Below the pieces are notes generated by a model. The model saw nothing but the letters and a program-made list of their open reading frames with translations. It did no database searches and had not been told where the DNA came from. A DNA stretch of 34,527 bases from an uncultured Blautia sp. (GTDB taxonomy: Bacteria; Bacillota; Clostridia; Lachnospirales; Lachnospiraceae), in NCBI GenBank assembly GCA_945864225.1, contig CAMBAL010000025.1:1-34527 (forward strand), given 5' to 3'. This document shows positions 1 through 34,527 of this stretch, piece after piece. Numbering within the stretch: position 1 is the stretch's first letter; each line of letters starts with the position of its first letter. Position numbers and translations under genes: made by a program.

Positions 1-31
1 GATATATATTTTTTTACATAAACTTTTTTCT

Positions 32-51
32 AAAGCGTGTTGGAAAATTGC
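32..51 (+). repeat. Short intergenic repeat, copy 1
   Basis: Matches the core GCGTGTTTGAAAATTGC with one change (GTTGG for GTTTG). It lies about 60 bases beyond the stop codon of the minus-strand GH13 gene. It shares the following CCTTCC with the copy at 34198-34217. Other copies are at 12170-12217 and 32568-32587. Nothing else is seen in the first 109 bases. Confidence 0.7.
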
Positions 52-109
52 CTTCCAGGTTACATGCATTTCCTTTTTATTTCTTCTTTTTCCACATACC
101 TGTTTCGAT

Positions 110-2212
110 TCAATTCTTATGATGCAGGATCGTCACACTGAACGCCGGCATTTTCAGACAGAGCACTCCTGCCCTGGCAGTAATCTCCTCTTTTTCGCTG
201 GTATATCCGTCTTTATGCGTAAGCATGATTCTGGTCAGACAGGATTTCTCCAGCCTGCTGATTCCGGCTTTCCATACATCGATCAAAACTTCTCTTTCCT
301 CTTCCTGATTGTTAACTGCAACAATAATCTGCTCATTATGAGAAAATCTTCCATAACAAAGTCCCTGATAAGCATTCCAGAGAAACTGCACAGATCCTGT
401 CCGCAATACTCTGTATTTCTTATGAAGCGCAATGATTTCCTTATGGAATTCTATCAAGTCTTTATCTTCATGCCCCCATGGATAGGTTCTTCGGTTGTCC
501 GGATCCGTAAATCCGCATACACCCGCTTCATCACCATAATAAACGGTAGGTGCACCCGGCCATGTCATCTGAATGGCAACCGCTTCTCTCATAATTGCCA
601 CATTGATTCCCTGAGACGCAGCTTCCGGACCGGCATAAGATACCCTTCCCACTCTCTGATTGGTTCTCGTAAGGAAACGGGAATGATCATGGTTGGATAA
701 TTCATTCATTGCCGTATCCAGTGCAGACATATGAAGAGAACGCATATGCGTTTTCATGGCACCGATGAACGCCTCACTGTTGCCGTACAGATCCCCTCGA
801 TATTCGTCGCTGTGTTTCTCCATACCCGTCAAAAACCAGGTCAGCGGTTCCATAAATGCATCATAATTCATGACCGTATCCCATTCATCACCCTGCAGCC
901 ATCCTTCCGGATTGCCGTAATGTTCTGCCAGAATAATCGCATTGGGATTGGCCTCCTTGACCACTCTGTGAAAATCTTTCCAGAACTGATGATTAAACTC
1001 ATTACTGTGTCCCAGATCTGCTGCCACATCCAGTCGCCACCCATCCACATAATAGGGGGCAGAAACCCATTTGCGTCCTATCTCCAGAATCTTATCATAC
1101 AGTTCCCTGGAATCCTCAAAATTCAGTTTCGGCAGCGTATCATGCGCCCACCATCCGTCATAGGAGGTATTATAAGGCCAGCGATTCTCGTCATTAAATT
1201 TGAAATAATGACGATAGGGACTGTCTGCAGAAACATACGCACCAGGCTGATATCCCGGCTGTCCCTCATAAATCTGCTCTCTGTCCATCCATTTATTAAA
1301 AGAACCGCAGTGATTGAATACACCGTCCAGAATAATCTTCATGCCTCTCTTATGAATCTCTTCGGTAAGTCTGGCAAATAACGCATTGCTGGCTTCCAGG
1401 TTCTCAGGATCTGTCACGCGTTCAATATATTTGCGCGCATGGGCATTATTCCGGTCACCGGGTGCAAGAAGCCCGTCACAGTCTTTCACGATTTTCCCAT
1501 AATGCGGATCTACATACTCATAATCCTGGCAGTCATATTTGTGATTACTCGGCGAAACAAAAATAGGATTCAGATAAATCACTTCAATCCCCAGTTCCTG
1601 CAGATAATCCAGTTTATCCATGATTCCCTGCAGATCACCACCGTAAAATTCCCGGACTCCCATCACTGCAGGTGTTTTATCCCAGTTATCTACTCTGGTG
1701 CTTACATCGCCAATATAAAAATACTCTCCGGTCTCTACGTCGTTCGACGGATCTCCGTTATAAAAACGATCCACGTAAATCTGGTACATGACCGCACCTT
1801 TGGCCCAGTCCGGTGTACTGTAACCGGGATAGATCTCAAAATCAAAATGTTCCTGAACTTCCGTGCTTACCCCATGGCAATTATAATAACTGGTCACCCA
1901 TCCGTACTTAATTTCAAAATGGTATCGGAATACCTCCTGAGGCATTACAATCTTGGCAGCATAATAATCAAAACCATTCATGGTCTTGTAAATTCTCATT
2001 TTCTGTTTTTTGTCACCATAGACCAGATACACAGCATCCACATTATTTCTCTGGGTTCTGAAACGAATGATCACCACTTCACCTGCTCTTGGTTCTGACG
2101 GACTTCTGTAATACTCCGTTCCGTCACTGAACAATGCATCTTTATTCAGCACAGGACGCATATTCAGAATATACTGCATTTTTTTATTATTATCTATTCT
2201 TTCCAGTTCCAT
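110..2212 (-). CDS. GH13 alpha-glucan hydrolase (neopullulanase/cyclomaltodextrinase-like)
   Basis: A 700-residue cytoplasmic enzyme with no signal peptide, expected to cut alpha-1,4 (possibly alpha-1,6) bonds in maltodextrins or cyclodextrins. An N-terminal beta-sandwich region (about 1-125) of the kind found in neopullulanase and cyclomaltodextrinase precedes the (beta/alpha)8 barrel. The four GH13 signature regions are present: DGVFNHCG (296-303), GWRLDVAAD with nucleophile Asp395, ILAEHYG with acid/base Glu430, and LSNHDHSR with Asp509. A C-terminal beta domain follows. The start is ATG with AAAGGGGAAAG upstream and a well-formed promoter at 2275-2303. It is transcribed alone; the upstream gene ftsH has its own terminators. 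The exact substrate cannot be read from sequence; maltogenic amylase is an alternative. Confidence 0.9.
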   Translation of the reverse strand: MELERIDNNKKMQYILNMRPVLNKDALFSDGTEYYRSPSEPRAGEVVIIRFRTQRNNVDAVYLVYGDKKQKMRIYKTMNGFDYYAAKIVMPQEVFRYHFEIKYGWVTSYYNCHGVSTEVQEHFDFEIYPGYSTPDWAKGAVMYQIYVDRFYNGDPSNDVETGEYFYIGDVSTRVDNWDKTPAVMGVREFYGGDLQGIMDKLDYLQELGIEVIYLNPIFVSPSNHKYDCQDYEYVDPHYGKIVKDCDGLLAPGDRNNAHARKYIERVTDPENLEASNALFARLTEEIHKRGMKIILDGVFNHCGSFNKWMDREQIYEGQPGYQPGAYVSADSPYRHYFKFNDENRWPYNTSYDGWWAHDTLPKLNFEDSRELYDKILEIGRKWVSAPYYVDGWRLDVAADLGHSNEFNHQFWKDFHRVVKEANPNAIILAEHYGNPEGWLQGDEWDTVMNYDAFMEPLTWFLTGMEKHSDEYRGDLYGNSEAFIGAMKTHMRSLHMSALDTAMNELSNHDHSRFLTRTNQRVGRVSYAGPEAASQGINVAIMREAVAIQMTWPGAPTVYYGDEAGVCGFTDPDNRRTYPWGHEDKDLIEFHKEIIALHKKYRVLRTGSVQFLWNAYQGLCYGRFSHNEQIIVAVNNQEEEREVLIDVWKAGISRLEKSCLTRIMLTHKDGYTSEKEEITARAGVLCLKMPAFSVTILHHKN

Positions 2213-2274
2213 ATTCTTTCCCCTTTTGGTACATCATGTTACTGTTCTCTTTGTACTCAGTAGCGTTATGTATT

Positions 2275-2303
2275 ATTCTATCTTATTTCGATCAAAGTTA
2301 CAA
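2275..2303 (-). promoter_or_regulatory. SigA-type promoter of the GH13 gene
   Basis: On the minus strand, -35 TTGTAA (2298-2303) and -10 TAGAAT (2275-2280) are separated by 17 bases. The predicted start lies about 55 bases before the GH13 ATG. Confidence 0.7.
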
Positions 2304-2377
2304 CGAAATGATTGATAGTGCAAATTTCGCAGCTTATAATGACAATTTTTTTACATTTTTCCGTTCTTCTGCAAAGT

Positions 2378-2408
2378 AAAAAAGACAGCGGGATAAGCTG
2401 TCTTTTTT
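2378..2408. terminator. Bidirectional intrinsic terminator
   Basis: AAAAAAGACAGC pairs perfectly with GCTGTCTTTTTT around a 7-base loop, with T runs usable in both directions. It lies 90 bases beyond the ftsH terminator, so it may be a second stop for ftsH transcripts or the end of a short unseen transcript. Confidence 0.8.
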
Positions 2409-2497
2409 GGAGAAGGTATTTCTTCTTATGGGGTGTAGCAAAAACTATATAATGTATTGGGGGGTTTTTACGATATATATAATAGCATGGGGCAAGT

Positions 2498-2539
2498 AAA
2501 AAGTGTGCACAAACTTCACAAATTTGAGCACACTTTTTT
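2498..2539 (-). terminator. ftsH intrinsic terminator
   Basis: AAAAAGTGTGC and GCACACTTTTTT form an 11-bp stem immediately after the ftsH stop codon, ending in a T run on the minus strand. Confidence 0.8.
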
Positions 2540-2546
2540 GTATAAT

Positions 2547-4391
2547 TTATATGGTCACTTTTTCTGTTTCTGTCGTTTCTGTTGTAAAAAGTGCTTCAAA
2601 TTCGTCTCTGTGCACTTTTTCCTTTTCCAGCAGGAGCGCTGCGCATTTGTGAAGTACATCTTCGTGTTCCAGAATAATCTTCCTTGCGCGCTCATGACAT
2701 TCCTCAATGATATGATGAATCTCACGGTCAATTTCCTTGGCCACTTCTTCACTGTAACCTCTGGTATGAGCCAGATCTCTTCCGATAAAGACCTCATCAT
2801 CTTCATCTCCATAAGAAATCAGACCGATATTCTCCGACATGCCGTATTTCATCACCATGGAACGGGCTGTGGAAGTAGCGCGTTTAATATCATTGGATGC
2901 TCCGGTGGTAATATCCTTAAAAATAATTTCTTCTGCCACACGGCCTCCCAGAAGGGTTGTGATATCCTGAAGCATTTTTCCCTTTGTATTAAACATCTCA
3001 TCTTTTTCCGGAAGAGGCATCGTATATCCGGCTGCTCCCATTCCTGTCGGAATAATGGAAATGGTATATACCGGTTCCATATCCGGCAGTACATGAAACA
3101 GAATGGCATGTCCAGCCTCATGATAAGCAGTGATCTTCTTCTCTTTTTCAGAGATCACCTTACTCTTCTTCTCTGCACCGATTCCAACCTTCACAAAGGC
3201 ATTCTTGATATCCTGCTGTACAATGTATGCGCGGTTTTCCTTCGCTGCATAAATGGCAGCCTCATTCAGAAGATTCTCAAGATCCGCACCTGTAAAACCG
3301 GCGGTAGTCTGCGCAATCTGCTGCAGGTCTACATCTTCCCCAAGCGGTTTGCCGGAAGCATGTACACGGAGAATTTCCTCGCGTCCTTTTACATCCGGTC
3401 TTCCTACGGCAACCTTACGGTCGAAACGTCCCGGACGAAGAATTGCAGGATCCAGAATGTCCACACGGTTTGTTGCAGCCATTACAATAATTCCTTCATT
3501 CACGCCAAAGCCGTCCATCTCTACCAGCAGCTGATTCAAAGTCTGCTCGCGTTCGTCATGGCCACCGCCCATACCGGTTCCACGCTGCCTTGCCACAGCA
3601 TCGATCTCATCAATAAAAATGATACACGGTGCATGTTTCTTGCCTTCCTCGAACAGGTCACGGACACGGGATGCACCTACACCTACAAACATCTCCACAA
3701 AATCGGAACCTGAAATGGAAAAGAACGGAACTCCGGCTTCTCCTGCCACTGCTTTGGCCAACAGAGTTTTACCGGTTCCGGGAGGGCCCACAAGAAGAAC
3801 TCCTTTGGGAATCCTTGCACCTACACCGGTATATTTCTGGGGAGACTTCAGAAAGTCCACCACTTCCTCCAGATCCTCTTTTTCTTCCTGAAGACCGGCA
3901 ACATTGCGAAATGTCACCTTCTTCTCATCCGGAAGCGTCATCCTCGCACGGCTTTTGCCAAAGTTCATCATCTTGGCATTGCCGCCTCCTCCGGACATCT
4001 GCCTGTTCATCATTGCTACAAGGAACAGGGTCAGCCCGCAGGCAAGAAGAATCGGAAGCAGAGTGGTAAGGAATACATTTTCCTGCGGAACATCATCTAC
4101 CTGCGTGGTGATTCCGTTATCTCTCAGAAGCTTCTCCACTTCCGTTACGTCGGTTGCATACAGTTTCTTTCTTCCCACACCCTGAATGTCCACCACAACA
4201 GCTCCTGTGGGAACTTCCCGATTGGGATAAATTTCCGCAGACAATACCTGATCATCTGCGACAGCCTGCTCCAGTGCATCCAGTGTATAATCACTCTGTC
4301 CATTCACCTGATTGCTCAGATACATATATCCTGCGATCATCATGAGGAACAGCACCAGATACAGGCCAATTCTGCCTGACTGCTTATTCAC
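2547..4391 (-). CDS. ftsH: ATP-dependent zinc metalloprotease FtsH
   Basis: Membrane-anchored AAA+ protease that unfolds and degrades membrane and regulatory proteins, acting as a hexamer. The 614 residues show a transmembrane helix near 9-25, a small extracytoplasmic domain, a second helix near 105-127, Walker A GPPGTGKT (202-209), Walker B IIFIDEID (about 257-264), the second region of homology ending in RPGRFDR, and the zinc site HEAGH (424-428). Length is normal for the family. The start codon is GTG (4389-4391) with AGGAG upstream. It is the last gene of the tilS-hpt-ftsH run, the same order as in Bacillus subtilis, and ends at a clear terminator. The substrate-loop region reads IIPTG where many homologues have IIPRG; this is a minor variation. 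Confidence 0.97.
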
Positions 4392-4429
4392 AAAAATAAA
4401 TCTCCTTTCTGTCCGTATACGGGGAGAAA

Positions 4430-4960
4430 TCAGTCCTCTCCGACTTCCACGACCCCGATAAACGGAAGATTTCTGTATTTCTGGGCATAGTCCAGACCAT
4501 AACCCACTACAAATTCATCCGGAATATTGAAGCAGCAGTAGTCTACTTTTACATCTCTGACTCTGCGCTCCGGTTTGTCCAGAAGCGTACACAGGTGAAT
4601 GCTGTTGGGATTGCGTCCCTTCAGTACTTCGATCAGATAACTCAAAGTTCTTCCGGAATCAATGATATCTTCCACGATCAGCACATCCTTGCCAACCAGC
4701 GGCTGATCCAGATCCTTCACGATCTTAACAACTCCACTGGACTTTGTGTCATCTCCATAGCTGGATACAGACATGAAATCCAGGGACACCGGAACAGTAA
4801 TTCTCTTGGCAAGTTCACAGGTAAAGAACACTCCACCCTTTAATACACAAATCATATGAACTTCCTTGCCTGCATAATCTTTGCTGATTTTTGCAGCAAT
4901 CTGTCTGATTTTTGCATCAACTTCTTCTTCACTGATTAAAACCCTGATTTTCTCACTCAT
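4430..4960 (-). CDS. hpt: Hypoxanthine phosphoribosyltransferase
   Basis: Purine-salvage enzyme that transfers a ribosyl-5-phosphate from PRPP to hypoxanthine or guanine to give IMP or GMP. The 176-residue protein carries the PRPP-binding signature [14 protein letters not shown] (93-106), with the acidic pair Glu97-Asp98, and the upstream LKGGVFF loop (40-46) that contacts pyrophosphate. The start ATG is preceded by AAGGAGG. The gene overlaps the end of tilS by 8 bases, which points to translational coupling, and is followed 38 bases later by ftsH. The tilS-hpt-ftsH cluster is conserved across Firmicutes, and the cytoplasmic role is well supported. Confidence 0.96.
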
Positions 4961-6362
4961 CCTGATATCCTCCTTGGTATCTTACTTCCAGCACCCGTTC
5001 CGTTTCCGGGGTGATTTTATATTTTTCACTGATCCGTCCGCCTGCGATCCACAGTACATCCGTTCCGCAAACAAGAAGTGGAATCCTTTCACGCTGACTG
5101 GCAGGTATTTTATCATCGATCATGCAGCGTGTGATTTTTTTGCGGCTGCCTTCACTGCTGATGACCAGGGAATCCCCTGATCTCCGGGTACGCACAGACA
5201 GATTCTTTTTCATTTTATCATAATCCATCCATTTCGTATACTTTTTTTCTGAAATCTTCTGCCCAAAATAGGAAAATATTTCTGTGGAAAAATCGCCAAG
5301 CGGACAATGAAGGACTCCCGGAACAGGCAGCGCCCATTCCTTCTCTGACAGATTTTCCATCTCCCTTTCCTCCATACAGATCCGAATCCCGGAATATTCT
5401 TTTCTGGCACAGATTCCTCCGGGAAGAGAAACCTTTTTTCCCGTCTGTTTTTCTCTCAGATTCAGAATCTGCCTGACATGTATGGCTCCGATATCTTTTC
5501 TTCCTGCAGGAAAACTCCCTAATGCCTCCAGTACTGCATAGCTTTGAAGAATCGGTTCTTTCCGGAAAAACTCTTCCGTCAGAAGATATTCCCCCTGCTC
5601 CCGTTCACATTGCGAAAGAAGTTCCTTCCCGCATTTCGTCAGATAATCCTCGGCCTGACAGAGAAGTCCTGACATTTCCGCCATGTGACTGACTGCTTCC
5701 CTGTTGATTTCCTCTTCGATCAGAGGCAGAAGATGATGACGTATGCGGTTTCTTGTATAGGAATCTTCCAGATTGCTGCTGTCTGTCACATATGGAATCC
5801 TGTTCTCTTCTAAATAATGGTCAATTTCTGATCTTTTTAAACACAAAACCGGGCGGATACAATTTCCGTTCACCGGACGGATGCCTCCAAGCCCGCGAAT
5901 TCCGGTTCCTCTTGCCATATTATGAAGCATGGTTTCCGCAAGATCATTCTGATTATGCGCCAAAGCGATCCGGACTCTCCTGCCGTCATCCACGGATTTT
6001 GCCGCATCCTCAAAAGCCCTGCGCCGGACAATTCTCCCCATTTCCTCATGCCCCATTTTTGCCTCCCTGGCAAGCTCCGGGACATCATAATGATATACAT
6101 GGCAGCAAATCCCATGTTCCCCGCAGAATTCCTGTACCAATGCCTGATCCCCGTCTGCCTCCGTTCCCCGGATACCATGGTGTACATGAACAACTTCCAA
6201 CAGAAAATTCTGTTCTTCGACATACTGCATCAGTACGCTCAGCATCGCCATGGAATCACCGCCTCCGGATACCCCGGCAAGTACCCGGTCTCCCGGCCGG
6301 ATCATCTCATTCTCTTCCATAAAAGTTCTGACTTTTGTATACATAACCACTCTGTCCTGCAC
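4953..6362 (-). CDS. tilS: tRNA(Ile)-lysidine synthase TilS
   Basis: Converts the wobble cytidine of the CAU anticodon of one tRNA(Ile) to lysidine, so that it reads AUA; essential in most bacteria. The 469-residue protein has the N-type ATP pyrophosphatase loop SGGGDS (32-37) and the family motif region HNQNDLAETML (about 146-156). A long C-terminal half matches the substrate-recognition domains of longer TilS proteins. The first in-frame start is GTG at 6362, only 3 bases from a weak AAGGA. An ATG at 6344 (residue 7) has AGGA 10 bases before it and may be the true start. It lies 6 bases after spoIIE and overlaps hpt, so it is probably in one operon with both. Confidence 0.95.
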   Translation of the reverse strand: MQDRVVMYTKVRTFMEENEMIRPGDRVLAGVSGGGDSMAMLSVLMQYVEEQNFLLEVVHVHHGIRGTEADGDQALVQEFCGEHGICCHVYHYDVPELAREAKMGHEEMGRIVRRRAFEDAAKSVDDGRRVRIALAHNQNDLAETMLHNMARGTGIRGLGGIRPVNGNCIRPVLCLKRSEIDHYLEENRIPYVTDSSNLEDSYTRNRIRHHLLPLIEEEINREAVSHMAEMSGLLCQAEDYLTKCGKELLSQCEREQGEYLLTEEFFRKEPILQSYAVLEALGSFPAGRKDIGAIHVRQILNLREKQTGKKVSLPGGICARKEYSGIRICMEEREMENLSEKEWALPVPGVLHCPLGDFSTEIFSYFGQKISEKKYTKWMDYDKMKKNLSVRTRRSGDSLVISSEGSRKKITRCMIDDKIPASQRERIPLLVCGTDVLWIAGGRISEKYKITPETERVLEVRYQGGYQDE

Positions 6363-6368
6363 TTTTCC

Positions 6369-7862
6369 TTATTTCTTCCACATACCTGCCACAAGGACAG
6401 TCATATCGTCCCTGGCACGATAATCACTGTATCCCAGTACCCGTTCCAGAATACCGCGGCTGATTTCCTTCGGAGTCTCCTCCTGCACATCCATAATGAT
6501 TTCCTTCATGGTTTCCTCCTCCCGATCCATAGGGAGTGCATCCAGCACACCATCCGTCATCATGATCAGATAATCTCCATGATAAAGCTTGCGGGATGCT
6601 GTTTCAAAATCGATCTGCTGTACCAGACCTGCTGCCAGGCTTTCTGAAGAAATTGCCTCTACCCAGTGATCCCGTTTAATAAAAGTAGAAGCTGCACCGG
6701 CTTTCAGAAAGCTGCAGATTCCTGTATAAAGATCTACTGCACAAATGTCTACCGTGGAAAACATTCCCTCTCTTCCATTCAGCACCAGAGCAGAATTCAC
6801 CATTCTGGCAGCAGTCTCCTGGGAAAATCCGGATTCGAGAAACTGCTCCAGAAGCTCCACCACGATTTCACTTTCTTTGCAGGCTTCCATCCCCGATCCC
6901 ATCCCGTCTGACAGGCACATGACAAATTTCCCGCCTTCTTCCCGGTGAAAAATATAATTGTCACCGGAAACCTTCTCTTCTTCTCTCGTCAGCCGCGCTG
7001 CACCGTAAAGCATCTGATAACTAACATCTTCCACAAAATGTACCGTATGATATTCTCCATTTACAATACAACGGCTCCCCTCCGACGGAACCATGCTGCA
7101 GCCGCAGATTTCTGACAATATCTGCGCCACCTCGCTCATGGAAATGCACTGCCCGCTCCTGGCACGCATGGTGAGAAAAATCTGTCTCCGTCCCTCTACT
7201 TTGTCCATGGCCCAGGCTTCTTTCAGAATAATATGCCGTTTTCTCAAATCTTTCCGGAGATTTTCCCGAAACTCAGGAGAAGCTCTGGAGATATCGTACA
7301 AATCCTCCGCAACTGTTTCCATGATCCTCGAAATCTCCGTAAGCTGCTGTGCCACCGCAAGACGGCTCTCAATCATGCGGTTATCCCAGAACAGGTTCTG
7401 TTTCTCTCTGCGAAAGCTCTCCGTCACATGCTCCAGATACTGACCGGCACGTCCGCAGATACTCATCCATTCTGTCCGCATCCGTCGGATATTTTCTTCT
7501 TTTCCCTCTTCCAGAGCGCGCACTGCCGCTTCGGTTCCCTGTCGCATCGTCTTTTCATGCTCACCCCAGCAGAGATCCCGCTGATAACAGCTGCTGCAGA
7601 CCTGTTCTCTGGCATCCGTCAGAATCTGTTCCACCTGTCCGCTGCTGAGATAATCCTTTCGATAAGGCATTCCATAAAAAGTATCCGCCAGTTTCTGAAA
7701 AGATGCCGCATAGCGCTGAACCTTTTCTTTCTGAGGATGCTTCTCACAAAACGATACCGATTCCTCGGTTCTGCCCTTCTTTCCTGCCAAAATAGTTTTT
7801 GCCATGTCCCGTATGATCAGCGTTACACTGATCACGAGCATGGCAATCATCCATTCCTGCAT
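6369..7862 (-). CDS. spoIIE: Stage II sporulation protein E-like phosphatase (short form)
   Basis: PP2C-type serine phosphatase expected to dephosphorylate the anti-anti-sigma factor SpoIIAA and so release sigma F in the forespore. The 497-residue protein has one N-terminal hydrophobic segment (about 4-18), a charged coiled region with the cysteine motif CSSCYQRDLCW, and a C-terminal phosphatase domain with metal-site motifs SDGMGSG (318-324), DYLIMMTDGVLDALP and ARDDMTVLV. The Bacillus subtilis protein is about 830 residues with ten membrane segments, so the membrane part is greatly reduced here. A longer frame opens at 7931, but the ATG at 7862 has a strong GGGGAGGGGAG site and the 7931 start would overlap the promoter. 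Position between divIC and tilS matches the Bacillus order. Confidence 0.9.
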   Translation of the reverse strand: MQEWMIAMLVISVTLIIRDMAKTILAGKKGRTEESVSFCEKHPQKEKVQRYAASFQKLADTFYGMPYRKDYLSSGQVEQILTDAREQVCSSCYQRDLCWGEHEKTMRQGTEAAVRALEEGKEENIRRMRTEWMSICGRAGQYLEHVTESFRREKQNLFWDNRMIESRLAVAQQLTEISRIMETVAEDLYDISRASPEFRENLRKDLRKRHIILKEAWAMDKVEGRRQIFLTMRARSGQCISMSEVAQILSEICGCSMVPSEGSRCIVNGEYHTVHFVEDVSYQMLYGAARLTREEEKVSGDNYIFHREEGGKFVMCLSDGMGSGMEACKESEIVVELLEQFLESGFSQETAARMVNSALVLNGREGMFSTVDICAVDLYTGICSFLKAGAASTFIKRDHWVEAISSESLAAGLVQQIDFETASRKLYHGDYLIMMTDGVLDALPMDREEETMKEIIMDVQEETPKEISRGILERVLGYSDYRARDDMTVLVAGMWKK

Positions 7863-7898
7863 ATTCTCCCCTCCCCTTAATATCCTCACTAAGTGATT

Positions 7899-7931
7899 AT
7901 TATAGGGGATCTGTTCTGAAATATCTGTCAA
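7899..7931 (-). promoter_or_regulatory. Candidate spoIIE promoter with 21-bp spacing (Spo0A-activated type)
   Basis: On the minus strand, TTGACA (7926-7931) and TATAAT (7899-7904) are both perfect, but 21 bases apart, too far for ordinary sigma A use. The Bacillus subtilis spoIIE and spoIIG promoters have the same 21-22 bp arrangement and need Spo0A. Near matches to the 0A box TGNCGAA overlap and flank the -35: TGACAGA (7924-7930, minus) and CGGCGAA (7936-7942, plus), each with one mismatch. Confidence 0.6.
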
Positions 7932-7991
7932 ACATCGGCGAACCGGTCAGAAAATATTTCGTCTCAATTCTCGTTTATTCTTGTTTTTCTG

Positions 7992-8303
7992 TTATTTCTT
8001 CTCTTCAAATACGATTTCGTTGTCTTTCACAAGACCGAGCCTGTTTCTGGCTACTTCCTCCACATACTCATCGGTCTGCATGTATTCCTTCTTATCTTCT
8101 ATCTCTTCTGTTCTGAGTTTTTCCTCTTCAATCGAATCCTCCAGTGCTGCTACTCTCTCCTCATAATAAGCCAGTCTGGTTGCCAGATTACGGCTCTGAT
8201 TCACAGTAACACAGAGAACCACCACTGCCACACAGCCGATTGCAGCCATACCGAGGTGATTATTCGATATTCTTTTTCCGCTTTCTTTTTTTGATCCTTT
8301 CAA
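7992..8303 (-). CDS. divIC: Septum formation initiator DivIC/FtsB family protein
   Basis: Small bitopic division protein that works with FtsL and DivIB at the septum. The 103 residues show a basic cytoplasmic tail, one membrane helix (about 18-34), a heptad-rich coiled coil rich in Glu/Lys (about 42-75), and the family ending motif ARNRLGLV (about 86-93). The start is TTG (8301-8303) with GAGGAG 8 bases upstream; no in-frame ATG precedes the membrane helix. It overlaps the end of yabQ by 44 bases, so the two are translated from one transcript. The yabP-yabQ-divIC order is the same as in Bacillus subtilis. Confidence 0.92.
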   Translation of the reverse strand: MKGSKKESGKRISNNHLGMAAIGCVAVVVLCVTVNQSRNLATRLAYYEERVAALEDSIEEEKLRTEEIEDKKEYMQTDEYVEEVARNRLGLVKDNEIVFEEKK

Positions 8304-8751
8304 CCCGCCTGCTCCTCTTCAACCGCAGAAAACACGTTTTTTTATTCCGGTCTGCGGAATCCGCAAACTTACACAAAATAATTCTACATCTTTTGACGAG
8401 AAATAGCAACCTGTCTGTTGAAAATTTTGCAAAAATTACTGGAATTCGGAAAATTAATGCCAGAAATTTAATAAAAAACGGACTGAACGTTCGTCCGCAG
8501 AGTATCGCACCCAGAATCATCCCTGCAAAGAGAAAGCTTCTCATAATTCCCTGATTTGTTCTGTACAGAGCAGAAAATACAACCAGCGCTGCCGCCAGCC
8601 AATACAGAAGATCTTCACAGGCTTCCGCCAGAGTTCCATGGGGAATCACGCTGCGCAATGCTGCAAGCACATCATAGGCAAGAATCAGAAGTACTCCAAG
8701 ACAGATGGACTGAAGAAACAGCTGCACTTCAAAATGCATATAGCTGCTCAT
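8260..8751 (-). CDS. yabQ: Spore cortex biosynthesis protein YabQ
   Basis: Polytopic membrane protein of the YabQ family, required for spore cortex formation in Bacillus subtilis, where it localises to the membranes surrounding the forespore. The 163-residue sequence has three to four hydrophobic segments (about 8-30, 47-64, 70-84 and 90-106) and a very basic C-terminal tail rich in Lys/Arg. It starts 3 bases after the yabP stop codon and has no clear ribosome site, so it probably relies on coupling to yabP. Its 3' end overlaps divIC by 44 bases; the basic tail is encoded in the overlap. Identification rests on synteny with yabP and divIC and on size and topology. Confidence 0.88.
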   Translation of the reverse strand: MSSYMHFEVQLFLQSICLGVLLILAYDVLAALRSVIPHGTLAEACEDLLYWLAAALVVFSALYRTNQGIMRSFLFAGMILGAILCGRTFSPFFIKFLALIFRIPVIFAKFSTDRLLFLVKRCRIILCKFADSADRNKKTCFLRLKRSRRVERIKKRKRKKNIE

Positions 8752-8754
8752 AGA

Positions 8755-9036
8755 TCAGCGGAACATTCGTTTCCAGAGAGATTCTTCTTTTTTGTCCGGT
8801 CCTCTGGTCGTATAGGCAAGACTATCCACCTTTCCCTCCAGTTCCAGTTCCCCTTTTTCCACATTTAAAGAAGTAATGTGGAGATTTTCTCCTTTGATCA
8901 GCATTCTTCCCGCTTCTGTCTGCACCTGAATCTTCTCTCCGTCAAAATCATCCACATCGAGAACTCCTGTGATCATTCCCCGTGTCCGGCCATCCAGTAT
9001 CAGCTTGTGGGATAAAACTGCCTTTTTTTCCTCCAA
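8755..9036 (-). CDS. yabP: Sporulation protein YabP
   Basis: Small YabP/YqfC-family protein; yabP is expressed in the mother cell under sigma E in Bacillus subtilis and is linked to spore envelope assembly. The 93-residue sequence shows the family pattern of short beta strands, HKLILDGRTRGMITGVLDVDDFD (9-31, shown here by its limits: HKL at 10 to DFD near 31), then a strand rich in Leu/Ile ending in a basic tail. The start is TTG (9034-9036), preceded by GGGAGG; the in-frame ATG at residue 21 would cut off the conserved N-terminus. The gene is followed by yabQ after 3 bases and preceded by a possible sigma E promoter at 9067-9093. Confidence 0.88.
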   Translation of the reverse strand: MEEKKAVLSHKLILDGRTRGMITGVLDVDDFDGEKIQVQTEAGRMLIKGENLHITSLNVEKGELELEGKVDSLAYTTRGPDKKEESLWKRMFR

Positions 9037-9066
9037 AGCAAACCTCCCGGGAATTCTTCCACTGTT

Positions 9067-9093
9067 AGTTTATGTGGCGCGGGCTGCAAATAG
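9067..9093 (-). promoter_or_regulatory. Possible sigma E promoter of yabP-yabQ-divIC
   Basis: CATAAACT (9067-9074, minus strand) differs by one base from the sigma E -10 consensus CATACANT; CTATTT (9088-9093) lies 13 bases upstream in the -35 position. The support is mainly that yabP and yabQ are sigma E genes in Bacillus. Confidence 0.35.
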
Positions 9094-9151
9094 AATCAGA
9101 GATAGTCCCGGACAAATGATACACCGCAGCATTCTTTCTCAAAAGCAGACA

Positions 9152-9391
9152 TTACAGATAGCGGTACATGCTTTCCACATCTTCTTTTTTGACCGTTTCC
9201 TTTACATCCAGAACTTCCACTTTCACATTTCTGCTTCCGAACTGAATCTCAATCGTGTCTCCGGTCTTCACCTGAGCAGAGGCTTTGGCCGGTTTGTCAT
9301 TGATCAGTACACGTCCGGCATCGCATGCTTCATTGGCAACCGTACGGCGTTTGATCAGTCTGGATACTTTCAGATATTTATCAAGTCGCAT
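9152..9391 (-). CDS. rqcP: S4-domain RNA-binding protein RqcP (YabO)
   Basis: Small S4-domain protein that, in Bacillus subtilis, binds stalled 50S subunits with RqcH and helps add C-terminal alanine tails during ribosome rescue. The 79 residues begin with MRLDKYLKVSRLIKRRTVA, the typical S4 helix, followed by the VLINDKPAKAS turn and a strand ending in VEVLDVKE. Length fits the family (about 80-90). ATG start with GGAGG upstream. It lies just beyond the HU gene, separated only by a short G-C hairpin, and before yabP; the mazG-rqcP-yabP order is conserved in Firmicutes. Confidence 0.93.
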   Translation of the reverse strand: MRLDKYLKVSRLIKRRTVANEACDAGRVLINDKPAKASAQVKTGDTIEIQFGSRNVKVEVLDVKETVKKEDVESMYRYL

Positions 9392-9408
9392 CTTTTTTCC
9401 TCCATATG

Positions 9409-9434
9409 AAAAGGGGGAACTCTTCGTTCCCCCT
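9409..9434 (-). terminator. Intercistronic hairpin after the HU gene
   Basis: AGGGGGAAC and GTTCCCCCT form a 9-bp stem with a 5-base loop just after the HU stop codon, followed by only four T residues on the minus strand. It probably reduces rather than abolishes readthrough into rqcP, giving far more HU mRNA. Confidence 0.7.
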
Positions 9435-9448
9435 GGTCAAGTTCTTTA

Positions 9449-9727
9449 TTATTGCTCATTCACCAAATCTTTTAAAGCTTTACCAGCTTTAAATTTCGGA
9501 GCTCTGGAAGCTTTGATTTCCATGGTAGCACCAGTCTGAGGATTTCTCCCTTCTCTTGCAGCTCTTTCGGATACTTCAAAAGTACCAAAACCAACTAACT
9601 GAATTTTTCCACCTTTTTTCAGTTCATCAGATACAACATCGATGAAAGATTTTAATACTGCTTCTACATCTTTCTTCGCTAAGTTTGTCTCTTTCGCCAT
9701 TGCTGCTACTAATTCTGTTTTATTCAT
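9449..9727 (-). CDS. hup: HU family DNA-binding protein
   Basis: Nucleoid-associated histone-like protein that bends and compacts DNA as a dimer. The 92-residue product, starting MNKTELVAAMA, has the HU fold: two N-terminal helices, the core strand GFGTFEVSERAAREGRNP (about 47-64, with the RNP tip of the DNA-grasping arm), and the C-terminal APKFKAGKALKDLV. A frame open from 9787 adds 20 residues, but the ATG at 9725-9727 has AGGAGG upstream and begins at the family's normal N-terminus. A strong promoter (9812-9840) and a hairpin after the gene suggest high, largely monocistronic expression. Its place between mazG and rqcP differs from Bacillus. Confidence 0.96.
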   Translation of the reverse strand: MNKTELVAAMAKETNLAKKDVEAVLKSFIDVVSDELKKGGKIQLVGFGTFEVSERAAREGRNPQTGATMEIKASRAPKFKAGKALKDLVNEQ

Positions 9728-9811
9728 GGTGTTTCCTCCTCTAGATAATCTCTTTCTTAATATTCTGATTAACCGCACTCCGCCCATTTGGCGACAGCGC
9801 TCTGTTTACTA

Positions 9812-9840
9812 TATATATACCTTTTAATACAACTTGTCAA
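9812..9840 (-). promoter_or_regulatory. Strong SigA-type promoter of the HU gene
   Basis: On the minus strand a perfect TTGACA (9835-9840) and TATATA (9812-9817) are spaced by 17 bases. The start would lie roughly 75-80 bases before the HU ATG, right after the mazG stop codon. Confidence 0.85.
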
Positions 9841-9874
9841 GGTTTTTCAATGAGATAGCCGTTTTTTGTGGTGG

Positions 9875-10297
9875 TTACGCCAGGTCTGACGGCTTATTCC
9901 CAGAGGATATGCGAAGCTCTTTTTCACGCTTCTTCAATTCGTCCCATGATAACTGTGCAGCTTCCTGATCTTCCGGTGAAAAAATTTTCGGATGCCGGTA
10001 TTTCATCTTGGCTGATATACCGGTGATCACATCATCCAGGGTAAAGAGTCCTTCCTCCTCTGCGATCCTGCTCTCCAGCACGATCAGCATCAGAAGATCT
10101 CCCAGTTCCTCACACAAATTGGTGCTGTCCCCGCTTCCGGTAAAAATATCGATTCCTTCCAGAACCTCTTCCGTCTCATCCTGGAAATAGGTCTTCAGGC
10201 TTTCGTGTGTCTGGACACTGTCCCATGGACATTTTTCCCGTATCTCACGGATCACATCCAAAAACTCCTCATAGATTTTCATGCTTTTTTCATTCAT
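9875..10297 (-). CDS. mazG: Single-domain MazG-type NTP pyrophosphohydrolase
   Basis: Hydrolyses non-canonical or excess nucleoside triphosphates to monophosphate and pyrophosphate. The 140-residue protein holds one MazG helical domain: CPWD (23-26), the metal-binding ETEE (41-44) and EELGDLL (63-69, giving the ExxD pair). Classical MazG has two such domains (about 260 residues), and Bacillus YabN has an extra methylase-like domain, so this is a compact form. The ATG lies 3 bases after the phosphoglucomutase stop codon with no recognisable ribosome site, so translation is probably coupled. A second ATG at residue 6 is an alternative start. No terminator separates it from the HU promoter. Confidence 0.9.
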   Translation of the reverse strand: MNEKSMKIYEEFLDVIREIREKCPWDSVQTHESLKTYFQDETEEVLEGIDIFTGSGDSTNLCEELGDLLMLIVLESRIAEEEGLFTLDDVITGISAKMKYRHPKIFSPEDQEAAQLSWDELKKREKELRISSGNKPSDLA

Positions 10298-10300
10298 GAT

Positions 10301-12034
10301 CTACATCATGGAATTAACCATATCCAGAACAGCTTTGCCCATGATATCGGATTTTTCATCTGCATCTTCCAGAGAAGTTCCCTTCACGCCATAGTAGAAT
10401 TTTACCTTCGGCTCTGTACCGGAAGGTCTTACGCAAAGCCATACATCATCTGTCAGGTCATAGTAAAGAACATTGGAATTCGGAAGACCGGTCGGTTTTA
10501 CTTCTCCTGTTGCGATATCGGTAATGGTATCTTTCTTGTAGTCTCTTGCGGAGATTACTTTGTGTCCTGCAATCTCTACAGGTGGTTTCTCACGGAGAGT
10601 ATTCATGATTTCCTGAATTTTCTGAAGTCCTTCGATTCCCTTCAGGCTGACAGACTGGATCGCATCTTTGTAATAACCGTACTCTTCGTACATTTCGATC
10701 ATAGCATCCCAGAGAGTCTTGCCCTGTGTCTTATAATAAGCAGCTGCTTCGCAAAGTGCCATTGTAGCAACAATCGCATCTTTGTCTCTTGCATGAGTTC
10801 CGATCAGGCAGCCGTAGCTCTCTTCAAATCCGAACAGGTAAGTTCCCTTTCCACTGGTCTCAAATCCAAGGATCTGCTGTCCGATAAATTTGAATCCTGT
10901 CAGAACCTCGATCAGTTTTACCCCGTATCCTTTGGCAATGGCATCTGCCAGGTTGCTGGTAACGATTGTCTTGATCAGAGCGCCGTCTTCCGGAAGGCTT
11001 CCGTTAACAGCCTTTCTCTGGCCGATTTCATAATTTGCAAGGAGACATCCGGACATATTTCCGGTAAGATCATGGTATTCTCCGTTTTTATCTTTTACAC
11101 GGACACCAAGACGGTCTGCGTCAGGGTCTGTAGCAAGAACCAGGTCTGCATCGATTTCTTTTGCAAGCTTCAGTCCAAGCTCAAATGCTTCTGCTGCTTC
11201 CGGGTTCGGATAGCTGACTGTCGGGAAATCACCGTCCGGCAGTTCCTGTTCCGGTACTACATATACGTTCTCAAAACCAAGTTCTTTCAGAACTCTTCTT
11301 GCAGGAATATTTCCGGTTCCATGAAGAGGTGTGTAAACGATCTTCAGGTTCTTGCCTTCTGCCTGAATTGCATCCATATGGATGACCTGTTTCTTCAGTT
11401 CTGCCATGTAAGCATCATCAATGTCTGCTCCGATCACTTCAAAAAGACCAGCTGCCTCTGCTGCTGCCTTGTCCATGGTCTTAACAGTATTCCAGTCGGA
11501 AATCGCCTTTACCTCAGCCATGATACCGGTGTCATGAGGCGGTGTGATCTGTGCGCCATCTTCCCAGTATACTTTGTATCCATTATATTCCGGCGGATTG
11601 TGGCTTGCAGTGATATTGATACCTGCCACACAGCCGAGTTTGCGTACAGCAAAGGAAAGTTCCGGTGTCGGTCTCAAAGATTCAAAAATGAATGCCTTGA
11701 TGCCGTTTGCTGCCAGACAGAGAGCAGCTTCCTGAGCAAATTCCGGAGACATATGACGGGAATCATATGCGATTGCTACACCCTGAGACTGTTTTCCGAC
11801 TTTTGCAATATAATTGGCAAGTCCCTGTGTGGCACGTCTTACTACATAAATATTCATACGATTGATTCCGGCACCGATAATTCCGCGAAGACCTGCAGTT
11901 CCAAACTCCAGATCCATATAAAAGCGTTCCTTGATCTCATTCTCATCTGCTTCAATTGCTTTTAATTCTGCTTTTGTCTCTTCATCGAAGTATGGGTTCT
12001 CCAGCCATTCGGCATATACCTCTTTGTATTCCAT
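10301..12034 (-). CDS. pgcA: Phosphoglucomutase/phosphomannomutase
   Basis: Interconverts glucose-1-phosphate and glucose-6-phosphate (or the mannose forms), linking glycolysis to cell-envelope sugars. The 577-residue alpha-D-phosphohexomutase shows all four active-site segments: the phosphoserine loop TASHNPPEYNG (142-152, Ser144), the metal loop DPDADRLG (303-310), the sugar-binding GFEESYG, and the phosphate-binding RPSGTEPKVK near the C-terminus. Length fits the PgcA/Pgm2 type. ATG start with GGGAGG upstream. It directly precedes mazG by 3 bases. Confidence 0.95.
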   Translation of the reverse strand: MEYKEVYAEWLENPYFDEETKAELKAIEADENEIKERFYMDLEFGTAGLRGIIGAGINRMNIYVVRRATQGLANYIAKVGKQSQGVAIAYDSRHMSPEFAQEAALCLAANGIKAFIFESLRPTPELSFAVRKLGCVAGINITASHNPPEYNGYKVYWEDGAQITPPHDTGIMAEVKAISDWNTVKTMDKAAAEAAGLFEVIGADIDDAYMAELKKQVIHMDAIQAEGKNLKIVYTPLHGTGNIPARRVLKELGFENVYVVPEQELPDGDFPTVSYPNPEAAEAFELGLKLAKEIDADLVLATDPDADRLGVRVKDKNGEYHDLTGNMSGCLLANYEIGQRKAVNGSLPEDGALIKTIVTSNLADAIAKGYGVKLIEVLTGFKFIGQQILGFETSGKGTYLFGFEESYGCLIGTHARDKDAIVATMALCEAAAYYKTQGKTLWDAMIEMYEEYGYYKDAIQSVSLKGIEGLQKIQEIMNTLREKPPVEIAGHKVISARDYKKDTITDIATGEVKPTGLPNSNVLYYDLTDDVWLCVRPSGTEPKVKFYYGVKGTSLEDADEKSDIMGKAVLDMVNSMM

Positions 12035-12119
12035 ACTTTTGTACCTCCCTTAACTCTTTTATAATCTCCGGTGACCCTAGAGCAATCTTTCCAATCTTCT
12101 CTGTCACCCATGATTGTTA

Positions 12120-12125
12120 ATTATA
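12120..12125 (-). promoter_or_regulatory. Possible -10 element of the phosphoglucomutase gene
   Basis: TATAAT on the minus strand, about 85 bases before the ATG, in an AT-rich segment. No good -35 hexamer is found at 16-18 bases, so the call is tentative. Confidence 0.35.
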
Positions 12126-12169
12126 CTATACTTTTCGTGAAAAATAAAGAGTAATCCGTCATTTTGCAC

Positions 12170-12217
12170 AGAGTGTGTTTGAAAATTGCTCCAGTAAATG
12201 AATTTCAAACATGCTCT
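12170..12217. repeat. Short intergenic repeat, copy 2 (palindromic form)
   Basis: AGAGTGTGTTTGAAAATT (12170-12187) and AATTTCAAACATGCTCT (12201-12217) are near-perfect inverted copies of the same core, giving a 48-base palindrome. It lies 4 bases after the stop of the CotS-like gene and upstream of the phosphoglucomutase promoter region, where it could act as a 3'-end hairpin. Confidence 0.75.
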
Positions 12218-12221
12218 ATCC

Positions 12222-13205
12222 TCAATAGGGATATTTTTCAAAACAGGTTTCTGTAAATGTTTCCCACTGGTCTTTCTGTTTCATGAGAATCCGCAGCTTT
12301 TCCACATTTTTTTCGGATATCCATGCTTTGTTATGAGAATAATAGTAATTAGCAAGCTTCCAGTATTTTTCCGGGTAAGTAAAACGGACCCTGAGATTTT
12401 CCCATTCTTCCGGTGTAATTCGCTTTTCACGATGATAGGCAAGCAGCATCTCTCTGGCAAGCGAAATATCCCATCCGTATTTTTCCATAATTTTACGCAT
12501 GAAGCGATACAGATCTGCCATCTGGACATCGAATCCCCAATGGCTGAAATTCGTCACCGCAATACCGTCCCGCAGCATCAGAACATTGTGCTGGTTATAC
12601 TCTCCATGACACACCTTTCCCTCTTCCACAGACTCTCTGCGCAATCGATCGTAAGAGGAAGATCTCAGCATTTCCAGCGCTTTTTCCCCTTTCTGCAGAA
12701 ATCCCTCCACACTGGAAAGATAATCTTTTTCAAAAGTATTGGAAGCCCCTTTTCTGCGGATGAATTTGCGTATTTTGCGCAGTTCCTGATTATGACGGAC
12801 ATACTCCTCTTCCAGTGATTTCTCCATATATTCCGGTATCAGTGGAAGCTTCATATTTTTATGTAAACCGGCAAGAGTTTTCATGCTTCTGAAAATATCC
12901 TCTCTGGATTTGGTATCACACTCTCTTCCCTCATACCAGCGCGCAAGCGTATACGGAATATCATCTTTATCCCGGCTGATCAGTTCTCCCTCTCTGTTCG
13001 GCACAAAGCTGTCCACTTTTCTTCCGCACGCTTCCAGAGAAAGAAGCAGTTCCTGCTGCTGTTTCAGTTTCTTTTCCGAACCACGGAATTCTTTCAGGAT
13101 AAACAATCCCTGTTCTGTCCGGCATAAAAGCGCGCCCCTTACCCGGGATGTGGAAACCACTGTCAGTTCATATTGCTCCAGAGTGCTGAGTCCGTAATCA
13201 TACAA
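12222..13205 (-). CDS. CotS-family spore coat protein, kinase-like fold
   Basis: A 327-residue member of the CotS/APH-like phosphotransferase group, associated in Bacillus with the spore coat. It has an N-lobe with a VAL-x-LK-like strand (LFILKEF, 34-40) and a C-lobe with the catalytic-loop equivalent CHGEYNQHN (199-207). The usual catalytic Asp of HGD is Glu202, and the metal-binding Asp of the next motif is Asn219 (VTNF), so kinase activity is doubtful. The start is TTG (13203-13205) with GGAGGGGG upstream. CATAAGATA on the minus strand (13239-13247) fits a sigma K -10 (CATANNNTA), but no clear -35 was found. Whether it is in the coat is inference. Confidence 0.82.
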   Translation of the reverse strand: MYDYGLSTLEQYELTVVSTSRVRGALLCRTEQGLFILKEFRGSEKKLKQQQELLLSLEACGRKVDSFVPNREGELISRDKDDIPYTLARWYEGRECDTKSREDIFRSMKTLAGLHKNMKLPLIPEYMEKSLEEEYVRHNQELRKIRKFIRRKGASNTFEKDYLSSVEGFLQKGEKALEMLRSSSYDRLRRESVEEGKVCHGEYNQHNVLMLRDGIAVTNFSHWGFDVQMADLYRFMRKIMEKYGWDISLAREMLLAYHREKRITPEEWENLRVRFTYPEKYWKLANYYYSHNKAWISEKNVEKLRILMKQKDQWETFTETCFEKYPY

Positions 13206-13271
13206 TAGAAAAATCCCCCTCCAGGTTTTTGTACCTTCTATCTTATGAGAGGGGGACAGGGGATATGCGAA

Positions 13272-13304
13272 CGGGAAAACAGGAAATTATTTCCTGTTTT
13301 CCCG
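13272..13304. terminator. Perfect 15-bp hairpin spanning the cca stop codon
   Basis: CGGGAAAACAGGAAA (13272-13286) and TTTCCTGTTTTCCCG (13290-13304) pair without mismatch; the 3-base loop is exactly the cca stop codon. No T run follows on the minus strand, so it may protect or end the cca message by processing rather than act as a standard terminator. Confidence 0.7.
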
Positions 13305-14618
13305 CAGCTTCGCCAACAGATTTTCTTTTTGATTTTCCCTGGGATCTTCCAGCACAATTTCCAGAAAATACTGGAGGATCTCACCAATTTCTCTGCCGGG
13401 GGCAATCCCCTCGGCAATCAGATCTTTTCCGGTAACAGCCAGAGTTTTCAGAGAAACGCACTGTTTTTCCTCACAAATCCGTTCCCAGCAAAGGCATACG
13501 CCTTCCAGGCGGCTGAGTTTCTCTTCTCTTCTGTAATCACTCTGGGCCAGCGTATCCGCTCTCTGGACTTCCAGATAAAGCGGAAAAAGATCTTCTCCTA
13601 TTTTATTAACTGCACGCCGTACTGCCTTCATCTCCGGCACCGGACGGTAATCATGCCATTTCACCAGACGGCAGACCTTTGAAATCGTGTCATTGTCCAG
13701 TTTCAGGCGGCGCAGAATCCCATGTGCCATTTTTTCACTCTCGGGACCATGCATTTTGAAATGATCGCGTCCATTTTCATCGGTCGTCTTCACAACAGGC
13801 TTCCCAATATCATGAAGCAGCATCGTCAGACGCAGAACCTTGTCTGCACGGACATACAAAATGCTGTGCAGAATGTGTTCGCCCACTGTATAACAGTGAT
13901 GCGGAGTACGCTGTTCTGTTGTCATGCACACATCCCATTCCGGCAGAAATTCCTTCGTGATTCCGGCCTCATACGCAGTACGGAGTTCATCCGGATGCGG
14001 CGATATCAGAAGCTTCAGAAGCTCCACCTGAATCCGCTCCGCACTGACGTGACGAAGATTCGGTGCCAGAACTCCCAGGGCTTTTCGGGTATTTTCCTCA
14101 ATCTGAAATCCCAGCTGAGCAGAAAACCGCACTGCTCTCATAATCCGAAGCGCATCTTCGCTGAAGCGTTCCAGCGGTTCTCCCACACAGCGGATGCATC
14201 TATTTTTCAGATCCTCCAGACCGCCGAAAAGATCCACGATTCCGGTGGATGGATGATAGGCCATGGCATTGATGGTAAAATCCCGCCGTTTCAGATCTTC
14301 CTTGAGGCTTGCGGTAAATATCACTTCTTTCGGGTGACGTCCATCTTCATATTCTCCGTCCACCCGGTAAGTGGTCACTTCAAATCCTTCTTTTTCCATC
14401 ATGACTGTCACTGTACCATGTGTCAGTCCCGTATCTACCGTACGCCGAAACAGAGCCTTCACCTGCTCCGGTGTGGCAGATGTGGTAATATCCCAGTCAT
14501 CCGGAATCCGTCCAAGGAGGGAATCCCGGACGCATCCGCCCACCGCATAGGCTTCGAAGCCCGCATCTTCCAGTGTGTGTAAAATCATTGCTACTTTTGA
14601 CGGAATTTCTATCTTCAT
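13287..14618 (-). CDS. cca: CCA tRNA nucleotidyltransferase
   Basis: Adds or repairs the 3'-CCA end of tRNAs without a template. The 443-residue class II enzyme has the nucleotidyltransferase motif GGCVRDSLLG (about 27-36) with DDWDI carrying the metal-binding Asp pair, the ribose motif RRDFTINAMAY (about 110-120), and the helix with EDALRIMRAVRF. An HD domain follows (LLHDIGKP, about 257-264), as in the HD-containing CCA enzymes of Clostridia; HD-domain phosphatase activity is possible. ATG start with AAGGAAG. It lies 12 bases after proS, so both are probably one T-box-controlled transcript. The last codons form one arm of a perfect hairpin. Confidence 0.95.
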   Translation of the reverse strand: MKIEIPSKVAMILHTLEDAGFEAYAVGGCVRDSLLGRIPDDWDITTSATPEQVKALFRRTVDTGLTHGTVTVMMEKEGFEVTTYRVDGEYEDGRHPKEVIFTASLKEDLKRRDFTINAMAYHPSTGIVDLFGGLEDLKNRCIRCVGEPLERFSEDALRIMRAVRFSAQLGFQIEENTRKALGVLAPNLRHVSAERIQVELLKLLISPHPDELRTAYEAGITKEFLPEWDVCMTTEQRTPHHCYTVGEHILHSILYVRADKVLRLTMLLHDIGKPVVKTTDENGRDHFKMHGPESEKMAHGILRRLKLDNDTISKVCRLVKWHDYRPVPEMKAVRRAVNKIGEDLFPLYLEVQRADTLAQSDYRREEKLSRLEGVCLCWERICEEKQCVSLKTLAVTGKDLIAEGIAPGREIGEILQYFLEIVLEDPRENQKENLLAKLRENRK

Positions 14619-14630
14619 GTCTCTTCCTTC

Positions 14631-16070
14631 TTAGTATGCTCTTCCCCAGTAAACCATCTTCTTTGCAGGTTTGCCGCAGCATACACAGACATCGCTCAGC
14701 TGTTCCTGTTCAAAAGGAATACAGCGGGAAGTAGCCTGAACATCTTCTTTGATCTTATCTTCACATTCCTGACAGCCGCACCACATGGCTTTTACAAAGC
14801 CCGGTTTGTTATTGATGGTGTCCTTGAATGTTTCATAATCAGTTGCTGTATACGTATGCGCATCACGGTGAGTACGGGCACGCTCCAGCATATCATGCTG
14901 CATGGTATCCAGTACTTCCTGTACTTTCTGCGCAAGCTCTTCAAATTTCACTACATATTTCTCACGGGTATCTCTGCGGCAGATGACAGCCTGTCCGTTT
15001 TCGATATCCTTCGGACCGCATTCGATACGAACCGGAATACCGCGCATTTCCTGCTCTGCAAATTTGAATCCCGGGCTCTTATCCGTGTCATCAACTTTCA
15101 CACGAATACCTGCTTCCTTCAGTGTTGCAAACAGTTCATCCGCTTTTTCCAGAACGCCTTCCTTACGCTGCTGGATCGGAATGATCACAGCCTGCACAGG
15201 AGCGATTCTCGGCGGAAGTACCAGACCGCTGTTGTCGCCGTGAACCATGATGATCGCACCGATCATACGGGTCGTCATACCCCAGGAAGTCTGATGTACA
15301 TACTGAAGTTTATTTTCTTTATCTGTATACTGAATGCCGAATGCTCTGGCAAATCCGTCTCCAAAGTTATGGCTGGTACCGGACTGAAGTGCTTTGCCGT
15401 CATGCATCAGAGACTCGATCGTATAGGTTGCCTCTGCTCCTGCAAATTTTTCCTTGTCTGTCTTTCTTCCCTTTACAACCGGAATTGCCAGAACCTCTTC
15501 GCAGAAATCCGCATAAACGTTCAGCATCTGAATCGTTCTCTCTTCTGCCTCCTCTGCAGTTGCATGTGCTGTATGGCCTTCCTGCCACAGGAACTCACGG
15601 GAACGAAGGAACGGACGGGTAGTCTTTTCCCAGCGGACAACAGAACACCACTGATTGTATACCTTCGGAAGATCTCTGTGAGAATGGATTTCCTTCTGAT
15701 AAAAATCGCAGAACAGTGTCTCGGAAGTCGGACGTACACAGAGACGTTCCTGAAGCGGATCAAGCCCACCGTGTGTTACCCATGCTACTTCCGGAGCAAA
15801 TCCCTCTACATGGTCTTTTTCTTTTTCCAGAAGGGATTCCGGAATGAACATTGGCATGTAAACGTTCTCCACTCCTGTTTCTTTGAATCTGCGGTCAAGC
15901 TCTTTCTGAATGTTTTCCCAGATTGCATATCCTGCCGGTTTGATGACCATGCAGCCTTTCACGCTGGTATAATCGCAGAGTTCTGCTTTTTTTACCACGT
16001 CTGTATACCACTGGGCGAAGTCTTCCTCCATAGAAGTAATGGCTTCTACTAATTTCTTTTCTTTTGCCAT
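14631..16070 (-). CDS. proS: Prolyl-tRNA synthetase (archaeal/eukaryotic-type)
   Basis: Charges tRNA(Pro) with proline. The 479-residue enzyme is a class II synthetase with RPTSET (motif 2 region) and [15 protein letters not shown]. It has an anticodon-binding domain and a C-terminal extension with paired cysteines (CGCQEC and CVCC) that ends in WGRAY, as in the archaeal/eukaryotic-type ProS. It lacks the editing insertion of the typical 570-residue bacterial form. An upstream extension to 16115 was rejected because the ATG at 16068-16070 has AAAGGAGAG upstream and the extension would run into the T-box terminator. The gene is preceded by a proline-type T-box leader and followed by cca. Confidence 0.96.
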
Positions 16071-16096
16071 GATTTTGTTCTCTCCTTTTATAATAT

Positions 16097-16141
16097 AAAA
16101 AAAGAAGCCTCTCAATCCCTCGCTAGGGACCGAAATGCTTC
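16097..16141 (-). terminator. T-box leader terminator
   Basis: On the minus strand the outer stem GAAGC/GCTTC and inner stem TCCCT-AGCG-AGGGA are followed by seven T residues. It is mutually exclusive with the antiterminator formed by the T-box motif. Confidence 0.85.
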
Positions 16142-16343
16142 GGCGGTACCACCCTGATTAGCACCGGAATATTTTCCGATACTCTCTCTTCTTCCGTTAA
16201 CGCAGGAACGACGCCGTACTTCAATTGTACGGGGCTCCGAGGCCGGTTCCATGATTCACGCACAAAATCCTCTCACCATATGGATTTCTCTCTGAGATTG
16301 CTCCTCATGTACTATTCTCTTCATTGCCGTAATCATTTATCCA
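16097..16343 (-). promoter_or_regulatory. T-box leader of proS
   Basis: tRNA-sensing riboswitch: uncharged tRNA(Pro) pairing should favour an antiterminator. Visible parts, reading on the minus strand: a stem I region with an AG-bulge-like CAGAGAG and GGUGAGAGG-like distal loop, a candidate specifier GGAACCG (CCG proline codon at 16244-16246), and the conserved T-box GGGTGGTACCGCC (16142-16154), followed by a terminator (16097-16141). It begins at a strong promoter (16350-16378) and ends before the proS ribosome site. The exact specifier is inference; the T-box sequence itself is unmistakable. Confidence 0.93.
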
Positions 16344-16349
16344 GAATTC

Positions 16350-16378
16350 ATTCTATGCGAAATACGCGTTTGTGTCAA
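16350..16378 (-). promoter_or_regulatory. SigA-type promoter of the proS T-box leader
   Basis: Perfect TTGACA (16373-16378) and TAGAAT (16350-16355) on the minus strand with 17-base spacing; the predicted RNA start near 16343 coincides with the beginning of the T-box leader. Confidence 0.85.
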
Positions 16379-16380
16379 GA

Positions 16381-16458
16381 GTCTTTTGAGGAGTGCCTGC
16401 AAAAGCCTTTTACGGAGCATCTGTGCCAGGGTTCCTTTTTCGGAGCACATGCAAGAGA
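16381..16458. repeat. Three degenerate ~26-bp tandem repeats upstream of the proS promoter
   Basis: Units beginning TCTTTTGAGGAGTGC (16382), CCTTTTACGGAGCATC (16406) and CCTTTTTCGGAGCACATGC (16434) share CTTTT-NN-GGAG and are spaced 24-28 bases apart. They abut the -35 element of the proS leader promoter. Confidence 0.55.
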
Positions 16459-16484
16459 ATACCCGCGTTAACGGATATTCTCTT
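16453..16484 (-). terminator. Hairpin downstream of the dCMP deaminase gene
   Basis: AAGAGAATACCCG and CGGATATTCTCTT form a 13-bp stem with one wobble and a 6-base loop, 46 bases after the stop of the 16530-17021 gene. No T run follows on the minus strand. It overlaps the last unit of the upstream repeats. Confidence 0.45.
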
Positions 16485-16529
16485 ACTCCCTTTCTCCTTT
16501 CGTACACCGGCTCTCTTCCCGGCCGACGG

Positions 16530-17021
16530 TCATACGGAAAATGAAATTTCTCTTCCCGTCCGGTTATATTTATAATACCGCACTCCCGCTGCGTCCAGCA
16601 TTCTTTTGGACGCGATCACCGATGGGGTATCTGCATATTTATCACAGTCATAAACAATGGTCTTAATCCCTGACTGAATGATTGCTTTTGCACACTCATT
16701 GCAGGGGAACAGGGAAACGTACAGCTTCGCCCCTTCCAGACTGCCGCCGCGGTAATTAAGGATTGCATTCAGTTCACTGTGTGTCACATACAGATACTTG
16801 GTATCCAGCGCATCGCCTTCTCTTCCCCACGGAAATTCATCATCCGAACATCCAATAGGGAAACCGTTATATCCCATGGAAAGGATCTTATTATCCGGAC
16901 TCACAATACATGCACCCACCTGAGAATTCGGGTCTTTGGAACGCATTCCGGAAAGAATGGCAACCCCCATAAAATACTCATCCCAGGAAATATGATCCAT
17001 TCGCTTATCGTTTTTTTCCAT
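16530..17021 (-). CDS. comEB: Deoxycytidylate deaminase family protein (ComEB-like)
   Basis: Zinc-dependent deaminase that converts dCMP to dUMP, feeding thymidylate synthesis; named ComEB in Bacillus but not itself needed for DNA uptake. The 163 residues carry the zinc site THSELNAIL (His81, Glu83) and PCNEC (Cys107, Cys110). The catalytic HxE motif is HSE instead of the commoner HAE. The N-terminal part has the nucleotide-binding NSQVGACIV and GYNGFPIG segments typical of dCMP deaminases. It starts 24 bases after rpiB with GGAGG somewhat far (12 bases) from the ATG; likely cotranscribed with rpiB. Confidence 0.9.
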   Translation of the reverse strand: MEKNDKRMDHISWDEYFMGVAILSGMRSKDPNSQVGACIVSPDNKILSMGYNGFPIGCSDDEFPWGREGDALDTKYLYVTHSELNAILNYRGGSLEGAKLYVSLFPCNECAKAIIQSGIKTIVYDCDKYADTPSVIASKRMLDAAGVRYYKYNRTGREISFSV

Positions 17022-17045
17022 AGTGCCCCATATCCTCCGCTTCTC

Positions 17046-17480
17046 TTACTCTTCTGTCTCCATCTGAGCAATTCTGTTCATATGTCGTTCTGCTCCGGAG
17101 AATGGAGTATTCAGAAATGTATCAACAATCTTTACAGCGAGTCCCGTTCCTACTACTCTGCCGCCAAGAGCCAGCACATTGGCATCGTTGTGAAGCCTTG
17201 TTGCTTCTGCACAGAAACAGTCTGTACACAGAGCTGCCCGAATGCCTTTAAATTTATTTGCTGTAATGGAAATTCCGATTCCTGTTCCGCAGATCAGAAT
17301 TCCTTTTTCACATTCGCCGCTCAAAATAGATTTTGCAACTTTTTTTGCGTAAACCGGATAATCCACTGCATCCGTACTGTCACATCCGAAATCTTTATAC
17401 TCAAGACCTTTTTCATCTAAATATTTCTTAATCTCCAACTTTAATTCATAACCGCCATGATCACATCCAAGAGCTATCAT
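17046..17480 (-). CDS. rpiB: Ribose 5-phosphate isomerase B
   Basis: Isomerises ribose 5-phosphate and ribulose 5-phosphate in the pentose phosphate pathway; RpiB/LacAB family. The 144-residue protein has CDHGGYELK (6-14), the catalytic-cysteine loop CGTGIGISI (Cys64 onward), and RLHNDANVLALGGRVVG (about 95-111) with the phosphate-binding residues. ATG start with AGGAGG 8 bases upstream. A good promoter (17517-17544) lies just before it, so it may lead a two-gene unit with the deaminase, with possible readthrough from the threonylcarbamoyl-AMP synthase gene 71 bases upstream. In Bacillus, the ywlC-ywlF (rpiB) neighbourhood is similar. Confidence 0.95.
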   Translation of the reverse strand: MIALGCDHGGYELKLEIKKYLDEKGLEYKDFGCDSTDAVDYPVYAKKVAKSILSGECEKGILICGTGIGISITANKFKGIRAALCTDCFCAEATRLHNDANVLALGGRVVGTGLAVKIVDTFLNTPFSGAERHMNRIAQMETEE

Positions 17481-17516
17481 TTTTTATTCCTCCTACTATT
17501 CTTTCTTTATAAAATT

Positions 17517-17544
17517 ATTATAACAGGTGAACCATAAACTTCAA
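17517..17544 (-). promoter_or_regulatory. Promoter of rpiB-comEB
   Basis: TTGAAG (17539-17544) and TATAAT (17517-17522) on the minus strand, 16 bases apart; the -10 is extended (TGTTATAAT). Confidence 0.7.
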
Positions 17545-17551
17545 CCATTTC

Positions 17552-18610
17552 TCAACTCTCTGAAACGGAAATAATCTTATGACCTGCTGCTTTCAGCAGA
17601 CGGTTCATGATTGCCTGTCCGATTCTCGGTGTAAAAAAAGCTTCTGAATAAATGGCATCTACCTGACAATGATCAAATTCCCGCAGGACTTCAAAGAGAT
17701 GGTGCCCGATGGAATCCTCATCCTCACGGCTTCCGATGCTTTTCACAATTCCCAGCGGATACTTCTCCCTGGTTTCATCTGTGGCAATGATTCCCACCTG
17801 TGTTCCTCTGTCAACTGCCTCGGCCGCAAATGTATTGATCGCACGAATCACCGCATCCATCTCACCTTCCACAATGGTAAGGTCTGCTTTTGGTGCATAA
17901 TGACGGTATTTCATTCCGGGAGCCTTCGGCTTCACATTGCTGTCTGTGATCAGAAGGCCTCTGTCCATCTGAACTTCTCCCAGAACCTCCTTTATCATAT
18001 CCAGCGAAATATACCCCGGTCTCAGAACTACCGGAATCTCTTCCGTAAAATCTACGATCGTAGACTCCAGCCCGATTCCCACCTGGCCGCCATCAATGAT
18101 CATATCAATTTCATCTCCAAGATCTTCGATCACATGCTCTGCCATTGTCGGGCTAGGGCGTCCTGACGTATTCGCACTCGGTGCTGCCACAAAGCCGCCG
18201 GCTGCCCGGATCAGTTCCTGGGCAATCCTGTCACTGGGGAAACGCACCGCCACACTGTCCAGTCCTCCGGTCGTCTCTTTCGGCACGACCGCCGCTCTGG
18301 GCAGAATCATCGTCAGCGGTCCCGGCCAGTATTTCTGTGCCAGAAGCTTCGCCTTTTCCGGAATTTCCGCCGCTATTTCCGATAACTTTCCCATTTCTGC
18401 GATATGCACGATCAGAGGATTATCAGACGGCCTTCCCTTGGCCGCATAGATTTTCATCGAGGCCTCCGGATCCAGTGCATTGCCGCCAAGTCCATATACG
18501 GTCTCTGTCGGAAAAGCAACCAGTCCTCCTTCTTTTAAAATCGTACCGGCTTTTCGTATTGCCTCTATATTTAAATTGTCTGCCGACATTTTTACAATCT
18601 CTGCCCTCAT
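17552..18610 (-). CDS. tsaC: Threonylcarbamoyl-AMP synthase (Sua5/YwlC type)
   Basis: Makes threonylcarbamoyl-AMP from threonine, bicarbonate and ATP, the first step of t6A modification at position 37 of ANN-decoding tRNAs. The 352-residue protein is the long Sua5 form. It has a YrdC domain (about 10-210) with KEGGLVAFPTETVYGLGG (27-44), KGRPSDNPL (59-67) and SANTSGRPSPT, and then a C-terminal Sua5 domain that follows the linker KAPGMKYRHYAPKA. Two ATGs are possible (18610 and residue 8); the first has AAAGGA upstream. It is divergent from oppA across a 343-base gap and lies 71 bases before rpiB. Confidence 0.94.
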   Translation of the reverse strand: MRAEIVKMSADNLNIEAIRKAGTILKEGGLVAFPTETVYGLGGNALDPEASMKIYAAKGRPSDNPLIVHIAEMGKLSEIAAEIPEKAKLLAQKYWPGPLTMILPRAAVVPKETTGGLDSVAVRFPSDRIAQELIRAAGGFVAAPSANTSGRPSPTMAEHVIEDLGDEIDMIIDGGQVGIGLESTIVDFTEEIPVVLRPGYISLDMIKEVLGEVQMDRGLLITDSNVKPKAPGMKYRHYAPKADLTIVEGEMDAVIRAINTFAAEAVDRGTQVGIIATDETREKYPLGIVKSIGSREDEDSIGHHLFEVLREFDHCQVDAIYSEAFFTPRIGQAIMNRLLKAAGHKIISVSES

Positions 18611-18953
18611 TTGTCTGCGCGTCCTTTCCTTTTCCTGCAGTGTAAACAGGAAACCAGCTGTATCAATAAATCTCTTTGCTGGTAGTTCCCATTTTCCTGC
18701 ACAGATTGCTGTTTTTTATAATAACACAAAACTTTCCCAATTGGAAGACTCAGCAAAGTCCACGAAACTATTCCGAAAAGGCGAATCATCTTTTGTGGAA
18801 ATTGTGTGTAAAAAATTGTGATTTTTTGCAAATTGTTTCTACACTTCTACGTGCTAATATGCTATATTCTTAAAAGAGCGCAAAGGAGCCTCAATAAAGT
18901 TCTTTTTGCGTTTTTTATTTTTACAACTGAATATGATGAAGGAGGAAATAATT
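18611..18953. other. Divergent intergenic region between tsaC and oppA
   Basis: This 343-base region carries the oppA control region. Three copies of AAATTGTG/T (18799-18806, 18813-18820, 18830-18837) lie before a weak promoter, TTGTTT (18833-18838) and TAATAT (18855-18860) 16 bases apart, with TATATT at 18863-18868 as an alternative -10. A terminator-like leader hairpin follows (18879-18924). Minus-strand TATTAT near 18717-18722 could serve tsaC. No reading frame is credible. Confidence 0.45.
18879..18924 (+). terminator. Terminator-like hairpin in the oppA leader
   Basis: CGCAAAGG (18879-18886) pairs with CTTTTTGCG (18902-18910) and is followed by a T-rich run before the oppA ribosome site. 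The stem has two G-U pairs and a 16-base loop, so it is moderate; it may attenuate the operon. Confidence 0.4.
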
Positions 18954-20597
18954 ATGAGAAAAACAAAAGCAGCAGTTTCACTTCTCACTGTTTCCGCTCT
19001 TGTTCTCGGACTTACCAGTTTCAACACAACAGTCTTTGCTGAAACCGGCACTTCCGACCTGAACATCATGCTGGAAACTCCGGTAGAATCCCTCGACCCT
19101 CAGCAGGCTACAGACGGAACTTCTTTCGAAGTCATCGCTGACTATACTGACGGTCTGATGCAGATGGATGCAGATGGACAGGCAGTTCCCGCAATCGCAG
19201 AAAGCTATGACCTTTCTGAAGACGGACTTACCTACACCCTCCATTTACGCGACGCATCCTGGAGCAATGGAGATCCTGTCACAGCAGCAGACTTTGTCTA
19301 TGCATGGCAGAGAGCAGTTGATCCGGAAATCGCTTCTGAGTATTCCTACATGTTAAGCGATATCGGTCAGGTCGTAAATGCAGCAGAAATCATCGCCGGT
19401 GAAAAAGACAAGAGCGAACTCGGCGTTACCGCAGTTGATGACAAGACTCTGGAAGTTCAGCTGAACGTACCTGTCAGCTATTTCCTGTCCCTGATGTATT
19501 TGCCGACATTCTATCCGGTAAATCAGGCATTCTACGAATCCGTAGGTGATACTTTCGGAACCAGCCCGGAAACCGTACTTTCCAACGGTGCTTTTACTCT
19601 GGATACATACGAACCGGCTGCAACCGCTTTCCACCTTACCAAGAATGAAGACTACTGGGATGCAGACAGAATTCAGCTTCCAGGACTGAACTATCAGGTA
19701 ATCCAGGATTCTCAGCAGGCTCTCATGAGCTATCAGACAGGTGCTCTTGACACCACTCTGGTAAACGGCGAGCAGGTTGATCAGGTAAAGGACGACCCTG
19801 AATTCCAGACCATCGGTGCCGGATATCTGTGGTACGTAAGCCCAAACATTGATGCTGTTCCGGAACTTGCAAACCTCAACATCCGTCTTGCCATGACTCA
19901 CGCGATCAACCGTGAAGCCATCACAGACGATGTATTAAAAGATGGTTCTATCCCGACCTACACTGCAGTTCCAATGCAGTTTGCAGCCGGTCCTGACGGA
20001 TCTGACTTCTCTGAAGACCAGACCAAATACTCCGATGTCTGCGCATATGACGCTGACAAAGCCGCTGAACTCTGGGCAGCAGGTCTTGAAGAGCTTGGAA
20101 TCTCTGAACTGACACTGGATATGATCGTAGATGCAGATGACGCTCCGCAGAAGGTTGCACAGGTTCTGAAAGAACAGTGGGAAACTACTCTTCCGGGACT
20201 TACCGTAAATCTTACCATCGAGCCGAAGAAACAGCGTGTACAGGATATGCAGGACGGCAACTTTGAAGCAGCACTTACCCGTTGGGGACCGGACTACGCT
20301 GACCCGATGACCTATCTTGGCATGTGGATCACAGGCAACTCCAACAACTACGGTCTGTGGAGCAACGCAGATTACGATGCAATCATCGCTGAATGTACAA
20401 CCGGAGACCTCTGCACAAACGCAGAAGGACGCTGGGCAAGACTGTACGATGCAGAAAAAATCGTTATGGATGATGCAGTAATCTTCCCGCTTTACACTCA
20501 GGCAAATGCAGAAATGCTGTCTTCCAAGGTTACCGGAATCGAATTCCATCCGGTTGCCCTGAACCGCGTTTACAAAAACGCAGCAAAGACAGAGTAA
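18954..20597 (+). CDS. oppA: Oligopeptide ABC transporter substrate-binding protein
   Basis: Extracellular peptide-binding component of an Opp system (SBP family 5). The 547-residue protein starts at ATG 18954 (GAAGGAGG upstream) with a signal peptide: MRKTK, a hydrophobic core, then VFA-ET at residues 27-31 as a signal peptidase I site. No lipobox cysteine is present, which is unusual for a Gram-positive binding protein. SBP hallmarks are SLDPQQATDG, an AESYDLSEDGLTYTLHLR strand pair and the SNGDPVTAADFVYAWQRAVDP motif (described by its first and last residues here: SNGD to AVDP, about 102-121). It is the first gene of the opp operon; hairpins follow it, so its mRNA is probably the most abundant. 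Frames opening at 18906 start without a ribosome site. Confidence 0.95.
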   Translation: MRKTKAAVSLLTVSALVLGLTSFNTTVFAETGTSDLNIMLETPVESLDPQQATDGTSFEVIADYTDGLMQMDADGQAVPAIAESYDLSEDGLTYTLHLRDASWSNGDPVTAADFVYAWQRAVDPEIASEYSYMLSDIGQVVNAAEIIAGEKDKSELGVTAVDDKTLEVQLNVPVSYFLSLMYLPTFYPVNQAFYESVGDTFGTSPETVLSNGAFTLDTYEPAATAFHLTKNEDYWDADRIQLPGLNYQVIQDSQQALMSYQTGALDTTLVNGEQVDQVKDDPEFQTIGAGYLWYVSPNIDAVPELANLNIRLAMTHAINREAITDDVLKDGSIPTYTAVPMQFAAGPDGSDFSEDQTKYSDVCAYDADKAAELWAAGLEELGISELTLDMIVDADDAPQKVAQVLKEQWETTLPGLTVNLTIEPKKQRVQDMQDGNFEAALTRWGPDYADPMTYLGMWITGNSNNYGLWSNADYDAIIAECTTGDLCTNAEGRWARLYDAEKIVMDDAVIFPLYTQANAEMLSSKVTGIEFHPVALNRVYKNAAKTE

Positions 20598-20605
20598 AGG
20601 TTACT

Positions 20606-20629
20606 GTTCACCGGGTATATCCGGCGAAC
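20606..20629 (+). other. Small hairpin after the oppA stop codon
   Basis: GTTCACCGG and CCGGCGAAC form a 9-bp stem with one A-C mismatch and a 6-base loop, just after oppA. It probably stabilises the oppA 3' end together with the stronger hairpin at 20667-20696. Confidence 0.5.
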
Positions 20630-20666
20630 AATAACGAATAAATCACTGACGGACATTTTAAGTTCT

Positions 20667-20700
20667 GGCCGCACTAAGGAGCGCTTTAGTGCGGCCTTTT
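20667..20700 (+). terminator. Intercistronic terminator-like hairpin between oppA and oppB
   Basis: GGCCGCACTAA and TTTAGTGCGGCC form an 11-bp G-C-rich stem followed by four T residues, 21 bases before the oppB start. Such partial terminators commonly raise the amount of binding protein over permease. Confidence 0.75.
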
Positions 20701-20721
20701 AAATAAACGAGGAGGATAAAA

Positions 20722-21657
20722 GTGAAAAAATATACAGTCAAACGATTGCTGACTTCTCTTTTTACGCTCCTGGCCATCCTGCTGATTCTTTTTATCCTGA
20801 TGCAGTTAATGCCAGGTTCTCCCTTTAACGATGAAAAACTGAATGAGGCACAGAAAGCCTCCCTTTATGCCAAATATGGTCTGGATGACCCCATTGTTAT
20901 ACAGTTTTTCCGTTATGTGGGAAATATGCTCCATGGAGATCTGGGTGTCAGCTACAAAATATCCAAGAATACCCCTATTTCCCAGATGCTGGAAACACGA
21001 CTTCCTGTATCCATTTTTATCGGCGGCTTCGCCGTTTTCATCGGTGCAGTCCTTGGTCTGATCCTCGGACTTATCGCAGCACTGAAACATGACACGATTT
21101 TTGATTCACTTGCAACTATCATTTCCGTTATCGGTGTTTCCGTACCTTCCTATGTATTCGCACTGATGCTCAGCTATTCTCTGGGCTTCCGCATGCAGTG
21201 GTTCCCGATGCTGTATAACGCACAGAATTCCTTTCATTCCAGTGTACTCCCCAGTATCTCCCTTTCCATGTTCACCATGGCATCCATTGCACGTTTTACC
21301 AGAAGTGAAATGCTGGAGGTTCTGGACAGCGATTATATGCTTCTCGCAGAGAGCAAAGGAATATCCGGAGCATCCCTGATTTTCCGTCACGCTCTCCGTA
21401 ATGCACTGATCCCGATCATCACGGTACTTGCTCCGCTGATCGTCGATCTGATGACTGGATCCCTGGTAGTCGAAAAAATCTTTGCTATCCCCGGTGTGGG
21501 AAGCCTTCTGGTAAATGCCATCCAGTCCAACGACTATAATGTGGTCATTTCCCTGAGTTTCATTTATTCTGCAATGTATATCGGTATTATGCTGGTAGTG
21601 GATATCCTCTACGGTATCATCGACCCGCGTATCCGCCTGGCAAAGAAAGGAGACTGA
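20722..21657 (+). CDS. oppB: Oligopeptide ABC transporter permease OppB
   Basis: Inner-membrane channel subunit of the Opp transporter. The 311-residue protein has a first helix (about 10-30) after KRLLTS, a long extracellular segment with the family LPGSPFNDEKL-like stretch, and five further helices. The EAA loop for ATPase contact is near LAESKGISGASLIFRHALRNAL, which starts at about residue 208. The C-terminal segment ends in ILYGIIDPRIRL, as in complete OppB proteins. The start is GTG (20722) with GGAGG upstream. oppC begins 4 bases after its stop codon. The gene appears intact, unlike oppC. Confidence 0.95.
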   Translation: MKKYTVKRLLTSLFTLLAILLILFILMQLMPGSPFNDEKLNEAQKASLYAKYGLDDPIVIQFFRYVGNMLHGDLGVSYKISKNTPISQMLETRLPVSIFIGGFAVFIGAVLGLILGLIAALKHDTIFDSLATIISVIGVSVPSYVFALMLSYSLGFRMQWFPMLYNAQNSFHSSVLPSISLSMFTMASIARFTRSEMLEVLDSDYMLLAESKGISGASLIFRHALRNALIPIITVLAPLIVDLMTGSLVVEKIFAIPGVGSLLVNAIQSNDYNVVISLSFIYSAMYIGIMLVVDILYGIIDPRIRLAKKGD

Positions 21658-21661
21658 GCGC

Positions 21662-22645
21662 ATGAAAGAAACAGCAACTGTCGGTACAGCAGCCGCTTAT
21701 GTCCCTGTTGACGCCGATTTCAAACTGAAAGACAATGCCGGTGATATCACCATCGACACCAACTTTGCTTCCCAGAGTTTCTGGAAAGATGTATTTATCC
21801 GCTATTTCCGCAAAACAAGCGCCGTCATCGGTCTGATTCTCATTATCCTCATCAGCATCATGGCTGTTGTCGGTCCGGGAATGAATGACTATACCTATTC
21901 CGGTCAGGAACTCAGTCAGAAGAATTTTGCACCAAGAGTCAAATGGCTGGAAAAATTCGGAATCATGGATGGTTCCGAAACGATGAAGACCACCACCGGA
22001 TCCATGGAAATCAATTATTACAAAGACAAAGGCCTGGATGACCTCTACTACTGGTTCGGAAGCGACAATTTCGGACGTGACATCTGGACCCGTACCTGGT
22101 CAGGCGCCAGAGTTTCCCTGATCATTGCCATTGCCGCAGCGATCATCGACATGCTCATTGGTATGAGTTATGGTCTGATCTCCGGCTATTTCGGCGGAAA
22201 AGTCGATATGATCATGCAGCGAATCCTGGAGATTGCCAATGGTATACCAAGACTTGTGATTGTTACACTGCTGCTTTTGATTCTCCAACCCGGTATGCTG
22301 ACCATCATCTTCGCCCTGATGCTGACCGAATGGGTGGGAATGAGCCGCATTGCCCGTGCGGAAATGCTGAAGCTCAAAGAGCAGGAATTTGTCCTTGCAT
22401 CCCGTACGCTGGGTGCCGGAAGCTTCTTTATCATCTTTAAGGAAGTTCTTCCGAACATCATCGGACCAATCATTACGCAGGTAATGTTCTCCATTCCTAC
22501 TGCAATATTTACAGAAGCATTTTTAAGCTTCGTCGGACTTGGAATCCCGGTTCCGCAGTGTTCCTTAGGCTCTCTGATTTCCGAAGGATTCAACAGCTTC
22601 ACCACCCATCCGTATCAGATCATTCCTCCCATATCGAACGAATGA
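21662..22645 (+). CDS. oppC: Oligopeptide ABC transporter permease OppC, C-terminally truncated
   Basis: Second channel subunit. The 327-residue frame has an N-terminal cytoplasmic segment, a first helix (about 53-71), a long extracellular domain, the FGSDNFGRDIWTRTW motif (about 132-146), several helices, and the EAA loop ASRTLGAGSFFIIFKEVLPN (about 244-263). Ordinary OppC proteins continue after HPYQIIPP with a last membrane helix and a DALDPK-type tail, about 25-30 residues. Here, after Pro323, only Ile-Ser-Asn-Glu follows before the stop. Immediately afterwards, a different frame reads like the end of OppD. The likely cause is a deletion that fused oppC to the end of oppD. Without the last helix the permease may not work. 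ATG start with AAAGGAG. Confidence 0.9.
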   Translation: MKETATVGTAAAYVPVDADFKLKDNAGDITIDTNFASQSFWKDVFIRYFRKTSAVIGLILIILISIMAVVGPGMNDYTYSGQELSQKNFAPRVKWLEKFGIMDGSETMKTTTGSMEINYYKDKGLDDLYYWFGSDNFGRDIWTRTWSGARVSLIIAIAAAIIDMLIGMSYGLISGYFGGKVDMIMQRILEIANGIPRLVIVTLLLLILQPGMLTIIFALMLTEWVGMSRIARAEMLKLKEQEFVLASRTLGAGSFFIIFKEVLPNIIGPIITQVMFSIPTAIFTEAFLSFVGLGIPVPQCSLGSLISEGFNSFTTHPYQIIPPISNE

Positions 22646-22680
22646 AAAAGGAGGCGCAGAGAAATGGCAGCGAATTATAA
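22630..22680 (+). pseudogene. oppD: Remnant of the oppD C-terminus
   Basis: In the frame ending at the TAA 22678-22680 the sequence reads HIERMKKEAQRNGSEL and stop. This resembles the charged tail of Firmicute OppD proteins. It overlaps the oppF start by 17 bases, as an intact oppD-oppF junction would. No other part of oppD is present in the window. The call is inference from gene order and the tail sequence; the true left limit is the deletion point near 22627-22635. Confidence 0.55.
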
Positions 22681-23602
22681 TGCAGCGCCGATTTTAACAA
22701 TAGAAGGGCTGAAACAGTATTTCAAAGTAAGTAAGAACTACACGGTAAAAGCCGTAGACAATGTTTCCTTTAAAATCTACCCCGGCGAAACATACGGCCT
22801 TGTCGGAGAATCCGGTTCCGGCAAGTCTACCATCGGGCGAAGTGTCATCCGCCTTTATGATCCTACAGAAGGCAAAATCCTTTTCAACGGAATGGATATC
22901 AGCAAAAAAATATCCAAAGCAGATAACAATCGCCTGAGAACTCAGATGCAGATGATTTTCCAGGATCCCATGGCCTCCCTGAATCCCCGCAAAAAGGTCG
23001 AGGATATCATCGGAGAGGGTCTGGACATCCACCATATGTATAAAACCCGTGCAGAACGCAAACAGAAGATTGAAGCCATTCTGGCAAAGGTCGGACTTGC
23101 ACCGGAACATGCATCCCGCTATCCTCACCAGTTTTCGGGCGGCCAGAGGCAGCGTGTCGGCATTGCCCGTGCTCTGATCATGAATCCCAAGCTTATCATC
23201 GCAGATGAATGTATCTCCGCTCTGGATGTTTCTATCCAGGCTCAGGTCGTCAATCTGATGAAAGATATCCAGGAAGAAACAGGTGCCGCGTATCTTTTCA
23301 TCGCCCATGACCTGTCCATGGTCAAATATATCTCTGACCGGATCGGTGTTCTCCATCTGGGACACCTTCTGGAAACCGGAACTACAGAAGAAATCTTCGA
23401 GAATCCTGTACATCCCTATACCAGAAGCCTTCTCTCTGCCATTCCTTCCCCGAATCCGATTCTGGAGAAGAACCGCACAGCAGAGACCTACGACTATAAA
23501 TCTTCTGGTCTGGATTACAATAAAGGAACTGACCACCTGGTATCCGGTACCCACTATGTGAAATGTACCGATGAAGAATTTGAACGATTTCTGAAGCGCT
23601 GA
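22664..23602 (+). CDS. oppF: Oligopeptide ABC transporter ATP-binding protein OppF
   Basis: Cytoplasmic ATPase of the Opp transporter. The 312-residue protein has Walker A GESGSGKST (about 49-57), the Q-loop MIFQDPMASLNPRK, the ABC signature FSGGQRQRVGIARAL (about 157-171), Walker B LIIADECISALD (about 178-189) and the switch histidine in FIAHDLSMV. It ends with the oligopeptide HPYTRSLLSAIP motif and a family-specific tail. Opp normally has two different ATPases (OppD and OppF); here only OppF remains. The ATG is preceded by AAAGGAGG within the former oppD end. The gene ends at a strong terminator. Confidence 0.95.
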   Translation: MAANYNAAPILTIEGLKQYFKVSKNYTVKAVDNVSFKIYPGETYGLVGESGSGKSTIGRSVIRLYDPTEGKILFNGMDISKKISKADNNRLRTQMQMIFQDPMASLNPRKKVEDIIGEGLDIHHMYKTRAERKQKIEAILAKVGLAPEHASRYPHQFSGGQRQRVGIARALIMNPKLIIADECISALDVSIQAQVVNLMKDIQEETGAAYLFIAHDLSMVKYISDRIGVLHLGHLLETGTTEEIFENPVHPYTRSLLSAIPSPNPILEKNRTAETYDYKSSGLDYNKGTDHLVSGTHYVKCTDEEFERFLKR

Positions 23603-23638
23603 GAAAATACACATAGCTATTTCCCCGCAGCAAAGCAC

Positions 23639-23685
23639 AAAACACCCCACAGCAAACCTTACGGATATCTGCTGCGGGGTGTTTT
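23639..23685. terminator. Bidirectional terminator between oppF and the HD-domain gene
   Basis: AAAACACCCCACAGCA and TGCTGCGGGGTGTTTT form a 16-bp stem with one mismatch. A second segment, CCCCGCAGCA (23623-23632), is a perfect match to the same right arm, so two alternative stems are possible. Confidence 0.85.
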
Positions 23686-23688
23686 CAT

Positions 23689-24270
23689 TTACTGCCGGAT
23701 ATAAATTCCCTGCTCCTCGATCCAGTCTTCCAGATCCTGCAGGCCATCCTGTGCCCAGGTCTCCGACATCTGAAACTCTTCCGGATAAAACATATCTCTG
23801 GCAATCGTTTTTCCGGTTTCTGTCCGGAAAATCTTTTTGACACTGGCTTTGATACTTTCCTCATCAAGTCCGTCTTCAAAATAATTCACCAGAAAATCTG
23901 CCTCTACCAGAATCTGATAGTCCAGACCATCGATATCCGTATAAGTATGATGATGTCCGACCAGATACGCAACTCTCTCGATCACATCCGGAGCAAATCC
24001 AAGTCCTTTCAGCATTTCTTCCGCATAAGCCGGTCCTTCCTGTTCCTGAAGCTTTCCATTGCAGTTCCCGTATTTCTCCATAGCCGGACGGATTCCGATA
24101 TCATGGACAAGTGCGGCTGCTTCCAGAATATACTGTGTTTTTTCATCCAGATGCTCTTCCTGACCAATCAGCCGTGCAAAATTATGTACTTTGGTAAAAT
24201 GCTGGATTCTTTTCGCGTCACCCTTGTCAAACGCGATCATTTTCTTATAAAGTTCATTCATTCGACTCAT
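23689..24270 (-). CDS. HD-domain phosphohydrolase family protein
   Basis: A 193-residue metal-dependent HD-superfamily protein of the small stand-alone type. Metal ligands are visible as His29 (HNFAR), the core pair in AALVHDIGIRP (about 52-62), and His-rich LVGHHHTYTDIDGLDYQ (about 102-118). A later Asp (VEADFLVNYF, about 122-131) completes the set. Substrate is unknown; related proteins act on nucleotides or phosphorylated small molecules. ATG start with GGAGG. It converges with oppF on a shared terminator. A nearby promoter was not identified with confidence. Confidence 0.88.
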   Translation of the reverse strand: MSRMNELYKKMIAFDKGDAKRIQHFTKVHNFARLIGQEEHLDEKTQYILEAAALVHDIGIRPAMEKYGNCNGKLQEQEGPAYAEEMLKGLGFAPDVIERVAYLVGHHHTYTDIDGLDYQILVEADFLVNYFEDGLDEESIKASVKKIFRTETGKTIARDMFYPEEFQMSETWAQDGLQDLEDWIEEQGIYIRQ

Positions 24271-24404
24271 AATATCATTTCCTCCTTATGCATGAAACAC
24301 TCCCTCACAGCCCGTACACCGATTCGCGAAAAACGAAATCCCCATCTTCGATATACTGACAAATCACACAGAGTTTTCTATCTGTACATTCCTTCCAGTA
24401 ACAC

Positions 24405-24452
24405 AAAAGCGGACCAAAAGAGCATCATTCAGACGTCTTTGTCCGCTTTTTT
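24405..24452. terminator. Intrinsic terminator
   Basis: AAAAGCGGAC and GTCCGCTTTT form a 10-bp stem, extended by AAA/TTT after a bulge. The T run (six) is on the plus side; on the minus side there are four T. It lies about 80 bases after the stop of the 24531-26774 membrane gene and is probably its terminator. Confidence 0.7.
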
Positions 24453-24530
24453 ATGAGAATACTATAACATTTTCTAATGTTTTCTGTCAATCATTCTGCA
24501 TGATTTCCTATAACAGCTGTATGCCTTCTC

Positions 24531-26774
24531 TCAGAACTCCATATTTACCTTCAAAATCCACGTGCCATAGTTTTCATCACGGAATACTACCTCACCCATC
24601 GTTTCCAGAAGTGCCTCATTCAGATTTTCTCCATATTTTTCTCTTTCCCTGGCACCGACAAAAATATAGGAAACATCATAATACTCCAGAAGATTTTTCA
24701 CCTCTTCCGCATCCGCAGAAGTATAAATTGTTTCTACTTCCGCACTTTTCTCATTCAGATCCTCCACATCGTTTCTCCAGAGCCATTCATGCACACGCCA
24801 TCCTACAATGGTAGGCAGCCCGGTCATTGCGGATACACGGTTAAAGGCAGTATAACTGTCACCATTGGCTTCCAGCACAACCGGTGAACCATCAACATTC
24901 TCCTTCAGCCAGTAAATCCCTGCTGCATCCTCCGGAAATTCTGTTTCGATATAAGCCACTGCATTTAACCCCTGATAAACCTCAGGTTTCCATACTTCTC
25001 CAAACCATGCCCGCACACTGTTGCCAAAATATCCGCAGGTACAGACAAGAAGAAACAGTCCAATGCCGGACAGCACTTTTATCACTTTCTGTCTGGAAAG
25101 AAGCAGCATTCGATAGATTACATAACCCATCGTCATACCAAACAGAAGATAAGCCTGATAAGTCAGCTTGAACATGGTATTGGCACGGGCATATCCATTC
25201 TCATAAATGTCCCGCACATAGACAATTTCCGGAATTATCACCAGTCCTATAGCACAAAGCCCCATGATCACTGCAAACAGGTCAGGAATACAAACAGAAC
25301 GCATCCATGTATAAAGATTCTTTTTTCTTTTTCTGAAAAGCTTTTCCCGAAGCACACAAATCAGAAACAGAATCGTCAGCATTGCCGGAAGTCCCCACAA
25401 TACCAGAAGCTGGTATGGCAGAGAATGAAATTGCGCCAGTGCAATTCCTTCAACCATGGTCTTGAATTTCAGCGTAAACGGCAGAATAACCAGATAGGAA
25501 ATTCCCAGAACTTCCACAGCCTGCGCAGCTGTCACTGCCAGAATTGTTTTCCATTTTCCCTCAAACCGTACAATGTTCATAAACAGCACAGCACCGCCGG
25601 TTACTACAAAATAAATCACAAAATCCCAGAAATTCGTCCACTGAAACATCCCTAGAAGAAGACTCACCAGAAGAAGGGCCGGAATAAGAAGCTGCTCTTT
25701 CCAGAACCGGACACTGCTTATTTCTGAAGATAAGGAATGTCTTCGTGTCTCCTGCATCCACGCATACAGAAGCCCCATCAGCAATAAAACAAAAAAGATA
25801 TTCACCACATGCGCATGCAAATCTCCGAGCACAAAAGAATAACACGGAAATTCATGAATGGTCTTATCCGGCACATCCGGATCATAACCAATATACCGAG
25901 TTGCATCCGGGAACCAGTAACTGCTGATATTTTCTGCCCCGGTCATCTTCTCAATGGCCGGAATGAGTACCCCGTAGATCACATAATGCATGTTTCCGGC
26001 AATAGAAACCGCCACACCCGCTGTTATACCGGAAACCGCCGGAATCCATGCTTTTTTTCTGCGCATTCCCCGTCCAAGCCTGTCTGATGTCATCTGATAT
26101 ACCAGAGAAAACGGCAGGACAAACGCAAACGCCGCAACAAAAGTCCTCATAAGGTTATACGTGAGTTCCGGTTTGCTGCCTGAAAGCTTTGTAAGAAATA
26201 CGGCAAAATACTGCCCGCCATAATAATAATTGATATGTCCCTCTGAATACCACAGATCCACTGCCGGGAGTTCCGTACTGCGCATCATCGCTTCCATGAA
26301 GCCATAATCCATAAATTTCTCTGTTCCATATGCCGCAGGATGAAATCCTGCCAGATATGTCCACATAAGAAATATGGCAAAAAACAGGATTTCTTCCCAG
26401 AAAACCAGATTCACTCCACCTGTTGGAAAGCATTCTTTCCCTGTTCTGCTCTGATGCCGGAACAGAATCCCGCAGCCAAGAGCACACACGATCACTACTC
26501 CCGCACATGTCCATACCGTAAAATCCAGAAGATTCACTGCCACCAGAAACCAGGTAAGGAATCCTGTCACCGCAATGCACAGCACCTTGGAAAACATCCA
26601 TCCCTTATCTTCAAACCCGGAAAAGAGCATTCCCGTCACAGGCATCGCCAGAAGTCCCAGAACTCCTGCCAGCAGATACCATGTCCAGAATATCCATACA
26701 TCTCCTTTCAGCAAAAATGCGGAAATTCCCAGCAATGCAATTATCAGAATTATTTTTCCAATCTTTTTTTTCAT
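24531..26774 (-). CDS. DUF2298 (YYY-domain) polytopic membrane protein
   Basis: A 747-residue membrane protein with a dozen or more hydrophobic segments and a soluble C-terminal domain. The family motif GHINYYYGGQYFAVFLTKL (about 171-189) and the later VLGDLHAHVVNIFF identify the DUF2298/YYY group. Family function is not established; I recall it being grouped with GT-C type lipid-linked sugar transferases. Just before the YYY motif is an acidic loop (EKFMDYGF to VDLWY) that may be the catalytic first extracellular loop. The C-terminal part (about 590 onward) is predicted extracellular, with GWRVHEWLWRN. The start at 26774 has AGGAGG; the longer frame to 26918 has none. It follows a paralogous gene by 40 bases. 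Confidence 0.85.
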   Translation of the reverse strand: MKKKIGKIILIIALLGISAFLLKGDVWIFWTWYLLAGVLGLLAMPVTGMLFSGFEDKGWMFSKVLCIAVTGFLTWFLVAVNLLDFTVWTCAGVVIVCALGCGILFRHQSRTGKECFPTGGVNLVFWEEILFFAIFLMWTYLAGFHPAAYGTEKFMDYGFMEAMMRSTELPAVDLWYSEGHINYYYGGQYFAVFLTKLSGSKPELTYNLMRTFVAAFAFVLPFSLVYQMTSDRLGRGMRRKKAWIPAVSGITAGVAVSIAGNMHYVIYGVLIPAIEKMTGAENISSYWFPDATRYIGYDPDVPDKTIHEFPCYSFVLGDLHAHVVNIFFVLLLMGLLYAWMQETRRHSLSSEISSVRFWKEQLLIPALLLVSLLLGMFQWTNFWDFVIYFVVTGGAVLFMNIVRFEGKWKTILAVTAAQAVEVLGISYLVILPFTLKFKTMVEGIALAQFHSLPYQLLVLWGLPAMLTILFLICVLREKLFRKRKKNLYTWMRSVCIPDLFAVIMGLCAIGLVIIPEIVYVRDIYENGYARANTMFKLTYQAYLLFGMTMGYVIYRMLLLSRQKVIKVLSGIGLFLLVCTCGYFGNSVRAWFGEVWKPEVYQGLNAVAYIETEFPEDAAGIYWLKENVDGSPVVLEANGDSYTAFNRVSAMTGLPTIVGWRVHEWLWRNDVEDLNEKSAEVETIYTSADAEEVKNLLEYYDVSYIFVGAREREKYGENLNEALLETMGEVVFRDENYGTWILKVNMEF

Positions 26775-26814
26775 CTGTTCCTCCTGTTTTTTCCGGTATT
26801 TGATACTGTCACTC

Positions 26815-28836
26815 TCATTTTTCTGATGCCTGATAGATTCGAATCCTTCCGTCATTCGACGTATATACCAGAGGATACGCATCAGCAATGGCATCTTCCC
26901 TGCATGTTTTCTCCTCAAAGGTCATCCCCTCCTGAAACAGAATATAATCAATTCCTTCCTGCTCCGTCAGGGACTTCACTTCCTCTGCATAAGGAGTCGT
27001 ATAAATCAAAACTGCCACCGAAGCCCGGTAATACGTATCATACCCTGCAGACCACGCATAATACGGCCATCCGCAGTACATCATCACACCGGCCATCGTT
27101 ACCTCGTTCATACTGTATTCCGGTGTCAGAATCAAATCACTGCTGTCCAGATTTTCTTCCAGCCATTCTGTGAGATCACTGTCCATGACAACTCCCACCC
27201 GGTGACCCCTGTCATTATCTTTCAGAATCACTACGAAATCATAAATTCCTGTAATTGTCAGACAAACTGCCAGAACCACTGCCGCCGCTTTTCCCGTGAT
27301 TCCCTTCTTCCATAGACGAAGCAGCACATATGCCCAGAAAATTGTCAGAAATGCATACGCAATCATCACATATTTATGATTCACATTGATATCCGGTGTC
27401 AGAGAAATACAAAATGCAAACAAAACAGGAAACAAAAATGCTGTCAGAACTGACCGTTTCATCCTGTCCAGAAAAAGAGCAAGAATCAGAAATCCGACAA
27501 AAAAGATTCCGCTCATCTGAATCAGATACCACAGCACACCCGGCAGTGATTTGTCCTCCGCAAGAAATCCCCAGTAAAACGAAAAAGTCATTCCGCCTTC
27601 TTTGATAAAAATTTTCGTCTGAATCAAAGAACATATCACAGCCGCAAGAGCAGTAAGCGCATAGTCCAGTTTTCCATCGGAAAACAACCCGAATCCCATA
27701 AGGATCAAAAGCCCTCCGATCACAGCTGCTCCATTCCAGAAGGAACTAAGTCCCAGCAGAATCCCCACTGCCAATGCCCGGCCTGCATCCCGAAACATCC
27801 AGGCTTCTCTGCTGAATAACCTTTTTTTCATCCAGCACAGCCCTGTTTCCGTATGCCGGTCTCCGGCCTCTACCCAGTCCAGATAGATCCATAATGCCGT
27901 ACAGACGATGATCAGGCCAAAAGCCAGATGTCTCTGATTCAGATAAACATTAAAATTCCACAGCCCCCAGTCTTCATTGGCCGTATAGCCAATAAAGGAG
28001 GTATTTTCTTTAAGTACCTGCCACAAATCTCCTGCCTGCACATGCTCTGCCGCAAACCGGAAAAAAGCAGTCCCGCTTCTGAAAAAAAAGAGCACTACAG
28101 CACCTGCACCAGCAGCAGCCATTCCTGTGATCCGGACAGCCAGACCATACAGCATCATCAGAAATCCAAGCAGCGCCAATACACTGATCAGATTATAAGC
28201 CAGATCCAGCCTCATACCCAGATATTCCAGATTTCCTGCCAGAAACTGAAACATGAAATGGTATTTTACATCAGAACCTCCATAATGTGGATACTGTGTC
28301 GGAAAATTATCTCCTCTGGAAAACGACCGCATCATTGCAGTATGCGGTGCATAATCACCAAAGACACTGAACCCGGAATAAAGCACACCGTCCTTAATAT
28401 GAAACACATAAAACATTATCCACAAAAGAAAAACGGCCAAAATTGCAAAAAATACGGCTTCCCTTTCATATTCCCCGCTTTCGGTCAGGAATTTCTCTCT
28501 TATGTTTCGATTTCTGCAAAATCGCATCAAAAAAACGCCACCGACTCCCGCATATCCTGCTGCCATAACCACAATATTCCCATAAAAAAGCGGTTCTGTT
28601 TTCTGAAAGATAACATCTGCCGCCCAGGAAATCCCGTAAACCGCCCAGGTTACTGCAAGCGTTCCTGCCGCAAACGCCGCCGGCCAGAATATCCAGCAAA
28701 AATTCTGTCCGGAAACAGCATATGTATTTTCTGTCCCGGAAGTAACGTTTTTTTCATGATTTATGCGAAATAAGAACCTTGCTGCCAGTTCCCGTCCCAC
28801 AAGCATACATAATAATATATAAACAATACCAAGCAT
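26815..28836 (-). CDS. Large polytopic membrane protein, paralogous to the DUF2298 protein
   Basis: A 673-residue membrane protein with numerous hydrophobic helices and a soluble C-terminal domain. It is not a standard named family to me. The region around GDYAPHTAMMRSFSRGDNFP (its length is 20) aligns by eye with the DUF2298 neighbour: D-x2-F/P-x2-A-MMRS, then YHFMFQFLAG against YYGGQYFAVF, then LAYNL against LTYNL. The C-terminal domains also share an ILTPEYSMNEVTMAGV/VVLEANGDSYTAFN-like start and a final GIDYILFQ/VSYIFVG strand. A GT-C-like glycosyltransferase role is inference. Start ATG 28836 has AGGAG 6 bases upstream; the frame continuing to 28899 lacks a ribosome site. Probably cotranscribed with the next gene. 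Confidence 0.75.
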   Translation of the reverse strand: MLGIVYILLCMLVGRELAARFLFRINHEKNVTSGTENTYAVSGQNFCWIFWPAAFAAGTLAVTWAVYGISWAADVIFQKTEPLFYGNIVVMAAGYAGVGGVFLMRFCRNRNIREKFLTESGEYEREAVFFAILAVFLLWIMFYVFHIKDGVLYSGFSVFGDYAPHTAMMRSFSRGDNFPTQYPHYGGSDVKYHFMFQFLAGNLEYLGMRLDLAYNLISVLALLGFLMMLYGLAVRITGMAAAGAGAVVLFFFRSGTAFFRFAAEHVQAGDLWQVLKENTSFIGYTANEDWGLWNFNVYLNQRHLAFGLIIVCTALWIYLDWVEAGDRHTETGLCWMKKRLFSREAWMFRDAGRALAVGILLGLSSFWNGAAVIGGLLILMGFGLFSDGKLDYALTALAAVICSLIQTKIFIKEGGMTFSFYWGFLAEDKSLPGVLWYLIQMSGIFFVGFLILALFLDRMKRSVLTAFLFPVLFAFCISLTPDINVNHKYVMIAYAFLTIFWAYVLLRLWKKGITGKAAAVVLAVCLTITGIYDFVVILKDNDRGHRVGVVMDSDLTEWLEENLDSSDLILTPEYSMNEVTMAGVMMYCGWPYYAWSAGYDTYYRASVAVLIYTTPYAEEVKSLTEQEGIDYILFQEGMTFEEKTCREDAIADAYPLVYTSNDGRIRIYQASEK

Positions 28837-28920
28837 ACCGTTCTCCTGCGCTTCCTCATCATCTCTTGTCATCCATCCTGCCTCATTTTGGATGCACAAC
28901 TGTTTTCTCTATTACTTCCA

Positions 28921-28948
28921 AGTATAGCAGACTTCAGAATCAGTTCAA
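28921..28948 (-). promoter_or_regulatory. Promoter of the paired membrane-protein genes
   Basis: TTGAAC (28943-28948) and TATACT (28921-28926), 16 bases apart on the minus strand. The -35 overlaps the last codons of cwlD, so the pair can be expressed independently of cwlD. Confidence 0.6.
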
Positions 28949-29644
28949 GGTCTTTTTCTCCTCCAGATAGGCTTCGACTCCGTCTGCAAGAGCCTTTGCC
29001 ACTTTATTCTGGTATTCTTCTGTCTGCAGCAATGCAGCTTCATCCGGATTTGTCAGAAATCCGCATTCTGCAATGACCAGTACATCTTCACTCCGTTTCA
29101 GAAGATAATACGAAGTATTTGGCTTGGCTTCCCTTTCCCGTTCCACTTCAAGTCCCCTGTTCAGATATTCCTGAAGCGTCTTCGCAAGCTTCTCTCCTTC
29201 TGCAGAATGCTGAAAGTAGAACACCTGCGGTCCTTTCACACCGGCATCACCATAGCTGTTCTGATGAATACTGACCGTCAGCACCGGTTCTGCCTCATTG
29301 ATCAGTGCAATTCTTCTCTGCATATCCTGCGATTTCATATTGTGAGAAGCATCCTCATAAAGTCCTTTATCCTCCTGCCGCGTCATCACCACAGAAAACC
29401 CTTTTTCTTCCAGGGCTGATTTTAATTTCAGAGAAATCTCCAGATTAATCTTCTTCTCCTCCAGACCATTCAGACCGATCATTCCCGGATCTGCCCCTCC
29501 ATGTCCCGGATCCACAACAATCACATTGGAGACCGCATCTTTTTTATTCAGCTGATTCACTACTTCCGCTGCCTGCTTAGACAAAACAAAAAAGCTGATC
29601 AGCAAAAGACACGCCATCGCCAGCTCCGCAATATATTTTTTCAA
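28940..29644 (-). CDS. cwlD: N-acetylmuramoyl-L-alanine amidase, CwlD type
   Basis: Zinc amidase that cuts the amide bond between muramic acid and the stem peptide; CwlD-type enzymes make the muramic-lactam needed for cortex lysis in germination. The 234-residue Amidase_3 protein has an N-terminal membrane/signal helix (about 8-25), the motif VVDPGHGGADPG (43-54, His48), a Glu near 62-63 (LEEKKINLE), SIHQN, and AECGFLTN, which carries the catalytic Glu. Length matches Bacillus CwlD (237). The start is TTG (29642-29644). Its ribosome site GGAGGG is part of a stable hairpin (29648-29697). Cell-wall turnover outside sporulation is an alternative role. Confidence 0.87.
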   Translation of the reverse strand: MKKYIAELAMACLLLISFFVLSKQAAEVVNQLNKKDAVSNVIVVDPGHGGADPGMIGLNGLEEKKINLEISLKLKSALEEKGFSVVMTRQEDKGLYEDASHNMKSQDMQRRIALINEAEPVLTVSIHQNSYGDAGVKGPQVFYFQHSAEGEKLAKTLQEYLNRGLEVEREREAKPNTSYYLLKRSEDVLVIAECGFLTNPDEAALLQTEEYQNKVAKALADGVEAYLEEKKTLN

Positions 29645-29647
29645 TAG

Positions 29648-29697
29648 AAAACACCCTCCGGCATACTCTGTAAAATATATGTTCCGGAGAGTGTTTT
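29648..29697 (-). terminator. Terminator-like hairpin that contains the cwlD ribosome site
   Basis: AAAACACCCTCCGG (29648-29661) and CCGGAGAGTGTTTT (29684-29697) form a 14-bp stem with one G-U. On the minus strand the 3' arm is CCGGAGGGTGTTTT: it supplies both a T-rich end and the GGAGGG of cwlD. It may terminate transcripts from the GH18 gene or hide the cwlD ribosome site. Confidence 0.7.
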
Positions 29698-29795
29698 TAG
29701 CATCGCAATAACAAGTTATCAGATGGAGTCATTTCGAAAAAAATGTACGAATGCTTTCTAATGAAAACCTTCTTCGCTTATTACTTCTCTTATTC

Positions 29796-31445
29796 CTACT
29801 GCAGATTATCCGTGATTACCGGCCAGATACTGCTGTTCTCAAAACCAAGCTTCCATGCGGCAACACCGGCCAGACCATACTGGGGAACCAGTTTCACTTT
29901 GGCCGCAACAGACTCCGCATCCTCCAGCCAGATCTGATAGGTATCACCATCCAACTCATAAGTACCGTAATTCTGTCCCACATCTTTATTCCAATACACC
30001 TGGGCCTGATTCGTGTTTACAGCCTCCTGTGCCGCATCCATACCGATTGCCTCACTGGAAAGCAGAGAACCGGAAGTTTTCCACAATCTGGTATAGAATG
30101 GGATCCCATTAATCACACGTTCCGCAGGAACCTCCTCAAGAGTATCCTGGATTCCCTTCTCCACCCATGGAAGAGAAGCAACCGAACCTGCTTCCTCAGA
30201 TCCAACATAATGCTCATCATATCCCATAATGATCACATAATCCACCACTCGTCCCTGTTCTGCACGGTCATAATGACTGGTAAAGTCTTCCGGAACCGGA
30301 TTATCCACAGAAAGTACAAGTCCATTCTTGTGACACTCAATTGAGATTTCACGGAGAAATTCAAGGAAATGAATTCCCACTTCTTCACTCAGATATTCAA
30401 AGTCCACATTAATTCCATCAAGCCCCACTTCCACGGAGGCCTGAATCAGCTGTCGGATCAGATTCTGTCTGGAAGATGTCAATGACAGTACCTGTGTCGT
30501 CTGAACATTCTCACTGAAATTGTCCACCAGGCCCCATACCTGCAGTCCTCTCTCATGAGCCTGCGCCACGTAATCGGAGGAAGCAATACTCGTAATATTT
30601 CCCGCATTATCCTGAATGGAAAACCAGGTCGGAGAAATAACATTCACTCCTGTCATATTCTGAATGGCATCTGCAAGATACCCATTGGCCTCCATGGAGG
30701 TCACCTGATGCCATACCATATTGACCGGTTCATCCATGGACAGATAGGTATACTGCTCTGTCTGGAAATCACGTTCACTGGTCAGTTCTTCCGGCGCTGA
30801 GATCTTTTTGTTCTCAATATAGCCGATATAACCATCCTGTGTGGCAACCTGACTCCATTCTTCCATCCCTTCCATATAAATCAGTTTCTCTCCAACTTTC
30901 ACTTCTCTCAGAATTTCCGCCTTAATACCACCGAGGTAACGGACACTGGTATTTTTCAGAACCGTTACCGTAGGAACAGCGCTGAAATCATACTGTATGG
31001 CCACCCGTGCCGGATTCTGTGATACATATGTATCGATGTCTGTATATTGTCTGATAAACGACAGGCTCAGATAAACAGTTCCGTCCTTCAGCCAGACCTG
31101 CCCTCCTGCTTCCTGTGATGCCGGGAAGGACAAAAGCTCTGACGGCGTAGCATAGAGAATCGCGCTGTTCTCGGAATCCCAGTAATATCTCTGATTCAGA
31201 TAAGTATTGACCACTTCCAGCGGAAGATACGCCTCTTCTCCGGAAACAAGGCCTCTCTGCTCCAGGACTTCTGTCCCCAGAATCAGAGCAACTTCTCCGT
31301 CTGCAACCTGTCCGTAATATTCATTCAGATTCATATGCGCCTTCGTAGGCGTATATTTCATGATCACATGTACACCCAGACCGATCAGCCCTGTAATCAG
31401 GATCAACAGGCAGATAATCAGGGTCGGCATGTATTTCTTTCTCAT
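29796..31445 (-). CDS. Membrane-anchored GH18 protein with SH3-like domain
   Basis: A 549-residue secreted or membrane-anchored protein of the spore-cortex/spore-germination glycosidase type. It has an N-terminal anchor (about 7-28), a stalk region (about 45-150) resembling copper amine oxidase N-like domains, an SH3b-type domain (about 155-215, SQVATQDGYIGYI), and a GH18 barrel. The catalytic motif is GLDGINVDFEYL, with Asp343 and acid Glu350 in place. Such proteins cut chitin-like or peptidoglycan glycan strands; YaaH/SleL-type activity is possible but not proven. The ATG at 31445 has AAGGAAG; the earlier ATG at 31472 has no ribosome site. It lies upstream of cwlD, which fits a joint envelope role. 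Confidence 0.85.
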   Translation of the reverse strand: MRKKYMPTLIICLLILITGLIGLGVHVIMKYTPTKAHMNLNEYYGQVADGEVALILGTEVLEQRGLVSGEEAYLPLEVVNTYLNQRYYWDSENSAILYATPSELLSFPASQEAGGQVWLKDGTVYLSLSFIRQYTDIDTYVSQNPARVAIQYDFSAVPTVTVLKNTSVRYLGGIKAEILREVKVGEKLIYMEGMEEWSQVATQDGYIGYIENKKISAPEELTSERDFQTEQYTYLSMDEPVNMVWHQVTSMEANGYLADAIQNMTGVNVISPTWFSIQDNAGNITSIASSDYVAQAHERGLQVWGLVDNFSENVQTTQVLSLTSSRQNLIRQLIQASVEVGLDGINVDFEYLSEEVGIHFLEFLREISIECHKNGLVLSVDNPVPEDFTSHYDRAEQGRVVDYVIIMGYDEHYVGSEEAGSVASLPWVEKGIQDTLEEVPAERVINGIPFYTRLWKTSGSLLSSEAIGMDAAQEAVNTNQAQVYWNKDVGQNYGTYELDGDTYQIWLEDAESVAAKVKLVPQYGLAGVAAWKLGFENSSIWPVITDNLQ

Positions 31446-31490
31446 AATTTTCTTCCTTTCATCCATGTTCATTTGCGGATTATCCGTTTT

Positions 31491-31499
31491 ATTATAACA
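31491..31499 (-). promoter_or_regulatory. Extended -10 promoter of the GH18 gene
   Basis: TGTTATAAT on the minus strand (extended -10) about 45 bases before the chosen ATG. No good -35 is found; the upstream sequence is a long purine-rich run. Confidence 0.5.
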
Positions 31500-31577
31500 T
31501 ATCCGAAAAAGATTGCATTACATATTTCGACTATTTTACAGTTTTTTCACATTTTATATTTCTATTTCATTTATCGG

Positions 31578-31644
31578 TTTCTGCATTTCCTGTTTCTGAT
31601 TTCACGTTTCTTTGTTTCATGTTTCCTTATATTTCATTGTTTTC
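31578..31644. repeat. Run of TTTC/GAAA motifs every 7-10 bases
   Basis: TTTC starts at 31578, 31586, 31593, 31600, 31607, 31615, 31622, 31632 and 31641, so on the minus strand it is GAAA at 7-10-base steps. It lies upstream of the GH18 promoter. No known element fits. Confidence 0.5.
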
Positions 31645-31721
31645 AGAATAAGAAGATTCTCCCTCCAGGCTCTGTATGAGGGGAATCTGCCTGTATCCGG
31701 AAGAATCCTCTTATTCTTTTT
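31645..31721 (+). terminator. Large 16-bp inverted repeat with T tail
   Basis: AGAATAAGAAGATTCT (31645-31660) and AGAATCCTCTTATTCT (31702-31717) pair except for one position around a 41-base loop; five T follow on the plus strand only. No plus-strand gene ends here, so what it terminates is unclear. It may be a remnant of a small mobile element. Confidence 0.5.
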
Positions 31722-31746
31722 GTGTCATACATCTCTCTTCAAAAGA

Positions 31747-31773
31747 CACCGGCGGACTTATCACTTCCGCCGT
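31747..31773 (-). terminator. Terminator of the small gene 31779-32015
   Basis: GGCGGA (31751-31756) and TCCGCC (31766-31771), extended by GAC/GTC, form a G-C-rich stem just after the stop codon. A short T run follows on the minus strand (TCTTTTG). Confidence 0.6.
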
Positions 31774-31778
31774 CTCAA

Positions 31779-32015
31779 TCATACATCCTCTACAAATTCA
31801 AAATTGACCTGCGCAATTCTTCCATTTTCATCTTCTGTATAATCGCGCATATAGCCTCCAGTCTCCGCAACGTTACAGGCGTTCGCGATTGCCCACGGAC
31901 TGCTTGGTCGGCCATTCAGAAAAAGTGCAATATTCTGTTTCTCATAACCTTCCAGTTCCTCCATAAGAGGCGGCGCAAAATTGTCTTTCTTATTGTTTCG
32001 TGATATATTATCCGT
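31779..32015 (-). CDS. Small protein of unknown function with apparent ACG start
   Basis: A 78-residue frame that looks coding although it matches no family I can name with certainty. It has an acidic helix (MEELEGYEKQNI), then FLNGRPSSPWAIANACNV (18 residues) and GGYMRDYTEDENGRI, then a final strand. GGAGGG (32022-32027) is 6 bases before an ACG codon (32013-32015), ideal spacing, and the next residues DNISRNNKK read on in frame. Either ACG is used as a start or the ATG has mutated. An ATG at 31964 would give 61 residues but has no ribosome site. A promoter at 32392-32419 would give a leader of about 370 bases. It ends at a hairpin terminator. Confidence 0.5.
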   Translation of the reverse strand, partial: TDNISRNNKKDNFAPPLMEELEGYEKQNIALFLNGRPSSPWAIANACNVAETGGYMRDYTEDENGRIAQVNFEFVEDV

Positions 32016-32291
32016 ATTCTGCCCTCCTTTCTCTAATGAATTTTCGGATACTGTTCCAAAAATGTTACTGTTCACCTGATTCTCCGTCACATACTTCACA
32101 GAATATTTCCAGTGAACAATCCTCAAAATTCTGTCTGCGCGGAACAAACGCCATTGATTTTAGAAAACACACCATAGGTTCTGAGAAAAGACTGCTCTGA
32201 TACGTACCGAATTTAATCCTGGGAAATTGCCGGCTGCCGCAGCAGGAACGCTGCAAGAATGATTGGCAATGACATGTATATAAAAGATCAT

Positions 32292-32339
32292 ATGAGGATG
32301 TATTATGTAAGTTATATGGGGATACAGTATGTAAGTTGA
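32292..32339. repeat. Two 24-base direct repeats in the leader of the small gene
   Basis: ATGAGGATGTATTATGTAAG (starting 32292) and ATGGGGATACAGTATGTAAG (starting 32316) match at most positions with a period of 24. Confidence 0.6.
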
Positions 32340-32391
32340 TATCTGGTGTTACGCTCTTCCGTCCGGACCAGAGTATCTTTTCCTGCTTTTC

Positions 32392-32419
32392 ATTATACTG
32401 CTTTTCCGGCGAGATGCAA
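32392..32419 (-). promoter_or_regulatory. Promoter directed toward the small gene
   Basis: TTGCAT (32414-32419) and TATAAT (32392-32397) on the minus strand, 16 bases apart. Confidence 0.5.
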
Positions 32420-32491
32420 TAACTTTCGTCAATTTGTGAAAAATTTTCGATTCTGTTTCCAAATATTTTATAAATAGGCAAATTGAATTTC

Positions 32492-32521
32492 TTTACATTC
32501 TCTATATTTGTGGTATATAAT
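32492..32521 (+). promoter_or_regulatory. Promoter of mecA
   Basis: TTTACA (32492-32497) and TATAAT (32516-32521), 18 bases apart. The resulting leader of about 137 bases carries a copy of the intergenic repeat. Confidence 0.65.
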
Positions 32522-32567
32522 AAGTAAAAGCTATGACTAATTTTAATCTGGCATTTCGGTTCCTAAA

Positions 32568-32587
32568 GCAATTTTCAAACACGCTCT
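32568..32587 (-). repeat. Short intergenic repeat, copy 3
   Basis: On the minus strand this is AGAGCGTGTTTGAAAATTGC, a perfect match to copy 4 at 34198-34217. It lies in the predicted mecA leader rather than after a gene. Confidence 0.75.
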
Positions 32588-32665
32588 AACGTGAATGTCC
32601 GTTGTCCAGGACTTTTATATGAAATAAATAACGATACCGATATACCAGGAATAGGATGTGATTAA

Positions 32666-33418
32666 ATGAAAATAGAAAAGATAAATGAAAACCAGATTCG
32701 CTGTACCCTTACCAGGGAGGATCTCGAAACGCATCAGATCCGCATCAGCGAACTTGCTTACGGCACAGACAAAGCCAAGAAGCTATTCCGTGATATGATG
32801 CAGCAGGCTCAGATACAGTTTGGCTTTGAGGCGGACAATATTCCTCTTATGATCGAGGCGATTCCGATCAATGCAGACAGCATCGTTCTGATCATCACCA
32901 AAGTCGAAGATCCGGAAGAGCTGGATACCCGTTTTTCCAAATTTGCTCCGTTTAAAGACAACGCTCAGACGGAAAATATCCAGTTTGACGGTGCTGACAA
33001 TATCATCGACATTTTCCAGAAGCTCTGTGAATCCAAATTGAAGAATCTTTCCAAAAAGGCAGCTTCTGATTCTGATACCGAAAAAAAAGAATCACAGACA
33101 CAACCCTTTTCTGAAGAAGTGCCGGTCAATCTGACAAGGCTGTTCAGTTTCCGGTATCTGGACGATGTGATTTCTGCCGCTCATGGACTGAACGGATTTT
33201 TCGACGGCGAAAACATTCTTTACAAAGACAATGCCGGAGGTCACTATCAGCTGGTGATCCGCCAGTCTTCCTGCACACCGGAAGAATTTAACAAGGTATG
33301 CAATATTCTTTCTGAATATGGCAGCGGCAAAGCGTTCTCCGCATCCGGAGAAGCCTACTTAAGAGAACACGGTGAGCTCATCACAGCAGATGCTCTGCAG
33401 AATCTCATTCAGCTTTAA
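32666..33418 (+). CDS. mecA: Adaptor protein MecA
   Basis: Adaptor that delivers proteins to ClpC/ClpP for degradation. In Bacillus the target is ComK, but in Clostridia the targets are unknown. The 250-residue protein shows the family N-terminus MKIEKINENQIRCTLTREDL, a middle linker rich in Ser, Glu and Lys (about 130-152), and the C-terminal Clp-binding domain (about 155-245) with RYLDDVISAAHGL and YLREHGELI. ATG start with AGGA 9 bases upstream. It is monocistronic, between its own promoter and a terminator. Confidence 0.93.
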   Translation: MKIEKINENQIRCTLTREDLETHQIRISELAYGTDKAKKLFRDMMQQAQIQFGFEADNIPLMIEAIPINADSIVLIITKVEDPEELDTRFSKFAPFKDNAQTENIQFDGADNIIDIFQKLCESKLKNLSKKAASDSDTEKKESQTQPFSEEVPVNLTRLFSFRYLDDVISAAHGLNGFFDGENILYKDNAGGHYQLVIRQSSCTPEEFNKVCNILSEYGSGKAFSASGEAYLREHGELITADALQNLIQL

Positions 33419-33439
33419 TTTCACATAAAAACAGTAAAC

Positions 33440-33493
33440 AAAAGGCTGGTAAGGAACCTGTTCCATACGGAATGTTTCCATTACCAGCCTTTT
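33440..33493. terminator. Bidirectional terminator between mecA and the DUF1858 gene
   Basis: AAAAGGCTGGTAA (33440-33452) and TTACCAGCCTTTT (33481-33493) pair perfectly (13 bp), with an inner small GGAAC/GTTCC stem. Confidence 0.85.
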
Positions 33494-33505
33494 CTTCACA
33501 ACTGA

Positions 33506-33706
33506 TTATTCTCCAAGAAAATCGTTAATCTGCTGAACCAGAATATCTGCATCCAGACCGTGAACCATTGCAGCTTCTTCCAGAGATTCCATCTGTGCAG
33601 ACGGGCATCCGATGCAGTGCATACCTGCTCTCATAAGAATTGCTACGATATTCGGATCTAATTTGATTAACTGGCCAATCAGCATATTTTTGTTAACTTT
33701 TGCCAT
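33506..33706 (-). CDS. DUF1858 domain protein
   Basis: A 66-residue protein of the DUF1858 family, often found near hybrid-cluster and redox proteins. It starts MAKVNKNMLIGQLIKLDP and contains the Cys pair MHCIGCPSAQ (about 29-38), the likely redox or metal site. The second half forms a helix. ATG start with AAGGAGG and a good promoter upstream. It is divergent from ferredoxin, which suggests related redox functions, but that is inference. Confidence 0.9.
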   Translation of the reverse strand: MAKVNKNMLIGQLIKLDPNIVAILMRAGMHCIGCPSAQMESLEEAAMVHGLDADILVQQINDFLGE

Positions 33707-33737
33707 TTTTTATTTCCTCCTTATGCATTCTTTTCAC

Positions 33738-33766
33738 ATTATAATACGAAACTGTGTCAGAATCAA
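33738..33766 (-). promoter_or_regulatory. Promoter of the DUF1858 gene
   Basis: TTGATT (33761-33766) and TATAAT (33738-33743) on the minus strand, 17 bases apart. Confidence 0.7.
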
Positions 33767-33802
33767 CGGGCAGATTCTAAAAATATGTTTATAATTTTAT
33801 AC

Positions 33803-33831
33803 TTGTAATCCTCGGTGAGATATATTAGAAT
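33803..33831 (+). promoter_or_regulatory. Promoter of the ferredoxin gene
   Basis: TTGTAA (33803-33808) and TAGAAT (33826-33831), 17 bases apart, the same hexamer pair as at the GH13 promoter. Confidence 0.75.
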
Positions 33832-33836
33832 GTTGA

Positions 33837-33867
33837 TAGAACCTGAGTAAGGTACTAAAGAGTTCTA
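33837..33867 (+). other. 5'-end stem-loop of the ferredoxin mRNA
   Basis: TAGAAC (33837-33842) and GTTCTA (33862-33867), with inner AGTA/TACT, fold a small stem at the predicted mRNA start, just before the AAAAGGAGG ribosome site. It may protect the short message. Confidence 0.45.
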
Positions 33868-33873
33868 ATATAA

Positions 33874-34059
<186 letters not shown>

Positions 34060-34084
34060 TTCACATTTACATGAAGAATCGAAG

Positions 34085-34116
34085 CGGGCCGCGGTATTTA
34101 CCGTCGGCCCGTTTTT
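34085..34116 (+). terminator. Ferredoxin terminator
   Basis: CGGGCCG and CGGCCCG form a G-C stem, extended by an inner CGGT/ACCG stem, followed by five T. Confidence 0.85.
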
Positions 34117-34197
34117 GATTTTATTATTCCTTGTTTTATGATCTTTTGATATTGTATTTTATCCCTTTTTTATGTACTTTCATCCCCTGATTCTGCA

Positions 34198-34217
34198 AGA
34201 GCGTGTTTGAAAATTGC
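34198..34217 (+). repeat. Short intergenic repeat, copy 4
   Basis: AGAGCGTGTTTGAAAATTGC, identical to the minus-strand form of copy 3. It lies 20 bases after the stop of the minus-strand partial gene, the same placement as copies 1 and 2 relative to their neighbours. Confidence 0.75.
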
Positions 34218-34236
34218 CTTCCGACAGATGTGCGTC

Positions 34237-34527
34237 TCAATTTTTTCCTCTTCTCCGGCCTTTTTTATCCGCTGCTGCAGCGGCAGCCTCTCTCCTCGCC
34301 ATCTGCTGCTGCCGGATCGCCAGATCCAGTGAACGATATCTTTCTTCATCTTCATTCTTCGCCTGCATTTCCTGCGTAATCAGCCGCTCCAGTATTGACT
34401 GAAATTCCAGTATTTTTTCATTCTCCACCCACACAAAAGGAACAGCACCTGCATCTGTAACAGAATCTTCTATATCCGATACAACGTCTTTATCCGATAC
34501 AACGTCTTTATCCGATACAACGTCTTT
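34237..34527 (-). CDS. Partial gene of unknown function with KDVVSD repeats (5' end outside the window)
   Basis: The frame is open to the right edge and encodes the last 96 residues of a protein. The visible part begins with three copies of KDVVSD, encoded by perfect 18-base repeats. Then come an acidic linker, a hydrophobic WVENEKILEFQ segment, and a strongly charged helix rich in Glu, Arg, Gln and Ala, ending in DKKGRRRGKN. The tail resembles the coiled C-termini of some MerR-like regulators, but that is weak. The GTG at 34434 is an internal codon, not a likely start. Function unknown. Confidence 0.6.
   Translation of the reverse strand, partial: KDVVSDKDVVSDKDVVSDIEDSVTDAGAVPFVWVENEKILEFQSILERLITQEMQAKNEDEERYRSLDLAIRQQQMARREAAAAAADKKGRRRGKN
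34474..34527. repeat. Three perfect 18-base tandem repeats
   Basis: ATCCGATACAACGTCTTT repeated at 34474, 34492 and 34510 to the window end; more copies may follow outside. In the minus-strand gene it codes KDVVSD. Confidence 0.9.

Follow-up and report, generated by a model that had tools for sequence, protein, structure and literature searches.

The closest described systems are the OppABCDF and DppABCDF importers, which comprise the same gene set and domains as the locus examined here and provide solved relatives for OppC, OppF, and OppD (PDB entries 8z21 for Opp and 8z1v for Dpp, both of which we take to be from E. coli). In comparison to these importers, the locus keeps only the last 16 codons of oppD, and its oppC lacks the last 28-29 codons. 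It lies in a window of 34,527 bases, a whole contig of a draft assembly (2.67 Mb, 115 contigs, 84.37% complete).

In the part of the structural study of E. coli Dpp that is cited here, TM3-TM6 of both permeases are described to converge into the pathway. The contacts are between DppB and DppD and between DppC and DppF, and ATP can be bound and hydrolysed by both ATPases (PMC12136057). In Listeria, an oppD knockout and an oppF knockout are stated to have reproduced the phenotype of the opp transposon mutants, and Opp function to have been disabled by an oppF mutation (PMC6389498).

Strain-level loss of opp genes is already in print, and the locus in the window most likely represents an ordinary gene-breaking deletion. 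According to the cited portion of a survey of H. pylori, all four opp genes were predicted to be functional in 58 of 75 strains, putatively inactive oppA, oppC, and oppD were found in 13.33%, 9.33%, and 2.66% of the strains, respectively, and no oppF is given as identified (PMC7448279). For Mycoplasma synoviae, the cited excerpt describes oppF or oppA as a pseudogene in one of the two operons (PMC5797395), and an intact opp cluster is placed on a plasmid in the relevant passage of a further study (PMC6098607). As far as these sources go, the H. pylori and M. synoviae alleles resemble the locus described here in being strain-level opp inactivations, but each of them affects a single gene, through substitutions, stops, frameshifts, or insertions, whereas one deletion affecting two genes would account for this locus.

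Gene order and junction of the opp operon

Open reading frames and Pfam matches gave the gene order oppA-oppB-oppC'-oppF with all genes in the same direction (Table 1), as the first-pass annotation had read it. The open frame of oppA extends back to 18906, and 18954 is its likely start, which gives 547 aa as in three relatives. Compared to an oppABCDF importer, the family 5 substrate-binding protein is present (PF00496, E 1.5e-77), and of the two six-helix permeases, OppB is complete and OppC stops short of the last helix. Instead of the two ATPases OppD and OppF, the operon retains OppF only, which bears out the earlier view that the transporter was left with a single ATPase type and a shortened permease. 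That oppF and its start had stayed intact was also correctly recognized, as the frame is full and AAAAAGGAGG is retained 5' of the oppF ATG (22664). By sequence patterns, OppF has the Walker A, Q-loop, signature, Walker B, D-loop, and H-loop motifs.

Table 1. Features of the opp locus (positions in the window)
Feature	Positions	Strand	Remarks
oppA, substrate-binding protein, intact	18954..20597	+	PF00496 (SBP_bac_5); 547 aa
oppB, permease, intact	20722..21657	+	PF00528 (BPD_transp_1)
oppC, truncated	21662..22645	+	Pfam OppC_N and BPD_transp_1
putative deletion junction	22628..22633		1-3 nt possible overlap; 1140-1146 bp of four relatives missing
oppD 3' remnant, HIERMKKEAQRNGSEL and stop	22630..22680	+	stop 22678-22680; alternative frame
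oppF, ATPase, intact	22664..23602	+	Pfam ABC_tran and oligo_HPY

The terminus of OppC reads ...THPYQIIPPISNE, followed by the stop codon at 22643-22645. OppC is native through QIIPP or QIIPPI and then continues with SNE and the stop (QIIPP-ISNE), and the final 28-29 residues, which include the last membrane helix, are gone. The junction reading and the full tails of the relatives thus agree with the description of an OppC that ends four residues past QIIPP without its last helix. The oppD remnant frame codes for the 16 C-terminal OppD residues and shares 17 bases with the start of oppF. The first-pass annotation had called this frame exactly like the tail of OppD; it is indeed an OppD tail that overlaps oppF, but the wording was slightly overstated, as the tail is identical at 13 of 16 positions to the OppD terminus of the closest relative G039, RIERMKKEAQKHGSEL.

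Comparison with relatives and origin of the junction

A DNA search of 64 genomes of the genus, the window's own included, gave some match in 34 genomes, mostly short or weak, and the oppC side was matched at 80% identity or more in five other genomes. Genes were read in six stretches of the genus (G039, G040, G036, G060, G030, and G059). The region from oppB to oppF was whole in the first four of them, with an oppC of 352-354 aa, an oppD of 362-367 aa, and an oppF of 312-317 aa (oppA of G036 is cut at the contig end). In G030, oppC is complete at 355 aa and oppD is cut at the contig end, and G059 contains a more distant operon with a different gene order, in which the OppC tail is full and no oppD follows it within the stretch. 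The oppC and oppF sides of the window are 76-86% identical to the four whole relatives, and oppD fills the gap in all four. The alignments stop at 22623-22636 and pick up again at 22628-22633, and the window lacks 1146 bp in comparison to G039, 1144 bp to G040, 1140 bp to G036, and 1145 bp to G060, which supports the initial proposal that a deletion of about 1 kb had removed the end of oppC and almost all of oppD.

For a wider comparison, OppC was searched in genome_contigs, and the best 80 of 194 relatives were kept, partly selected by the pattern at the oppC end. About half of these 80 loci are labelled Lachnospiraceae, and the others include, for example, Oscillospiraceae, Faecalibacterium, and Gemmiger. 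A full-length OppC with an OppD match within 600 bases downstream was found in 78 of the best 80 of 194 loci, and the remaining two (L093 and L099) are cut by a contig end within THPYQIIP. Among these 80, contigs that end early give an incomplete oppD or oppF match or none at all, and in one locus (L057) the ATPase match that follows OppD shows only 53% identity to OppF. We dropped the idea of a shared breakpoint at THPYQIIP in L093 and L099, as 11 of the 80 loci end within oppC-oppF and the loci were partly picked by the pattern at this position. In a sample of 397 genomes of the family, 18 matches at E 1e-120 or better were obtained, the window's own included, and all other 17 have the full OppC tail, OppD, and OppF. 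The comparison sets overlap in part, as G039, G040, G036, G060, and G030 appear to be among the 80 loci, as do at least three of the 17 family genomes. Relatives with the same short oppC, which the first-pass annotation had named as evidence against its own reading, were looked for, and the short form was found neither in the four genus relatives nor in the best 80 of 194 loci (apart from the two contig-end cuts, all full) nor in the 17 family genomes. The intact form is the rule at this place in the relatives.

From these comparisons, we consider it likely that a standard five-gene oppABCDF importer operon was broken by a single deletion of about 1.14 kb. The deletion would have taken the last 28-29 codons of oppC, a short spacer, and about 348 of the 364 codons of oppD, and we infer that it is real and recent. 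The junction bases fit either side over only 1-3 nt, the exact length varying with the choice between two one-base differences from the relatives. With random breakpoints, at least 2 nt are expected to be shared in about 16% of cases by computation, and there is therefore no sign of microhomology at the junction. A repeat at the breakpoints was not found, and the longest direct repeat nearby in G039 (9 nt) lies away from them. As k-mer collapse requires about 20 nt or more, the overlap of just 1-3 nt makes such a collapse unlikely, and the same holds for recombination between repeats, so that the deletion probably arose by illegitimate (non-homologous) joining. The exact 36-base junction gave no match in viral_contigs, which is an unsuitable collection, so that this result carries little weight.

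Alternatively, as the first-pass annotation had also considered, the junction may be an assembly artefact, in which an intact oppD was skipped via a misjoin, a chimeric read, gap filling, or a mixture of deleted and undeleted strains. The lack of a repeat at the breakpoints makes an assembly error less likely, the window contains no N, and a difference of 663 bp from G040 elsewhere in the window corresponds to a whole gene that was also not found there in 21 of 29 further loci from the genus. An artefact would be favored by the state of the draft (115 contigs, 84% complete), by an imperfect collinearity of the window with G039 at about 10267-12229 and at 16363-16534, and by the related scaffold L105, in which what looks like a scaffolding fault is present inside oppD (5255-6476): the gene is split by an N run that is flanked on either side by repeated sequence, and the frame changes. 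Taken together, we regard an artefact as unlikely.

The search for another oppD in the genome, which had been suggested as a check, revealed paralogues only. In this assembly of about 84% completeness, an oppD orthologue was not found among 71 matches, the best of which were 50% and 47% identical, whereas the OppD matches at the genome_contigs loci were 71-100% identical. This absence is weak evidence against an artefact, as an orphan piece of 1.1 kb is usually too short for binning. A complete B-C-D-F set was found on contig C32 (558-6189; frames and Pfam). The two permeases of this set have 305 and 346 aa, and the two ATPases, both oligo_HPY, have 331 and 350 aa. The OppD among them is the one that is 47% identical to a relative's counterpart of the lost OppD. 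The set adjoins an L-rhamnose isomerase gene, the stretch read contains no binding protein, and the substrate may therefore be a sugar rather than a peptide, which weakens the case for a back-up of peptide uptake. On contig C101, genes for a binding protein and two permeases are accompanied by an OppD-like one (50%) that is cut at the contig end, and further importer matches are on contig C20. Other importers may make the loss tolerable.

Predicted function and constraint of the remaining genes

The missing OppC tail, which comprises 29 residues after QIIPP in G039, contains the most C-terminal hydrophobic segment and aligns with residues of about 276-300 at the end of the solved OppC (PDB 8z21). 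By analogy to the E. coli importers, OppC would be without its sixth, pathway-forming helix and OppB without its presumed cognate ATPase, and the importer is therefore probably dead. The oppF gene is probably still translatable, since the ribosome-binding site is retained and the stop of the truncated oppC lies 18 nt before the oppF start. If the deletion is real, it adds another case of a bacterium that lost one of several related importers, and the usable peptides would change. The main relevance is for annotation, in that this transporter should not be listed as functional for the genome.

Selection on the remaining genes was assessed by pairwise dN/dS of the window against G039, G040, and G060, with oppC taken before the break. 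The values were 0.044-0.067 for oppA, 0.040-0.051 for oppB, 0.043-0.056 for oppC, and 0.028-0.038 for oppF; they are long-branch averages, blind to recent relaxation and in part obtained with dS near saturation, so that the event is not datable from them. Amino-acid changes unique to the window amount to 15, 6, 9, and 9 in oppA, oppB, oppC, and oppF, respectively, which is fewer than the 38, 16, 11, and 11 own changes of the most changed relative, G060. By this measure, the surviving genes appear normally constrained with no sign of a long decay. The low dN/dS and the few window-only changes suggest that the loss is probably recent on this branch, or that the remaining genes are still constrained.

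The intact and constrained state of oppA, oppB, and oppF, together with the ATPase motifs kept in OppF, would also suit a fixed functional variant with one ATPase type, in which the short OppC and OppB work with an OppF homodimer or with an OppD from a paralogous system. Paralogous OppD proteins are present in the genome, and H. pylori, for which the cited part of the survey gives no known oppF, suggests that an Opp system with a single ATPase type exists naturally (PMC7448279). However, the short form is absent from every relative examined, OppC is without a helix of the translocation path, OppF corresponds to the ATPase that pairs with DppC and not with DppB in E. coli, and none of the paralogous OppD proteins exceeds 50% identity to the OppD of a relative. 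Such a variant is thus very improbable. We give similarly little credence to the idea that the deletion is fixed in the species and that the OppA-OppB-OppC'-OppF remnant is kept for another use, for which OppA and OppF may serve a paralogous translocator, or OppF and the five-helix OppC may form a working or regulatory complex.

Other differences across the window

Two further regions were considered as candidates for gene-breaking deletions, and both were rejected. The SpoIIE gene at 6369-7931 (-) encodes no more than about 520 aa, and its match to the SpoIIE_N model (605 positions) is limited to positions 308-599, with the N-terminal part missing. Of 42 same-genus genomes searched, 30 besides the window's own had a match, and the SpoIIE frames in 29 of them are similarly short (452-558 aa), the remaining one (G013) consisting of two fragments; the short form is thus not a second gene-breaking deletion. 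For the 16 matches outside the family but within the order, the frames have 773-819 aa.

The 663 bp that are absent in comparison to G040 near 26708-26885 correspond to a glycosyltransferase-like gene. This gene lies between a DUF2298 gene and a gene for a 694-aa protein in 8 of 30 same-genus loci and is not present in the window (about 26774-26815, -), in agreement with variation in gene content and not with a gene-breaking deletion. A protein that is 60% identical to the glycosyltransferase-like one is encoded on contig C9 of the same assembly. The 694-aa protein (26815-28899, -) matched no Pfam family at E 0.001, and a relative of it adjoins the DUF2298 gene in all 30 same-genus loci examined, the window's included.

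G039 has no counterpart of the region of about 10267-12229 at that position, which in the window holds a phosphoglucomutase-like gene, and is about 1.8 kb longer than the window at 16363-16534. A difference of 235 bp from G040 is located at 23589-23691.
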